This document shows positions 1 through 64,000 of a DNA stretch of 64,000 nucleotides, piece after piece. The position numbers and the translations under genes are program-made. This DNA is from Williamsia serinedens. GTDB taxonomy: Bacteria; Actinomycetota; Actinomycetes; Mycobacteriales; Mycobacteriaceae. The notes beneath the pieces were generated by a model. The model was not told the DNA's origin, made no database searches, and saw nothing but the letters and a program-made list of their open reading frames with translations. Numbering within the stretch: position 1 is the stretch's first letter; each line of letters opens with the position of its first letter. The DNA lies in NCBI RefSeq assembly GCF_024171725.1, contig NZ_JAMTCG010000003.1, forward strand, positions 496,001 through 560,000. Direction: 5' to 3'.

Positions 1-285
1 CCAGGCGATGAACGCCGCGGCGATCGCGTCGAGGTCGACCGCTCCCGGCGAGAGTCCCGCCGCCACGCCGGTCGCCATCGACGTGTCGTCGGTCCACTGT
101 CCGGGCGCCCAGTCGAACGGGCCGCCACCGATCATGTCGACGACGACGTCCTGCGCCGGGTGGCTGAACTCGTAGCCCGCCCCGACCGCGTCCCCGACCG
201 CGCTCCCCAGCAGGGCACCGACGGCTCGATCCCGCTGCTCCTCATCCAGCTGCATGGTCGCGATCATGCCCTGCGAGTCGGACAT
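1..285 (-). CDS. ADP-ribosylglycohydrolase family protein (N-terminal part)
   Basis: Only the first 95 codons are present; the gene continues past the left edge of the window. The family (DraG/ARH-like) removes ADP-ribose from modified proteins or small molecules using two Mg ions. The N-terminus shows the hallmark glycine-rich helix (GALLGSAVGDAVGAGYEF, about residues 23-40) and the metal-binding segment GQWTDDTSMA (about 62-71), whose Thr-Asp-Asp supplies metal ligands. The start is the ATG at 285; an internal Met at residue 7 or 11 is also possible. It is transcribed away from the amino-acid permease. Family assignment is firm, the substrate is unknown. Confidence 0.85.
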   Translation of the reverse strand, partial: MSDSQGMIATMQLDEEQRDRAVGALLGSAVGDAVGAGYEFSHPAQDVVVDMIGGGPFDWAPGQWTDDTSMATGVAAGLSPGAVDLDAIAAAFIAW

Positions 286-324
286 TTTCGCCCGGTTGGC
301 GCGGTACACGTCGGCCAACCGGAC

Positions 325-1842
325 ATGCGCAGTAGCGTCAGGTCGGTGGGCATATTGCGGACGAAGAGCGTCGAGGCCATCAACCGCGACGTCGAGAGCG
401 GTGCCGGCGACGGCGAGAGCAGAGGCCTGAAGAAATCCCTCACCACCCGCGACCTCGTCGGCTTCGGCGTCGGCATCGTGATCGGGACCGGCATCTTCAC
501 CCTCACCGGCATCCAGGCCAAGGAGAACGCCGGCCCGGCGGTGGTCATCTCGTTCCTCGTCGCCGGGATCGTGAGCATGCTCGCCGCGGTCTGTTACGCC
601 GAACTCGCGTCGTCGGTCCCCACGGCGGGCAGCGCGTACACCTACGCCTACGCGACGCTCGGCGAGGTCTTCGCCTGGATCATCGGCTGGGATCTCGTCC
701 TGGAGTTCGCACTCGGCGCCGCAGTCGTCGCCCGCAGCTGGTCGGGCTATCTCGCCGACCTCTTCGACCTGCCGAAGTCGCTCTTCACCGAGGACGCGAC
801 CGTGAACATCGGCGCGGTCGCGCTCGTCCTGGTGCTCGGCACGATCGCCGCCGTCGGCGTGAAGGAGTCCGCACGGGTCACGAACACCCTGGTGCTGGTG
901 AAGGTGGCGATCTCGGTGTTCATCATCGTCGTCGGCGCGTTCTTCGTGACGAAGGCGAACCTGGTGCCGTTCGTCCCGAGATCGGAGCCCTCGACGGAGT
1001 CGGTGAGCACGTTGAAGCAGCCACTGCTGCAATGGATCGGCGGTTTCGAGCCGGCGACGTTCGGCGTCGCGGGGATCTTCACCGCGGCCGCGGTCGTGTT
1101 CTTCGCCTACACCGGGTTCGAGGCGGTCGCGAACCTCAGCGAGGAGACACGCAACCCGTCGCGCGACATCCCCCGCGCGCTGCTCATCGTCCTGGGCCTG
1201 TGCACGACGCTGTACGTGCTCGTCGCGTTCGTCGTGACCGGCATGCAGAAGTACACCGGCCTCGACGCGAGCGCCCCCATCGCGAAGGCGTTCGACGCCA
1301 ACGACGCGAGTTGGGCCGGCACGCTCATCGCGATCGCGGCGGTCGCCGGTCTCACCTCGGTGACGCTGGTCGACATCATCGCCATGAGCCGTATCGGCTT
1401 CGCCCTCGGCCGCGACGGTCTCCTGCCGCAGGCGGTCGCGAAGTCGCACCCCCGGTTCGGGACGCCGTTCCGGTTCACCGTCGGGACGACGATCTTCGTC
1501 GCCGTCCTCGGCGGTCTGGTCCCCCTGGCCGATCTGTCCGAGATGGTGAGCATCGGAACGCTGTTCGCCTTCCTCGTCGTGTCCATCGCGGTTCCGGTGC
1601 TGCGGCGGACCAAGCCCGACCTGACGCGCCCCTTCCGGGTGCCCTTCTCCCCCGTCGTGCCGATCGTCTCCGCCCTGGCGTGCATCTACCTCATGACGAA
1701 CCTCGTGGTGGAGACCTGGCTCCGGTTCCTCGTGTGGCTGCTGATCGGCCTGCTCATCTACGTCTTCTACGGACGACGGCACGCCCGCCTCGCCGGCGGC
1801 GACACGACACCGGCCACTGTGGCGGAGACCACCGCGGACTGA
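325..1842 (+). CDS. APC-superfamily amino acid permease (cationic amino acid transporter type)
   Basis: Inner-membrane amino-acid transporter of about 505 residues with 12 or more hydrophobic segments. The first membrane helix carries the APC signature GFGVGIVIGTGIFTLTG, the unwound Gly-rich region that binds the substrate backbone, followed by a GSAYTYAYATLGE-like segment typical of the CAT/YfnA subgroup. The frame stays open upstream to position 160, but the ATG at 325 (or GTG at 346) fits the family length, and upstream codons overlap the divergent glycohydrolase gene. Substrate specificity cannot be read from the sequence. Confidence 0.85.
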   Translation: MRSSVRSVGILRTKSVEAINRDVESGAGDGESRGLKKSLTTRDLVGFGVGIVIGTGIFTLTGIQAKENAGPAVVISFLVAGIVSMLAAVCYAELASSVPTAGSAYTYAYATLGEVFAWIIGWDLVLEFALGAAVVARSWSGYLADLFDLPKSLFTEDATVNIGAVALVLVLGTIAAVGVKESARVTNTLVLVKVAISVFIIVVGAFFVTKANLVPFVPRSEPSTESVSTLKQPLLQWIGGFEPATFGVAGIFTAAAVVFFAYTGFEAVANLSEETRNPSRDIPRALLIVLGLCTTLYVLVAFVVTGMQKYTGLDASAPIAKAFDANDASWAGTLIAIAAVAGLTSVTLVDIIAMSRIGFALGRDGLLPQAVAKSHPRFGTPFRFTVGTTIFVAVLGGLVPLADLSEMVSIGTLFAFLVVSIAVPVLRRTKPDLTRPFRVPFSPVVPIVSALACIYLMTNLVVETWLRFLVWLLIGLLIYVFYGRRHARLAGGDTTPATVAETTAD

Positions 1843-1950
1843 CCTCGCGCGAGCGGTCTGCCCGGAGACGCGCACGTACACTCGGATCGTTAGCGGTACT
1901 CACTACCGCGGCAATTCCGACATCCGCTCCGGCACAGCGAGGCTCGCCGC

Positions 1951-3207
1951 ATGACGACCCCACCGAAGGTCGACCGTCCCGGGATGGTCGTCGTCCTCGA
2001 CCACACCGCACCGTCGCCGACGCTCGACATCGTCGTACCCGTGTACAACGAGGCGGCCGGCCTCGAGCGCTGCGTGCGCCGATTGGCATCCCATCTGCGG
2101 ACGTCGGTGCCCTTCTCGGCCCGGATCACCATCGCGGACAACGCGAGCACCGACGGGACACTCGCCGTCGCGCGGTCCCTCGCCGAACGCATCGACGGTG
2201 TGCGCGCCGTCCACCTCGACGACAAGGGGCGCGGCCGAGCGCTGAACGCCACCTGGCGGGACAGCGACGCCGAGGTCGTCTGCTACATGGACGTCGACCT
2301 CTCGACCGACCTCAACGCGCTCGTGCCCCTGGTCGCACCGCTGCTGTCGGGTCACTCCGACATCGCAATCGGCTCGCGACTGTCGCACTCGTCACGCGTC
2401 GTGCGGGGCGCCAAGCGCGAGATCATCTCCCGCAGTTACAACCTGATCCTCCGCACCGCACTGCGGACCCACTTCCGCGACGCCCAATGCGGTTTCAAGG
2501 CGATGCGGGCCGACGTCGCCCGACGCCTGCTCCCGCTCGTCGCCGACACCGGGTGGTTCTTCGACACCGAGGTGCTGGTCCTGGCCGAGCGCGTCGGCCT
2601 CCGCATCGCGGAGATCCCGGTCGACTGGGTCGACGACCCCGACTCGAAGGTCGACATCGTCCGCACCGCCACCGACGACCTCCGGGGGTGCTGGCGGGTC
2701 GCGCGGGCCATCAGCCGCGGCGACCTGCCCATCGCGGAACTGCGGCGGACGATCGGACGCGACCGCCTCGACGAGCCCGAGGTCACCGGCGTCCCGCGCG
2801 GGATGATCGGGCACCTGGTGCGATTCGGGATCATCGGTGTCGCCTCGACGATCGGCTTCGCCGTGCTGTACCTGCTGCTCCATCCCGTCGTCGGCGCGCA
2901 GCCGGCGAACTTCCTCGCCCTCCTCGTCACGGCGGTGCTGAACACGTGGGCCAACCGCGCCTTCACCTTCGGTGTGCGAGGCCGCGACGGAGCGGCCGGC
3001 CACCACGTGCAGGGCATCGCGATCTTCCTCGTGGGATGGGCCATCTCCGCCGGCGCGCTCTACGTCCTGCACGTCGATTTCCCGCACGCCGACAAGCACG
3101 TCGACCTCACCGTGCTCATCGTCGCCAACCTCGTCGCGACGGTGATCCGCTTCGTCGCGCTGCGATGGGTGTTCCGCAAGCACCTCACGACAGGGGCCTC
3201 CGCATGA
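1951..3207 (+). CDS. GT2 glycosyltransferase fused to GtrA-like membrane domain
   Basis: 418 residues. Residues about 25-270 form a family-2 (dolichol-phosphate-mannose-synthase-like) transferase: DIVVPVYNEAAGLERC nucleotide-binding start, the metal-binding DVDLS motif near 110, and a QCGFKAMRADVA segment typical of polyprenyl-phosphate glycosyltransferases. Residues about 285-410 hold four membrane helices of the GtrA type, thought to flip or dock the lipid-linked sugar. It probably loads a sugar on polyprenyl phosphate at the inner face of the membrane. Its stop overlaps the start of the next gene by 4 bases (ATGA), so the two are translationally coupled, as in ykcC-ykcB-type operons. Confidence 0.87.
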   Translation: MTTPPKVDRPGMVVVLDHTAPSPTLDIVVPVYNEAAGLERCVRRLASHLRTSVPFSARITIADNASTDGTLAVARSLAERIDGVRAVHLDDKGRGRALNATWRDSDAEVVCYMDVDLSTDLNALVPLVAPLLSGHSDIAIGSRLSHSSRVVRGAKREIISRSYNLILRTALRTHFRDAQCGFKAMRADVARRLLPLVADTGWFFDTEVLVLAERVGLRIAEIPVDWVDDPDSKVDIVRTATDDLRGCWRVARAISRGDLPIAELRRTIGRDRLDEPEVTGVPRGMIGHLVRFGIIGVASTIGFAVLYLLLHPVVGAQPANFLALLVTAVLNTWANRAFTFGVRGRDGAAGHHVQGIAIFLVGWAISAGALYVLHVDFPHADKHVDLTVLIVANLVATVIRFVALRWVFRKHLTTGASA

Positions 3208-5147
3208 CCGCCGTCCTCGACCGTCCCACGCGGCGAACGGATCCCGCACCGGAGGACCCCTCGCGTGCCCACGCACTCGGCCTGGCGCTGCTGCTCGTCG
3301 GAACCGGGGTGCTGTACCTCTGGGATCTGTCGATCAACCGGTACGCCAACGACTTCTACACCGCCGCGATCCAGGCGGGCTCGCAGAGCTGGAAGGCGTG
3401 GTTCTTCGGCTCGTCCGACGCCGCGAACTCGATCACCGTCGACAAACCGCCGCTGTCGCTGTGGATCCCCGGTCTCGCGGTCCGCCTGTTCGGGCTGAAC
3501 TCGTGGGCCGTGCTCGTCCCCCAGGCGCTCATGGGCGTCGCGACCGTGGCGATCGTGTACGCGATCGGGCGGCGGCTCGCGGGTCCGTCGGCCGGGCTGC
3601 TCGCGGGCCTCGTCATGGCCGTGACACCGGTGATGGTCGTCGTGTCCCGCTTCGACAACCCCGACGCGCTGCTCGTCCTGCTGCTCACCGCGGCGGCGTG
3701 GGCGACGGTGCGCATCCTCGACGACGGTCGCCTGCGCTGGGCGGTGCTCGCAGGCGGGCTGCTCGGTCTCGCGTTCCTCACCAAGCAGTTGCAGGCTCTG
3801 GTCGTGGTCCCGGCGATGGCGATCGCCTTCCTCGTGTTCGCGGCGGCACCGGTCCGGCGGAGGATCCTCACGCTGGTGGCCGCGCTCGGGGCGCTCGTCG
3901 TCGGTGCGGGCTGGTGGGTGCTGGCGGTCGAGGTGTGGCCCGCATCGTCGCGCCCGTACATCGGCGGAACGCAACACAACTCGATCATCGAGCTCACCGT
4001 CGGGTACAACGGCCTCGGGCGCGTCACCGGGGACGAGTCGAGCGGGATCGGTGGGGCACCGGGTGGCGGCGCCGGCCACTTCTCGGCGATGTTCGGTGGT
4101 CACACCGGCCCGCTGCGCATGTTCTCCCCCGCCGTCGGCGGTCAGGTCGCCTGGCTCATCCCTGCCGCGCTCATCCTGGGCGTCCTCGCGATCGTGCTGC
4201 GCGGTCGTGCGTCCCGCACCGGCCCGGAGCGTGCCTCGCTCGTGTTCGCCGGGCTGTGGCTCGTGACCACCGCGGCGCTGCTGAGCTCCATGGCGGGGAT
4301 CTTCCACCCGTATTACACGCTTGCCTTCGCGCCGCCGATCGCGATCCTCGTCGGGGTGGGCTCGATTCGCGGGTGGCAGGCGCGTCGGCGTCCCTGGGTG
4401 CGAGCGACGCTCATCGCGACGGTGGTCGTCACCGCGGTGGTCGCGGTCGTCTTCCTGCGTCGGACACCGCAGTTCGCCGGCTGGCTCTCCTGGGCGATCG
4501 TGATCGCCGCCGCGCTCGCCGTCCTCGCGGTGCTCGTCGACGTCCTCCGGCCGACCCGACTCGTCGCGGTCGCCGGCCTTTCCACCGTCCTCGTCGTCGC
4601 CCTGGCCGGGCCGGTCGCCTACAGCCTCGACACCGTGGCCACGCCCCGGGTCGGTGGGCTCGTCAGCGCCGGCCCTCGCGTCGGATCAGGATTCGGGTTC
4701 GACCCGACCGAAGGTCGCACCGGGACAGCGCGGTCGCAGGCGTTCCCGATCCCCGGCGGCCAGGCCGCGCTGCAGGCAGCGCGCCGCGCGTTCACCGGAG
4801 AGGCGCCACCGCGGGCGGTCGTGGATCTCCTGGGCCAGGACGCCGGCCGCCATCGCTGGGTCGCCGCGTCGGTGAGCTCGCTGTCGGCCGCCGGGTATCA
4901 GCTGGCGACAGGCCGTCCCGTGATGCCGGTCGGCGGGTTCGCGGGCAGCGACCCGTCGCCCACGCTCGCGCAGTTCCAGGCAGACGTCGCCGCAGGGCGC
5001 ATCCACTGGTTCATCGGCGGGTTCGCCGGCTTCGGCGGCCGCGCCGCCGACCGACCGTCGACCCAGATCACCCAGTGGGTGACAACGCATTTCACCCCAC
5101 GCACCGTCGACGGCGTGACGCTCTACGACCTGACTGGACGCAGATGA
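3204..5147 (+). CDS. GT39/ArnT-like membrane glycosyltransferase
   Basis: 647-residue polytopic membrane protein of the PMT_2/ArnT-like superfamily (YkcB-like). An N-terminal helix is followed by an external loop with the conserved ITVDKPPLSLW motif (about residues 79-89), the acidic catalytic/docking region of this fold, and then about ten more helices; a glycine-rich extracellular loop lies near residues 270-300 and a soluble C-terminal domain at about 480-647. It likely moves the sugar from the lipid carrier made by the preceding GT2-GtrA protein to an envelope acceptor outside the membrane. The acceptor is unknown. The ATG at 3204 overlaps the previous stop codon. Confidence 0.85.
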   Translation: MTAVLDRPTRRTDPAPEDPSRAHALGLALLLVGTGVLYLWDLSINRYANDFYTAAIQAGSQSWKAWFFGSSDAANSITVDKPPLSLWIPGLAVRLFGLNSWAVLVPQALMGVATVAIVYAIGRRLAGPSAGLLAGLVMAVTPVMVVVSRFDNPDALLVLLLTAAAWATVRILDDGRLRWAVLAGGLLGLAFLTKQLQALVVVPAMAIAFLVFAAAPVRRRILTLVAALGALVVGAGWWVLAVEVWPASSRPYIGGTQHNSIIELTVGYNGLGRVTGDESSGIGGAPGGGAGHFSAMFGGHTGPLRMFSPAVGGQVAWLIPAALILGVLAIVLRGRASRTGPERASLVFAGLWLVTTAALLSSMAGIFHPYYTLAFAPPIAILVGVGSIRGWQARRRPWVRATLIATVVVTAVVAVVFLRRTPQFAGWLSWAIVIAAALAVLAVLVDVLRPTRLVAVAGLSTVLVVALAGPVAYSLDTVATPRVGGLVSAGPRVGSGFGFDPTEGRTGTARSQAFPIPGGQAALQAARRAFTGEAPPRAVVDLLGQDAGRHRWVAASVSSLSAAGYQLATGRPVMPVGGFAGSDPSPTLAQFQADVAAGRIHWFIGGFAGFGGRAADRPSTQITQWVTTHFTPRTVDGVTLYDLTGRR

Positions 5148-5198
5148 ACGCGACGACCGACTTCGGTGCTTCTGCGTTTTTCCCAAGTACAGTCGCGG

Positions 5199-6629
5199 TC
5201 AGACGGGGTTTGCGGTCGGCTGATCAGGCTGGCGGAATAAGGTTTCCTGCGCCGGACTCCCAATCGAGACGGGCTGCCCGTATGACTGGAACGCCGCGAC
5301 TTCCACGCCGTACTGTTCGAACAGCGCACCCACCCGAACGACATCGGCCGTCGTGACTGGGCCTCTGATAGCCGCGTCGTCCGCGCCGGACGCTGCGATC
5401 ACTCCTGCTTCGAGGCCACACCCGAATTCGCTTGCGGGACCGAAAAGCCCCGCTCCGTCCCCGTAATTGTAGGGAACGCCCTGGGTCATAGAGCCATCGC
5501 GAGTGAGGAAGCTGTCTCGAGAGCCATCGCTTCCGACTACCCACACGAGCACACCGTTTCGGGCTTCCACCTGGTGTCGGTGGAACGAGCCCGGTTGACT
5601 GTCGTCGACAATGACTTTGTTGGCCAAGTCGATGGGCATGTCGTCATCGGCTTCGATGACGTCGAGGTCTACGTAACCCGTGATTGCAGAGATCGTCACC
5701 GCGCAACGCTCAAGAACGCTTCTCACCGATTCACGAACGCATACGCGGCTACCGAGGCGAGCACGCAACCGCGCCGTCCTGTCGGCTCGTACGTCGAACA
5801 CATTGAGACGGACCTTCGGGTTCGTCGACAATAGGTATTCGCATGTTGCGCCACCGATCGACCCGCCGGCGCCCAGAACCCCGATCTCGTTCTCGGGATA
5901 TCCGAAGTCCTTGGTTAGACGATTCACCGTCTCACAGACAAGGAACACCGTGCCGCCGTGTCCGGTTGTCGTGACTCTGTTTTCGCTGTTCGCGAAATCT
6001 TTCAGAGTGGCTCCGAACCGGGTTATCTGCGGGAGCAGCGCACCGAGCCCGATCACGCGAGCGCCCAGACGATGAGCAAACGCTATGGAAGACGAAAGGT
6101 TTTGGTCCGCGACTGTCTGAGCGGCGCTTGGCGACAGATGCATCATCATGTCCGCATACAGAGGAGCGATCATGACGGCACCTCTTCGTATCCGATCATT
6201 ACTCGCCGTATAGGTGTCAACCAGTAAAGGGGGTAGGCCGATTTGCGCCCTCATGCGAATCCACGGCGACACCGAAAACCCAGGGATTGCCAGCGGCACA
6301 TGGTATCGAGACTCGCTCGCATACTCGTCCGCGTCGAAACTGCTCGCCCGTCGTGTCACCAAGAAGACACGCTCCAGATCGGCAGGGCTCGACGACTCGT
6401 AAGCGTCAAATGTGTTATGGTAGAAACGAATAGATGCCTCGTGCGCAAGGCGAACAAGCGGCGGGTTCGCATCCGTCTCAGCAAGAATCGCCGCAGCTAG
6501 TTCATCGACCCTTCGAAGCGATTGCTCACGTGAGAATGCCGAGTAATCAGGCACGCCGTCCCACAGGTCGCTCCCGGACTGCAGACAGAGCTGAACATTT
6601 CGACACTGCTCGTCCATCGCCGTCGTCAT
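5199..6629 (-). CDS. acyl-ACP-reductase-like NAD(P)-dependent oxidoreductase
   Basis: 476 residues from the ATG at 6629. The C-terminal half has a Rossmann nucleotide-binding segment (IGVLGAGGSIGGATCEYLL) preceded by GLGALLPQITRFG and TTTGHGGTVFLVCETVNRL. By eye this order matches cyanobacterial long-chain acyl-ACP reductase (AAR), which makes fatty aldehydes, including its G-ATGDIGS nucleotide loop and the threonine-rich stretch before it. The AAR catalytic Cys is not obvious here, so the reaction is uncertain. The N-terminal about 130 residues have no recognised match. The gene is more AT-rich than its neighbours, suggesting transfer. It is coupled by an ATGA overlap to a small membrane ORF upstream. 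Confidence 0.6.
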   Translation of the reverse strand: MTTAMDEQCRNVQLCLQSGSDLWDGVPDYSAFSREQSLRRVDELAAAILAETDANPPLVRLAHEASIRFYHNTFDAYESSSPADLERVFLVTRRASSFDADEYASESRYHVPLAIPGFSVSPWIRMRAQIGLPPLLVDTYTASNDRIRRGAVMIAPLYADMMMHLSPSAAQTVADQNLSSSIAFAHRLGARVIGLGALLPQITRFGATLKDFANSENRVTTTGHGGTVFLVCETVNRLTKDFGYPENEIGVLGAGGSIGGATCEYLLSTNPKVRLNVFDVRADRTARLRARLGSRVCVRESVRSVLERCAVTISAITGYVDLDVIEADDDMPIDLANKVIVDDSQPGSFHRHQVEARNGVLVWVVGSDGSRDSFLTRDGSMTQGVPYNYGDGAGLFGPASEFGCGLEAGVIAASGADDAAIRGPVTTADVVRVGALFEQYGVEVAAFQSYGQPVSIGSPAQETLFRQPDQPTANPV

Positions 6630-6790
6630 ACGGCCGGCACCTCGGCGGGAGCTGGGGTCGGCCGTGCGGTCTGGGTGGAGCTCGCGCGTCTGATCCGTCC
6701 CGCCGTCATCAGGCCAGACAAATGCCACACCGCAGCAAACGGCACCGAGATGAGGCCGTACAACACGCGGTCGCGAATCTGTTGTCGCAT
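6626..6790 (-). CDS. small putative membrane protein, 54 residues
   Basis: Short ORF starting at ATG 6790 with an N-terminal basic stretch and one hydrophobic segment (about residues 10-29) followed by a Pro/Ala/Thr-rich tail. Its stop codon overlaps the ATG of the acyl-ACP-reductase-like gene (ATGA, 6626-6629), the usual sign of translational coupling. No family recognised. It could be a membrane anchor or simply a leader ORF for the oxidoreductase. Confidence 0.45.
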   Translation of the reverse strand: MRQQIRDRVLYGLISVPFAAVWHLSGLMTAGRIRRASSTQTARPTPAPAEVPAV

Positions 6791-6903
6791 AGCATGGAGT
6801 ATTAGGGCGGAGACGAAGGGTTCAGAAGCCTCTGTTCACATGACAGGCCACACCTTCGCCGTGAACAAACTTGGGCGGGACTCCTACGCTCGTTCCTGGC
6901 GCA

Positions 6904-8373
6904 TCAGTTCGTGCGGATGTGCATGAGGTCGACGTTGTAGGACGTGTACGTCGTCGCCGTGAAGTAGAGATCCTTGTCCGTCGACCAGGGGTGCATGAAC
7001 CCGCCGTAGAGCTGCGGGTACTGCGCCGACGACATCAGCAGGGTCGGCTCCGACCACAGGCCCTGCGGCGACTTCGACTGCCGCAGCACGATCCCGCCGC
7101 GCAGGACGTCGAGATAGGTGGCCTGCCACAGCTGCGCGGCGGCGTCGTACCGGACCGACAGCTCGCCGGTGGGCCCGCCGAACAGCGGCGTCGCCTGGTC
7201 GCCGTTGGCGGTCGGCCGCCAGGTTCCGTCGACCCAGTACTGGTAGGCGGTCTTGTTCAGCACGTCCGACGCCGGGACGCGGGCGAGCGCGGTGGTGCCG
7301 AGACGCCCGTTCGGGGTGCCGAACATGTAGACGTAGCCGTTCGCCGGGACCATCGACGAGACCTGGAACTTGGACTGGCCGAAGAAGTTGTCCCACCGCG
7401 CGTACTGCGAGTTGGTCCACGTCGACCCGCCGTCGTCCGACCACGCGAGACCGCCGTAGTTGGTGAACCACTGGCCGGGCAGCGTGAAGTTGTTGATCGA
7501 CATGTAGCTCAGGTACTGCCGGTTGCCGACCGCGAAACCCGATGTGGGGATGACGGTCTGCTCCACGTAGTTGATCTTCCGGCTCGCGATCACCTCGGCA
7601 GCGTGGCAGCGGCTGTCCTGCACCATCGAGTCGATGCTCAGACCCTTGGCCAGGTTCTTGTTCGTCGAGAAGCCCAGGGTGTTCGACCGCCAGTCACCAC
7701 CGTTGGCGCCCGGGGGCCGGAAGCCCTTGCCGAACGTGTCACCGAAGGCCACGGCGACCTTGTCCGGCGTCGCCTGCCACATGATCCCGAGGTCGGTGCC
7801 GTTCACCTGGTAGCGCTTGTCGGTACGGCTCGTCGACCCGTGGCCCGTCACCTGAGCGACGTAGGACAGTCCGCCCGCGCGGGGATTGCCCGGCTTCGCG
7901 GTGACGGCACCCCGCTCGGCCGCGGGGTTCTGCAGCGGCGGACGCGCCTGCGGGGCCGGCGGCGTCCCGCCCGGGACCGGCACCGGGATGGTCGCGATCG
8001 GGCGCGGGGTGAAGGTGATCTTCGGGACGGCGATCGAGCCGGATCCGGAGCCGACGGACGCCGCGGGCGGCGGCGGATCGGTGATGTCCGGGCACGGGTC
8101 CTTACAGGGGTCCTTCGGCGCGGGCGGCGACGGGATCCGCCTGCGGGAGTTCTGCGGACCGAACTGCGGGACTGGCTTGAATTGCAGGTACGGGAGACCG
8201 AAGTCGATGCGCGGGGGCAGCGGGCTGCCCGGTCGCGGCGGCTGCGGGAGGTCGTTCACGCACCCCGAACTGGGGAGCACCGCGGCCGCCGCAGGCGCTG
8301 CGACCGCGGGCGCGGCGATCGCGAAAGGAACCAGAGCGGCCCCGGCCATGGCCGCGTACAGGGTTCGACGCAT
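6904..8373 (-). CDS. secreted DUF4185 protein
   Basis: 489 residues from the ATG at 8373. A signal peptide (MRRTLYAAMAGAALVPF, then Ala-rich to about residue 30) is followed by a proline-rich, low-complexity region to about 180 and a C-terminal DUF4185-type domain. That domain has the repeated aromatic/Asp strands of a beta-propeller (for example WSDDGGSTW, resembling an Asp-box). Members occur as exported proteins of mycolate actinobacteria, with no proven function. Codons upstream of 8373 lack a signal peptide and are less likely to be coding. Confidence 0.78.
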   Translation of the reverse strand: MRRTLYAAMAGAALVPFAIAAPAVAAPAAAAVLPSSGCVNDLPQPPRPGSPLPPRIDFGLPYLQFKPVPQFGPQNSRRRIPSPPAPKDPCKDPCPDITDPPPPAASVGSGSGSIAVPKITFTPRPIATIPVPVPGGTPPAPQARPPLQNPAAERGAVTAKPGNPRAGGLSYVAQVTGHGSTSRTDKRYQVNGTDLGIMWQATPDKVAVAFGDTFGKGFRPPGANGGDWRSNTLGFSTNKNLAKGLSIDSMVQDSRCHAAEVIASRKINYVEQTVIPTSGFAVGNRQYLSYMSINNFTLPGQWFTNYGGLAWSDDGGSTWTNSQYARWDNFFGQSKFQVSSMVPANGYVYMFGTPNGRLGTTALARVPASDVLNKTAYQYWVDGTWRPTANGDQATPLFGGPTGELSVRYDAAAQLWQATYLDVLRGGIVLRQSKSPQGLWSEPTLLMSSAQYPQLYGGFMHPWSTDKDLYFTATTYTSYNVDLMHIRTN

Positions 8374-8497
8374 CACCGGTCTCGTCCTCTTCGTGCATCG
8401 GCAATTCAGACGGCTGAACCTAACACGGGTACAGGCGGTGCACGAGGGGACGATGAGACTCGAGTACATATAGCGGACAAACCGTCATACTCGACGG

Positions 8498-8704
8498 GTG
8501 CAGACCTGGCTGATCATCGTCATCGTCGTGATCGTGGTGTCCGTGCTGGTGGGAGCGATCCGCCCGGCGATCCGATTCGCCCGGTCGACCCCTCCTCCGA
8601 CCCCCGAGGGCTGGTATCCCGATCTGCACGATCCGTCGATCGAGCGCTACCACGACGGCGAGGGATGGACAGAACAGACGCGTCCGAACCCCGAGGAGTC
8701 CTGA
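8498..8704 (+). CDS. small membrane protein with DUF2510 domain
   Basis: 68 residues from a GTG at 8498. One N-terminal membrane helix (residues about 4-22) is followed by a short cytoplasmic-type DUF2510 motif, GWYPDLHDPSIERYHDGEGW, with the conserved Trp/Tyr/Asp pattern. The domain is common in actinobacterial membrane proteins, with no established role. It starts 125 bases from the divergent DUF4185 gene and ends 11 bases before the convergent AmiC-like gene. Confidence 0.7.
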   Translation: MQTWLIIVIVVIVVSVLVGAIRPAIRFARSTPPPTPEGWYPDLHDPSIERYHDGEGWTEQTRPNPEES

Positions 8705-8714
8705 CCGCCGACCC

Positions 8715-9770
8715 TCAGGCCACCGCACTCACCTGCGCCATCACGTCGAACTCCAGCGCATCGGCGGCGGCGACGTAGACGTCCTGGGCGAGGTGTCGGC
8801 CGTCGAAGACGACGTCGCCGCGGGGACTGACGTACCGGAAACCCTCGGCGGCAACACGATTGATCGCGAGCCCGTTTAGACAGCCTGCGCGGCGGGCCAG
8901 TTCGACGAGCAGTCGGATGCCCTCGTAACAGGACTCACCCGGCGACGTCAGGGGCGGCGCACTCGTCCCGAGCCTGCCGAAGTACCGTCCGCTCAACTCC
9001 AAGCCGTCCGGACTCGCCAGGTTCTCGAAGAACCCGGCCGTCGAGTACAGACCACGGGTCGCGCCGGCACCCGATGCGAGCAGCATGTTCTCGTCCATCA
9101 GCGGCCCCAGCCGCACGCACCGGTCGGCGAGTCCGCGCCGAGCGAACGCCCGGTTGAACGCGACCGCGTCCGAGCCGAGCAGCAGAACGAGCACGCCGTC
9201 GACCTCGGCGCGGTCGACGGCGTCGAGAACGGGACCGAACCGCGACGTGCCCAACGGGACGAAGGTCGTCGACGCCACCTCGAGGACACGGGATCGGCGT
9301 GCAGCCCGTCGCACACGCGCCTCGGTGCGTCGCGGCCAGATGTAGTCGCTCCCGACGACGGCCCACCGCCGGACACCGAGTTGCTCGCCGAGCCATCCCA
9401 TCGCCGGTAGCACGTGACAGTCGGGGGTCTCCCCGGTGAGGAACACGCCCTCGGTGGACTCGCCGCCCTCGTAGGTCGCGGTGTAGACGTAGGGCACCGA
9501 CGGCGTCCGTGCGGCGACCACCGCCTTCCGGACAGACGAGTTGTGCCAGCCGACCAGGGCGTCGACGGCGCCGTCGCGGCACAGAGCGGTGACCTTCCGG
9601 GCAACGACTTCCGGCGATGCGCCGCCGTCGACCACGGTGACCGCGATCGGCTCGCCGAGGAGTCCGTCGGCCTCGTTCAGTTCGTCGACCGCGACCTGGA
9701 CCGCTGCAGCGCACGATGGCCCGAAGATCCCGGACGGCCCACTCTGCGGGATCACCACACCCACGCGCAT
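8715..9770 (-). CDS. amiC: AmiC-like amide-binding regulatory protein
   Basis: 351-residue periplasmic-binding-protein fold without a signal peptide, so it should stay in the cytoplasm, as AmiC does. It opens with MRVGVVIPQSGPSGIFG and contains VGSDYIWPRR, matching the GSDYIYPR segment of Pseudomonas AmiC, and an ATYEGGES loop like AmiC's PTPYEG. In Pseudomonas, AmiC senses short amides and controls the antiterminator AmiR; mycobacterial acetamidase loci also carry an AmiC. Here it is the last gene of the amiB-like/marR/amiC unit, divergent from amiE, and probably signals amide availability. No AmiR/ANTAR partner is present. Confidence 0.8.
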   Translation of the reverse strand: MRVGVVIPQSGPSGIFGPSCAAAVQVAVDELNEADGLLGEPIAVTVVDGGASPEVVARKVTALCRDGAVDALVGWHNSSVRKAVVAARTPSVPYVYTATYEGGESTEGVFLTGETPDCHVLPAMGWLGEQLGVRRWAVVGSDYIWPRRTEARVRRAARRSRVLEVASTTFVPLGTSRFGPVLDAVDRAEVDGVLVLLLGSDAVAFNRAFARRGLADRCVRLGPLMDENMLLASGAGATRGLYSTAGFFENLASPDGLELSGRYFGRLGTSAPPLTSPGESCYEGIRLLVELARRAGCLNGLAINRVAAEGFRYVSPRGDVVFDGRHLAQDVYVAAADALEFDVMAQVSAVA

Positions 9771-9823
9771 CGCGTCACCGCCGTCTGTCGTCGAGAATCT
9801 CGCCCCAGGGTGGCACCGGCCGA

Positions 9824-10276
9824 TTACGTCGACGTTTCGTCGACGAGAGCGCCTCTGGTCCCGTGGGCGAGATGGATCAGCCCGTCACCGAGGGCGAGGA
9901 ACCGCGCTGATCCGATCTCGGCGGCGATCGTCGCGTCGACACGGCTCACCTCCTCGAGGGCCGGGGCGACCGTCGCTGCACCGTGGGCGCTCAGGAACAC
10001 GACGACCCGCCGCTTGTCCGTGGGGTCGGCGCGTCGGTAGACCAGCGCCCGGTCGGCGAGGGTGTCGATCGCGCGGGTGGCCCCGGCCGGCGACAGCACG
10101 GACAGTCGCGCGAGGTCACTCATCGTGATCCCGGTGGTGGTGCTGAGCGTCACCAGGACGCGCCACTGATCGGCGGTCACGCCGAGGTCGTCGAGGATCG
10201 GCGCCATCCGCTCGTCGACGGCGCGGCTCGCGCGGGCGAGGAGCATCCCCAGCGGCGGGGTGTCGTCGCTGGTCAC
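9824..10276 (-). CDS. MarR-family transcriptional regulator
   Basis: 150 residues starting at GTG 10276, which overlaps the stop of the upstream AAA ATPase gene by 4 bases. The winged-helix core is visible: LGVTADQWRVLVTLS, then the recognition region MSDLARLSVLSPAGATRAID, and the wing with RADPTDKRRVVVFLS (the DxRxxxV wing signature). MarR proteins bind as dimers to short inverted repeats and are released by small ligands. Its position in the amidase locus recalls AmiA, the MarR-like repressor of mycobacterial acetamidase. A candidate operator is the inverted repeat at 11413-11428. Confidence 0.88.
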   Translation of the reverse strand: MTSDDTPPLGMLLARASRAVDERMAPILDDLGVTADQWRVLVTLSTTTGITMSDLARLSVLSPAGATRAIDTLADRALVYRRADPTDKRRVVVFLSAHGAATVAPALEEVSRVDATIAAEIGSARFLALGDGLIHLAHGTRGALVDETST

Positions 10277-11304
10277 GATGCGCCGCCGCCCATGACGGCG
10301 ACGGCGACCTCGCCGTCCACGACGTCGACGAGCAACCGCCGGGGCGGATCGCCGCGGGTGTCGGCGAGCACGGCGGCGATCGGCGCGACGAGGTGCACGC
10401 GCAGCGCGCGGTGCAGGGCGCGGACCCCGTAGCGGATGTCGAACGCCCGACGCAGCAGCTCGTCCCGTGCGGATTCGGTGACGACACAATCGATCCCGCG
10501 ATCGGCCACGGTCGCGATCAGACGGTCGATCTCCCGGTCCACGACCGTGCGCGCCGTGCCCCGGTCGACGGAGTCGAACACGACGATCTCGTCGAACCGG
10601 TTGAGCAGTTCCGGGTCGAAGAAGGACCGCACGCGGTCGAGCACGACGTCGCGCGGACCGCGGCGGCGCACAGCCGCGGCCACGCGGCGCACCGACTGCC
10701 GTTGCAGGTCGTGGACCTCCCGCGAACCGAGATTGGACGTCAGGAGGACGATCGCGTTGCGGAAGTCGATGGTCGTCGTACCCGACGCGAGGCGCAGTCG
10801 TCCGGTGTCGAGGATCTGCAGCAGCGCACGCAGCACGGTGGGATGGGCCTTCTCGACCTCGTCGAAGAGGACGACGCCCGGGCGACTCGCGCTGCCCTCC
10901 ACCGTGTCGCGGTCGAACAGGGAGAACTGCTCCTTGGAACCCGCGTAGCCGGGGGGCGCTCCCGACAGCGCCGCCGCGTAGTGCTCCTGGGCGAGCGAGT
11001 TCATGTCGATGCGGCACAGGCTGTCGACGTCGCCACGGACGTGCCGCGCGACCTGCCGGGCCAGCTCGGTCTTCCCGACACCGGTGGGTCCGACGAGCAG
11101 CAGGGATGCGATCGGACGGTAGGGGTCTCGCAGGCCGACGGCGGCGATGGTGAGCGCCCGGACGACCGCGTCGACGGCCTGCGGCTGGCCGACGATCGCC
11201 CCTCCCAGCCCGGTGCGGAGGTCCTCCGGTGACCGCAGGTCGCCGAGCCGGAACCCCGTCCCCGCGGACAGCTCCTGAAAGCGCTGCGTGGCGAAGCCGG
11301 ACAT
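10273..11304 (-). CDS. amiB: AmiB-like AAA+ ATPase (ClpB/ClpX-type)
   Basis: 343 residues from ATG 11304, preceded by a strong AGGAGG site; upstream in-frame codons are not needed. It has a single AAA+ module: Walker A GPTGVGKT (72-79), Walker B VVLFDEVEKAH (144-154), a sensor-1 region LLTSNLG and an arginine-finger-type LLNRFDEIVVF, all like the second ATPase domain of Clp chaperones. AmiB of the Pseudomonas amidase operon is the same kind of truncated Clp protein, of unclear function. The neighbours (marR, amiC, divergent amiE) support the assignment. Confidence 0.83.
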   Translation of the reverse strand: MSGFATQRFQELSAGTGFRLGDLRSPEDLRTGLGGAIVGQPQAVDAVVRALTIAAVGLRDPYRPIASLLLVGPTGVGKTELARQVARHVRGDVDSLCRIDMNSLAQEHYAAALSGAPPGYAGSKEQFSLFDRDTVEGSASRPGVVLFDEVEKAHPTVLRALLQILDTGRLRLASGTTTIDFRNAIVLLTSNLGSREVHDLQRQSVRRVAAAVRRRGPRDVVLDRVRSFFDPELLNRFDEIVVFDSVDRGTARTVVDREIDRLIATVADRGIDCVVTESARDELLRRAFDIRYGVRALHRALRVHLVAPIAAVLADTRGDPPRRLLVDVVDGEVAVAVMGGGAS

Positions 11305-11412
11305 GCTGCCTCCTCTCGTTCCAGATGAAAGTACACCCCGGGCCCGGTCGTCATGAGGTGTCAACCGGAATGCAACACGCTGGTCATCGCGGGACAGCTA
11401 GCGTGGGCATAC

Positions 11413-11428
11413 GCTTCCGAATGGAAGC
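11413..11428. promoter_or_regulatory. inverted repeat in amiE promoter region, candidate MarR operator
   Basis: Perfect 6-base arms GCTTCC and GGAAGC around a GAAT spacer, between the divergent amiB and amiE starts and just upstream of the amiE Shine-Dalgarno AGGAGG (11442-11447). Size and symmetry suit a MarR dimer. Binding by the nearby MarR protein is inferred. Confidence 0.45.
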
Positions 11429-11451
11429 ATCACATCCGATCAGGAGGCATC

Positions 11452-12489
11452 ATGCGCCACGGAGACATCTCGTCCAGCCCCGACACCGTCGGCGTCGCGG
11501 TGGTCAACTACAAGATGCCGCGACTGCACACCCGCGACGAGGTGATCGCGAATGCGAAGAAGATCGCCGAGATGGTGGTCGGGATGAAGAGCGGCCTGCC
11601 GGGCATGGACCTCGTCGTGTTCCCGGAGTATTCGACGCAGGGCATCATGTACGACCCCGACGAGATGTATGCGACGGCGTCGGTGATCCCCGGCGACGAG
11701 ACCGACATCTTCTCCGCCGCCTGCCGGCAGGCCAAGACGTGGGGCGTCTTCTCGATCACCGGTGAGCGGCACGAGGACCACCCGAACAAGCCGCCCTACA
11801 ACACCCTCGTCCTCATCGACGACCAGGGCGAGATCCGGCAGAAGTACCGGAAGATCCTGCCGTGGACGCCGATCGAGGGCTGGTACCCGGGCGGACAGAC
11901 CTACGTCACCGACGGGCCGAAGGGCCTGAAGATCTCGCTGATCATCTGCGACGACGGCAACTACCCCGAGATCTGGCGCGACTGCGCGATGAAGGGCGCC
12001 GAGCTCGTCGTCCGGCCGCAGGGCTACATGTACCCGGCCAAGGAGCAGCAGGTGCTGATGGCGAAAGCGATGGCGTGGGCGAACAACTGCTACGTCGCTG
12101 TCGCCAACGCGACCGGGTGGGACGGCGTCTACTCGTACTTCGGTCACAGCGCGATCATCGGGTTCGACGGGCGCACGCTCGGCGAGTGCGGCGAGGAGGA
12201 GTACGGCGTGCAATACGCTCAGCTGTCGCTCTCGACGATCCGCGACGCCCGGGCGAACGACCAGTCGCAGAACCACCTGTTCAAACTCCTCCACCGTGGC
12301 TACACCGGCGTGCTGGCCGGCGGCGACGGCGACAAGGGGATCGCGGAGTGCCCCTTCGACTTCTACCGGAACTGGGTCAACGACGCCGAGGCGACGCAGC
12401 GCGAGGTCGAGAAGATCACCCGCGAGACCATCGGTGTCGCCGACTGCCCCGTCGGTGACCTGCCGACCGAGAAGGTGATGGAGGCCTGA
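11452..12489 (+). CDS. amiE: aliphatic amidase (acylamide amidohydrolase)
   Basis: 345 residues, nearly colinear with Pseudomonas AmiE (346 residues). It hydrolyses short aliphatic amides such as acetamide and propionamide to the acid and ammonia. The nitrilase-superfamily catalytic triad is in place: Glu59 (VVFPEYS), Lys134 (KYRKILPW) and Cys166 ([11 protein letters not shown]). The start MRHGDISSS is the canonical one and has AGGAGG 5 bases upstream. It is divergent from amiB-marR-amiC, which probably regulate it. The usual amide channel gene amiS is missing here. A strong hairpin follows at 12499-12530. Confidence 0.96.
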
Positions 12490-12498
12490 GACGCGACC

Positions 12499-12530
12499 GT
12501 GCCCGGCCGACGTCGCGGTCGACCGGGCAC
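12499..12530. terminator. bidirectional hairpin between amiE and hemophore-like gene
   Basis: Arms GTGCCCGG (12499-12506) and CCGGGCAC (12523-12530), extended by an inner CGAC/GTCG pair. It lies 10 bases after the amiE stop and 19 bases before the convergent gene's stop. There is no U-tract, as is common in actinobacteria. Confidence 0.65.
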
Positions 12531-12548
12531 GGCGGGCAGTCCCCCAGC

Positions 12549-12911
12549 TCACCTGCGCTTCGGGTGGCACGCCTGGCGGTAGTCCCGGATCGGCGTGCGC
12601 GCCTGGCGGAGTTCCTTGAACTCCTCGCGGTGGGTCGTTCGGAACTCCTTCAGCTCCGCGCGCCGCTGGTTCTTCGGCAGCGTCCGCAGATGCGCGAGCT
12701 CGGCGGCCAGGTCGGGATGACGAGCCAGCACACCGGCGATCGCGGGCGCGGCCTGGGCGACGGCGGCCGCACGGGCCTGCGGCGAGCACTGGATCGGCGC
12801 GGCGGACGCGGTGGCCGCGGGTACGCCGGCGGCGAGGCCGATACCCACCGTCACTGCGGCGGCGGCACCGATCCGTCGTGTCCAGCGGGCGGGGTGTCGG
12901 GTGTCGGTCAT
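12549..12911 (-). CDS. secreted hemophore-like protein
   Basis: 120 residues: a signal peptide to about residue 38 (Ala-rich, ending ATASAAP), then a small all-helical mature domain of about 80 residues with one Cys near each end (C42 and about C115), probably disulfide-linked. Size, topology, the helical ARHPDLAAELAHLR segment and the two terminal cysteines resemble the Rv0203-type hemophore-related family that carries haem across the mycobacterial envelope. Haem ligands (Tyr/His) cannot be assigned with confidence; the only Tyr is near the C-terminus. A generic secreted helical protein is the alternative. Confidence 0.5.
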   Translation of the reverse strand: MTDTRHPARWTRRIGAAAAVTVGIGLAAGVPAATASAAPIQCSPQARAAAVAQAAPAIAGVLARHPDLAAELAHLRTLPKNQRRAELKEFRTTHREEFKELRQARTPIRDYRQACHPKRR

Positions 12912-13075
12912 GGTCTCTCCTCACGGGATGCAACGGTCATGCGCCTGTGACTGTGGGACGGGAGTCTGAGCGCAATCTGAGAGTCGCAGCACGAGACCGG
13001 CATCCCTCAGCGGACTTTCAGGTGCCGCCGGACCATTCGGACGAAACGGATTCCGACAGTCGACCCGCACACGAG

Positions 13076-13111
13076 GAACGCCCCGCGAACCACATGGTTC
13101 GCGGGGCGTTC
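13076..13111. terminator. terminator hairpin downstream of katG
   Basis: Perfect 16-base stem (GAACGCCCCGCGAACC, 13076-13091, with its complement at 13096-13111) and ACAT loop, 32 bases past the katG stop on the minus strand. Confidence 0.8.
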
Positions 13112-13142
13112 GCATCAGGCTGAGGACTCAGCCGTCACGACC

Positions 13143-15425
<2,283 letters not shown>

Positions 15426-15863
15426 TCACGGCTGCGATCGAAGCGTGGACGTGCAGTCGGGGCAGGTGCCCCAGTAGATGACCTCGGCCTCGTCGATGAC
15501 GAAGCCGTTGTCGTCCGATGCGTGCAGACAGGGAGCCTCCCCGACGGCGCAGTCGACGTCGGCGATGGCCCCACACACCCGGCACACGACGTGATGGTGG
15601 TTGTCCCCCACGCGCGACTCGTACCGGGCGACCGATCCCGTGGGCTGGATCTTGCGGACGAGCCCGGACGCGGTGAGCGCGCCGAGCACGTCGTACACGG
15701 CCTGTCGCGAGACGTCGGGCAGGGTCTCGCGCACGGCCGTGAAGATGGAATCGGTGTCGGCGTGCGGGTGTGCGTCGACGACGTCGAGCACCGCCACCCG
15801 CGGGCGGGTGACACGGAGCGACGCCGAGCGCAACTGCTGCTCCGCATCTCCTCGGACTGTCAC
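15426..15863 (-). CDS. furA: FurA-type peroxide-responsive repressor
   Basis: About 145 residues of the Fur family, very similar in layout to mycobacterial FurA, the repressor of furA-katG. The winged-helix domain (LRVTRPRVAVLDVVDAHPHA, then DVSRQAVYDVLGALTASGLV) is followed by the metal-binding/dimer domain with HHHVVCRVCGAI and a C-terminal GTCPDC zinc-site cysteine pair. I chose GTG 15863 because a candidate promoter places the transcription start there, which would make a leaderless mRNA, and because the resulting N-terminus fits FurA length. GTG 15872 is the alternative, adding three residues. Confidence 0.92.
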   Translation of the reverse strand: MTVRGDAEQQLRSASLRVTRPRVAVLDVVDAHPHADTDSIFTAVRETLPDVSRQAVYDVLGALTASGLVRKIQPTGSVARYESRVGDNHHHVVCRVCGAIADVDCAVGEAPCLHASDDNGFVIDEAEVIYWGTCPDCTSTLRSQP

Positions 15864-15870
15864 CCCGCTC

Positions 15871-15898
15871 ACTATTCCACTTTTCTGGACTGAGTCAA
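15871..15898 (-). promoter_or_regulatory. candidate furA-katG promoter and FurA operator
   Basis: AT-rich island on the minus strand with a -35-like TTGACT (15898-15893), a 16-base spacer and a -10-like AATAGT (15876-15871). The predicted start site falls at about 15864, on or next to the GTG at 15863. In mycobacteria, FurA binds an AT-rich site just upstream of furA; the same role is inferred here. Confidence 0.5.
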
Positions 15899-15926
15899 GA
15901 GTTGGCGAGGGCAGCCTGGCCTGACG

Positions 15927-18900
15927 TCAGCCCGCCAGGTGACCCCATGCCGACTCGAGGTCGCGCCAGGTGCCGGTCGCCGCGATCGCGCCGTCGACGA
16001 GAACCATCACCCGGTCGGCCTGGGCGAGGGCGGCGCGTTTGCTGGTCGCGCCGAGTACCGCGGTCCCGCGCTCCCGCAGTGACCGCCACAGCTCGACCTC
16101 GGTGGCGGCGTCGAGCGCCGACGAGACATCGTCGGCGAGCAGCAGTTCCGGCTCGCTGGCCAGTGCTCGCGCCAACGCCAACCGTTGCACCTGTCCCCCG
16201 GACAGGCGCACCCCGCGGTGACCGATCACCGCGTCGACACCGCCGGCTGCGGCGACGTCGGGGGCGAGCCGCGCGTCGTCGACAGCGCTGTCGATCCGAC
16301 GGTCGTGGTCGACGCGGATGTTCTCCGCGAACGTCCCCGACAGGACCCTCGGGACCTGTGCGACGTGGGCCACCTGACCGGGGCGCAGGAACGTCTGCGT
16401 GTCGTGGACGGGCTCACCGTTCCAGCGGATCTCACCGCGATGGTCGATGAGACCGGCCAACGCGGACAGCAGGCTCGACTTGCCCGACCCCACCTGCCCG
16501 AGCAGCAGCACCAGCTCGCCCGCGTCGACGTGGAGGTCGATGTGGGCGGCGCCGATGGTCCCGTCGGCGTGGACGGCGTCGAGCCCGCGCACCGACAACT
16601 GCTGCAGCGGGACGCGCGTGGGCGACTCCGGTGCGGGTGAGGTGCCGTCGAGCAGGTCGACCGCACGCGGGACTGCCATCAGGTCCCGACCGCCCGCGAA
16701 CCGGGCGGTGGCCTTCTGCCACGCCCGGGTACCCGGGGCGTCGGTGATGACGGCACCGGCCACCCGGCCGAACCAGTCGAAGCCGATGACCGAGCCCGAC
16801 ACCAGCAGCGCGGTCGCGAGACCCCACCCGCCGGCGAGGAACACCGCCCACGCCGCGACGACTCCGGCGTAAACGAGCACCACCGGCACACCGATGAGGA
16901 TCGACTGGATCCGGTGCTCACGGACCGCGGCGTCGACGCGGCCGCCGTCGGTGCGGATGAGGTGCGCGTGGGCGTCGCGAGTGGCCGCGGCGAGCTTGAT
17001 GGTGCGGGCGCTTTCCAGGACCGACACCAGCGATCGCCCGAACGCGGCGCGGGTCGCCGACGCGGCAGCGGCCGACCGTCCGGCGAACGGCCGCCCGACC
17101 GCCGACGCGAGCGCTGCGGCGACCATCACGACCATGAGCACCCCGCCGGCCAGGACGCTGCCCGCGATCACCGTCGTCACGACGACGACGATCAGGCCGT
17201 TGACGACGTCGACCCAGCGGTCGGCGTAGCGGATGAAGCGGTCGGCGTCGAGGGTGCGGGCGACGATCTCACCGGGCGGCGTCCGCGGCAGTCGATGCTG
17301 CTCGGTCTGCGCCAGCAACACCGACGTGCGCACCCGCAGCAGGCCGTCGGCCCACCAGCGGGTGTACCGGCGGATCGCGACGGCCAGCACGAACGGGGAC
17401 AGCAGCAGGCTGGCCACGACGCCGCCGAGAAGCCACACCGACACCTCGCCGCGACCGGCTTCGGCCACGACGTGACCCCACAGTGCCGCCGTCACCGCGC
17501 CGAACGCCCCGGTGAGAGCGGCGACGAGGAACATCGCTGCGCCGAGCAGACCCCACTCGGGGTGGACGCGCAGCAGCGACAGCACGCCGCGGCCGAGACC
17601 CGGTCCGGTGCGGACCGTCGGCGTCGGCGGCGGATCGCCCTGTCGCCGAACGGCTCCCACCGCACCCGACGACGCCTCCGACACCTCGCCCGTCGGCTGT
17701 GTCGCCGCGGCGTCGAGCAGTGTGCGGAACGGACCCGGACGCTGCGCGAGCGCCGACTGCGGGCCGTGGTCGATGAGCCGACCCCGATCGAGCACGGCGA
17801 CCGTGTCGGCGCGGGCGACCGTCGTCAGGCGGTGCGCGATGAGCAGACCGGTGCGACGGGCGAGCAGCCGGTCGGCGGCGCGCACCACCCGCGCCTCGGT
17901 CAGCGGGTCCATCCGCGCGGTCGCCTCGTCGAGGACGACGATTCGGACGTCGCGGACCAGCAGCCGCGCGAAGGCGACGAGCTGCTCCTCCCCCGCCGAC
18001 AGTGTGGTGCCGCCGGGACCGAGCGGGGTGTCGAGTCCGTCGGGCAGTCCCGCCACCCAGTCGGTGAGTTGCAGGTCGGCGACGGCGGCCGCGATGCGGT
18101 CGCGCGGAGTGTCGCCGAACAGTGCGATGTTCTGCGCGAGCGTTCCCGCGACGATCTCCGTTTTCTGGGTGACCACCCCAACCGCTGCCCGTAGGCCCTG
18201 CAGGTCGAGGTCGACGACGTCGACGCCACCGATGCGGACCGACCCCCGCGACGGGTCGACGGCGCGCGAGATCAACGCGGCGAGTGTGGACTTGCCGGAT
18301 CCGGTGCGCCCGACGAGCGCGCAGGTGGTCCCTGCGGCGACGTGGAGGTCGATGCCGGACAACGCGAAGGTGCCCTCGTCGTAGGCGAACTCGAGGTCGG
18401 TGATGTCGACGTCGAGCGGGCCGTCGGGCAGCGACAACCCGCCGACCGGCTCCGGTGGCGACGCCAGCAACTGCCGGAGACGGACCACGGCACCCATCCC
18501 GGCCTGTAGGTCGGGCAGATGTCGGGCCAGCTGGTTGATCTGCCCCACGAACGTCGTCGACACCAGGAAGAGGGTGACCAGCGAACCGACCTCGAGGCGT
18601 CCGCCGGCGACCAGCAGCGCACCGGCCACCGCGATCATCGCCATCAGCAGATGCAGCAGCAGCCCGGCGCGCACCGTCATCCGCGCCTGGATCCGCACCA
18701 CCGTGAGGAAGGCGCGGTGCACTGCCGCGGCCAGCTCGCCGTTGCGTCGCAGGACGAACGCCTGACCGAGGCTGGTCCGCAAGTCGTCGCGGGCGGCGAT
18801 GCCCTCCTCCAGCGCGGCGGCGTGGTCGGTCCACGCCATCTCCTCGACGACCTTGCGATCGGTGAGGACACCGAGCAGCGGCCGGATCGACAGCAGCACG

Positions 18901-19433
18901 GCCGACGCGACGATCGGGAACAGCAGCCAGGCGGGCCACCATGTGAGGCCCGCGACGATCCACATCGGGACGACCAGGACGACGGTCCGCAGCGCGTCCC
19001 ACAGCTGCAGACGCACCAGCGTCCCGACCTCGTGGGTGTCGTCGTCGACGCGGTCGAGGATCTCGCCGACCGCCGTCTCCGACAACACCGCCAACGGCTG
19101 CCCGAGCGCGGCCGTCAGGAGGTCCTCCCGCAGCGCACCCTCGGCGCGGTCGGAGACGGTCGCCCACACCGTGCGCCCGAGCGCGTCGAGCACAGCGGAC
19201 CCGATGAGCGTCACGCCGAGAACGAGGACGAGTGACAGCGTCGGACCGTCGGCCACGCGCCCGACGACGACGGTGCCCACCGCTTCCGACACCGACGCGA
19301 CGACGAGCAGCACGAGCGCGATCGCCGTCGCCCGGGAGCGCATCCGACGCCAGTCGACGGTGGCCCGGGGATCGTCGGCATGCGCCACCGACGCACGGCT
19401 CAGCGTGCGTTCCGGGGCGGGTGCGAGGGACAT
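15927..19433 (-). CDS. single-chain ABC exporter with two fused half-transporters
   Basis: 1168 residues from ATG 19433: TMD1-NBD1-TMD2-NBD2, a full-length export-type ABC transporter. NBD1 has Walker A GRTGSGKS (375-382), catalytic Glu503 (VVLDEA) and switch His534, but a degenerate signature LSAGE (478-482). NBD2 has Walker A GQVGSGKSS (979-987) and a canonical LSGGQ (1077-1081), but Asp1102 replaces the catalytic Glu and no His sits at the H-loop (LGATSKRA). So one composite ATP site should hydrolyse and the other should only bind, as in asymmetric heterodimeric exporters. Substrate unknown (drug, lipid or peptide). An in-frame extension to 19520 is unlikely to be translated. Confidence 0.87.
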   Translation of the reverse strand: MSLAPAPERTLSRASVAHADDPRATVDWRRMRSRATAIALVLLVVASVSEAVGTVVVGRVADGPTLSLVLVLGVTLIGSAVLDALGRTVWATVSDRAEGALREDLLTAALGQPLAVLSETAVGEILDRVDDDTHEVGTLVRLQLWDALRTVVLVVPMWIVAGLTWWPAWLLFPIVASAVLLSIRPLLGVLTDRKVVEEMAWTDHAAALEEGIAARDDLRTSLGQAFVLRRNGELAAAVHRAFLTVVRIQARMTVRAGLLLHLLMAMIAVAGALLVAGGRLEVGSLVTLFLVSTTFVGQINQLARHLPDLQAGMGAVVRLRQLLASPPEPVGGLSLPDGPLDVDITDLEFAYDEGTFALSGIDLHVAAGTTCALVGRTGSGKSTLAALISRAVDPSRGSVRIGGVDVVDLDLQGLRAAVGVVTQKTEIVAGTLAQNIALFGDTPRDRIAAAVADLQLTDWVAGLPDGLDTPLGPGGTTLSAGEEQLVAFARLLVRDVRIVVLDEATARMDPLTEARVVRAADRLLARRTGLLIAHRLTTVARADTVAVLDRGRLIDHGPQSALAQRPGPFRTLLDAAATQPTGEVSEASSGAVGAVRRQGDPPPTPTVRTGPGLGRGVLSLLRVHPEWGLLGAAMFLVAALTGAFGAVTAALWGHVVAEAGRGEVSVWLLGGVVASLLLSPFVLAVAIRRYTRWWADGLLRVRTSVLLAQTEQHRLPRTPPGEIVARTLDADRFIRYADRWVDVVNGLIVVVVTTVIAGSVLAGGVLMVVMVAAALASAVGRPFAGRSAAAASATRAAFGRSLVSVLESARTIKLAAATRDAHAHLIRTDGGRVDAAVREHRIQSILIGVPVVLVYAGVVAAWAVFLAGGWGLATALLVSGSVIGFDWFGRVAGAVITDAPGTRAWQKATARFAGGRDLMAVPRAVDLLDGTSPAPESPTRVPLQQLSVRGLDAVHADGTIGAAHIDLHVDAGELVLLLGQVGSGKSSLLSALAGLIDHRGEIRWNGEPVHDTQTFLRPGQVAHVAQVPRVLSGTFAENIRVDHDRRIDSAVDDARLAPDVAAAGGVDAVIGHRGVRLSGGQVQRLALARALASEPELLLADDVSSALDAATEVELWRSLRERGTAVLGATSKRAALAQADRVMVLVDGAIAATGTWRDLESAWGHLAG

Positions 19434-19559
19434 CGCCACCGACAGTACGCAGGGGCAACGACATCGGGCGACCGGTTTTCCGGGCGCCCTCACCCGACGG
19501 TCGGCGGCCCTGTGAGACACCCGTTACGGGGAGCGCCGCCCCACGTAATCGGACTGTCG

Positions 19560-19571
19560 CGCATGCATGCG
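19560..19571. promoter_or_regulatory. 12-base perfect palindrome upstream of OYE gene
   Basis: CGCATGCATGCG lies 65 bases upstream of the GTG at 19637, in the divergent region between the ABC exporter and the flavin oxidoreductase. Such palindromes are often repressor operators; no cognate regulator is nearby. Confidence 0.25.
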
Positions 19572-19636
19572 GAAATGGGTGCTCGCAGGTGCAGCGGCGC
19601 GCCTGGCGACGCACCCCACTGCCCCAGGAGCCTCCC

Positions 19637-20815
19637 GTGCCCGACCTGTTCTCCCCGTTCACCCTCAAGGGCGTCACGCTGCGCAACCGCATCGCGATGT
19701 CGCCGATGACCATGTATCGCTCCACCGACGGGACGATGGACGACTTCCACGTCAGCTACCTCGGCGCCCGCGCCGCCGGGGGATTCGGTCTCGTCTTCCC
19801 CGAGCAGATCGCCATCACGCCCGACGGTCGCACGTCGACGTCGTGCGCCGGCATCTGGGACGACAGCCAGATCGAGGGCCACAAGCGCGTCACCGACATC
19901 ATCAAGAGCTTCGGCGGCGTGCCCGCCATCCAGCTCGGCCACACCGGCCGCAAGGGCAGCGAGGTGCCGAAGTACAAGACGATCGACGGGTACCCCGGTG
20001 GTGCCCAATTGCCGCCGGATCACCCGCAGGGGTGGACCTGTCGCGCACCGTCGGCCATCCCGTACGGCGGTGATCACTCGTTCGAGGTGCACGAGCTGAC
20101 CGTCGAGGAGATCGCCGACCTGATGCAGAGCTACGCCGACGCCGCGCGTCGAGCCGCGGAGGCCGGCTATCAGTGGCTCGAGATGCACTACGCCCACGGC
20201 TATCTCGGCGCAAGTTTCTTCTCGCCGTTGGCCAACCAGCGCACCGACCAGTACGGCGGCAGCCTCGAGAACCGTGCGCGGTTCCACCTCGAGGCACTCG
20301 ACGCGGTCCGCGAGGTGTGGCCGGAGGAGTTCCCGCTGACGATGCGCCTGGGCGCCGACGACCTCCACCCCGACGGCACGCAGTTCGACGACTCCGTCAC
20401 CGCGATCGGCTGGATGGCCGAGCACGGCCTCGATCTCGCCGACATCTCGCTCGGGTTCAACACCGACGACATGCGCGAGAACGTCATGGACAAGCCCGGT
20501 TTCATGCTGTCGCGGGCGACGCGTGTGAAGCGGGAGATCGGCATCCCCGTCGCCACCAGCTGGAACCTCGGCGTGCCGGGGATGGCCGACAAGGTCATCC
20601 GCGACGAACTCATCGACCTCGTCCTGCTCGGTCGGCCCGCGCTCGCGAACCCGCACTGGCCCGTCTGGGCCGCCCGCGAACTCGGACACGAGACGCCGTT
20701 CGAGCTCGTCTGCGACGACTGGCGCTGGTGGCTGGAGAACTTCCGCGGCCACGACGACAGCATCGGTCTGCCGCCCGCCAAGGTTGTCGCCGACCGTGAG
20801 GAGAACGCTGCCTGA
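19637..20815 (+). CDS. NADH:flavin oxidoreductase / Old Yellow Enzyme family
   Basis: 392 residues from GTG 19637, which has AGGAG 6 bases upstream. FMN-dependent TIM-barrel ene-reductase fold: MSPMTMYRSTDG near the N-terminus (YqjM-like placement of the FMN-contact residues), IQLGHTGRKG with the conserved His, and AHGYLGASFFSPLANQRTDQ followed by YGGSLENR, the family hallmark. It reduces activated C=C bonds or related electrophiles using NAD(P)H; the natural substrate is unknown. In-frame codons upstream (19232-19636) are antisense to the ABC gene and have no family match. Confidence 0.88.
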   Translation: MPDLFSPFTLKGVTLRNRIAMSPMTMYRSTDGTMDDFHVSYLGARAAGGFGLVFPEQIAITPDGRTSTSCAGIWDDSQIEGHKRVTDIIKSFGGVPAIQLGHTGRKGSEVPKYKTIDGYPGGAQLPPDHPQGWTCRAPSAIPYGGDHSFEVHELTVEEIADLMQSYADAARRAAEAGYQWLEMHYAHGYLGASFFSPLANQRTDQYGGSLENRARFHLEALDAVREVWPEEFPLTMRLGADDLHPDGTQFDDSVTAIGWMAEHGLDLADISLGFNTDDMRENVMDKPGFMLSRATRVKREIGIPVATSWNLGVPGMADKVIRDELIDLVLLGRPALANPHWPVWAARELGHETPFELVCDDWRWWLENFRGHDDSIGLPPAKVVADREENAA

Positions 20816-20959
20816 CACCACCAATGCGGCGAAACAGACACGGCGACAACCGTTCCTGAGCGGTGGACGTGGCCCGCGTCGCGTCGCGCGCGTACCGTTG
20901 TCGGTGATGCAGATGACGCGATGACGCCCGCCACGGCGGGTCCGACGAAAGGTTCCGCT

Positions 20960-21265
20960 GTGAGCACACCCCAGAAGTCGATGTCCGCCCCCACCGTCTG
21001 GTTCGGGTACATCTGCATGGTCGTCGGGTTGGCCGCCTTCGGCCTCACCGTCTGGCGGTTCGCCCGCGGCGACGACGTGACCGCGATCGTCTGGCTGGTG
21101 GTGATGGTGGCCGGGTTCGCGACGTCGGCGGTCATCCTGCGACGGGCGGTTCTCACCAACGGTTCCATTGCCCCCGCCGCCCGGCCGAACGCCGAGCAGC
21201 TCGCCGAGTACGACGCGCGGTGGCACCATCCCGACAGTGCCCCCGCATCCGGCGACGTCCGCTGA
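20960..21265 (+). CDS. two-helix membrane protein, unknown
   Basis: 101 residues from GTG 20960, with a GAAAGG site 7 bases upstream. Two hydrophobic segments (about residues 12-31 and 37-58) are followed by a hydrophilic tail. No family recognised. It ends 22 bases before the FMN glutamate-synthase-domain gene and is probably co-transcribed with it. Confidence 0.6.
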   Translation: MSTPQKSMSAPTVWFGYICMVVGLAAFGLTVWRFARGDDVTAIVWLVVMVAGFATSAVILRRAVLTNGSIAPAARPNAEQLAEYDARWHHPDSAPASGDVR

Positions 21266-21287
21266 CGGTCCGCGGTAGCGTCCGACG

Positions 21288-22880
21288 GTGATCCGTATCG
21301 CGCTCGTCGGAGGCCTTGTTCTGCTGGCGGTCGCCGCCGTGGTGGGGGCTGTCCTCGGACCGTGGGGGCTCATCGTCGTGGCAGTGGTGCTCGTCGTCAT
21401 CGCGGCCGTCGCCGTCCACGACGTCGTCCAGACCCGACATTCCGTGCTGCGGAACTATCCGGTCCTCGGCCACCTGCGCTACCTTCTCGAGGCGCTGCGG
21501 CCCGAGCTGCAGCAGTACTTCATCGAGCGGAACTTTGACGGACGCCCCTTCGACCGAGACGTGCGGTCCCTGATCTACGAACGAGCAAAGGGCACCAACG
21601 CCGAACAGTCCTTCGGCACCGAACGCGACCTCGACGCCGACGGCTACGAGTACCTCGTCCACTCGGTCGCGCCGGTGGAGCCGCCCTCCACCCCGGCCCG
21701 TGTCCGCGTCGGTGGTCCCGACTGCACGCGCCCGTACGAGATGTCGTTGCTGAACGTCTCGTCGATGAGCTTCGGGGCGCTGTCGGGAAATGCATTGAGC
21801 GCGTTGAACGCCGGGGCTGCACGCGGTGGGTTCGCGCACGACACCGGCGAGGGTGGGCTGACGCCGTACCACCTCGGCGGAGCCGATGTGATCTGGGAGA
21901 TCGGGTCCGGCTACTTCGGCTGCCGCACGTCCGACGGTCGCTTCGACCCCGACCAGTTCGCCGAGAAGGCCGCGGACGACGCGGTGAAGTGTGTGTCGCT
22001 CAAGCTGAGTCAGGGCGCCAAGCCCGGCATCGGCGGGGTGCTGCCGGCGGCGAAGGTCACCGCCGAGATCGCCCGGTACCGCGGCGTGCCGCAGGGCGAG
22101 AAGTGCGTGAGCCCGGCCGGCCACTCGGCGTTCAGCACCCCGCGCGGACTCATCCGGTTCGTCGCGCAGATGCGTGACCTCGCCGGCGGCAAGCCCGTCG
22201 GGTTCAAGCTGTGCGTTGGCTCGCGCGTCGAGCTGCTCGCCATCTGCAAAGCCATGCTGGACGAGCAGGTGACACCCGACTTCATCATCGTCGACGGGTC
22301 CGAAGGTGGCACCGCCGCAGCGCCGTTGGAGTACGAGGACCACGTCGGGCTCCCGCTGACCGACGGGCTGATGACCGTGCACAACGCCCTCGTCGGCGTC
22401 GGATTACGCGACCGGATCCGCGTCGGCGCGAGCGGCAAGGTCGCGACAGGAACCGACATCGTGAAGCGCCTGATCCAGGGTGCCGACTACACCAACTCCG
22501 CGCGGGCGATGATGATGGCGATCGGGTGCATCCAGTCGCAGCGGTGCCACACCAACCACTGTCCCGTCGGCGTCGCGACGCAGGATCCGGCACGGGCGCG
22601 GGCACTGGACGTCACCGACAAGAGCGCCCGCGTGCAGCGCTACCAGGAGGCGACCGTCGACGAGGCGATGCGCATCATGGCGTCGATGGGCGTCACCGAC
22701 CCCGCCGACCTCCGGCCGTGGATGCTCCGGAAACGCCTGGGCCCGGTCTCGCAGCAGTCGTACGCGGAGATCTACGAGTGGCTCGAACCCGGCGAGCTCG
22801 TCGCCGACACCCCCGCGAGCTGGGCCGAGGACTGGCTCCTCGCCGACCCCGACAGCTTCACCCCCGGCGTCCGCCTCTGA
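21288..22880 (+). CDS. membrane-anchored FMN-binding glutamate synthase domain protein
   Basis: 530 residues: one or two N-terminal membrane helices (residues about 2-45), then the FMN/Fe-S synthase domain of the glutamate-synthase large subunit, without the amidotransferase part. Visible motifs include SMSFGALSGNALSALN, KLSQGAKPGIGG, DGSEGGTAAAP, and the [3Fe-4S] cysteine pattern C-x5-C-x4-C in CIQSQRCHTNHC. Stand-alone proteins of this type are common in actinobacteria; whether they make glutamate is unproven. The start is GTG 21288. The 3' end overlaps the convergent M23-like gene by 23 bases. Confidence 0.87.
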   Translation: MIRIALVGGLVLLAVAAVVGAVLGPWGLIVVAVVLVVIAAVAVHDVVQTRHSVLRNYPVLGHLRYLLEALRPELQQYFIERNFDGRPFDRDVRSLIYERAKGTNAEQSFGTERDLDADGYEYLVHSVAPVEPPSTPARVRVGGPDCTRPYEMSLLNVSSMSFGALSGNALSALNAGAARGGFAHDTGEGGLTPYHLGGADVIWEIGSGYFGCRTSDGRFDPDQFAEKAADDAVKCVSLKLSQGAKPGIGGVLPAAKVTAEIARYRGVPQGEKCVSPAGHSAFSTPRGLIRFVAQMRDLAGGKPVGFKLCVGSRVELLAICKAMLDEQVTPDFIIVDGSEGGTAAAPLEYEDHVGLPLTDGLMTVHNALVGVGLRDRIRVGASGKVATGTDIVKRLIQGADYTNSARAMMMAIGCIQSQRCHTNHCPVGVATQDPARARALDVTDKSARVQRYQEATVDEAMRIMASMGVTDPADLRPWMLRKRLGPVSQQSYAEIYEWLEPGELVADTPASWAEDWLLADPDSFTPGVRL

Positions 22881-23745
22881 CACCCACCACCGCACCCTTG
22901 CCGACAGGTCCGCGAATGTCGCTGAATCGCAGTCGTAGTGGCCGGCCATCGCGTTGGGCGTGGATGTGCAGATGCGGCTCAGTGGAATTCCCGCTGTCGC
23001 CGACCTCTCCGATCGGGTCGCCCGGCGACACCGTCGTTCCTTCCCTGACGGCGACACTGCCCTGCCGCAGGTGTGCGAGCACCACACGTTCGGCGCCGGT
23101 GTCGATCACGACAAGGTTGCCTGCAGGCCGTCGGGTGTCCGGAACCCCGTCCGGCAGGCCGTCGACGGCCCGGACCACCGTCCCTCCGCAGGGTGCGACG
23201 ACGGGCGACCCGAACGCGTAGAAGGCAACGCCTCTGCGTCGAAACCCCCTTCGCGATCTCGCAATCGAGCCGAGGCGGACCAGATCCCACGCGCCACGCT
23301 GGGCGGCGACGGGCCAGTGGTGGTTGAACAATTGGCCGTTACCCTCGACGGCCAGCCATCGACCCTCTCGGAGGGGGAACAGCATGGGTTCGGCTACCGA
23401 CTCCCGCACCCCGGTGAACGGAGCTGACAGGACCAGTAGGACCGCACCGATGGCGAGCCCCACCCCGATCCACGACGTCGGCGAACGGATCCCGTCGATC
23501 ACTGTTCCGTCGATCCAGGAGCGGCGGGCGCCGACCACACCCATTGCCAGGATTGCCAACGGAACGGCCGGAGCGGGGGCGAACGCCAGACCCGGAACCA
23601 GGAACCGCGCCGCCATCACGGCGAAGGAGAACAGCGTGGCCATCGCCGAGAGCCACGCCCCCGGGCTCGTCGAGGTCACCCCCGTGACAGTGATCGACCC
23701 GACGATCACCGACCAAGCGACCGCCCACGACGCGTCTTGTCTCAC
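22858..23745 (-). CDS. M23-like (LytM) peptidase-domain membrane protein
   Basis: 295 residues from GTG 23745: about four membrane helices in residues 1-110, then an extracytoplasmic LytM/M23 domain. The C-terminal motif GDSGNSTEPHLHIHAQ supplies the conserved HxH. The first zinc motif, normally HxxxD, reads AQRGAWD here, with Gln at the His position, so catalysis is doubtful unless this subgroup uses Gln. It could trim peptidoglycan, or act as a peptidoglycan-binding activator like degenerate LytM proteins. It is convergent with the glutamate-synthase-domain gene. Confidence 0.75.
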   Translation of the reverse strand: MRQDASWAVAWSVIVGSITVTGVTSTSPGAWLSAMATLFSFAVMAARFLVPGLAFAPAPAVPLAILAMGVVGARRSWIDGTVIDGIRSPTSWIGVGLAIGAVLLVLSAPFTGVRESVAEPMLFPLREGRWLAVEGNGQLFNHHWPVAAQRGAWDLVRLGSIARSRRGFRRRGVAFYAFGSPVVAPCGGTVVRAVDGLPDGVPDTRRPAGNLVVIDTGAERVVLAHLRQGSVAVREGTTVSPGDPIGEVGDSGNSTEPHLHIHAQRDGRPLRLRFSDIRGPVGKGAVVGVRGGRRG

Positions 23746-23784
23746 CCTATGATTATCACCGCTAACGATACGGCTGGAGCGGTT

Positions 23785-24528
23785 TCAGCGCAGCGCGGAC
23801 ACGATCTCTGGCAGCGCAGTCGCTGCGGTCGCCCGCACTGTGATGTCGCAGGCGTCGGAAAGGTCGGTCTCCTGCGGGTTGATCTCGATGATCGTGGCGC
23901 CGGCACCCCGTGCGATGTGCGGCAGGCCCGCCGCGGGATAGACGACACCGGAGGTACCGACGAGGAGGAACACGTCACACGCCTCGGCTCGCGCCGTCGC
24001 CTCAGCGAACGCGTTCTGCGGCAACATCTCCCCGAACCACACGACGCCGGGCCGCACGCGCCCGCCGCATTCGCAGGCCGGCGGGTCGACGCGTTCGCCG
24101 TCGGGCTCGCGTGCCTCGACCTCGTGGTGCCGCCCGCACGTGTCGCAGCGACAGGCGAACAGGCTGCCGTGGACATTCACCACGTCGGTGCTACCGGCGC
24201 GCTCGTGGAGATCGTCGACGTTCTGGGTGACGACGCGGACGTCTGCCGTCGACGCCCACTCTGCGACAGCGCGGTGGCCGTCGTTCGGCTCGACGGCCTG
24301 CAGCATTGCGCGGCGCCGCTGGTACCACGCCCAGACGAGCGCGGGGTCGTCCTCCCACGCCTCCGGGGTCGCGAGAGTCATCGGGTCGTACTTGGCCCAC
24401 AGCCCGGTCTGCACGTCGCGGAAGGTGGGGACGCCGCTCTCCGCCGACATGCCCGCGCCGGTGAGCACCGTGATCGTGGTCGCCGACCGGATCGCCTCGA
24501 CGGCCTGGGAGATCGCTGCGTTGCTCAT
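23785..24528 (-). CDS. cobB: NAD-dependent protein deacylase, sirtuin (CobB/SIRT5-like)
   Basis: 247 residues, typical of class III sirtuins. NAD-binding motif GAGMSAESGVPTFR (24-37), QNVDDLH (102-108), catalytic His120 (NVHGS), zinc-site cysteines at about 128/131 and 152/154, and GVVWFGEMLP (161-170). Tyr69 and Arg72 form the YxxR pair that recognises acidic acyl groups in SIRT5/CobB, so lysine desuccinylation as well as deacetylation is expected. It starts 21 bases after the 175-residue gene of the WXG100-type operon on the same strand, so it may be co-transcribed with that operon. Confidence 0.92.
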   Translation of the reverse strand: MSNAAISQAVEAIRSATTITVLTGAGMSAESGVPTFRDVQTGLWAKYDPMTLATPEAWEDDPALVWAWYQRRRAMLQAVEPNDGHRAVAEWASTADVRVVTQNVDDLHERAGSTDVVNVHGSLFACRCDTCGRHHEVEAREPDGERVDPPACECGGRVRPGVVWFGEMLPQNAFAEATARAEACDVFLLVGTSGVVYPAAGLPHIARGAGATIIEINPQETDLSDACDITVRATAATALPEIVSALR

Positions 24529-24549
24529 GAACCCATGGTCTCGCGACGG

Positions 24550-25077
24550 TCAGACAGGGCGCAGCCGGACCGCGTCGAGGGTGTCCCCGTGGTGCGGCAG
24601 GGCCGTGACCGCGAGTTGCGCCAGGACGTACGAGCCGTCGGGCTGTGTCTGGATCACGGCGTGCGAGTTCGAGACGAGCTGCCCGAACGGCGAGTCGAGC
24701 GTTCCGAGGAGCGTCGAGCCGCACGCGTTCACAACGTCCTCGTCGTTTCCCCGCAGCTGCCACCCCGTCACGCCAGAGGTCATAGCCTTCGCGAACTCGA
24801 GCAGGTGCTCCGCGGGCACCGGGAGATCAGCCAGACGCCATGCCGTCGCGAGCGCGTTCGACACGAACCGCTCCTCCGGGTCGAGGGCCGCCTGCTGTTC
24901 GGCCTCGGCGACGTCGAGCCACAGATCCGACACCGTCACGATCTCTGCGTCCCGCCGCACCTTGCGCCACCCGTCAGGCAGCCCGTCGACGACGAGACCC
25001 GTTGTGGCGAAGTCGTCGACGAGCGTCACCGTGGCCATCGGGTGACCGAGAGCGCTCGGATCGATCGGCGCGGTCAC
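24550..25077 (-). CDS. unknown protein in WXG100 effector operon
   Basis: 175 residues from GTG 25077, overlapping the upstream stop by 4 bases (GTGA). No signal peptide or membrane helix is seen, so it is probably cytoplasmic. It has no motif I recognise; a mixed alpha/beta region with TGWQLRGNDEDVV and TQPDGSYVLAQLAV looks folded. As the third gene after a WXG-type effector and a membrane protein, it could be a chaperone or immunity factor. This is context only. Confidence 0.6.
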   Translation of the reverse strand: MTAPIDPSALGHPMATVTLVDDFATTGLVVDGLPDGWRKVRRDAEIVTVSDLWLDVAEAEQQAALDPEERFVSNALATAWRLADLPVPAEHLLEFAKAMTSGVTGWQLRGNDEDVVNACGSTLLGTLDSPFGQLVSNSHAVIQTQPDGSYVLAQLAVTALPHHGDTLDAVRLRPV

Positions 25078-25841
25078 GCTGTGCTGGCCTGCGGTTGGGC
25101 GACGATCCGCACCTCGATGCTCTCTCCCACCTCGACCTCGCGGTCGGGCGTGAACAGCAACATCTCCCGGATTAGCTCGGGGCTGTAGTTCCGACGCGTC
25201 TCCTCGTCGGTCTCCGCCAGGTGCCGGAGGGTCGAGTAAAGCGAGTTTGCCTCGAGGCCATAGTACTTCGTCGGGAAGAACAGCAGCTTGGGCCCGCTCT
25301 CAAGCATGACTTCAAGGTGAGGAAACGAGCTTTTCTTCTCCTGGACGAGCGTGAAGTCTGCCCCGGAGTACGGCGACATGCATCGACCAGGAATACCGAA
25401 CTCGGTCGTCGAAAGACGCAGAGCGCCTCGATAGCGGATCGTCGTGCCTGCCGTGACGAGTACTGCGAGCCAGAACAACACGGTCACGAAAGGCAACCGG
25501 ACGTCGCCGCCCGTTGGTTCGGTCACCACCCACTGCATGGTGATGAGTACCGCCGCAATAAGGGTGACAGTCGGAAAAACGTAGTGCGTGTTGAGAAGAG
25601 CAGCACGCGGACGTGCTACAACGGCATCTTTGGCAACAGTGACGCGACCTCGGGCAGGAGCGATGACGGGTCCGCTCACCAGAGTCATGACTGCCATCGC
25701 GGCGGCCAGGAAGAGGTACCCCGTCACTGCGCAGAGAATTGCGATGGCGGTGAACACGACCACCAGGCTCAATCCGAGGCGGACGTCCCGCGTCCGTGCG
25801 TCCGCAGTCTTGCGCCACACAAAGGTGGTGTTGTCGATCAT
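25074..25841 (-). CDS. membrane protein with PH-like C-terminal domain, unknown
   Basis: 255 residues from ATG 25841. Four hydrophobic segments (about residues 22-40, 45-60, 85-105 and 115-132) are followed by a soluble domain of about 120 residues with a strand-rich start (IRYRGALRLSTTEFGIPG), resembling bacterial PH-like membrane proteins. The start overlaps the stop of the effector gene by one base (TGATG) and the end overlaps the next start, so translation is coupled. Immunity to the effector is a reasonable guess, not shown. Confidence 0.65.
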   Translation of the reverse strand: MIDNTTFVWRKTADARTRDVRLGLSLVVVFTAIAILCAVTGYLFLAAAMAVMTLVSGPVIAPARGRVTVAKDAVVARPRAALLNTHYVFPTVTLIAAVLITMQWVVTEPTGGDVRLPFVTVLFWLAVLVTAGTTIRYRGALRLSTTEFGIPGRCMSPYSGADFTLVQEKKSSFPHLEVMLESGPKLLFFPTKYYGLEANSLYSTLRHLAETDEETRRNYSPELIREMLLFTPDREVEVGESIEVRIVAQPQASTA

Positions 25842-26776
25842 CACTCGAGTAACGCCCCGATTCCCTTGGTTGCAGCGATGCTCAGCGCACCGCCGACAGC
25901 CGTACCGATGAGCGCTCCGCCTGCAGTTCCGATCCCCGGCACGACGCCGGTGCCGAGAACCCCGCCGATCCAAGCGCCGGCGGTCACCCCGATCGCCGTT
26001 CCGCCGACCTCTTTCGTCACCGCCTTCCACGGTTCCTCGCCGCCGCCGACGTCGCTGATGATCGCCGGGATGAGCATGGCGACATTGCCGGCGATACCGA
26101 TCCTGCTCAGTTTCAGGTTTCCGATGTCCGTCATCCAGGGCAGCAATCGACTGCTCGTGCCGTTGAGCGCAGCCTTGCCCAGATCACCCACCAGGTCGAC
26201 CTGCATGCCCGTCAGGTAGCCGAAGACATAGGAGTTGATGTCCTTGCTGTCGACTGACCAGACAGACCTTTTCCCGTCTTCAGACACCTTGGCGAGTGCC
26301 CGCGCTAGTTCGTCGTCAACTCGATTGGCCTCGTCGACGAGCTTGTCGACGCGCGCTTGCAATTCCCTCTGGTCCGCCTTCAGTTGGGCGAAGTCTTCGT
26401 CCGACCAGTGCGCCGTCGAGATGGCGATCTCGACGGTGTTGGCGGCGTCGTTGATCCGCAGCCCGTGCACCGAGGCTGCCATCCGGATGTCGATCAGAGC
26501 TCGGACCAAGCCTTCGACCAGACCTTCGGCAGCCGTCGCGGCACCACCGAGCATCTTAGCCGCGCCGACCAGCCGGTCGGCTTTGGTAGCGCTGTCCTTC
26601 ATGGACCATCGAGCACTACTGGCTCCGTCGCCTGTCCATATCGCGAATACAGGCAAGTTGCGTAACGGGCCGGCTGCGTCGTCGACTGACACGGCCAAGT
26701 TCCGCGCCGCACGCGCAACGTCCCCGATCGCCGCGGGATCCCAACGCGCGATGTCGGCCACGCTGAGACCACCCAC
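25841..26776 (-). CDS. WXG100-like effector with C-terminal glycine-zipper
   Basis: 311 residues from GTG 26776, which has GGGAGG about 9 bases upstream; codons further upstream overlap a convincing plus-strand gene. The N-terminal about 100 residues are helical with an IWTGDGASSAR turn (WxG motif), like an ESX substrate. A charged coiled-coil region follows at about 120-170, then a Gly/Ala-rich hydrophobic hairpin at about 250-310 with repeated GxxxG spacing (GTAIGVTAGAWIGGVLG), a likely membrane-inserting segment. This suits a secreted LXG/WXG-type effector or pore-former. It is divergent from a small WXG partner at 26867. Confidence 0.6.
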   Translation of the reverse strand: MGGLSVADIARWDPAAIGDVARAARNLAVSVDDAAGPLRNLPVFAIWTGDGASSARWSMKDSATKADRLVGAAKMLGGAATAAEGLVEGLVRALIDIRMAASVHGLRINDAANTVEIAISTAHWSDEDFAQLKADQRELQARVDKLVDEANRVDDELARALAKVSEDGKRSVWSVDSKDINSYVFGYLTGMQVDLVGDLGKAALNGTSSRLLPWMTDIGNLKLSRIGIAGNVAMLIPAIISDVGGGEEPWKAVTKEVGGTAIGVTAGAWIGGVLGTGVVPGIGTAGGALIGTAVGGALSIAATKGIGALLE

Positions 26777-26866
26777 GATCCACAACCTCCCAACAGCACG
26801 ATGTCCGTATCGGCGGATGACGCTACCGTACTGACGTACACCCCCAACCTGACCGGAGGCTGCCCT

Positions 26867-27205
26867 GTGGATGGCGACGGCAAGCTCACCGTGCGATCGT
26901 CCGACCTCTTCCATGCGGCGCATCAGGTGACGCAGGCCAGTGAGGCGATCGGTCGTGCAGCGTCGTCCGCCTACGGCGAATGTCGGGCCGACGCCGGACG
27001 CTGGGTCGGCGCCTCCAAGAAAGCCCTGGAGCGGGCAGTCGAGCAACTCGAGAAGCATTCGACTGACATGACAAAAGAGCTCACCAACCGCGCGGAGCGA
27101 ATCAGTTACTCCGGCCGGGAATATGCCGACACCGAGCGACGTAATGCCGAGCGTCAGCGGAAGTCCGGGCAGTCGTCGAACCCCACCCTGAACATGGACC
27201 ACTGA
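26867..27205 (+). CDS. WXG100-family protein, ESX export partner
   Basis: 112 residues from GTG 26867, with CGGAGG 7 bases upstream. Helix, RWVGASKKALERA turn (WxG), helix: the WXG100 hairpin. After it come two overlapping Yxxx[D/E] export motifs (YSGRE and YADTE), the type VII secretion signal that must be present on one partner of an exported pair. Its probable partner is the divergent effector at 25841-26776. The charged tail (ADTERRNAERQRK) is unusual for simple EsxA-like proteins. Confidence 0.7.
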   Translation: MDGDGKLTVRSSDLFHAAHQVTQASEAIGRAASSAYGECRADAGRWVGASKKALERAVEQLEKHSTDMTKELTNRAERISYSGREYADTERRNAERQRKSGQSSNPTLNMDH

Positions 27206-27266
27206 AGAACCGAACGAATAACGAATTTGGACTCAGGTTGTCGTAACGACCGGCCACACTCCTGCC

Positions 27267-27860
27267 GTGATTATCGAACTGACGCGGCGGAAAAGCTTTG
27301 CTTACGACGTTATGAAGTCTGCCGAGAGCAGCCTCTTTGGGGTGTTCGTCGCGTGGGTCGTGGCATCGATGCTCGTGCCTGTGAACGACCTGACTCAGGC
27401 AGTCGTCGTCACGCTGCTCGTCGCGTCGGTAAGTACGCGTCTGGTGTTCGCGCTGGTTGTCGGCTTGCGATCGTTCAATCCGACGTGGCCTGCGACAGGT
27501 ATTGATGGCGGCCGATCCCAGGACGAGTGCGGAGTCTGGCAGGCATGCGGAAGGGACCTGTCGTGGCAACTTGCCCGGCTGATCGTTGTCTTCATATACG
27601 CCCTTGTCGCGACGTCGATGCCGGCCGATGCGCCGCGGCCGGCCGCTGCAGCCTCTACGGGCGCAGTTCTCGCGTTCGTCTCGGCTTTCGGCGAGCGAAG
27701 GTTCGGGTTGTCGGTCCGGGAACAGCAGATTGCGCGGGCCGTACCCATGAGTCTGTATCGGTGGCCGCGGCGGCGCACTTTCGCTCCGCAGGGAAAGCGG
27801 ATCAGCTCCGATTCAGCGCGACCGCGGCCTCGACCAACGCCGCGAAGGCGTTGGGGTTGA
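27267..27860 (+). CDS. hypothetical four-helix membrane protein
   Basis: 197 residues from GTG 27267. Hydrophobic stretches at about 22-40, 45-67, 95-112 and 118-135 and a basic Arg/Pro-rich C-terminus suggest an integral membrane protein. No family recognised and no clear Shine-Dalgarno site. Its last 59 bases overlap the convergent DUF1801 gene, which slightly weakens the call for the C-terminal end. Confidence 0.5.
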   Translation: MIIELTRRKSFAYDVMKSAESSLFGVFVAWVVASMLVPVNDLTQAVVVTLLVASVSTRLVFALVVGLRSFNPTWPATGIDGGRSQDECGVWQACGRDLSWQLARLIVVFIYALVATSMPADAPRPAAAASTGAVLAFVSAFGERRFGLSVREQQIARAVPMSLYRWPRRRTFAPQGKRISSDSARPRPRPTPRRRWG

Positions 27861-28140
27861 GGGTGTCGGTCTGCTTGATGTCGACGGCGCGGCGGGTGCC
27901 GGCGTCGAGGCTCGCGTTGAAGACGTTGGTGGGGTCCGGCAGGGATGCCCCTTTGGCGAACGTGACCTTCACCTTGTCCTTGTAGGTCTCGAGCGTGCAG
28001 ATCAGACCGTCGCACGAGAAGGTGGGCACGCCATCGGGATTCGACGGCTTCTTCCACTTCCGTTCCTCGACGATGCCGTCGTCGACACCCAGGATCAGGC
28101 TGCGGATGCTGTCGACGGTGTCCTCACGCCAGTCGCTCAT
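27802..28140 (-). CDS. DUF1801 (YdhG-like) protein
   Basis: 112 residues, all one small alpha/beta DUF1801-type domain: EERKWKKPSNPDGVPTF followed by ICTLETYKDKVKVTFAKGA, with Lys/Trp residues conserved in the family. Members are small cytoplasmic proteins of unknown function. It sits alone between a membrane protein and a secreted protein. Confidence 0.82.
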   Translation of the reverse strand: MSDWREDTVDSIRSLILGVDDGIVEERKWKKPSNPDGVPTFSCDGLICTLETYKDKVKVTFAKGASLPDPTNVFNASLDAGTRRAVDIKQTDTLNPNAFAALVEAAVALNRS

Positions 28141-28149
28141 GGGAGAACA

Positions 28150-29520
28150 CTAGCGAGGCGACGAGCTCGGCCGATAGTCCTCTGCGAAGCACAGTGACCT
28201 CAGCACGTTGTTGTAGGTCGTGATGCCGTAGGTGTTGGGTGCGTTGATGAGACCCCAGGGCGAGGGCACCAAGTTCCAGACATTCAGCCCGCCCGTCGCC
28301 GGTGAGAGAGCAGCACCGATGCCGCTTCCGACGTTGCCGGTGACGAACTTGAGCATCTGGGTCGTCACCGCGTAGCCGTACCCGATGCCCGTCAGCGCAT
28401 CCGCCACCGGGAGGTCCGCCAGAGGCACCACGTTTCGCCGATCGGCCGGCTCGGCCGCCTTGGCGCCCAGTCCGACAATCGCGTTCGTGATGGGCCCGCC
28501 CACACTGGGCACGAACGACAGGATCGTCGACAGAACGGTCTCCACCGTCGTGAACTCGGCCTGGTCGGTCGGGATGATCGCGCGGTTGATTCGCGTGGTG
28601 CGCAGCGCCGACTGGATGCGACGCTCGGCGTCTGTGACCCTTGCGGCCGATCGCGGATCCGACCGTCGGAGATTGTCCGAGGTGCGGGCGACGATGCGCG
28701 ACAACGGCTGGACGCCGATCGACGGGCACTTCTGCTTGTCGGCCAGGCGCACCTGCGCGGCCAGCCCGTCGAGCATCGACGGCACCTGCCTGGTGAACCG
28801 CAGGTCGGCGTCCTGGTCGGAATGGACTTCGTCGATCTGACGCTGTGTTTTCCGCGCCAGGCAGGCATTCGCGAGACCGTTGCTGAGGGAACCGAGAACC
28901 AGACCCATCCCGGTCGATCCCAGCGACAACGGCAGGCTGATGAGCGTGCCCAGTCCGATCCCGTTCACCGGGAACAGCGGTGGCACCGTCTGCGAGATGA
29001 TCGACGCCGGGACGATGAAGGTCACGTAGATGTAGAAGTAGGCGGTCTCGACTGCCTGCGACAACGTCATGTGATCGAGGCGAATCCCCCCTGCGGCCTT
29101 GCCTTCTCGCGTCCGGATCAGCTGCGTGACGATGAACGTGCTGAGCGGGTTGCGGTACTGCAACATCGGCGAGTCGGCTGTCGCGCCGATTCCGTAGGGG
29201 TGGTCGGAGATCGTCGTCGAGGCCACGCCGATCTGGGTGAGCCGCTTCAGCACATCTCGCCGGCTGTCGAGCATCGGCGTGCGCGCGGCGGGCGGCAACG
29301 ACGGTGCCAGCGACTCGACGATCGCGTCGTACGTCTCCGGCAGGGTCACATCGCTGGAACCGACGCACTTCACACCGGCGTCGCGCGGCGGGGGCGCGGC
29401 CTCACCCGTGATCGGGCGGACGAACACCACGACGGACGCGGCGAGGAGAAGGATGGTCAGCACGCGCCCGGCAGGGCTCAGCCGACGGCGCACTGGCCGC
29501 GCCGGCCCGTTCGAGGTCAC
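28150..29520 (-). CDS. secreted or membrane-anchored protein, unknown
   Basis: About 456 residues from GTG 29520 (an in-frame ATG at 29604 is an alternative; neither has a good ribosome site). An N-terminal basic stretch and hydrophobic segment (VLTILLLAASVVVFVRP) act as signal peptide or anchor. The mature part has several moderately hydrophobic, Gly/Ser/Pro-rich stretches (for example GLGTLISLPLSLGSTGMG) and one Cys near each end. No family recognised. It is divergent from the WXG100 pair at 29713 and could belong to that module. Confidence 0.6.
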   Translation of the reverse strand: MTSNGPARPVRRRLSPAGRVLTILLLAASVVVFVRPITGEAAPPPRDAGVKCVGSSDVTLPETYDAIVESLAPSLPPAARTPMLDSRRDVLKRLTQIGVASTTISDHPYGIGATADSPMLQYRNPLSTFIVTQLIRTREGKAAGGIRLDHMTLSQAVETAYFYIYVTFIVPASIISQTVPPLFPVNGIGLGTLISLPLSLGSTGMGLVLGSLSNGLANACLARKTQRQIDEVHSDQDADLRFTRQVPSMLDGLAAQVRLADKQKCPSIGVQPLSRIVARTSDNLRRSDPRSAARVTDAERRIQSALRTTRINRAIIPTDQAEFTTVETVLSTILSFVPSVGGPITNAIVGLGAKAAEPADRRNVVPLADLPVADALTGIGYGYAVTTQMLKFVTGNVGSGIGAALSPATGGLNVWNLVPSPWGLINAPNTYGITTYNNVLRSLCFAEDYRPSSSPR

Positions 29521-29712
29521 CGCGCAAGTTTGAAGTGGGTAGACCCTGTGAGCAACAGCTAGCAGGTCTCCGACGTGCAACGGTTCGGCACACCGCGACG
29601 TCACAGTCGCGATTGTCCGCTTTTGCGCAGGTCAGCAGCCCTCGTTCGCACTGCGTACCGTATCGTCTGATCCGAACTGCACACCTGCCCAGCACGCGGG
29701 AAGGGGACGCCG

Positions 29713-30033
29713 ATGCCCGAGCTCCATGTCACGCCGGCCGAGGTCACGTCGGCCTCGCAGGGCATCCGTTCCGCCGCGGACACCCTCGACGACCGTGTGC
29801 GTGCTCTGACGTCCCGCGTCGAGGACCTTCTCGGCGGCGGGTGGAAGGGCCAGGCCGCCGACGCGTTCCGTCGCGACTGGGAGCAGTGGCTGCAGGGGGC
29901 CAAGGATGTCGTCGGTGGGCTCGACTCGATGGCTGCACTCTTGGCCTCGACCGCACAGACCTACTCCGCGCAGGAGTCCGCCAACGCATCTGCCGTCGGC
30001 CAGTCGGGTTCTGGTCTGAACATGGCGGTCTGA
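29713..30033 (+). CDS. WXG100-family protein with ESX export motif
   Basis: 106 residues; GGAAGGGG lies just upstream of ATG 29713. Classic helix-WKG-helix hairpin (GGGWKGQAADAFRRDW, W about residue 44) and, after it, YSAQE (Yxxx[D/E]), the type VII secretion signal. It is followed after 3 bases by another WXG100 gene, so the two probably make a heterodimer exported by an ESX system encoded elsewhere. Confidence 0.88.
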   Translation: MPELHVTPAEVTSASQGIRSAADTLDDRVRALTSRVEDLLGGGWKGQAADAFRRDWEQWLQGAKDVVGGLDSMAALLASTAQTYSAQESANASAVGQSGSGLNMAV

Positions 30034-30036
30034 GCG

Positions 30037-30327
30037 GTGGCCCAGAAGTTCACGGTGAACACCGAGCTGTTGGCCGACATCGTCGCCGACATGGCAAAGT
30101 TCGACGCCGATGCGGAGTCGGTCTGTCGCGACGCCGAGCAGACGGTCGAGCGGCTGCACGGGTCGTGGACAGGTGAGGCCGCGGAGTCGCAGCGGGCCGC
30201 GCACGAGCGGTGGACGAAGGGTGCAGCCGAGATGCGTTCGGCCGTCGCGGATCTGCAGAGGGCCGGCGACACCGCGCACGCGAACTACACCGCCGCAGTG
30301 CAGGCCAACCAGGAGATGTGGGGCTGA
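30037..30327 (+). CDS. WXG100-family protein
   Basis: 96 residues from GTG 30037. The hairpin turn is GSWTGEAAESQ (WxG at about residue 43). It lacks a clear Yxxx[D/E] motif, which fits the rule that only one partner carries the export signal; the partner is the preceding protein. The stop overlaps the ATG of the next gene by one base (TGATG). Confidence 0.88.
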   Translation: MAQKFTVNTELLADIVADMAKFDADAESVCRDAEQTVERLHGSWTGEAAESQRAAHERWTKGAAEMRSAVADLQRAGDTAHANYTAAVQANQEMWG

Positions 30328-31778
30328 TGCCGACGCTCGTCGTCGACCCCGCGCAGTACGCGCACGCCGCCGCCGGCATGACGTCGGTGGCGAACTCTGC
30401 CCACTCCGCGGTCAGCTCGTTGGCCGGCGAGCTCGGCGCGTCGTCGGGGATGGCCGGGTCCGACAACGCCGGGACCACCTGGGCCGACGGTTACGACCAG
30501 GGCGCGCGAGCCGCCCTCAGCGCCGCGGCATCGGCGGTCGGGGCCGTCGGCAACATCGCGACGCGACTGCACGCCACCGGCGAGAACCACGCTCAGGCCG
30601 ACGCGTCGTCGGTGATCGGGGGCGGTGGCGACTCGTCGATCGGGGCGGCCCCCACTGCCCCGACGATGTCGGCGCCGTCTGTTCCGTCGTCGGCCGGTGG
30701 CAGCGGTGGCGGTCCGCCAGGGTGGTCGATGGTGGAGGGCCTCGTCGGCTACGTCTGGCCCGACGGCCACCAGGACCGACTTCACGCGGCCGACGCCGCG
30801 TGGAAAGCCGCTGCAGCACAATTGCAGGACGCGGCCGGGCCGACGAGCGCTGCCGCGTCGGCCGTCTCCGCGCAACAGAGCCCAGAGGCCGCAGCCGCCG
30901 CCCAGGCGTGCACCGACGCCGGGGCGCATCTGCGCGAGTTGTCGTCGGTGTTCACCGAACTCGGCTCGTCGTGCTCGGAGTACGCCGCCCACCTCGACCA
31001 GGCGCACCACGAGATCATCCACGAACTCGAAGTGCTCCTGGCCCAGACGGTCGCCATCGAGAGCCTTGGAGCGATCGCCGGCTTCTTCACCGCCGGGATC
31101 GGCGAACTCGCGGGCCAGGCTGTCGAGACGGCGCGACTCTCCGCTGCTGCCAACCGCATCCGGGAGATCATCGAGGCGTTGCTCGCGGCCGCGCGCGTGG
31201 TTGCGTCCAAGGTGGGCGAGGTCGCCGCCAAGGCCGTGCGCGTCTCAGTTGACGCAGCGAAGGCCGCTCAGTCGCCCGTCACCAGGGCTGCGACGGCAGT
31301 GGCGAAGGCTGCTCCGAAGAACTTCGCTGTCGGCTCTGGACTCGAAGCGGCGAAGGAGGGTGTCCTGACCGTCGAGACCGGCCACAACCACTTCGACCCG
31401 ACGCGGATCGCAGCGCAGGGCGCATCGAGTGTCGTGACAAGTCCGGCAGCGCAGAAGATCGCGAGCTCAGGCCGACTGGGTGCGAAGATCGCCGACATCC
31501 CAGGGGGCCAATTCGCCGCGCGCACAGCCGTGAACAGCCAGCTGAGCAATCTGCAACAAGACGCGCAAGCCGCGATCAGCCCAGAGCTGTCGGAGAAGAC
31601 CGAGTCCACCGGATGGACAGACGTCGCGAAGGCGTTGCCGGGCTCGCTGCCTCCCACTCAGCACTACTCTCCCGACACAGCAGGTCACTCACCTGCGCAG
31701 GATGCCCCGGAGACTGGGGCTGCATCCCCACCCGCTTCCGACGCGCCTGGCAAACAGAGTTCCGCAGGAGGCGGATAG
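30327..31778 (+). CDS. large ESX-associated helical protein (effector-like)
   Basis: 483 residues from ATG 30327, coupled to the WXG100 pair. The N-terminal about 100 residues are an Ala-rich helical region with a TTWADGYDQGARAAL turn. A Ser/Gly/Pro linker follows at about 95-130, a second helical region at about 140-330, a hydrophobic helix near 240-260 (TVAIESLGAIAGFFTAGIGELAG), and a Pro/Ser/Gly-rich low-complexity tail. No enzymatic domain is recognised. Such long partners after tandem WXG100 genes are usually secreted with them. Confidence 0.7.
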   Translation: MPTLVVDPAQYAHAAAGMTSVANSAHSAVSSLAGELGASSGMAGSDNAGTTWADGYDQGARAALSAAASAVGAVGNIATRLHATGENHAQADASSVIGGGGDSSIGAAPTAPTMSAPSVPSSAGGSGGGPPGWSMVEGLVGYVWPDGHQDRLHAADAAWKAAAAQLQDAAGPTSAAASAVSAQQSPEAAAAAQACTDAGAHLRELSSVFTELGSSCSEYAAHLDQAHHEIIHELEVLLAQTVAIESLGAIAGFFTAGIGELAGQAVETARLSAAANRIREIIEALLAAARVVASKVGEVAAKAVRVSVDAAKAAQSPVTRAATAVAKAAPKNFAVGSGLEAAKEGVLTVETGHNHFDPTRIAAQGASSVVTSPAAQKIASSGRLGAKIADIPGGQFAARTAVNSQLSNLQQDAQAAISPELSEKTESTGWTDVAKALPGSLPPTQHYSPDTAGHSPAQDAPETGAASPPASDAPGKQSSAGGG

Positions 31779-31854
31779 ATCGTCGTGCGCCGCGCTTACT
31801 AACGTTCTCGACGATCAACCGACATGACCTGAACGGATCGGAAGGCGGTCGCCA

Positions 31855-32481
31855 ATGCTCCTGTCCTACGGGGTATCTGTGGATCCGAAAGCCACGACGA
31901 ATCTGGTGGCCGTGGTTCGCTCCGATGCGAGCGGTGAGGTCGCAGATCTGCGGGTCGCATTCCCGAAAGATCCTGGTCGCGAAGCGGTGCACGTCGTGAA
32001 TCCGGCTGACAGTGATTCGCCGCTCGCGTCGATATCCGGTCCGCGAGCGAGGCGTGAGATTCGCGGCGGCACCGGCGAGCTGATCGCGCAGGTCTCTGCA
32101 CAACGCGCGCAGAGCATCCTCCGGACACTGTGGGTCGTGACCGACCCTGGAGGCGACGAGATCTTCCGGATGGTCGAACGGCTGGGGGACGGACTCTGGC
32201 GCAGACTGGTTCGCCCGTTTCCAAGGGCATTGAGCGAGGGCGCCACAGACCTGTTCGGAGCCATCCTCCTCGCCCCGCTTCTCATCTTCCTGCGGGCGAA
32301 ACCCTCCTGTCGTATGACGATCCGCGACACCGATGGACAGGCCGTCGGGTCTGTGGTCTTCGCGTCCAACGCCAGAAGGCCGCGCGAGGATTTTTCGGTT
32401 GAGCTCCCCATCGGCGACTCGACGATCGGTGGGGTCGATGCATTCACTGCGGCGCTCGCAGCTGTGACAGTGATGCGGTAG
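31855..32481 (+). CDS. hypothetical protein with one membrane segment
   Basis: 208 residues from ATG 31855, 76 bases after the ESX-associated gene. A strand-rich region with one hydrophobic helix (ATDLFGAILLAPLLIFLRA, about residues 130-148), then further strands (CRMTIRDTDGQAVGSVVF). It loosely recalls scramblase-like beta barrels, but this is not secure. It could be an accessory or immunity gene of the upstream module. Confidence 0.5.
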   Translation: MLLSYGVSVDPKATTNLVAVVRSDASGEVADLRVAFPKDPGREAVHVVNPADSDSPLASISGPRARREIRGGTGELIAQVSAQRAQSILRTLWVVTDPGGDEIFRMVERLGDGLWRRLVRPFPRALSEGATDLFGAILLAPLLIFLRAKPSCRMTIRDTDGQAVGSVVFASNARRPREDFSVELPIGDSTIGGVDAFTAALAAVTVMR

Positions 32482-32553
32482 CACGACCGCTGCTGATGCG
32501 TGACCTGCATCTCACCCGGGACTGCGGTCCGGTTGTGAAGCGTTGTCTCTCGC

Positions 32554-33648
32554 ATGACCTACCGCCTGGAATCTGATTCACCCCTGCTCCAGCCGTTCAC
32601 CTCCGGCGTCATCAAGACCCCGCACCGCATCTTCATGGCGCCGCTGACGCGGCTGCGTGCGGAGTCGGACGGGACCCCGACCGACCTGCAGACCGAGTAC
32701 TACCGGCAGCGCGCCGGTGCCGGTCTGATCATCACGGAGGCCACGCAGTCGAGCGCGAGCGCCGGCGGCGCGTACATGAACACCCCGGGCATCCACAATG
32801 ACGCCCAGCAGGCCAAGTGGTCGGAGATCGCTGACGCCGTGCACGGCGAGAACGGTCAGATCTTCGTGCAGATCTGGCACGTCGGCCGCGTCGCACACCC
32901 CGACCTGCCCGGCGGTGACCCCGTCGCCCCGTCGGCCATCGCCGCCGACGGCAAGGCCCACGGACCCAACGGCAGCGTGCCGCTGGTGACGCCACGCGCG
33001 CTCGAGACCGACGAGATCCCCGGCATCGTCGACGCGTTCCGCAGCTCTGCCCGTCGCGCTGTCGACGCCGGCCTCGACGGCGTGGAGATCCACGCCGCCA
33101 ACGGCTATCTGCTGCACCAGTTCCTGGGCGACGACACCAACCAGCGCACCGACCAGTACGGCGGCTCGCCGGAGAACCGGGCGCGCATCGTCGTGGAGAT
33201 CGTCAAGGCCGTCGTCGACGAGATCGGCGCCGACCGCACCGGCATCCGCCTCTCGCCCGGCCACAAGGCAAACGGCATGTACGAGGCCGACACCATCCCG
33301 GTGCACCAGGCACTGCTGCGGGCCATCGCCGACATCAACCTGGCCTACGTGCACTTCCTCGTCGAGCCGCAGTCGTCCGCACTGGCCGCGCTGCGCCCGG
33401 AGATCACGGTGCCGTTCCTGCTCAACACCGGCTTCGCGATCGAGTCCGACTTCGCGCAGCTCGAGAAGCTCGTCGCCGACGGAACCGCCGATGCGGTCGT
33501 CGTGGGTCGCTGGTACATCTCCAACCCCGACCTCGTCGAGCGCCTGCAGCAGGGCGCCGAGCTGGCCGAGCCGAACCAGGCGACGTTCTACGCGCCCGGC
33601 CCCGAGGGCTACATCGACTACCCGACGCTGGCCACGCAGAACGCCTGA
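32554..33648 (+). CDS. Old Yellow Enzyme family ene-reductase (NemA-like)
   Basis: 364 residues, the classical OYE length. FMN-binding barrel with FMAPLTRLRAESDGTPT near the N-terminus, IFVQIWHVGRVAHP, active-site HAANGYLLHQFL and TNQRTDQYGGSPENRAR. The NemA subgroup reduces N-ethylmaleimide, nitro compounds and enals with NADPH, usually in electrophile detoxification. It is distinct in sequence from the YqjM-like homologue at 19637. It is followed by a strong hairpin at 33659-33714. Confidence 0.93.
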   Translation: MTYRLESDSPLLQPFTSGVIKTPHRIFMAPLTRLRAESDGTPTDLQTEYYRQRAGAGLIITEATQSSASAGGAYMNTPGIHNDAQQAKWSEIADAVHGENGQIFVQIWHVGRVAHPDLPGGDPVAPSAIAADGKAHGPNGSVPLVTPRALETDEIPGIVDAFRSSARRAVDAGLDGVEIHAANGYLLHQFLGDDTNQRTDQYGGSPENRARIVVEIVKAVVDEIGADRTGIRLSPGHKANGMYEADTIPVHQALLRAIADINLAYVHFLVEPQSSALAALRPEITVPFLLNTGFAIESDFAQLEKLVADGTADAVVVGRWYISNPDLVERLQQGAELAEPNQATFYAPGPEGYIDYPTLATQNA

Positions 33649-33658
33649 CCCTCTCCGA

Positions 33659-33714
33659 CACCGAAGCCGGTGCCGCGCAGCGATGCACGTCGCTGCCGGG
33701 CACCGGCTTCGGTG
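33659..33714. terminator. bidirectional terminator after OYE gene
   Basis: Perfect 16-base arms CACCGAAGCCGGTGCC (33659-33674) and its complement (33699-33714). The loop contains a second 7-base stem GCAGCGA/TCGCTGC (33677-33683 with 33690-33696). It lies between the convergent OYE and NlpC/CHAP-like genes. Confidence 0.85.
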
Positions 33715-33730
33715 CGTTCGCCGTCAGGCG

Positions 33731-34255
33731 TCAGATCGCGCTCCACGGCGCGTACGCCCAGCCGACGAAGTTCCAGTTCCCCAGGTTGGGGGCGGGCAGG
33801 ATCTGGATGTCGGTACCGTCGCCCCACCCCGGCGCGAAGCCCTGGACCCCGCCGCTCTCGTACTGCCCGTTGCCGATCGAGATGTCGACGTGGTCGCCGT
33901 CCTCGCCCTGTGAGAACACCAGCGCCCCGGGTGGGGCCGGCAGCGAGGTGTGTCTCTGGCCATTCGCCTCGAGCTGGCGGTAGAACGCAAGTGCGCCGTC
34001 GTGCGGGATACCGGTTGCGGTGGTCTTGCCGTAGGCGGCGTCGACGAAGTCTTCGCAGCCGTATTCACCGAAGTCGTTGCTGTGCAGCATGGTCGCGCCA
34101 CGCGCGAGAGCGATGCCGCCGTTGGCGATCGCCGGGATGTCACTCAGCGACGGAGCAGCCTGCGCCGACGGGACCGTCGCGCACACGACCGCGATCGCCG
34201 ATCCGACCGTCACCGAGAGCGCCGCAACTCTTTTCGACCACGTGGCAGAAGGCAT
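33731..34255 (-). CDS. secreted NlpC/P60- or CHAP-like cysteine hydrolase
   Basis: 174 residues from ATG 34255. Signal peptide to about residue 33 (ending PSAQA), then a compact domain with YGCEDFVDAAYG (probable nucleophile Cys at the start of a helix), PPGALVFS and DHVDISIGNGQYESGG (probable catalytic His). This order is that of papain-like NlpC/P60 or CHAP amidases that cut peptidoglycan peptides. The exact family is uncertain, and it is shorter than most. It could act on the cell wall. Confidence 0.65.
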   Translation of the reverse strand: MPSATWSKRVAALSVTVGSAIAVVCATVPSAQAAPSLSDIPAIANGGIALARGATMLHSNDFGEYGCEDFVDAAYGKTTATGIPHDGALAFYRQLEANGQRHTSLPAPPGALVFSQGEDGDHVDISIGNGQYESGGVQGFAPGWGDGTDIQILPAPNLGNWNFVGWAYAPWSAI

Positions 34256-34381
34256 ACGTGCACAGTCCCACCACTTCCGAACCAGAGCACCGCTGAGACG
34301 CACACCGACAGACAACTGCCATGGGGCGATCAGGAATCTGGTGCGTCTGCGCGCATTGTCCGTTCGACGGTCGCGGTGACT

Positions 34382-36151
34382 CTAGGTGCGGTCGGCTGGT
34401 TTCGATGACGCGCCGGTGTCGTCGGTGGTGTCGAGGTTCAGCCCACCGAGGACAGAGGGCGCGGTGTCCGGCAGGTCGCCGGCGATCTCCTCACCGTTCT
34501 CGACGTGCTTGAGGTACTTGGCGGCGCGGTGCTCCTTGTCGTCCTCGCCCTTCGCACCCGCGCCTCGAGCGCCCATCGGGCCACCCGCAGCCGGCGACGC
34601 AGCACGAGAAGCCGTCGCACCCTGCTGACCCGCCAACGCCTTCTCCGCCGCCGACAGCGACGAGCTGTTGCGCGACAACGCACTCTCCGCCGCAGCCGCA
34701 CCACCCAGACCACCGGCGCCACCGAGATTCCCGGTACCGCCACCCCCGCCGCCGGCACCTTTCATCCCACCGGCCGCAGCCTTCGCGGCGTTCCTCTCCG
34801 CCTCGCTCAACGAACCTAGACCGGCAGGACGCGTCATCGACCCAGCGCCCGACCGCGAACCGCCCAAGCTCTTGGCACTGTCCCCGGCCTTCGACACAGC
34901 CTGTTGCGCAGCCGCCGCCGGATTCTGACCCGCCTGCGACGACGCATTCTTCGCCGCGTTGCTCACCGGATCACCGGTCCCCTGACGCGCCAGCTGACCC
35001 GCTGCGTCGGTGCCGTTTCTGGCTGCCGTCGAACCGCCGCCGCCTCCGCCACCGCCGCCGGAGGTCCTACCGCCCCCACCGCCGCCAGCTGAGGCGGCCG
35101 ACGTGCCGGCGCCGCTACCCGCTCCCGCGGATCCGCCTGAGCCACTCATGCCAGCAAGCACGAGGGGAACGCCGGTCTGGTTTGCGGACGGATCACTGAG
35201 GTTCGACAGACTTGAGGAGATCGCCGTCACGCCGGGGTTGTAGGTGCTCGCCATTTTCAACCGGGCCATCGTGTCGATCTCGTTCTGCACCGTCGCCCGC
35301 GACTCCGGCGGCGCAGCCGCCATCGCCGGGCCCTTCGACGCTGCGAGCGAGTCGATATAGCTCTTGGTGTCTCCGAGCGCGCCCGCCCACCCGACAATGG
35401 CCGCACCATTCGCATTGGCCTGCGCCGCGATCTCGACCGAGGTGTTCACCAACTTGTGCGCGGCGTCGCCCACGGCCTTGCCCGACGAACCTGTCCACCC
35501 GCCAGCTGCCATCTTCGACTGAACGATGTTGTGGAATACCGTGATCGAGCTGGTCAGGTCCGCGCCGAGTTGCTGCCACTGTTGCGCAAGCATTTGGAGC
35601 CTTGAGGCCTCGGCGGGGCCTAGGTGCGCAACACAGCTATCTAGAGTCAATCCGCCAATCGCTTCTGGCGAGGCCGCGCATTCGGCCCTGCCTGCCGCGA
35701 ATGGTTGCCCCGAAGGAAGTGGAGGAAGTCCAGACTGAAGCGAGGAACCAATGATGTCCCCAACGTCCGGACCCGCGGGGATTGCAGTGGGCGCGGGCGT
35801 GCCTGAAAGCATTCCGCCCAAAATTCCAGAAGACGAGGCGGTGGAGCCGGCTGCCGCGATGCGGTCCTTATTTTCCGCTTCTTGAGCTGGAATAAGGCGA
35901 CCTGCTTGAATCACTGATTTGAGATACTCCTCGACCGCCGTTTTCAGTCGATCGGCAAGTTCATTGGCCGCTTCGCCCAAATCGCTCAATATCTGGTCGA
36001 TAAGGATGCCCGACGGAAATCGACCACTCCCGTTAGCTGCGCGAAGTGAGCCCGCGAGGTCAGCCAGACCCGCGATTCCCCCAACCAAACCTTTACTCGC
36101 CCCCGCAACCGCTGCGGCGGTTTCCGGATCGAAGCTGAAGGCCCCCGTCAT
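34382..36151 (-). CDS. ESX secretion-associated PPE/EspB-like protein
   Basis: 589 residues. Helical N-terminal region (1-110), a second helical region with a GGWTGSSGKAV turn (W219-G221), then a long Gly/Ser/Ala-rich low-complexity region (about 335-530) and a conserved acidic C-terminus (EDDKEHRAAKYLKHVENGEE) seen in actinobacterial WXG/PPE-type secreted proteins. It resembles EspB-like substrates. The first about 190 codons (36151-35580) are clearly AT-richer than the rest, as is the upstream lipoprotein gene, suggesting a mosaic. It overlaps the lipoprotein gene by 4 bases. Confidence 0.7.
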   Translation of the reverse strand: MTGAFSFDPETAAAVAGASKGLVGGIAGLADLAGSLRAANGSGRFPSGILIDQILSDLGEAANELADRLKTAVEEYLKSVIQAGRLIPAQEAENKDRIAAAGSTASSSGILGGMLSGTPAPTAIPAGPDVGDIIGSSLQSGLPPLPSGQPFAAGRAECAASPEAIGGLTLDSCVAHLGPAEASRLQMLAQQWQQLGADLTSSITVFHNIVQSKMAAGGWTGSSGKAVGDAAHKLVNTSVEIAAQANANGAAIVGWAGALGDTKSYIDSLAASKGPAMAAAPPESRATVQNEIDTMARLKMASTYNPGVTAISSSLSNLSDPSANQTGVPLVLAGMSGSGGSAGAGSGAGTSAASAGGGGGGRTSGGGGGGGGGSTAARNGTDAAGQLARQGTGDPVSNAAKNASSQAGQNPAAAAQQAVSKAGDSAKSLGGSRSGAGSMTRPAGLGSLSEAERNAAKAAAGGMKGAGGGGGGTGNLGGAGGLGGAAAAESALSRNSSSLSAAEKALAGQQGATASRAASPAAGGPMGARGAGAKGEDDKEHRAAKYLKHVENGEEIAGDLPDTAPSVLGGLNLDTTDDTGASSKPADRT

Positions 36152-36867
36152 TCTGCCGCTCGCATCTGAGACGGACTCTTCGGTGCGCTGGAAACGAAGA
36201 GTTTGGCGGCCGCCACGGCTTCATTGCAGGAGTCCCTCGGGGGCTCCGCAAAGTAGCGAAAGGAGACAGAAATCGCACCAAAAAATGTTCCCCACGACGC
36301 TGAACACGTTTGGAGGGCCGTTAAATCTTCCGAGCTGGCTGGGATCAACCGATTGAGCGTGGCCGATACCGAGGGCGATAATGTCACGTCTCGCCTGAGG
36401 ATACTTACTCGATCGGTCCGCAAAACTTCGCTTATGTTATTGGTATAAAACCCAATAGTCGCCGAGTAGTCCGGCAATCCGTCCGCTCCCTGATGTTGCA
36501 AATTGCAAGCCTGGGCGACGAGCTGGGTGCCTCGAAATCCCCGCCTTTTACCTTCGAATCCGAAGCGGTCCATCAGTGTCTGCGGCACGAAATTGCAGAC
36601 ATCCGGTAAGTGGGCAGCATAGGGGCTCTGCCCGAACGGGACTGTCGTAACAACGCCAGTCATGTCCTTCGTCGAGTTCAAATCGAACACCGAGTCCTTC
36701 TGAACCCCCGGCGGCAGCGACTCAACCGGGAACGCAGGCGAGGCAGAAGCGCTCGACGAAGCAGTCTCGACTCCCGCGGTCGAACCCGAACCACAGGCCG
36801 ATGCTGCGAGGCCCACGCAGACAGCGATCGCCCCGACAGAGAGAACGGCCCGAATCCGAGTCCCCAC
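36148..36867 (-). CDS. DUF3558-like lipoprotein
   Basis: 239 residues with a lipoprotein signal peptide: hydrophobic stretch GAIAVCVGLAA followed by the lipobox LAASAC (Cys about residue 25). A Ser/Ala-rich linker follows, then a DUF3558-like domain with two Cys pairs (around VCNFVP/ACNLQ and TCSASW/SCNEA). Such lipoproteins often precede ESX-associated genes in Gordonia and relatives. The stop overlaps the start of the PPE/EspB-like gene, so the two are coupled; it may help export or anchor that protein. Confidence 0.72.
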   Translation of the reverse strand: MGTRIRAVLSVGAIAVCVGLAASACGSGSTAGVETASSSASASPAFPVESLPPGVQKDSVFDLNSTKDMTGVVTTVPFGQSPYAAHLPDVCNFVPQTLMDRFGFEGKRRGFRGTQLVAQACNLQHQGADGLPDYSATIGFYTNNISEVLRTDRVSILRRDVTLSPSVSATLNRLIPASSEDLTALQTCSASWGTFFGAISVSFRYFAEPPRDSCNEAVAAAKLFVSSAPKSPSQMRAAE

Positions 36868-37019
36868 GAAATGTGCTCCTTGGCGGTCAGAACGACTTGT
36901 CCGGGGCGAGGGTATTCGACGTCGACTCCCCCATCACACCCCGTCGTGTCCAAATGTGGAATCTACATCGGTTCGCCGCACAAACGCACAGCAGGCCGCA
37001 TGCCACGCACACAGCACAA

Positions 37020-37047
37020 CGCCCCCGTTCCGGTCGGAACGGGGGCG
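37020..37047. terminator. terminator hairpin downstream of msrA
   Basis: 12-base perfect stem CGCCCCCGTTCC (37020-37031) with its complement at 37036-37047 and a GGTC loop, 14 bases past the msrA stop on the minus strand. Confidence 0.8.
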
Positions 37048-37061
37048 CTGCGTCGAACGAC

Positions 37062-37610
37062 TTACTTGGCCGTCGCCTCGTCACGCTTGGGCAGAACCCA
37101 GTTCGGACGGACGTAGTGGCAGGTGTAGCCGCCGGGGTTGCGGATCAGGTAGTCCTGGTGCTCCGGCTCGGCCTCCCAGAACGGGCCCGCGGGCTCGATC
37201 GTGGTGACCGCCGGCCCGGGCCACAGCCCCGACGCGTTCACGTCGCCGATGGTGTCGCGCGCGACCTTCTCCTGCTCCTCGTTCTGCGGGAAGATCGCCG
37301 ACCGGTAGCTCGACCCCACGTCGTTGCCCTGACGGTCCTTCGTCGTAGGGTCATGCGCCTGGAAGAAGAACGCCAGGATGTCGCGGTAGGTGGTCTGCGT
37401 CGGGTCGAACACGATCTCCACCGCCTCCGCGTGGCCGGGGTGGCGACGGTAGGTGGCGTGGTCGTTGCTGCCGCCGGTGTAGCCGACGCGCGTCGAGATG
37501 ACGCCGGGCTGGCGACGGATCAGGTCCTCCATGCCCCAGAAGCAGCCGCCCGCGAGGACGGCGGTCTCGGTGCCGGGGCGGGTGGTGACCTGGCCGGTGT
37601 CGGTGCTCAT
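37062..37610 (-). CDS. msrA: peptide methionine (S)-S-oxide reductase
   Basis: 182 residues. MsrA reduces the S-epimer of methionine sulfoxide in proteins or free, using thioredoxin. The active-site motif GGCFWGMED puts the catalytic Cys at residue 23, followed by [12 protein letters not shown] and [11 protein letters not shown], all family signatures. The start overlaps the msrB stop by 4 bases, so msrB-msrA form one coupled operon that repairs both epimers. Confidence 0.96.
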
Positions 37611-38077
37611 CGTGCGTTCTCCTCGGTGGTCGTGGTGGTGAACAGGGCGCGGTACTCGCCGTAGCCCTGTTTCTCGAGCTGGTCGACGGGGACGAACCGC
37701 AGCGCAGCACTGTTCATGCAGTATCGCTGCCCGCCCGCCGAGCGGGGGCCGTCGCCGAAGACGTGGCCCAGGTGGCTGTCGGCCGACGCCGAGCGCACCT
37801 CGGTCCGCTTCATCAGCAGCTTGCGGTCGGACTTGGTGGTCACCGCGTCATCCTCGATGGGGCGGGTGAAGCTGGGCCAGCCGGTCCCGCTGTCGTACTT
37901 GTCGGTCGAGGAGAACAGCGGCTCGCCGGACACCACGTCGACGTAGATGCCGGGCTCGTGGTTGTCCCAGTACTCGTTGTGAAACGCAGGCTCGGTGCCG
38001 TCCTTCTGCGTGACCCGGTACTGGTCGGGTGTCAACGCCTTCACGGCCTCGTCGGTCTTGCGGTAGCGCGTGGTCAA
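37607..38077 (-). CDS. msrB: peptide methionine (R)-S-oxide reductase
   Basis: 156 residues from TTG 38077, chosen because GGAGGAGG lies 5-6 bases upstream and [15 protein letters not shown] aligns with MsrB N-termini. Active site [13 protein letters not shown] (Cys120), substrate-binding [11 protein letters not shown] and [10 protein letters not shown]. The structural zinc CxxC pairs present in many MsrBs are absent ([14 protein letters not shown] at that place), so this is the zinc-free form. It is first in the msrB-msrA operon. Confidence 0.94.
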
Positions 38078-38159
38078 CAGAACCTCCTCCGACGACGCTG
38101 GCTGCGTCGTCCTCCCTCTCAACGAACGAGGGTCCGGTTTTGGTCCCGCACGTACCGAG

Positions 38160-38627
38160 CTATCGGGCGGCCAGCTCGTCGGCGAGGTCGTCGCGACCCA
38201 GCGCCCGGAACGCCTTCGTGTACTTGGTGCGCAGCTTCGCCTGGGTCTCCGCCGGCAGCTGCCCCATCCGGCGGCGGTCGGTGTTCTCGCCGAGGTCGGC
38301 GAGCTTCACTGCTTTCGCGTCGGGGTCGCGGCTGATCTCGGCGTAGTAGTCGTCGGGCGACTGATCGCCGCGGCGCGTCACCTTGTGCACGACGTCGATC
38401 ACCGACTGCGGGATCCCCCGGTCGAGCAGGTCGGCCGCGGTGAACTCCGAGTCCTCGATCACGTCGTGGAGAAGCGCCGCAGCCACGAGATCCGGGCGTT
38501 CGGAATCGACCCGACGCGACACAGCTCGGGGGTGCTCGATGTAGTCGACGCCGAGCTTGTCCGTCTGCCCTCGGTGCGCCTCGACGGCAACCGCGTCGGC
38601 GAGCTGCACAAGATCAGAGTTCTCCAC
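38160..38627 (-). CDS. HD-domain hydrolase (MESH1/SpoT-like)
   Basis: 155 residues from GTG 38627, which has AGGAG 6 bases upstream. HD phosphohydrolase: [30 protein letters not shown] (metal-binding His-Asp), and [11 protein letters not shown]. This arrangement is that of the ppGpp-hydrolase domain of RelA/SpoT and the small MESH1 enzymes. It may hydrolyse ppGpp or another nucleotide. It is divergent from the WXG100 gene at 38706. Confidence 0.8.
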
Positions 38628-38705
38628 AGGCGCTCCTATCGGCCGAGCGTTTCGTCGTGTCTGCCCGATAGGATGCCGCACGAACGACCGAGGAGGAAGG
38701 TGGCC

Positions 38706-39032
38706 ATGCCCGACGACCTGCACGTCGAACCCGCATCACTTCGCCACGTCGGACGCCAGCTGAACCAGGGCGCCGAAGAAGGCCGCGAAGCGTTCACCAG
38801 ACAACATGGTCAGCTCACCGCGGCGGCCGCAGGATTGTTCGACCGGTCGCGCTCGGCGCTGGAGTCGAAGGCCGACGCCTGGCGGACCCGCGCCGCCGAG
38901 CTGACCGACCGCGTCGACGAGCACGGCACTCATCTGCACACCAGCGCCGCGCTGTACGAGTCGACCGACGGGGAGAATCGCACCGCGATCCATCACGTCG
39001 GCGACGCACCGTCGCTGAACCTGAAGGCGTGA
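38706..39032 (+). CDS. WXG100-like small protein with ESX export motif
   Basis: 108 residues from ATG 38706 with GAGGAGGAAGG upstream. Helical hairpin of WXG100 size, but the turn reads AWRTRAAEL rather than WxG. A YESTD (Yxxx[D/E]) export motif follows the second helix. It is separated by one base from the next gene, which carries the WxG, so the two look like a secreted pair. Confidence 0.75.
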   Translation: MPDDLHVEPASLRHVGRQLNQGAEEGREAFTRQHGQLTAAAAGLFDRSRSALESKADAWRTRAAELTDRVDEHGTHLHTSAALYESTDGENRTAIHHVGDAPSLNLKA

Positions 39033-39033
39033 C

Positions 39034-40443
39034 GTGGTCGCGTTCGGCGAGATCCTGAAGTTCGACCCCAGCCAGATCCAGGAGATCTTCGGCGCCTGCT
39101 CGGGTCAACAACAGACATGCTCTGCCATCGAAGGTCATCTGAAGAACCTGTCCGATCTGCACACCTGGCAGGGCGACGCCTCGCAGGCCGCCAAGGACGG
39201 CGCCGGCAAGACCCGCAAGGATCTCGACGCCCATGGCAACGAGGTGTGGAAGGTTGCTGCTGCCGCGCGGGATTGCTTCAACGAGGCCGTCGAGCTGAAG
39301 GCGTCGGCTCAGCGCGTGCAGGCCGACGCCGACGCCAAGGGCTGCGTGATCGATCCCAGGACGGGCACCGTCACCCCACCGGCGATGCAGGGCTGGGCCG
39401 ACGTAGACAAGGCCGCCTACTACGCCGAGGTCGACGCGCTGCAGGCTCGGGTCAACGACGTCATCGCAGCAGCGGAACGCTTCGACGACGACCTCGCCGC
39501 AGCCATCAACGCGGCCGACGGGTCGATCCCCCTCACTCCGAAAGGGGAGGGTGCGAACGTCAATCTCGCTGATCGACGCGCGAATCAAGTGGCGGCGTAT
39601 CGGAAGACGTACGGCAAGGACCCCGCCACAGCCAACGACTGGCGAATGGCGGAAGCTCTGGATCCCCATACCTACGACCCGAAATACCAAGGTGCGCTGT
39701 CGAACGTCTCGGTCGCAAGAATCGAACCCAAGCCCGGAGCGGGCGTTGTGCGAACCAACCTCTACATCCCCAGCAAGCAGGTGCAGAACGTCTCTGGCAA
39801 CCCGCTGGACTGGGTAGCGAAGCAGCAGTTCCCCAACAACTTGGGCGACGATCGTGGGCCCGACGTGAATGCCAGCGCGGAGCATTCGCGCGTGTCGGTA
39901 TACGTCGACTACGAGCGGGGGATGGTGGTCGCGCGACAGAACCCGACGGTCGTCAAGGGTCCACCCGCGGACCTGGGGACTGATCATTCGCCGCGGGCAG
40001 GGGTGCCGGAGGTGTCTGCACTGCAGAGCGCGGATGGCACGGTTCGGATCAAGTATTTCGGTTCCGATGCTTTTCAGCCCGAAGTTGCCACGGCAGGCAA
40101 GATCGGCGTCGCGGGCGACCTGACTGTGCGGCCTTCAACTACAGGGTCCGCAGCCATCGACGGAACCGTGACGCCCTATCCCGCAATCGAGTCGTACAAC
40201 TACAAGGACGACGGAACCGTCCATACGCTGGTGCAACGCGGGGCGACAAACAGCGAACTCGGGCCCGGGCTCGGCCTCCTTCGGGGCCCCAACACTCATA
40301 TCGGCACTGATCTCCCCGACATCGGTCCGACAACACACGCCTCACCCCAAATGGGTTATCCCGGGACACAGCAAACGTCTGCAGACGATCCCGGGATACC
40401 GCTGGGAAGTGCAGATCACCCACCAAAGGTTCCTGTCGAATGA
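39034..40443 (+). CDS. WXG-type effector candidate with unknown C-terminal domain
   Basis: 469 residues from GTG 39034. Residues about 1-100 form a WXG hairpin (HTWQGDASQAAKDGAGK); 100-190 are helical; about 200-380 form a strand-rich domain (VARIEPKPGAGVVRTNLYI, then RVSVYVDYERGMVVARQNP) with no family I recognise; the tail is Pro/Thr-rich. N-terminal WXG plus variable C-terminal domain plus a small coupled membrane protein is the typical layout of a type VII toxin and its immunity protein. Toxicity is inferred from layout only. Confidence 0.65.
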   Translation: MVAFGEILKFDPSQIQEIFGACSGQQQTCSAIEGHLKNLSDLHTWQGDASQAAKDGAGKTRKDLDAHGNEVWKVAAAARDCFNEAVELKASAQRVQADADAKGCVIDPRTGTVTPPAMQGWADVDKAAYYAEVDALQARVNDVIAAAERFDDDLAAAINAADGSIPLTPKGEGANVNLADRRANQVAAYRKTYGKDPATANDWRMAEALDPHTYDPKYQGALSNVSVARIEPKPGAGVVRTNLYIPSKQVQNVSGNPLDWVAKQQFPNNLGDDRGPDVNASAEHSRVSVYVDYERGMVVARQNPTVVKGPPADLGTDHSPRAGVPEVSALQSADGTVRIKYFGSDAFQPEVATAGKIGVAGDLTVRPSTTGSAAIDGTVTPYPAIESYNYKDDGTVHTLVQRGATNSELGPGLGLLRGPNTHIGTDLPDIGPTTHASPQMGYPGTQQTSADDPGIPLGSADHPPKVPVE

Positions 40444-40730
40444 GTGACGATCAACCGATTCACAGAAGCGATCGCGGGATCTACTTCACGTCAGTTCTGT
40501 GGGCCATACCGCTCTGCTTTGTTCTCACGCTCCTTGCCACCGCCACGGCTTTGCTCGTAGCGCAGATTGGCGAACCAGATTTCGACGCTCCCGGCGCCGT
40601 TTTCTCCGGGATATTCTTCGGCGTCATCATCTTTTTTCCGACGTGTTTCGTGTCGATCCCGGTTGTCGGCCTCGTCATTGCCAGCATCCGGCTCTTCGCG
40701 AGGTCGAGGAAGCAACGGTCTGGTCGGTGA
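40440..40730 (+). CDS. small membrane protein, candidate immunity protein
   Basis: 96 residues. The ATG overlaps the stop of the WXG effector candidate (ATGA). Two strong membrane helices (about 18-42 and 52-84) with a short acidic external loop and a basic C-terminus. No family recognised. Position and topology fit an immunity protein for an effector that acts at the membrane or in the envelope. Confidence 0.62.
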   Translation: MSDDQPIHRSDRGIYFTSVLWAIPLCFVLTLLATATALLVAQIGEPDFDAPGAVFSGIFFGVIIFFPTCFVSIPVVGLVIASIRLFARSRKQRSGR

Positions 40731-40805
40731 AGACACGGCCGAACACGACGCTGCGCTGGCCGGACTCCGCGCACCGTTTCAATGGAACGGCCCTAGTGTC
40801 GAGGA

Positions 40806-41882
40806 ATGACGGTCTCGGGTTCTGACCCCCTCGCACTGGGCCAGAAGCTGGTCAGCGTCCTGGACGACGGACTGCGCACGGCAACCTACAAACTCGCGAC
40901 CTTGATAGCTCTGCTCGACTTTGCCGTCGAGAACGTTCCGCGGAACGCCGACGCGGCAGTCGACGTCGATCTCGACGACCTCGCCGAACGTGTCATCGCG
41001 ATCTACTGGCGCCCCGTCCGCGACCTCGACGGTCACTATCTGAGGCAGTCGTCGAACCGCGTCGCGCGCATCCCCGATGCCGTGCGCGAACTGAAGTCCC
41101 TCGCGACGACCCGGACCGGATCGGACCCGACGCTCGAGTTCGTTCGACGATTCCATCCAGACCCCTATCGCGCCGCTGTCGTCGCGGTCCGCGAGACCCT
41201 TGTCACGCAGCCGCTGTACCGACTCCAGCGTGTCCGCGGCGAGCGCAGCCATGAGTGCTTTCTCTACGACGACACCTGGCTGAGTGACAAGGTGTCGGGC
41301 AAGCAGCTCGCCGCCCACGACAACAAGATCTCGCTGTTCCCCGGCGTCTGCACCACGCTCGCTCGCCTGTCGTCGTTGCTCCGCCCCGCACTGCAGATCG
41401 CCTGGCTCGACGACGTCCGGCGCCACAACCCGTTCCTCCAGCGTGACGTCCCAGACCTCGCGTCACACCACTTCGGCGCCGACCGGATCTCCCTGGAGCG
41501 CGCACGCGGGGCACTCGCCGACAACTTCGGGCAGCGGTGCTTCTACTGCGGCGCGGCGACGACGCACCACGTCGACCACGTGCTCCCGTGGTCGCGCGTG
41601 GGGCTCGACGGCCTGACCAACCTCGTCTTGTCCTGCAGTGCTTGCAATCTCAACAAGTCTCAGCTCCTCCCCGACCCGCGCATTGTTCTGCGCGCACTCG
41701 ACCGTGGACAAGAGAGGCTCACCGAGATCGCCGACTCGATCTCCTGGCCGAGCCAATACGAGCGCGTCGAGTCAGCAGCCCGCGGTCTCTACTCGACCCA
41801 GCCCGCAGGGACGCCGCTTTGGATCGGCCGGCAGTCCGTCGACGTCATCCGCGCGGACTTCGCGTGGCCAGGCGCAGGCTGA
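40806..41882 (+). CDS. HNH endonuclease domain protein
   Basis: 358 residues. The C-terminal part holds an HNH nuclease with zinc cysteines: Cys245/Cys248 (CFYCG), HVDHVLPW (His255, Asp257, His258), a central Asn in DGLTNLVLSC, and Cys277/Cys280 (CSACNLNKS). The N-terminal 235 residues are helical and of unknown function, possibly DNA recognition. It has the composition of the core genome rather than the AT-rich island. It is convergent with the NERD-helicase gene. A stand-alone defence nuclease is plausible. Confidence 0.85.
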   Translation: MTVSGSDPLALGQKLVSVLDDGLRTATYKLATLIALLDFAVENVPRNADAAVDVDLDDLAERVIAIYWRPVRDLDGHYLRQSSNRVARIPDAVRELKSLATTRTGSDPTLEFVRRFHPDPYRAAVVAVRETLVTQPLYRLQRVRGERSHECFLYDDTWLSDKVSGKQLAAHDNKISLFPGVCTTLARLSSLLRPALQIAWLDDVRRHNPFLQRDVPDLASHHFGADRISLERARGALADNFGQRCFYCGAATTHHVDHVLPWSRVGLDGLTNLVLSCSACNLNKSQLLPDPRIVLRALDRGQERLTEIADSISWPSQYERVESAARGLYSTQPAGTPLWIGRQSVDVIRADFAWPGAG

Positions 41883-41946
41883 TGACCACCGCTGGCCAGG
41901 CCTGAACAGGTCGGACGCAGACACCGAAGGCCGGTCCCTCCAGTGG

Positions 41947-43599
41947 TCAGTTGAGTCCGAGGCGGCGCGCCAACTCCGGCCCACCGACCTCGAGAACGAA
42001 AGCAGGATCACCGCAGACGACGAGTTGTTCTCGTGCGCGGGACAAGCCGACGTACAGCCGCTCTTTGGAGCGATCATGTGCCGCAGTCTGATTCATGGCC
42101 AGCACGACGACGTTACGCTCGAGACCCTTGAAACCCAGGACGTGCCCGAAAAAGATGTCGTCCCCGTCCCAGAACGTGTCCCAGTAGGCCACGTTGCCCT
42201 CGGCCTGCCTCTCGGCCTGAACGGGATGTCGACTGCCCGTGGTGAGGAGCGCGATGTCCTCGTAGCGCCATCCCTCGTCGATCAACAGCTCGACTTGGCC
42301 ATCGGCTGCCTCGACCGCATCGTGCGGACTGCAAGAGATGAAGCGGACCGCCGGGCCATCACCACCGTGCATGCGCATCCGCTGGCCGACCAGCGGTGTG
42401 AACGCCTTCGCGATCTGACGCGTGTTGCGGATGTTCGCGTCGAGGATCAACGGCACCAGCGGAACCGGCGGCGATCCCTGCCGGTCGAAGACGCGCTGGC
42501 CCTCATCGCTGAACACGTACACACCGCCATTCTCGGGATCACGCAGGCACGCCAACAACGGGGTCCACCAGTCGTCGGCGAAGTCCTGTGCCTCGTCGAC
42601 GACGATCGCGTCGAAACGCTTCCCTGGCGGGAGCTCCTCGGCGAGGCCTGCCATGACCGCCGGCAACTCGTGCTCCCAGAACCGAACTGTGCCGGCGTTG
42701 CGAACACCCTCGTCCGGTCCGGCCGGCGCACCCCATTGTTTGCCGAGCTCATGAAACTCCCCCACGTACGCGGGTTGCTCACGGCGAGACCAGCGGTCGG
42801 TCGTCCGACGCAGGAACGACGCGAGGCCGTGCGAGTAGCAGACCAGCGCGACGCGTTTGCCGTCGCGACCCATCCGCCGCGCCTTCTCCATCGCCAAGAA
42901 CGTCTTGCCACTACCCGCACCACCGCGGACCTCGACGCGCGGCAGAAGGGACGCGGCATGCAAGATCATGACCTGCTGCTCCGAGAGGATGTCGGCACTG
43001 TCCTCGTTCTCCTGCGCACGCGCGACGACGTCGTGTTGCGGGAGGCCACGACCGCCCAGCGCGAGCTGCAGTTCCTCGATCCCCTTCGAGCCGATGAACA
43101 GCTCATTGGAGCCGCGATCGATGAGCGCAGCACGCAGCAGCGAGAAGAACTGGTCGAGCTGATCTCGGTCGATCACCTTCCACCGCGGGCAATCGGGCAA
43201 AGCGAAGTCCGCCGCGATCGACGTGTGCGGGAAGACCACCATGTGGGTCCAGCGCACACGGCCTTGCGTCCATCGCGGGTCGGCCTCGACGAAACTCCGC
43301 AGCGCGTAGCACGCACCGAGAACCTGTGCCACGGGGTCGATCCGATGCCGGCCGTCGTCCCTCCCCTGCCACCAATCGGCACCGTCGTGGGTGATCTCGC
43401 CGGCCTTCACCTCGAGACACACGATCCCGACGCCGTCGATTGCGACGACGAAGTCGATCTCGTGATCCTTGTCGTGATCGGTGACCCGCTGCCCGACGAC
43501 GATCAGGTCATCGCCGACGAACTGGTCGACCAGGCACTGGTAGACCTTCTTCTCTGCGGAGTTCGCAAAACGCGGCTCGGCGGGGATCGTCTGCGCCAT
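41947..43599 (-). CDS. NERD nuclease-related domain / SF1 (UvrD-like) helicase
   Basis: 550 residues. N-terminal NERD domain with the PD-(D/E)XK-like pattern HEIDFVVAIDG (Glu47, Asp49) and LEVKAGE (Glu63, Lys65), then an SF1 helicase core: Walker A GGAGSGKT (about 228), VVDEAQDF (about 310), and a C-terminal GFKGLERNVVVLA/GLSRAREQLVV motif pair. Such fusions unwind and may cut DNA; several are linked to phage defence or repair. It lies between the HNH gene and a membrane protein, just outside the AT-rich island. Confidence 0.86.
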   Translation of the reverse strand: MAQTIPAEPRFANSAEKKVYQCLVDQFVGDDLIVVGQRVTDHDKDHEIDFVVAIDGVGIVCLEVKAGEITHDGADWWQGRDDGRHRIDPVAQVLGACYALRSFVEADPRWTQGRVRWTHMVVFPHTSIAADFALPDCPRWKVIDRDQLDQFFSLLRAALIDRGSNELFIGSKGIEELQLALGGRGLPQHDVVARAQENEDSADILSEQQVMILHAASLLPRVEVRGGAGSGKTFLAMEKARRMGRDGKRVALVCYSHGLASFLRRTTDRWSRREQPAYVGEFHELGKQWGAPAGPDEGVRNAGTVRFWEHELPAVMAGLAEELPPGKRFDAIVVDEAQDFADDWWTPLLACLRDPENGGVYVFSDEGQRVFDRQGSPPVPLVPLILDANIRNTRQIAKAFTPLVGQRMRMHGGDGPAVRFISCSPHDAVEAADGQVELLIDEGWRYEDIALLTTGSRHPVQAERQAEGNVAYWDTFWDGDDIFFGHVLGFKGLERNVVVLAMNQTAAHDRSKERLYVGLSRAREQLVVCGDPAFVLEVGGPELARRLGLN

Positions 43600-43629
43600 C
43601 CCACCACCCTGGCACGGCCGTACGGTTTG

Positions 43630-44457
43630 TCAGGCCACTTCGTCGAGGATTCGACCGGCTGCGATTCGGTCGACGACTCGGTCGTCGGCGAGTTCGTCGC
43701 GGAATTCCGGATGCGTCAGATAAAAGTGGATGAGCCAGAACGCTGCGCGGTTGCCCATCGGCCAGTTGATGGACAGCGAAAGGGGTCGCTTGCCTACACC
43801 AGAACGAATCAGCCACAAACGGTCCGGAAAGTAGACCTGTTGCCGCTTTTTCCGTTGCTGCGGTGTAAGAGTGAGTTCGTCGATGTCATCCCACGGAATC
43901 CGGTGACGAGTCAGACCCAGCTCCATGGAGTCGATACCTGCTGGACTGAGCGCGAGCCATCCGCTCGTACCGCGAACCAGGATCGCAACGACCATCGACA
44001 CCGCGATCAGGCCGATCACCACGGTCACTGCGGGGATCGCGTGACCCCGCCGACCCGACAGATCGAATACGAGAGTGTCCGTCCAGACCCCGACGGAGAA
44101 TGCCCAACATCCCACGGTCAACAGCAACAAGAAACCGACTGTCCGGAGCGTGGATCGGAGGTCGCGCTGGATCCGGATCTGCCCACCTCCACGCTCGGCG
44201 ACGAATTCTCGGAGCGCGCTGCAGTCCCTCTCTCCTCGAGTGAACTGCGCAATTGCGGGAATTGCGAACACAACCGCGCCTGGGACGTACACCAGCAGGT
44301 ATGGCCAGCGACCTTCCACCACGGCGCGGGCACTCAACAAGGCGAAGAAGATGCCGCAGGCAGCACCCACCGCGAGGGCGGTGATGAGCAACGGCGTCAT
44401 GGGAGTACGCGCCCCCGCGTATCCGATTGGCTCGGGTAGCCGTTCGCTCACCGGCAC
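43630..44457 (-). CDS. membrane protein with PH-like domain, unknown
   Basis: 275 residues from GTG 44457 (ATG 44400 also possible). Four hydrophobic segments in two pairs (about 20-65 and 105-160) are followed by a PH-like region (LALSPAGIDSMELGLTRHRI, PWDDIDELTLTP) of the type seen in bacterial bPH proteins. It recalls the 255-residue membrane protein of the WXG operon at 25074. No function known. Confidence 0.6.
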   Translation of the reverse strand: MPVSERLPEPIGYAGARTPMTPLLITALAVGAACGIFFALLSARAVVEGRWPYLLVYVPGAVVFAIPAIAQFTRGERDCSALREFVAERGGGQIRIQRDLRSTLRTVGFLLLLTVGCWAFSVGVWTDTLVFDLSGRRGHAIPAVTVVIGLIAVSMVVAILVRGTSGWLALSPAGIDSMELGLTRHRIPWDDIDELTLTPQQRKKRQQVYFPDRLWLIRSGVGKRPLSLSINWPMGNRAAFWLIHFYLTHPEFRDELADDRVVDRIAAGRILDEVA

Positions 44458-45056
44458 AGGACGTCCCCCAGCTTCTCACCCAGTTCGGAGCCGGTCCATC
44501 CAAGGACCAAGCTGCCGACCGCCGCACCACCACCCGTCCCCCAAGGGCCGCCTGCTGAACCAGCTAGTGCCCCTAGCTAGCCCCCGCTGCGCCGGCCGCA
44601 AGACCAGACACTCCCGCAACCCCCTCGACGCACTTGTCTTCCAAGGTGGGCGCGCAAGTAGACGTCGTCGAGCGCCGTTTGCGATGTCCACGGCGGGACC
44701 CGCGTACCCGCGCACCCACCTCGACCCCGCTCGCCGTCGCGGCGGAGACCTTGGGGATGTCGTCCGCCTCGCCTAGACCTTTCTCCAAGCGCTGCTCATG
44801 CGATTCGTCTGGGACAGCACCTTCCGAGCGTTCGTCTGCGGCCGTCTGCAGGATACGGTGGCAAAGTCAATCCCGATAACGACGTCGAATCACTCGCAAA
44901 GAGGGCCATTTCGAGCATTTCGACCCCCACCGAACTAACCGACGCAGTCTTGATAAACGTCCCGTCGATAGGTCCGAACGGTTGGCCCGATTCAAACCAG
45001 TTCGCAAAAGCGATAGATTCCCGATCTCGATTAGTAATCTAGTGGGTCGACGCTTC
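44458..45056. other. intergenic junction to AT-rich island
   Basis: I see no credible gene, tRNA or repeat in these about 600 bases. The left half is GC-rich and non-coding in appearance; from about 44850 the sequence becomes clearly AT-richer and stays so through the defence genes. This is the likely left boundary of the acquired island. No attachment-site duplication was found by eye. Confidence 0.5.
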
Positions 45057-45488
45057 CTAAGATGAACCTTCCCTGCGCAGATACGGCACGATGGCTCCTA
45101 CAATTTCATCCGCCGACTCGTGCTCCCAGAAGCGCAACACCGTCCACCCACGCTCCGCAAGGAGCGAATCGACTTTCCGATCCCGCTCTCGATTGGCGTC
45201 GAATTTCCTACGCCACCAATCAGAGTTTCGCTTGGGCAAGTTGCCGTGAGACGGACAGCCGTGCCAGAAACAACCGTCCAAGAAGACGACGAGGCGGCGC
45301 CCTCGCCAAGACAAATCGCCTCTAAAACGGTGGTCCGACAGCAGCTTCTGGTCGACTCGAAACCGGAAGCCCATCGCGTGTAAGCGCCGCCTAACCTCGA
45401 CCTCAATCGATGTTCCGGACGTCTTCTGGGAACTCATCTGACGCCGCACCACATCGGTTGGCGGCACAAGTGGCTCGTTAGCACGCAT
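45057..45488 (-). CDS. vsr: very short patch repair endonuclease
   Basis: 143 residues. Vsr nicks next to T:G mismatches that arise when 5-methylcytosine deaminates, so it travels with C5-cytosine methyltransferases. Signature elements: RRRLHAMGFRFRVDQ, FRGDLSW (catalytic Asp), RLVVFLDGCFWHGCPSHG and WWRRKFDANRERDRKV. It is encoded head-to-head with the C5-methyltransferase, starts only 69 bases apart. ATG 45488 is taken as start; ATG 45437 is possible. Confidence 0.93.
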   Translation of the reverse strand: MRANEPLVPPTDVVRRQMSSQKTSGTSIEVEVRRRLHAMGFRFRVDQKLLSDHRFRGDLSWRGRRLVVFLDGCFWHGCPSHGNLPKRNSDWWRRKFDANRERDRKVDSLLAERGWTVLRFWEHESADEIVGAIVPYLRREGSS

Positions 45489-45556
45489 TGATCACCTCTG
45501 CACTTCCGGGCGCGCCGGGCGCGGCCATGTCAGACCTCTATCCTAGGCTTGTAAAC

Positions 45557-47500
45557 ATGGCTCGCACGGAGACGCCCAACAGCGAACCGCACTACGGCGT
45601 GAAGCAGGTCAGAGGCCCTTTTGTCGTCCTGCCGCCGAATTCGATCGCCACCGAGGACGACGCATCCCTCAGCAAGCTTTGCCGGTCGTTGAGGTCCCGG
45701 GATACCCCACTCGCCGCCGATCTGTTCGCCGGCGCCGGCGGAATCAGTCTCGGCCTAGAGCGCGTCGGCTACAAGGTCGTGCTCGGCGTAGACCACTACA
45801 ACTTCGCCGTCGAGACCCATCATCACCACTTCGCGGGTCGGTCCCTTGAGTGGGACCTAGCGGACCCTGACGTGATCGAAGACGTCGCTGCGACAATCCG
45901 AAAGAACAAGATCGAGCTGCTTGCGGGCGGCCCACCATGCCAGCCGTTCTCGAAAGCTGGTAGATCGATGATTCGTCACCGCGTCCAGTCTGGTGTTCGC
46001 GATCCACATGACGAGCGACGGGACCTGTGGCGCTCATTTCTCGAGGTAGTGCAGCTCTCTAAACCGCCCGCCGTTATCATGGAGAATGTTCCCGATATGG
46101 CGCTGGACCGTGAAATGTTCATCTTCAGAAGTATCGTGGAAGAGCTCGAGCAAGAGGGTTACTCGGTAAGCGCCCAAGTCGTGGAGACGTGGCGTTATGG
46201 AGTACCTCAGATGCGTCAGCGGCTTATCATCGTCGCCCTCCGCGGAAACAAGCAGTTCAATTGGCCATCTGAATCGCCCCAGCGCGTGACGTTGTGGAAT
46301 GCGATTGGAGATCTGCCTCCCGTAGAAGGTGGCTGGAGACCGCCGGGCGGCGCAGCTGGATGGACTGAGTACAACGGACCGAGCACTCAATACCAGAGTA
46401 TGATGCGATGCGGAGTAGATGCCGGCGACTCAGGTAAAGTATTCGATCACATAACGCGCCCCGTGCGGGAAGATGACCGAGCTGCATTCGAGTCAATGAC
46501 GCATAAGACAAAGTACACGGATCTGGCGCCTGAGCATCAGCGCTACCGCAGGGATATTTTTGACGACAAGTACAAGCGTCTAGACGAGAACGATCTGTGC
46601 CGGACGATTACAGCACACATAGCCAAGGACGGCTATTGGTACATTCACCCGCGGCAGCCGCGCACACTAACCGTACGTGAGGCCGCAAGAGTTCAGTCTT
46701 TCCCAGACGAGTTCAGGTTCGCAGGGCCCCCATCCGCCGCGTTCAAGCAGATCGGAAACGCGGTACCGCCGATCATTGGAGAGGTTTTCGGGCGCGCTAT
46801 TCGCTCAGCACTGGCTGACGGCCGCAAAGCAAAACTTTCTACTCGTCTGACTGCAGCGTCGCTAGCCAAGTGGGCTGGTGTTCCACCCACCGAAACTTTG
46901 GTGCCGTGGATAGCATGTGGGGACCGATGGAAAATCACGGTTGCGGAGCTTCTCTTAGATCGAGCACCGTCTACGGTCATTAGATCAGTGTGGCCAGTCG
47001 TCGAGATGCAACCTACTATCAACAGAGGTGGCTTGCCTACAGATGCAGACACTGCCCTGTTGGTGGATCTGATGTCCGGCGTTGGTCGAACAGCCAGAAC
47101 AGAGATTCTGAAGAATTTGATCGATCAAATGAAAAAGCATCCAGAAGCCCTCTGGCAGCCAACCATTGATCGCACCGTACTGCCCGCAGTGTCGATAGCT
47201 TTAGCCGACTTCTTAGAGCTGGCAGCGCCGACTGCGGAGCGGGACACAAAGAGTGAAGAACCAGTTTTGGTCACAAAAGGCGTCCTTCGCGTCGCGAGTC
47301 GCTTCCAGGGAAATGATGTTGACAAGCGAAACCGGCAAACGGACGGGCGATTAGCGGTCGCTAGGATGATCGGCCTCGGACCCGATTCGCGAATAGCGCA
47401 TCTCAAGCTTGTCCAGTTAGCCGCAGACATCTGCACGGTCGAGACTCCCAGCTGTTCGCGCTGTCCGCTCAGGGCGCGATGTGCGGCCGCTGCCAGTTAA
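45557..47500 (+). CDS. C5-cytosine DNA methyltransferase fused to EndoIII-like Fe-S domain
   Basis: 647 residues from ATG 45557. Residues about 50-430 are a C5-methyltransferase: motif I DLFAGAGG (55-62), catalytic GGPPCQPFS (Cys128), ENVPD (176-180), QMRQRLII and motif X FKQIGNAVPP. The last about 200 residues resemble the HhH-GPD/endonuclease III fold and end in C-x6-C-x2-C-x5-C (Cys626, 633, 636, 642), exactly the [4Fe-4S] loop of Nth/MutY. The HhH catalytic Lys and Asp appear replaced, so it may bind rather than cut. A TAGGCT 7 bases before ATG suggests a leaderless mRNA; no Shine-Dalgarno is present. Alternative start 45527. Confidence 0.9.
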   Translation: MARTETPNSEPHYGVKQVRGPFVVLPPNSIATEDDASLSKLCRSLRSRDTPLAADLFAGAGGISLGLERVGYKVVLGVDHYNFAVETHHHHFAGRSLEWDLADPDVIEDVAATIRKNKIELLAGGPPCQPFSKAGRSMIRHRVQSGVRDPHDERRDLWRSFLEVVQLSKPPAVIMENVPDMALDREMFIFRSIVEELEQEGYSVSAQVVETWRYGVPQMRQRLIIVALRGNKQFNWPSESPQRVTLWNAIGDLPPVEGGWRPPGGAAGWTEYNGPSTQYQSMMRCGVDAGDSGKVFDHITRPVREDDRAAFESMTHKTKYTDLAPEHQRYRRDIFDDKYKRLDENDLCRTITAHIAKDGYWYIHPRQPRTLTVREAARVQSFPDEFRFAGPPSAAFKQIGNAVPPIIGEVFGRAIRSALADGRKAKLSTRLTAASLAKWAGVPPTETLVPWIACGDRWKITVAELLLDRAPSTVIRSVWPVVEMQPTINRGGLPTDADTALLVDLMSGVGRTARTEILKNLIDQMKKHPEALWQPTIDRTVLPAVSIALADFLELAAPTAERDTKSEEPVLVTKGVLRVASRFQGNDVDKRNRQTDGRLAVARMIGLGPDSRIAHLKLVQLAADICTVETPSCSRCPLRARCAAAAS

Positions 47501-47501
47501 G

Positions 47502-48794
47502 CTACATAAATCCCAATCCAGCAGCCATTTCTGGGTTTTGCTCACGCATTACTTCGACGATTTTCTTCAGCGTCTCGTAGTGACCGCTCTGGATAGCCGC
47601 AGACTTTAGTGCCAACCCAACTTCAGCGTTAGAACTGCTACCGCCCTTCGACTCACTGCGATCTTCGGACGGGTCGTCGTTATGGTCCTGCCGACGATAT
47701 GTGCGATCGGCAAGTATGCAGAGCTCACTTATAGGTCGCTCCAACATCTGCTTGAGCTGACCAGGAATAGCTACCCGCATTTTAGCTACATTGATATTGA
47801 AAATCTCGTCAAGATCGTTATCAAAGTCAATACTGGCACGTGCGAGTTTAGTATGTTCGTCGATACCCCGAGTTCCACCCCAGCTGCCCCACTGCACTAG
47901 ACGATTTTCCCGATAAATGTACAGGCCCTGCTGGCGATTCCAATTCAACGGCCCCGCGGCATCGTCAAATGCATCCGGACTACTGAAGGTGCGCTTCCCA
48001 GGAAGAATGTAACGACCTAGTTGGACCTTCGAAACGCCTGTGTGATGCGAAAGCTCGAACTCTAAGGGATCCAGCTGCTGTGTTGCCGGCTCGTCGCGTA
48101 CGTAAGGATCCCATGGCATAAGCTTCTCGCCGTTGACCGAGATCGACACTCGGGGCGCGAGATTTTCTCCTGAAAGGAAGCGGTGGAACACCATCGCAAG
48201 GTGCTGCCGTGTCTTTACGATAAGAGTTTCGAATCGGCGCTTTGCCCACCCGCCATCCGCACCTGACGCCGGCAGAACGCGATCCAATTTCTGCCAAATT
48301 ACGACGGTGCCTGCGTCGCCACCGAGCATAGATTCGGCCCGCTCTGAGTGGCGGTCTCGTGGATTCTCCACGATAACCCAGTCGTCCCACCGTCCGATTA
48401 GGTCGAGGTCCAACGTCCTTCGTACAACACGCCTACGCTCTGACGACCGCGACACGAGGGTGAGGCACCTGCCCTGCGACAGGGAAGCAGTCTTGAGTCC
48501 CAACCCGTACCGGCCCAGATCACCAAGGGCATAGCTCCGCCGAGTCCCAAACCTCAGCGCCTCAGTAGCCTCGACGGCGGTGAGACCACAGCCGTTGTCG
48601 ACTACGTAGACAGCAGAATCAGTTCCCGCGAACTCGATCTCAACGCTCACCTCGGTCGATGACGCTGCAATGCTGTTATCGATAAGGTCGGCAACCGCGC
48701 CAACAAAGTCGTACCCGATGTCGCGCAACGACTGTGTGAGACGTGCTGCTGAAGGCGTGGCGCTGATAATGTTCTGCGGCACTGTTGAGTCCAA
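47502..48794 (-). CDS. GHKL ATPase, MutL/MORC-like, restriction-associated
   Basis: 430 residues. N-terminal GHKL (HATPase_c) domain: ADLIDNSIAA with Asn40, VVDNGCGL (66-71) and the ATP-lid GRYGLGLKTASLS (94-106). The residue at the usual catalytic Glu position is Asp36. A second alpha/beta domain (about 180-350) follows, as in MutL/Hsp90/MORC. The C-terminal tail is helical. MutL/MORC-type ATPases are known as parts of bacterial restriction-like operons with Z1 and nuclease genes. It is convergent with the methyltransferase (one base between stops) and lies 117 bases after the DUF6339-like gene. Confidence 0.85.
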   Translation of the reverse strand: MDSTVPQNIISATPSAARLTQSLRDIGYDFVGAVADLIDNSIAASSTEVSVEIEFAGTDSAVYVVDNGCGLTAVEATEALRFGTRRSYALGDLGRYGLGLKTASLSQGRCLTLVSRSSERRRVVRRTLDLDLIGRWDDWVIVENPRDRHSERAESMLGGDAGTVVIWQKLDRVLPASGADGGWAKRRFETLIVKTRQHLAMVFHRFLSGENLAPRVSISVNGEKLMPWDPYVRDEPATQQLDPLEFELSHHTGVSKVQLGRYILPGKRTFSSPDAFDDAAGPLNWNRQQGLYIYRENRLVQWGSWGGTRGIDEHTKLARASIDFDNDLDEIFNINVAKMRVAIPGQLKQMLERPISELCILADRTYRRQDHNDDPSEDRSESKGGSSSNAEVGLALKSAAIQSGHYETLKKIVEVMREQNPEMAAGLGFM

Positions 48795-48911
48795 TCGTCT
48801 TCGAATCTGCCTGCGACCAAGTTAAGCACCCCACACCGACAGTCGCCGTGAGCCACACGCCGACCCCCTCGCCGCGCGAACCGCTACCTCCACCACGGTG
48901 AAGTTAGGGTC

Positions 48912-49664
48912 TCAGCCCCCACGGAGGGCGGCGACGCCGGTGGCGACGAGATGGTCGAGCAGTAGGTCCAGTTCGGCGCCATCAAGCACATCGAGTGCCA
49001 GATGCGAGCGTTGACCGCGCACGCGTCTTGCCAGCTGCCGCATCAGTTCTGATCGTGCCACGTCTAGACCGTTCAATTCCGCACGCCACAACGCATTCTG
49101 AATCGCACGCGCGGTGCGGATATTCCCACCCAAGGTCGTCCGCTCCATAATCTGGACGAACTCGTCTTCACCCAGCGGCGCACATCCATCTGGGGCTGCG
49201 TCTAGATCTGGGCCTAAGGCCCAAGCACGCCACCACAAACGCCGAAGCACATTCCTCGGCTTTCCAAGCATTCGGGATTCCGGCGCACCAGGAAAGCGCC
49301 AAGACCCGATTTCTGGAACCACTACTAGCGTCAGAAACGACCAGACCCCAACGCTCGCCGCGTCGGCAGGAACAATATTCATTATTCGAAGTAATTCGCT
49401 GCCACAAGGGCGGTCAAAAGTTTGCGCCTGTCCCCGAGCGAGCGGCCTCGGGTAACCCGCGTTCTCCGCCGCCTCGCGGATCGCATCTCTGACGCTTGCG
49501 AGTTTCCGTTCGGGCACCACTTGGCCGCCGGTTGCGGAAGGAGATGCGCGATTGTGTTTCAATTCCGAAAGCGCAAAAAGCTGGGACGATTCAAGAGGCG
49601 CACGCTCGATTAGCAATGCCCGGGCGGCCGCAGGATCAAGCCGCGGGTAGACAAACGAGCTCAC
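48912..49664 (-). CDS. DUF6339-like protein of the defence operon
   Basis: 250 residues from GTG 49664, overlapping the upstream stop (GTGA). Helical, with the conserved-looking GKPRNVLRRLWWRAWALG centre and an acidic/aromatic environment (SVGVWSFLTLVVVPEIGSWRF) that I associate with DUF6339, a family found with PD-(D/E)XK/Z1 defence genes. The family match is from memory and moderate. No catalytic motif is visible; it could be an adaptor of the GHKL/Z1 machinery. Confidence 0.65.
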   Translation of the reverse strand: MSSFVYPRLDPAAARALLIERAPLESSQLFALSELKHNRASPSATGGQVVPERKLASVRDAIREAAENAGYPRPLARGQAQTFDRPCGSELLRIMNIVPADAASVGVWSFLTLVVVPEIGSWRFPGAPESRMLGKPRNVLRRLWWRAWALGPDLDAAPDGCAPLGEDEFVQIMERTTLGGNIRTARAIQNALWRAELNGLDVARSELMRQLARRVRGQRSHLALDVLDGAELDLLLDHLVATGVAALRGG

Positions 49665-50551
49665 TCGCGGCCTACCTTGTAGTGGCTCTGTAACCGGGAC
49701 TCAATGCGCCCCTTATCCTGAGTTCTCCACCGACGTAGCGATGACATGCTCTCCAATGGCCAGATCGCACCTATTATGTTTCGTAAAACTCCTGCAAGCG
49801 AATCGGCAGTACCATCAACGTCTAATGCCTCAACTTCCGCGCTCAGAAGACCAATGTCTACGAGTTGCCTAGATACGTCCCAATCTATCAGCCGAAGCAG
49901 CTGCTGCGAACTTGAATCACCTGAACCCGAAATCATTTTCTTTATTGCTGGACTACCCGTGTTCAAAAAAAGTCGGACCGAAGACATGAACGGTGCGTCG
50001 AAGTCCGAAGCGTCCACCTCAAGAAGCCACCCAGCATCGGCCACCGAACCTGACAAATTGGCAAAATCCAGCGCTTCAGTCGGAAACTGACTTCCAATTC
50101 CCTCCAATAAGTGCTGCGACTTCGAGCGCCAAATTACAGATCCCTTTGCCACCGGAGCAACAGCGCTGGTTGATTTCGCATCCAGAATTGCAATTACGGT
50201 CTCCAGCGTTAATCGGCCGCCAATCTCGTCACCACTTAAACGAAACTCAAACTTCTCGTCGCGATGTCCTTCGCTGAGCACTGTCCGAGCAACCACTCTC
50301 TCCGTCTTTGTCTGACTGGACTGCGCCAGGACAATCGCAGCGAGGGTCGCGCCTCGGTCGAGTCCACAGTCGCGGGTTAGAGCGTCCTTCTCTAACGAAA
50401 TAGTGGAACTCAACTTTAGGCTGGTCTGGTAGTCCCAGTGCTCAACATCGGGGGGAAATATTGAATAGCCACTTGCATCCTCGCGCAACCACGGTCCGTG
50501 CGCGACTGAACTCGGAGCGAGGGTAAGGAAAGGCGGAACGGAAACCCTCAC
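49661..50551 (-). CDS. unknown component of the defence operon
   Basis: 296 residues from GTG 50551, one base after the upstream stop; a CAGGAG ribosome site lies inside the end of the preceding gene. No motif recognised. Predicted mixed alpha/beta with a central ASDFDAPFMSSVRLFLNTG region. It is soluble, with no signal peptide. Its fixed place between the GHKL ATPase and the DUF6339-like gene, with coupled translation on both sides, says it is a structural part of the same system. Confidence 0.7.
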   Translation of the reverse strand: MRVSVPPFLTLAPSSVAHGPWLREDASGYSIFPPDVEHWDYQTSLKLSSTISLEKDALTRDCGLDRGATLAAIVLAQSSQTKTERVVARTVLSEGHRDEKFEFRLSGDEIGGRLTLETVIAILDAKSTSAVAPVAKGSVIWRSKSQHLLEGIGSQFPTEALDFANLSGSVADAGWLLEVDASDFDAPFMSSVRLFLNTGSPAIKKMISGSGDSSSQQLLRLIDWDVSRQLVDIGLLSAEVEALDVDGTADSLAGVLRNIIGAIWPLESMSSLRRWRTQDKGRIESRLQSHYKVGRE

Positions 50552-50552
50552 C

Positions 50553-52430
50553 TCATAACTCCTGTACCCCGAGATCGAACATCACCGTTGTGTCGTCGGA
50601 GCGCGCTACGACCAACTCTATCTCACTAACACCAGATGCTAACTCAACCTCGTACTTCGACCGGTCTAATCGATGCGGTTCTCCTGCAGAATCCGACCGA
50701 AATTCGAGTAGCTCGAGAGCCGGATCCAGATCACTATCAATCTCCTTACCGTCGAGGGCGGACCCGATATTCACGGAAAGCAATACCCCTTGGCTTGAAC
50801 TTGCTGTCGAGACACGCACTCGTGCGGCTGTACCTGCCCGCTCTTCACCGGCCTCGCCTAGCACGATCGGACGAGCCCAAACGATGTCTACACGCGAGCC
50901 AGAATGGCCTGACGCGCCACCGCGGGATCCAGCCGATTCCGCTTGCCCCTTTCCGGCAGCCGCCACTGATGAAACTAAATGTCCCAATTCGTCGGCCACT
51001 CGCGCGACACCGTCTGTACTTCTTCGCTCGTCAACAGGCGCGCCTCTCCACAACGCGTCGACGATTCTATAGACCTCGCGCAACGACACATTCACCGTGG
51101 TCTTGCCTGGGCCCTTCTCGAGCAGTCCTACGTTCCACGCATCATGCGTTGGAGGCTCGGAGTTTGCGAACAGGTGATCATACTTGTCGTTAACCTGAAA
51201 CACACCACCCCACTCAGTACCTCCTTCGACCGGCGCCGGACCCTCCATGTAGCAAACGACGAGTCGCGGAGAGCGAAGGAGCGCTATGTGGTGGGCCGCC
51301 CGCGGAAAGGGTGATGCCGGCAACATGCCATCCGTGTCGGCCGAGTCAGCCCCATCAGACACATCTGCGCGAGGTCGCCACACCGTAGGAACGACAGCGA
51401 GATGGCCCACTTCGGCTTTTGGCCGTTTGCAGCGGATCAATTCAACCGTCGCGCCTAGGGGTGGGGTAAATCCCTCTGGGTCGTTTACCGCTCTATAAGC
51501 GTCGACGAATGCTTGTAGCGGTGGCCGTTCAGAAGGGCTTGGTATTGCAATATTTAATCCATTGTAGGATACTGAAATTGCCATTCCGCAAGAGTCATTG
51601 GGTAACGCCACCATTTTCGGCCATAGATGCCAAAGCGCTGATTCCGCGATAAATTGCATTGCCTCTGAATCAGTCCTACCATCGAAATTTGGGGCGAGTA
51701 TGAGAATCGACGTGCCGTACTCCTCATAACCAAATTGACGCATCCCGATTCGCGCCGCGAGGCGGTCGGCTTCTCGACCCATCACTGGATGGGGGCTTCC
51801 GGCGCTATTCGCGACCTTGTCCCCCCACCAATGACGGCCGGTGTAAAGGTGCCGCGAGTAACTGAACTCGTCGCCGACAGCGCTGGCGATCAAACGCGAA
51901 ACTGGCCGCCCATTAAACCGCGTCCGTGTGTACACGACGATTGCGTTGACCGACGAAACCAGATATGAAATGGTCTTTCCGAATCCGTAAGTACCCCCAG
52001 ATAAAGACTGAGTGCTTGAGCGGGCCTTGCCCACGTTCAAAAGAAAATTTACCCAGTCGTAGCAATCGTCAGGTGACTCGGTATCCGCCTCCAAAGGACC
52101 GCCTAGCCCTCGTGTACCGCGATCCGTGATATAGATTCCAAAAACTTCGTGGCGACTCAGCAGCTGGTCGATCGAAAGGCCCGATGCCTTGCTGTATTTT
52201 GTAAAGACATCTGATCGAAGCGCCGCAATCTCGCCCGCTTCTAGGTCCCAACCTTCGATATCGAATTGCACTTCTCCAACTCCGGGCAGCCGAGCATCCC
52301 AACTATTCTGTGCCGTCTCTCTTACCAGCACGGTTAGCGGATCCATCGATGGGCGTCCAAGTAGCTTACGGAATCCTGATCCAGCAAGCGCGCCGGCACT
52401 CGGATATCGTTCAGGTACCCATTCCATCAT
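50553..52430 (-). CDS. second GHKL-type ATPase of the defence operon
   Basis: 625 residues from ATG 52430 (ATGA overlap with the nuclease gene). GHKL motifs are clear: N-box VRETAQNSWDA with catalytic-type Glu38 and Asn42, ITDRGTRGLGGP (Asp103) and the lid GGTYGFGK (145-152). Residues about 170-400 form a transducer-like domain, about 400-500 hold AHHIALLRSPRLVVCYMEG, and the C-terminal about 120 residues are strand-rich. It is different from the 430-residue GHKL protein, so the system has two. Probably an ATP-driven clamp on DNA. Confidence 0.8.
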   Translation of the reverse strand: MMEWVPERYPSAGALAGSGFRKLLGRPSMDPLTVLVRETAQNSWDARLPGVGEVQFDIEGWDLEAGEIAALRSDVFTKYSKASGLSIDQLLSRHEVFGIYITDRGTRGLGGPLEADTESPDDCYDWVNFLLNVGKARSSTQSLSGGTYGFGKTISYLVSSVNAIVVYTRTRFNGRPVSRLIASAVGDEFSYSRHLYTGRHWWGDKVANSAGSPHPVMGREADRLAARIGMRQFGYEEYGTSILILAPNFDGRTDSEAMQFIAESALWHLWPKMVALPNDSCGMAISVSYNGLNIAIPSPSERPPLQAFVDAYRAVNDPEGFTPPLGATVELIRCKRPKAEVGHLAVVPTVWRPRADVSDGADSADTDGMLPASPFPRAAHHIALLRSPRLVVCYMEGPAPVEGGTEWGGVFQVNDKYDHLFANSEPPTHDAWNVGLLEKGPGKTTVNVSLREVYRIVDALWRGAPVDERRSTDGVARVADELGHLVSSVAAAGKGQAESAGSRGGASGHSGSRVDIVWARPIVLGEAGEERAGTAARVRVSTASSSQGVLLSVNIGSALDGKEIDSDLDPALELLEFRSDSAGEPHRLDRSKYEVELASGVSEIELVVARSDDTTVMFDLGVQEL

Positions 52431-53416
52431 GAATCCTTCGCAAACTCATCGAAGACAGCAGAAATCGAGTTCGCGCTAAGAGCAGTTGGAGGCTCGGTGG
52501 CGAGCTCGATATCATAAGACATTCGTACAATCCCGGCCGGTAGTCTTCCTGACTTGAAACTTGACCGGACGATGCGTGGAAAGTTTTGGTCAACCAAGTA
52601 CAAGTTAGACTCGAGCAACTTGAACCGGTCCTTGTCGTAAATATTGATTTTAGTGCCGTCTAGTCCGAGATTGGACAATTTCCGAGTGAGCGACGCCGTG
52701 TCTGCACCTGCGTTCAGAACGCGCTCTAGGTGCTGAGCAAGATTTTCACCTGCGGGGTCCCGCGACATCCTGTGGAAGTTTAGCCACAGGGAAACTTGAT
52801 CGTCGGAGTCGAGTTGGTCGATGCTTGATATTTGAACACGTCGACCGCTCCGAGACAACGATGCCTTCACTTCTATCGCAAAAAGTTTAGTGCGGAAGTC
52901 GTGCTGACTCCCAACGGGCCCAGTCCAATAATCAATTGATCGATGGCCTCCGGCGTTCAAAATTTTCTCAAGAGTCAGTAATTCGCCAATGAGGCCGGCT
53001 AGCGCGCCGTCAGAAAGCGGCACACGGCTCATCGCTTCCAAGAACATCGACTTCCATTTGAGAAACACTCGATAAGCGGCACTCGCCGGAGATGTCGACT
53101 GCTCGATAGATTCGACAACATCTTGCGAAAATTGCGAAAAGATCGGTCTTAGATTTTCGTCTAAGCAAGCAATCGATAAGTATTCGGCCCCATCGACTTT
53201 TATTCTTGAAACTTCCAGTGCCTCACCACGTTCACTTGCAGGACAAGACTCGCCCGGCGCTAAGGGTATGAGCAGATGCCTCGCTCCCGCCGAGTCTAAA
53301 CCAAGGAGAATAGTCCCCGCGCGGACGCGAAAGCCACTGTCATTCACCGACAAGCCCAAACCAGCAGAGTCGGTCTCTTGGACTTTCCAGATGGATTCGA
53401 ACGGATCAGACCCCAC
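52427..53416 (-). CDS. PD-(D/E)XK nuclease, DUF4420-like
   Basis: 329 residues from GTG 53416, whose first base overlaps the Z1 stop. The nuclease core is visible: GLIGELLTLEKIL with Glu145, YWTGPVGSQHDF with Asp173, and FAIEVKAS with Glu182/Lys184, the E...D...ExK arrangement of the PD-(D/E)XK fold. This is the likely DNA-cutting subunit of the system. It lies between the Z1 ATPase and the GHKL ATPase, with overlapping codons on both sides. Confidence 0.85.
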   Translation of the reverse strand: MGSDPFESIWKVQETDSAGLGLSVNDSGFRVRAGTILLGLDSAGARHLLIPLAPGESCPASERGEALEVSRIKVDGAEYLSIACLDENLRPIFSQFSQDVVESIEQSTSPASAAYRVFLKWKSMFLEAMSRVPLSDGALAGLIGELLTLEKILNAGGHRSIDYWTGPVGSQHDFRTKLFAIEVKASLSRSGRRVQISSIDQLDSDDQVSLWLNFHRMSRDPAGENLAQHLERVLNAGADTASLTRKLSNLGLDGTKINIYDKDRFKLLESNLYLVDQNFPRIVRSSFKSGRLPAGIVRMSYDIELATEPPTALSANSISAVFDEFAKDS

Positions 53417-56022
53417 TACTCGACCCCCAGATCGATGTCATCGCGACTTCCTTCGTTATCGGTGTAGTCCTCGACGAAATCCTCAGTTTCAGTGTCGATC
53501 TCGGTGAGATCCACATGCACTGAAGGCTGGTCCTCTGTGGACGGATCAGCCTCTGGAAACGAGAACGCGACTCCCATTAGGTCACGCTTTGCGTCCAACG
53601 CGACTCGAAGGCCGGCGTCTGCCTTCGGCTGCGAGTCCTTATCTATGGGGTATATGATCAGCGATGCGCGTTGACTCGCGTTTCTGGCCTTTAGCAGACC
53701 ACTGTCGCTAATCTCGTCTCTTACCTGCTCTGTCGTCATGATGTCTATTACTCGGTCGGGCCTAGACATCAACGTGCCGATATTCGCGACGCCAGCCTCG
53801 CTCCTTTTTAATTTTGACCGAGTCATTAACGGCACTTTTTTGCCGATTCCTAAATCTATTGATCGTTTGGCGCTTTTCCTTCCCATTATCACCACATTCC
53901 AAACTAAGAGCGAATTGGCTTTATTTTGTTTTTTGATGTAAGTTGTCAGCTTTTCGGAATTCATCTCACTGGAGGAATGGAAACTATAATGTTCGATAAA
54001 ACTCAAGATTTGATGATTCGAAACTCCCTCAAATATTGTCAGACTGTCGTTATCAGAGCGCGATATGTCCTGAGCGATTTTGTCCATTATGCTGATAATA
54101 AGGTGCTTAACTGCGTTGAGGTTTTGCGACAGGATTGTTTCATCGAGATGCGAAAAGTAAGTAGTCTGGGGGTGTTGCCCACTAAATGAGGTATCACCCG
54201 TCACCGCAAACTGCATCTTGACTTTTGCAGTAACATGCATCTTCGGATGGAGCAATATTCTCACGGGAAGATTGGCCGGCGTAGATCCGTCAGTGAGACG
54301 GTACCGACTAATTTCAGTTCGTAACCCATCCTCGACGTCAGCTAGGAACTCGAAGTCTTCCGCAAGTTGCGCTGTAGTCCAGATCCGTGGTAAATCGCTG
54401 TAGCCGGGTCGATATCCAAACCATCGCCCCATTTGCAGTAGGGAATCGTATGTGTTCGACGACCTCAAAAAGTAGGACGACACTAGACCCTCAAGAGTAA
54501 GTCCACGAGACAAGGTGTTTCCCCCGACTGCTATAACAGTCGCGGGGTCATCACCGTAGATAAGACGGTCGGTAGACGCACTATTATCTGCAACGACCTT
54601 TACGTTGTTCAGCACGATCGCGAGTTCAGGCTCCAACGCAGTAAAATCGATTGCCGTCAAATTGTGCTTAGACGGAGGTTCCTTGACCATCTCGTGGTCC
54701 CAAAGGGTCTTGAGAGCGCCGCGGACTTGCTCGCGCTTTAGGTCTAGAGATCTGATAAATTCTTTAATTGGCGACAGATAGCTTTGTTGAAATTGAACAC
54801 GCATAGTTGTGTGCACCAACATGCTCGAATGCTTGCTGGTTTGCCCCCTCACACGCCGCGCGGCGGAGGCAAGCACGAACCACCTTATAGCGTCAGCCAA
54901 TCCGCTCGTGACGACTGCACCTTGCTGTTGCAGTTGTTTAGGTGAATGTTGGGCGGCTTCCTCCGAAGATATGATCCGAATCATATCGTGGGGCGCTTGC
55001 TCTGAAGTTTGCTCATCTTCACTTACCAGAGCACCAAAGAGTTCTCGAGCGCCGAAGTAGGTGTCCGGTTTTCTCAAAGAGTAGATGAAAGAACGGGGGT
55101 AGATGTCCCCGGCATCATTGGGATTGACGAGCACGTTCGCAAATGGTGTTGCGGTGTATCCCAAGTAGGCGACTCGCGGAAGCCTCAGAAGGTCGACTAG
55201 CAATTGGTTAATCCTAGTGCGATCTAGCTCGGCATTCTTGGCCGTATTTATGCTGGCTTGATCTGATTCGTCGTCTATGATTAGAACTGGGCACGTATCC
55301 AGGCCGCCATGCTTGTTGGCCTCGTTCAACCAATCCCGCAGCCGCGTCATACGGGAAACATTCTTTTTCACGACGGCGATGAGTCGTAGATCCGTCCCCG
55401 CAACCAGCGGAAGCGCCCGGACAGGATTACCGAAGTCTCTGTATTCGTCCGTAAGTTGCAGCCACTGCGTAGGGTGTTGCGCGCTTAGCTGCTGCTCTAA
55501 CCGAAGCTGCGTCTGTCTCCTCAGAGCATTGTGGACGCCTGAAAGCACTATGAACAGGCGATAGCCGGCATCTGCGGCCTTCGCGATGGTGGCAGTGAAA
55601 TTCGCAGTTTTTCCCGACTGAACAAACCCAAGCACGAGGCCGCGTGTCTTGATCTGTTCACTGTGGGGATCGGCGAGAAGGCCAACGATATCAGTTGACG
55701 CCTCATCTAGATCGGGGACGGCGTTTTTCCAGCTCGAATCCGCGAGCAGCGCAGTCTTCAGCTTTGGCCAGAAAACATCTTCTGCCGATGGTCCAGTGTA
55801 CCAAGGGTCAGCTCCGTCTTCTGGGTCATACAGGGCCGTGCCCTGAGCAACAACGCGCGTGTGGTCTGAGATCTCTTTCCGTAAGGCGATCACTCCATCG
55901 ATCAGTGCGTGGTCACCCGCCAAGGTCTTCAACTTGCGGCCCGCTTCGTCGACAGTGTCACCCCTACGAACGAGCAGTTCGAGTTGGTTGAGGATTAGCG
56001 CTTGTCGCTCCGAAATATTCAA
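53416..56022 (-). CDS. Z1-domain ATPase/helicase
   Basis: 868 residues from TTG 56022, which has AAGGAG 6 bases upstream. Superfamily-II-like motor: Walker A GFVQSGKT (132-139), IIDDESDQAS (248-257), YLGYTATPFANVLV (about 286-299) and the Z1 domain with VGGNTLSRGLTLEGLVSS and LLQMGRWFGYRPGY. An acidic C-terminal tail ends the protein. Z1 proteins occur in restriction-like operons with MutL/MORC-type ATPases and are thought to move on or remodel DNA. It is the first gene of the minus-strand operon, so its upstream region (56023 on) should hold the promoter. Confidence 0.92.
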   Translation of the reverse strand: MNISERQALILNQLELLVRRGDTVDEAGRKLKTLAGDHALIDGVIALRKEISDHTRVVAQGTALYDPEDGADPWYTGPSAEDVFWPKLKTALLADSSWKNAVPDLDEASTDIVGLLADPHSEQIKTRGLVLGFVQSGKTANFTATIAKAADAGYRLFIVLSGVHNALRRQTQLRLEQQLSAQHPTQWLQLTDEYRDFGNPVRALPLVAGTDLRLIAVVKKNVSRMTRLRDWLNEANKHGGLDTCPVLIIDDESDQASINTAKNAELDRTRINQLLVDLLRLPRVAYLGYTATPFANVLVNPNDAGDIYPRSFIYSLRKPDTYFGARELFGALVSEDEQTSEQAPHDMIRIISSEEAAQHSPKQLQQQGAVVTSGLADAIRWFVLASAARRVRGQTSKHSSMLVHTTMRVQFQQSYLSPIKEFIRSLDLKREQVRGALKTLWDHEMVKEPPSKHNLTAIDFTALEPELAIVLNNVKVVADNSASTDRLIYGDDPATVIAVGGNTLSRGLTLEGLVSSYFLRSSNTYDSLLQMGRWFGYRPGYSDLPRIWTTAQLAEDFEFLADVEDGLRTEISRYRLTDGSTPANLPVRILLHPKMHVTAKVKMQFAVTGDTSFSGQHPQTTYFSHLDETILSQNLNAVKHLIISIMDKIAQDISRSDNDSLTIFEGVSNHQILSFIEHYSFHSSSEMNSEKLTTYIKKQNKANSLLVWNVVIMGRKSAKRSIDLGIGKKVPLMTRSKLKRSEAGVANIGTLMSRPDRVIDIMTTEQVRDEISDSGLLKARNASQRASLIIYPIDKDSQPKADAGLRVALDAKRDLMGVAFSFPEADPSTEDQPSVHVDLTEIDTETEDFVEDYTDNEGSRDDIDLGVE

Positions 56023-56780
56023 GTCTCTCCTTGCCCGAAGGTGTTCGCTGCTTTCGCTCGTTATCGTGTCGGTGATTGCCGATCCTAGACTGGGTTCGGT
56101 TGTATAGATCGGATCTAAATGCTGGGGCCGACCTTAACTGGCGTGCAGACACGACCGCACGTGTTCGAGCGGCGGTCGGAACAGAATTTGCGGCGCTGAT
56201 CCCACAAAACGGATTAGGCCTTCCGGTTGCAGTGGGGGCCGACGGACGTCGTTGAGAACAAACACCAGCGGACATGTCCCCACCGCACAAATATTCTCGT
56301 GCTGCCATGGGCACACCTAACTGACTAAGCAGCGGACCACCGCCGATTTCGCGGCGATCGGCGACCTGGACTCATTGGTGGGGCGACTCCCCGACCAGAT
56401 TTTGCACCAACGCGGGTACAAACCGGCGTGGGATGAGCAGCACTCGTGCGGTGCTCGCTCCCCGTTTTGGCCGCCGACCTGCGCGATGCGGGACTCGGCG
56501 ACGTCGAGACACTTGTTGAGATCCACCCAGCACTGACGTCGCAGTGAGTCGCCGTAGGTCTCGCTGGGATCCACCCGACCGCCGGCGAGGCCCTCCTATG
56601 TGGTCGTTGAGTTGGACCAGTGCTCGGAAAGAACCTCATTGGAGAGAAGCCCAGCGCTAGTGTCGGTCCCAGAATGGCTGGTGGTCCCGAACTGCATCCT
56701 GCGCTTCCGGTTCGTGGCTACTGCAACTATATGGCCGACTTCGCGCGAGCTCTCAAGGTCAGCCCGACTCGCTCGTAGGC
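56023..56780. other. degenerate region upstream of Z1, gene remnants
   Basis: No intact gene. Short open stretches look like decayed coding sequence on the plus strand (for example DFAAIGDLDSLVGRL near 56350 and LAADLRDAGLGDVETLVEI near 56475-56530, in different frames), with stops between them. I could not name the parent gene. The Z1 promoter should lie within the first about 150 bases. Confidence 0.4.
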
Positions 56781-57901
56781 ATGGTCCACCTTCACAACGC
56801 CACAGACTCCGCTGTAGTCGCTGGCCTGACAGCAGACTCGGTGTCGACGACCGGACGGTTCTTCACTGGGATCACGCGCGGTGCGGTGATCGACTTCCTG
56901 CGAACACGTCTGTCACCCCGCCCTGGCCGAGCGGGCACAGACATCTCCCTCAACTCCCCTGTCGCACCTTCGCAGCGGTTGCTGAAGCTCGCTGCCGACG
57001 AGGTACGCGGTCGCGAATAGTTTCACCTGCTCGGCAACCAGCAACTCGCAGTCGACCTCGTTATGCACTTCGTCGAACAGGCACGGCGTGCGAATTCGAA
57101 GCGCATCGTCGTGGTCACGGGTGCGCTCGGCAGCGGAAAAGCCTGGCCGCCTGTCGCTGCTCGGTGAGCTGTCCCGGCAGGGTCGAACCGTGCTGTACGC
57201 CAAGAGCCCCCGCTCGCTCACGCACATCCTGCGCAAAGTTGCGGGCCATCGCGACACGCGAGTGCACTCCATGATCAAGTACTTCGACCAGTTCGTAGAC
57301 GCCGGCACCGGCGACCTCGACGTCCTGATTCTCGACGAAGCCCACCGCAATCGAGATACTTGGGTGGACCGCTCTACCGAACGGCGCTGCGTACCGGTAG
57401 TCGGCAAGTAGACGAGGTGATCTCCGTGGCGCGTCCCAGTCTCCCAGCTTGACCAGCGCTAAAATGTGCGGCCCGGTGAGATGGGGACGCGCGAGCAGAT
57501 TGAGGCGTACGCCGCACAGGTCGGAGTCGCGACCCATCACGTGGAACTCGGCGAGCAGCTCCGCTGCGGCGGCAGCGAGAAAACTTGCGGTCACGCCGCG
57601 GGAACAGCAGGAGTGATCGCCGGATCGGCGATTGTCCGCCGGCGCCGCGGGCGACGGACTATGGCGATTCAGTTTGGTCAGATTTGTGTATACCGCGCAG
57701 GGTTTAAGTACGACAGGAAGGGCGCAATTATTGAACCGGACCCCATGTGACGCGGTGACCAGTTCGTCTTTGTCGAGAAGCCAACAAAGATCCCGATTCG
57801 AGGAACACGGTCGAGGTTCCAGACAGACGGTTCCATCGCCTCGTCCGCAGCGCTTAGAGGTGTTATTCACGCTCGGAATGGTCGGCACCGTCGTCTACTA
57901 G
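56781..57901 (+). pseudogene. decayed DUF2075-type ATPase/helicase gene
   Basis: Pieces of one DUF2075-family protein occur in order but in different frames: FFTGITRGAVIDFLRTRL and LNSPVAPSQRLLKLAADEV (to 57020), then after an in-frame TAG (57018-57020, probably a former CAG) QQLAVDLVMHFVEQARR and Walker A TGALGSGK (about 57120-57140), a frameshift, LSRQGRTVLYAK, FVDAGTGDLDVLILDEAH, then REQIEAYAAQVGVATHHVEL with QLRCGGSE (57490-57580), GFKYDRKGAIIEPDP (57709-57747) and finally LFTLGMVGTVVY up to the TAG at 57901. At least one nonsense change and several frameshifts/deletions make it non-functional. It is a relic of an earlier island gene. Confidence 0.75.
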
Positions 57902-57973
57902 AGTGATCGTGAGACGCGAGACGTTTTACATCGTTGTCTCGCTTAAGACCGTCGAACGGATGGGGCGCGCTCA

Positions 57974-58447
57974 TTGGTAGCTGTACTTACCACGTACAAC
58001 GCCGTGTCAGCCACGGCAAAGAGAAATCTCGACTGGGGCCTTCGACACGGGATTTGGGGGTTACCTCGCCCCCCTTTGGGACCCGACGATGCAACGGACT
58101 TTAGCTGGCATCTGATGGGCACGCGGGCGCAAGGTCTCCCCAACGGGCCGCGCGCTCAGCCGGAGATCTGGATGACGGGAAAGATCGATATTTTTCTGGC
58201 AAAAGTCGCCTCCGGCTTGGAGGAGCAGGATAGTCTATTTTGGCCGGACGAAATCCAAGACGGTCGTCTCATCTATCCGTATCGTTTCAAGATCAATCTC
58301 GTTGGCTCTGTCAAGGAGGTCCCTTTGGGCTCAACCGGCCCACTCCCTCCGAAGCTCTCGGAGGGAATTCGCATAGGCGCCACAGGTGGACCCAGCGTTG
58401 TGTCGATACGGGACGAACAGCTCGAATCATTGATCAGGTACATCTAA
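57974..58447 (+). CDS. EVE/PUA-like small protein
   Basis: 157 residues from TTG 57974. Sequence order KRNLDWGLRHGIWGLP, SWHLMGTRAQGLPNG, then FLAKVASGLEEQDSLFWPD and LIYPYRFKINLVG resembles an EVE/PUA-like modified-base-reading domain, where the aromatic-rich YPYRF strand is typical. The match is by eye and modest. EVE-type domains occur with restriction and other defence genes, which fits the neighbouring island. Start codon uncertain. Confidence 0.5.
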   Translation: MVAVLTTYNAVSATAKRNLDWGLRHGIWGLPRPPLGPDDATDFSWHLMGTRAQGLPNGPRAQPEIWMTGKIDIFLAKVASGLEEQDSLFWPDEIQDGRLIYPYRFKINLVGSVKEVPLGSTGPLPPKLSEGIRIGATGGPSVVSIRDEQLESLIRYI

Positions 58448-58497
58448 CCTCTGAATCGAACCTCACGACCCCGGCTGCGGCGTTCATTAGTCACTCA

Positions 58498-58935
58498 TCA
58501 GCAAGCAGCAGGTCTGGGAAACTCGTAGCTGCAGCCGAGGTCCTCGGGAGTCGAGACGAAACCACAGTCGCGGAACCACGACGTCACCGCGTCGGCGACG
58601 AGGTCCACGTCCTGGGTGAAGAAATAGCCGTCGGTGCAGTCCTCGAAGTGATCCCCATCGAGCCATTCTTCAAGCGGCAGATCGTCGGCGGAGTGGTCGC
58701 CGAGGTTCAGGCGGCGCAGCACGGTCCGCGAGCGGCGGAGCATGAAAACGTCGTCCTGGAGAACAACCACCTGCGCGCAGACGGCCTCGAGGCCTTTCTC
58801 CTCCTCGGCCGGGCCGTAATCCCGCGGACCGAGGTCGAAGACGAAGCCCACCGGCTTGTCCGACACGGATTCGACGACCCATCCCGTCATATTCGCCCAC
58901 TCGCGTGTGCCCGCCGGCTCCGTATCTCGCGTCAT
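58498..58935 (-). CDS. hypothetical cytoplasmic protein
   Basis: 145 residues from ATG 58935, preceded by GAGGAGG. Acidic and soluble, with a strand-rich first half (TGWVVESVSDKPVGFVFDLG) and the helical DLPLEEWLDGDHFEDCTDGY. No family recognised. It lies 79 bases downstream of the SOUL gene on the same strand and may be co-transcribed. Confidence 0.6.
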   Translation of the reverse strand: MTRDTEPAGTREWANMTGWVVESVSDKPVGFVFDLGPRDYGPAEEEKGLEAVCAQVVVLQDDVFMLRRSRTVLRRLNLGDHSADDLPLEEWLDGDHFEDCTDGYFFTQDVDLVADAVTSWFRDCGFVSTPEDLGCSYEFPRPAAC

Positions 58936-59014
58936 CGTTCCTCCTCGTCTCGACGACCTGAGGCTATCGCCGAGCACCGACAGTCCATCTGCGCTGAGCG
59001 AGGAGGCGGGGCTT

Positions 59015-59647
59015 CTACGCCGCGATCGGGACAACCACCTCGTTGCGGCGTCGGAAGGGCAGGGTCCACGGCGGGTCGTAAAACCAGCTGACCGGCTCGC
59101 CGGCGGTCTCGACACCCTTCGCGGCGAGCGCGTCGAGCAGCTCCTTTGTCTTCGCCGCGACCGCCTCGGGGCTGCGGGAGCCGCTGAACCGCACTGCGGC
59201 GACGGACTCCTCCGGCACCTCGACAAGCCGGACGCGATCGTCCTTCGGCGTCGGCAGCGTCGCCATCGTCCACTTCGACGGCATGAAGAACCGGATGACC
59301 CAGCCGTTCTCATCGCTCGACGTCGACACCGGCGCGGTCATCGCGATCTTCTCGCCCTTCGCGGCCCCTTGGCTGACCGGCGCGGTCATCGCAACCTGCC
59401 GGCTGCCTTGGTTGCCTCCGAAGATGTAACCGGCGAGGCGTCGGAACCCGTCGGACCGCGCCTTCTCCTCGTCGGACCCCTCCACGGTGGTCTCGGCCGC
59501 GATCCGCGGCTCGTAACGACGGATCTCGACGGTGTCGGTCAGCTTCTTCGTGGTGTGCGACGGCTCCTCGGTCAGCACGCGCACACCCACGATCCCCAGC
59601 GCGGCATCCGCCACCTGCTCGACAACATTCACGACTCTCGACAGCAC
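59015..59647 (-). CDS. SOUL-type haem-binding protein
   Basis: 210 residues from GTG 59647. SOUL/HBP fold: TVEIRRYEPRIAAETTVEG, FRRLAGYIFGGNQGSRQVAM followed by the doubled IAMTAPVS segments, VIRFFMPSKWTMATLP, and WFYDPPWTLPFRRRNEV at the C-terminus. The family binds haem or tetrapyrroles loosely. No signal peptide, so cytoplasmic. The 230-base region upstream, shared with the divergent 400-residue gene, probably holds both promoters. Confidence 0.92.
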   Translation of the reverse strand: MLSRVVNVVEQVADAALGIVGVRVLTEEPSHTTKKLTDTVEIRRYEPRIAAETTVEGSDEEKARSDGFRRLAGYIFGGNQGSRQVAMTAPVSQGAAKGEKIAMTAPVSTSSDENGWVIRFFMPSKWTMATLPTPKDDRVRLVEVPEESVAAVRFSGSRSPEAVAAKTKELLDALAAKGVETAGEPVSWFYDPPWTLPFRRRNEVVVPIAA

Positions 59648-59877
59648 GTCGCCTCATCTCCTCTGTTCTGTCTCGGATGTCTTTCACTTTCTGAACGACC
59701 GCCTGTCCGTGTTCGTTCCCCTGGCTATCGACTGAGCACGCCGGGCTTGTCGGACCTCTCCCTAACCTGCATGTGAACGGTGGTTCTTCCACCGAGTGCG
59801 GGCCGGCGATCGCGGGCCCGACGGCCCCGATCCACCCCGCTGACGACCGGGCCGCGTCAGCACCAGAAGAGGTCACC

Positions 59878-61080
59878 ATGACCGACCAACTGACGCTCCC
59901 CGACGCCGCGTGGGACACCTACACCGAGGAGCTCGCCGGCCGCCTCGTGCGGAACGACGGTGTGGACTTCGTGTTCATCGCCCTCTTCGAGGGCGACGCG
60001 GGCGACGGGCTGCGGATCCACCGGCGCAACGGTCTGCGGCTCGTCGGACCGAGACCGGAGGGCGGCGGTCGGCTCGAGATGGCGCAGATCCGGTCCGACC
60101 GGATCACCCAGAGCGGGTACACCCCCTACGACCTCGCCGTGACCGTGGTCGAGATCGCCCGGAAGCACTGGATGCTCGACCATCCCGTGGAGATCGCCGA
60201 CGTCGGCGAGGAGTTCCTGACCGGCGACGTCGCATCGGGCAGCCGACTCGGTCCCGACGCTCTCCGCGCCCGCGTCCGCGACGACCTCGCACGGTTCGTC
60301 GGCGGCAATCCGACCATCGGCCCGGATCTGATCATTCGCATCCCCGGCGCCGACTTCCCGACGTCCGTCGCGGTGTCGATGGAGAAGCCGCAGCTCGACA
60401 TCTTCGCGTGCGTCATCGCCGACCTCCCGTTCGACGTGTCGGCGGAGACGTTGACGCGCCTGCTCGGATCGGAGTTCGACCACATCACGCTCGTGGTCCG
60501 CGACGGTGACCTGTACGCCGCGACGTTCGCACCATCAGACGGGTACAACTTCCTCTACTTTTGCTGGTACCTGAGTCGGTGGTTCGAGTTCCTCGACGAG
60601 GGTCTTCCCCTGCTGCGCAACGCTCTCGGCATCGGCGACGAGCCCGACGGGACTCCCACCGCCTGTCGGATCGTGCGGCCGTCGGTGGATCTGATGGTGG
60701 CCGAGGCGTGGGAGACCTACGTCGTCGAGCTGGCCGCGGAGATCGCGGCGCTCCAGCCGGGGCAGCGACTGACCGTCGCGCAGTCGTGGGAGTACCCCGA
60801 GGGCCCGCACGGCGTGGTCGTGGTGACCGCGTCGGACACCGGCGGGTACACCGCCGCAATCGACGCAACGACCTTGCACCCCGACCAGGAGTGCTGGAAC
60901 GAGCAGTCGGAGTTGCTGTTCGAAGCCGGCTGGTCGGACGACGGGGCGTGGCTGACCATCAGCGGACCGGATGCTGAGGCTCTCGCCAGACACATCGTCG
61001 ACGACGCCCTTCTCGCGACCTGGGATTGCGTGCACCCGTCGTTCCTGGCGGACACGACGATCTCGGAGCAAAAGCCGTGA
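59878..61080 (+). CDS. duplicated-domain protein, possibly YbjN/T3SS-chaperone-like
   Basis: 400 residues from ATG 59878, with AGAAGAGG upstream. Two copies of a similar segment can be aligned: AWDTYTEELAGRLV (about residue 9) and AWETYVVELAAEIA (about 280), each followed by an alpha/beta domain. The middle region (QLDIFACVIADLPFDVSAE) is YbjN-like. This pattern recalls actinobacterial proteins described as YbjN/CesT-type peptide-binding chaperones; if so it might serve the nearby WXG effector genes. Acidic and cytoplasmic. Assignment tentative. Confidence 0.55.
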   Translation: MTDQLTLPDAAWDTYTEELAGRLVRNDGVDFVFIALFEGDAGDGLRIHRRNGLRLVGPRPEGGGRLEMAQIRSDRITQSGYTPYDLAVTVVEIARKHWMLDHPVEIADVGEEFLTGDVASGSRLGPDALRARVRDDLARFVGGNPTIGPDLIIRIPGADFPTSVAVSMEKPQLDIFACVIADLPFDVSAETLTRLLGSEFDHITLVVRDGDLYAATFAPSDGYNFLYFCWYLSRWFEFLDEGLPLLRNALGIGDEPDGTPTACRIVRPSVDLMVAEAWETYVVELAAEIAALQPGQRLTVAQSWEYPEGPHGVVVVTASDTGGYTAAIDATTLHPDQECWNEQSELLFEAGWSDDGAWLTISGPDAEALARHIVDDALLATWDCVHPSFLADTTISEQKP

Positions 61081-61101
61081 TCCTCTCCGTGGCGTCGCTC
61101 G

Positions 61102-61449
61102 TCAGTGAAGGCCCGGCAGAACCGTGTCGGCGAGATAGGCACGCAGCGTGGGCACGTCGAGGGTGGCGGTCCGCCACACCCGCCGCGGATCGAGGTCGTC
61201 GTACTGGTGGGCGGCGAAGTTCCGCATGCCCACGATCTCCCGCCACGGCTGGCCGTCGAACCGCGAGAGAATCTCGTCGGGGACTCGGTTGATCCCCTCG
61301 CCGATGCGGATGAGCCCCATCTCGATGGCCCACTGACTGCGGGTGTCCTGCCGGAAGGTCTCGAATCCGACGTCAGTGAGCTCGACGACCCTGTCGCACA
61401 CAGCGATCACACCACGCACCGCGTCGCGGGCCTTGGAGTTGTCGCTCAC
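61102..61449 (-). CDS. hepT: HepT-family HEPN ribonuclease toxin
   Basis: 115 residues, all-helical HEPN (DUF86) fold. The catalytic RNase motif Rx4HxY is intact: RNFAAHQYDD, with Arg and His for RNA cleavage and Tyr, the residue that MntA AMPylates. The start overlaps the MntA gene stop by 4 bases (antitoxin first, toxin second), as in known HepT/MntA systems. Confidence 0.9.
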   Translation of the reverse strand: MSDNSKARDAVRGVIAVCDRVVELTDVGFETFRQDTRSQWAIEMGLIRIGEGINRVPDEILSRFDGQPWREIVGMRNFAAHQYDDLDPRRVWRTATLDVPTLRAYLADTVLPGLH

Positions 61450-61889
61450 ACATCCACCGCTTCGGTCAGCAGGCGCTCGCGGATCTCACCGCGCAGCGAG
61501 TCCGACGCGATGACGTCGACCTTCACGCGTAACAGGTCGGTGAGCGCGAGGCGCATCCCGACCTCGTCGAGCAGAGTCGCTTCGTCGGTGAAGTCGACGA
61601 GGATGTCGACATCGGACCCTGGACGATCCTCCCCCCGAGCAACCGAACCGACGATCCGCGGACGCCGGCCATGGAACCTCTCGACGGTGGCACGGATGTC
61701 GTCACGATGACGCTCGACCCGCGCGGACGGTCGGCCCGCCAGCGCGGCTGCGATTCGCGAGAGAACTTCCGGACTGGGGACTCGCCGGCCGTTCTCGTAC
61801 GCCGAGAGATTGGGTTGCGACACGTTCGCGGCATGGGCCAACTGCGACTGGCTCAGTCCAGCCGCCAGTCGTTCCGCGCGGACGTCCAT
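61446..61889 (-). CDS. mntA: MntA-type nucleotidyltransferase antitoxin with XRE HTH domain
   Basis: 147 residues from ATG 61889. Residues 1-55 are an XRE/Cro helix-turn-helix (LAAGLSQSQLAHAANVSQPN followed by LSAYENGRRVPSPEVL); residues about 60-147 are a minimal nucleotidyltransferase with GSVARGEDRPGSDVDILVDF (GSxxRG...SDxD metal site). MNT enzymes silence HepT by adding AMP to its Tyr. The fused HTH lets this antitoxin also repress its own promoter; an inverted repeat lies 22 bases upstream. Confidence 0.9.
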   Translation of the reverse strand: MDVRAERLAAGLSQSQLAHAANVSQPNLSAYENGRRVPSPEVLSRIAAALAGRPSARVERHRDDIRATVERFHGRRPRIVGSVARGEDRPGSDVDILVDFTDEATLLDEVGMRLALTDLLRVKVDVIASDSLRGEIRERLLTEAVDV

Positions 61890-61910
61890 GCCGCCAGCGT
61901 ATCGGAGTGT

Positions 61911-61924
61911 TATCGCACGCGATA
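61911..61924. promoter_or_regulatory. inverted repeat upstream of mntA-hepT, candidate XRE operator
   Basis: TATCG-CACG-CGATA, in an AT-rich stretch 22 bases before the mntA ATG. A good candidate for autoregulation by the XRE domain of MntA; binding is inferred. Confidence 0.4.
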
Positions 61925-62033
61925 TATGTACAACCGGCGCCTGTGCACAACCCTGACCCACAGCACGACGGGCGCGGTTCGCACCGCTAAGTTGTCCTCG
62001 AGCAGAACTTTCGTACGACACAGGGGTGAACGG

Positions 62034-62507
62034 GTGCGGTGGCAGCCAGGTGACCTGACGGCAGCGCAGCTTCAGGACGAATGGGTCGAGGAGCACGGGT
62101 GGGCCGTCGACCCGCCGGAGTCGATCGTCGCCATGTGGCGCGAGGTCGCCGCCGCTGAGGCAGCCCATGCGACCACGGACCGCTCGGCGGACGCGGCCGG
62201 GACAGCATCCGTCGGTGCTCAGCTCCCGCAGGTCGTCGTGGTGCCTGCTCATCCGCGACCCGATGGTTCGAGAGGCTTCGACATCGAACTGGCGGTGTCG
62301 AACGGGCGGCCACTGATACCTGCGTTCTCGTCCGTCGACGGACTGGTCGAAACGCTCGGTGAGCATCAACCGTGGTTGGGCCTGACTCCTGACCAGATCG
62401 GCGCCGTGTACTCCGGCATCTCCATCGTTCTCGACCCCGTTCCCGGGGTCGTGCAGAAGTTGTGGAGCGCCGACCGCCTGGCCGCTCTGGGAGAGGTGAT
62501 CCGATGA
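62034..62507 (+). CDS. SseB-like/ESX-accessory protein, unknown
   Basis: 157 residues from GTG 62034, with AGGGGTGA upstream. The second half (VSNGRPLIPAFSSVDGLVE, then HQPWLGLTPDQI and ISIVLDPVPG) resembles SseB-N or SAV_915-type domains found next to WXG100 genes. Soluble. The stop overlaps the next ATG (ATGA), so it is first of a coupled three-gene module and may be a chaperone for the effector. Confidence 0.65.
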   Translation: MRWQPGDLTAAQLQDEWVEEHGWAVDPPESIVAMWREVAAAEAAHATTDRSADAAGTASVGAQLPQVVVVPAHPRPDGSRGFDIELAVSNGRPLIPAFSSVDGLVETLGEHQPWLGLTPDQIGAVYSGISIVLDPVPGVVQKLWSADRLAALGEVIR

Positions 62508-62809
62508 GCACGTTCTCCGTCGTCCTGCAGGATCTCGACGCACTGTCGGGGCGATTCGCCGGTGCAGCCGGCGACTACCGCACCGCTGCCGCCAGTGTCA
62601 CCCCGCCTGTCGTCGACAGCGGAGACGGGAGTTGCAACAGCGCGATGACTGCCGTCATGGAGATGCTCGACGTGTTGCACAAGTCCATGGCCGCCTCCAT
62701 CGAGGACCACTCCTCCAAGCTGCACGATGCCCGCGACGAGTACGACCGCACGGAGGACGTGAACAAGAACCGCTTCCTTTGGGACAACCTGAACAAGGAC
62801 TTCCGATGA
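62504..62809 (+). CDS. WXG100-like small protein with ESX export motif
   Basis: 101 residues. Helix-turn-helix of ESX-partner size; the turn lacks WxG (SVTPPVVDSGDGSCNSAM). After the second helix comes YDRTE, a Yxxx[D/E] export motif. ATGA overlaps on both sides couple it to the SseB-like gene and to the effector. The effector supplies the WxG, giving a complementary pair. Confidence 0.75.
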   Translation: MSTFSVVLQDLDALSGRFAGAAGDYRTAAASVTPPVVDSGDGSCNSAMTAVMEMLDVLHKSMAASIEDHSSKLHDARDEYDRTEDVNKNRFLWDNLNKDFR

Positions 62810-64000
62810 GCTGGATCGGTGGCGACATCGCCGGTCTGCAGTCCATGGGCAGCACGCTGCAGCGCGCACCCGGGTTGATCGAACCGATCGTGGCAAAACT
62901 GACCGATGGCGTCGACAAGCTGGGCGACGACGCGAGCTGGTCGGGTGAGGCCGCGCAGGCGTTCCGCAAGCTGTGGACCTCCGACGCGGTCCGCGCGGGA
63001 GGCATCGGCGCGATGGCAGGCAAGGCAGGCGACATCATCGCCGGACTGGGAGACCACCTTGCCTCGCTGGAGTCCGCTCTCTACAACAGCGCCCACGACG
63101 CCCAGTCCCGCGGCGCGCAGATTGGCGCCGACGGGCAGCCACTACCGCTCGTCATCACGGGCGACCCGACGACGCCGGCAGCAGCGGCAGCCCTGCAGGC
63201 GCAGGAGGATTACCAAGCCGCCTATGCAGAGGCCAAGCAGTTGGCGCAGGGATTCCGCCTCGACGCGGCGTCCGACCTGGCCGGCCTTGCCGAACCGATC
63301 GTCTCCGAGGGCGGGAAGGGCTTGACCCTAGACGGCGCCATCACGATCGGCGACTACCTGAAGGCCTTCTACGTCGTACCGAACGACAGGAACGCCCGGG
63401 TCAAACAGACGCTGCCACAGGAGATTGCGAAATCGAGGGAGAACTTTCGCGAGCTCCGGTGGAAGTTGAAGGCCGAGCAGGCCGCGTACAAGCAACGCGG
63501 ATTGGCGGTTCCCGAGGGTTCTCAGGCTCGCCTGGACCACCTTGCCGGGTCGAAGGCGTTGGACGACCTCAAGATGCAGCTCGCGGATGCGCAAGCCGGC
63601 AAGGGCGAGCTACCTATGTCTCAGATCCTCAATACGAAGATGTCCGACCTCAAGGGCATCGCCGGCCTGTCGGAGAAGCTGCCCGGCAAGCTGAAGTTTC
63701 TCAGCGACATTCCTGTGATCGACGTCGCCGCAACCGGCGTCGTCGCCGAGCTGCAAGCCATCGACGACCACCAGAAGGGGTGGAGCGAGACCACCGCTCA
63801 TGTCAACGATTACGCGGCCGGCGCAGTTGGGCTCGCCGGGGGCGCCTTGGTCGCGGCGGCCCTGCCGCTCGAGGCTCCAGTTGTTGCTGTGAGCGCTGCG
63901 GCGGGTTTCGCCGGGGTGGCGATCGGAGGTGTCGGTTACAACGCCTTTCACGAGCATTGGTCCGAAGACATCCACGACCACGGCGTGGTCGCAGGCATAC
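62806..64000 (+). CDS. WXG-type effector, 3' end outside window
   Basis: At least 398 residues; open to the right edge. The N-terminal hairpin has DASWSGEAAQAFRKLW (WxG near residue 46). A charged helical region follows (about 110-280), then a Gly/Ala-rich hydrophobic hairpin at about 340-385 (AAGAVGLAGGALVAAALPLE, then AGFAGVAIGGVGYNAF), like the membrane segment of the effector at 25841. The C-terminal part that would show a toxin domain is missing. The ATG overlaps the previous stop. Confidence 0.75.
   Translation, partial: MSWIGGDIAGLQSMGSTLQRAPGLIEPIVAKLTDGVDKLGDDASWSGEAAQAFRKLWTSDAVRAGGIGAMAGKAGDIIAGLGDHLASLESALYNSAHDAQSRGAQIGADGQPLPLVITGDPTTPAAAAALQAQEDYQAAYAEAKQLAQGFRLDAASDLAGLAEPIVSEGGKGLTLDGAITIGDYLKAFYVVPNDRNARVKQTLPQEIAKSRENFRELRWKLKAEQAAYKQRGLAVPEGSQARLDHLAGSKALDDLKMQLADAQAGKGELPMSQILNTKMSDLKGIAGLSEKLPGKLKFLSDIPVIDVAATGVVAELQAIDDHQKGWSETTAHVNDYAAGAVGLAGGALVAAALPLEAPVVAVSAAAGFAGVAIGGVGYNAFHEHWSEDIHDHGVVAGI

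Follow-up and report, generated by a model that had tools for sequence, protein, structure and literature searches.

The window, the whole 64,000-nucleotide stretch of Williamsia serinedens DNA analysed here, holds at positions 45057..56022 a block of eight genes that resembles a DNA-methylation-based defence against foreign DNA, an observation of the first-pass annotation that we confirm. The block appears to consist of two modules that are inherited separately, one a cutting machine of five genes and the other a portable set for methylation and repair that also occurs next to other defence systems, and the likely role of its second GHKL ATPase (GHKLb) therefore changes. A further defence-type gene, encoding a NERD and UvrD-like helicase protein (41947-43599, minus strand; PADLOC RTasNERD-Hel 4.2e-36), adjoins the block, and at 57088-57750 (plus strand) two short ORFs each match a different part of the SLFN-g3 helicase family (3.4e-05 and 0.0011, neither reaching the cut-off) and look like what is left of a degraded gene at the right edge of the block. 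A SOUL heme-binding protein is encoded at 59015-59647 on the minus strand (4.5e-49).

The five-gene core

The Z1/SFII helicase of the core carries the motif DSLLQMGRWFG, which fits the DThhQXuRhFG pattern of the third type of operon described by Iyer, Abhiman and Aravind (2008), and residues Q530, R533, F535 and G536 are kept in 87/87 aligned sequences. The second gene (52427..53416, minus strand) encodes a 329-aa, MzaD-like PD-(D/E)XK nuclease of the DUF4420 family (Pfam 9.9e-51; MzaD 5.2e-17), in which E145, D173, E182 and K184, and with them the E-D-ExK signature of the RE-fold protein of that operon type, are found in 66/66 aligned rows. GHKLa (50553..52430, minus strand; 625 aa) is a probable GHKL ATPase with a C-terminal extension, recognised by its conserved motifs and a match to PDC-M33A (6.6e-07); in the alignment E38, N42 and D45 are conserved in 68/68 sequences and GGxYGxGK in 67-68 of 68, and a Pfam search gave no match. 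The fourth protein, U296 (49661..50551, minus strand; 296 aa), found no matching family and is modelled as an immunoglobulin-like beta-sandwich with a helical part. The last core gene (48912..49664, minus strand) encodes a 250-aa protein of the DUF6339 family, whose Pfam match of 0.038 in the window is stronger (1.9e-10) in locus L088.

In 22 Streptomyces loci (L088:12873-14702 and 21 more) DUF6339 is fused to a C5 methyltransferase, and nearly all of these carry a second methyltransferase downstream. Two GHKL/DUF6339 sets lie back to back on the Synechococcus plasmid NZ_CP143872.1 (L142, L143), the second ending in a tailed methyltransferase. At L174:488-11531 the GHKLa-U296-DUF6339 trio stands directly upstream of DrmA and DrmB.

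The methyltransferase cassette and its contexts

GHKLb (47502..48794, minus strand; 430 aa) is an MzaB-like GHKL ATPase (HATPase_c_3 7e-25; MzaB 240.9 bits, NCBIfam cut-off 850), which we assign to the cassette from its co-occurrence and co-divergence with the tailed methyltransferase. The latter (45488..47500, plus strand; DNA_methylase 1e-55) is a C5 DNA methyltransferase with a C-terminal MutY/Mig-like Fe-S domain; its 670 aa are those of the longest ORF, with a TTG start, and the alignment of relatives suggests that the true start lies about 20-35 codons downstream. The third member is a Vsr-type T:G mismatch endonuclease (45057..45488, minus strand; 143 aa; TIGR00632 112.3 bits, cut-off 97.85) with D58 and H76 conserved in 49/49 aligned rows. 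Vsr is present in 13/13 cassette core loci, and its linkage is looser than that between GHKLb and the methyltransferase.

Among 396 genomes of the phylum, GHKLb orthologs (>640 bits) were found in four, at the core in our own genome, G135 and G247 and beside MZA genes in G182. The survey of 394 genomes of the class yielded 10 orthologs (E 1e-164 or better): one in the window, one at a five-gene core (L165, on the contig of L022), two beside MZA genes, five next to genes of the DISARM type (L167-L171) and one where a contig ends (L172, with the tail in another frame). At the MZA-side locus L108 the MzaB, C, D and E profiles match, and at L166 MzaB, C and E were detected by PADLOC and DUF4420 by a custom profile; in both the cassette adjoins a second GHKL protein, which is MzaB. 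Two DISARM-type loci were scanned, G666 having DrmA (2.7e-216) and DrmB (1.6e-69) and G486 being similar; L167 also carries AIPR and a sigma-70-like protein. A 965-aa ORF at L167:105-3002, which contains sigma-70 regions and a stretch with partial resemblance to MzaB, adjoins the AIPR gene there.

Across 20 cassettes in the three contexts the GHKLb and methyltransferase distances correlate at 0.93, DISARM-type loci being entered with the stronger-tailed of their two methyltransferases, and a quick GHKLb tree implies at least three changes of context. On a quick tree that includes MzaB, the MzaB proteins of L108 and L109 fall outside the group that contains the 15 GHKLb rows, which includes one cut MZA-like row (L111), the G263 GHKL protein, on a long branch. 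Against a fixed partnership, however, G128 (L109, L148) and G263 (L111, L149) have a more divergent tailed methyltransferase by MZA-like genes, and no clear GHKLb ortholog was found at these loci.

The Fe-S tail of the methyltransferase

The tail (46820..47500, plus strand) is a glycosylase-like domain that lacks the catalytic Asp. Searched alone against Pfam, the window tail had no match; a profile built from 13 tails found 1kea first (3.3e-13), followed by MutY and endonuclease III, and residues 472-668 of the methyltransferase match mutY (8.5e-07). The match extends over the whole domain of the tail, including its Fe-S cysteines; 1kea is annotated as 'possible G-T mismatches repair enzyme', and we take it to be a Mig.Mth-type T:G mismatch glycosylase. 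The HhH-GPD similarity of a Mig/MutY-type domain is seen, and the four Fe-S cysteines are conserved in 30/30 aligned sequences, but the tail differs from 1kea in its fusion to a methyltransferase and in the catalytic position, which is not Asp in 28/28 fused tails (L143 is poorly aligned there). The Asp is retained in both of the stand-alone HhH-GPD Fe-S proteins that adjoin methyltransferases (L065:13909-14610 and L097:16462-17133; Pfam HhH-GPD 2.8e-12 and 3e-15). These two loci are without Vsr, for which the proteins are possibly an alternative; the 15 other loci with a methyltransferase and no Vsr had no such stand-alone protein. Because of the likeness to 1kea, the kept cysteines and the absence of Asp from the fused tails, the tail may be a former T:G glycosylase which, once fused and in the company of Vsr, would have kept DNA or mismatch reading and given up base excision.

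Proposed marking and proofreading, and known systems

On balance, the block is probably a two-module putative C5-methylation restriction system with GHKLb in its marking half. This supports the interpretation of the first-pass annotation in part: it retains the restriction system and departs from the single complex for both GHKL proteins, since GHKLb tracks the tailed methyltransferase. A more speculative proposal is that the tailed methyltransferase, GHKLb and Vsr form a plug-in 'mark and proofread' module. The cytosine methyltransferase would contain a dead mismatch-glycosylase sensor that summons a dedicated MutL-like ATPase (GHKLb) and Vsr, and these would repair T:G mismatches arising from the enzyme's own mark; the five-gene core, MZA and DISARM-type machines might each adopt the module as their self-marking half.

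A possible, if somewhat unlikely, alternative leaves repair out: GHKLb would control the methyltransferase in an ATP-dependent manner, and the tail would be a docking or DNA-reading surface; GHKLb might, for example, prevent methylation of invading DNA or bring the enzyme to hemimethylated sites. The tight GHKLb-methyltransferase linkage, the looser one of Vsr and the missing Asp agree with this, whereas the tail's resemblance to a G:T mismatch enzyme and the constant presence of Vsr in the cassette core loci do not. It is unlikely that the GHKLa-U296-DUF6339 trio is a specificity subunit common to cutting and methylation, like HsdS of type I systems, an idea suggested by the Streptomyces fusions and by the cyanobacterial plasmid, where the second set of GHKL, 342-aa and DUF6339 proteins immediately precedes the tailed methyltransferase. 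The earlier view, that both GHKL proteins serve a single restriction complex as clamps and allow the nuclease to act on unmarked DNA, we regard as very doubtful.

Least probable is a plain MZA system (MzaA-E, reportedly tested against phage): a clear MzaC homolog (399.8 bits, NCBIfam cut-off 1500) and homologs of MzaD (95.3, cut-off 420) and MzaB are present, but all lie far under their cut-offs, whereas in L108 the MZA genes reach 5e-192 (C), 2e-102 (B) and 1.8e-77 (E), and GHKLa, U296 and DUF6339 are extra. GHKLb, with a methyltransferase as partner, covers just the first 343-346 of the 480-500 MzaB profile positions. AIPR (MzaE) had no match in the eight block and two left-flank proteins (Pfam, PADLOC) or four right-flank ORFs (Pfam), and the three matches to the sigma-like MzaA in the genome lie on C1 and C6, with none on the window's contig, C3. 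The PADLOC MzaA profile PDLC02203 fires in 10/14 control genomes through its C-terminal part, which looks sigma-70-like, and MzaA calls need care.

The third operon type of Iyer et al. (PMC2292703) is described as combining an SFII helicase (DThhQXuRhFG), an E-D-ExK protein, a GHKL ATPase, a cytosine methylase and Vsr, all shared with the block; in the text consulted we found neither the terms glycosylase, HhH and MutY nor any reference to DUF6339, U296 or a portable cassette. Very short patch repair by Dcm-Vsr-MutL likewise unites a C5 methyltransferase, Vsr and a MutL-like ATPase, but GHKLb is far below the MutL cut-offs (26.0 bits vs 180) and there is no MutS among the eight proteins. DrmA and DrmB are absent from the PADLOC families listed for the block proteins (for the methyltransferase, its best 25 of 58), and the methyltransferase shows only DrmMII-type similarity to DISARM. 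As for PDC-M33, an unvalidated PADLOC candidate to which GHKLa has its weak match, the Synechococcus plasmid DUF6339 proteins match PDC-M33C, that of the window has no PADLOC match, and M33B was not seen.

Reading the block as two modules would assign each ATPase to one half of a complex defence operon, a matter that mere adjacency of genes usually leaves undecided. If this reading is right, methyltransferase cassettes would be interchangeable among defence systems, and fusion of a methyltransferase to a mismatch-reading domain would be a way to limit the mutational cost of 5-methylcytosine within a defence system.
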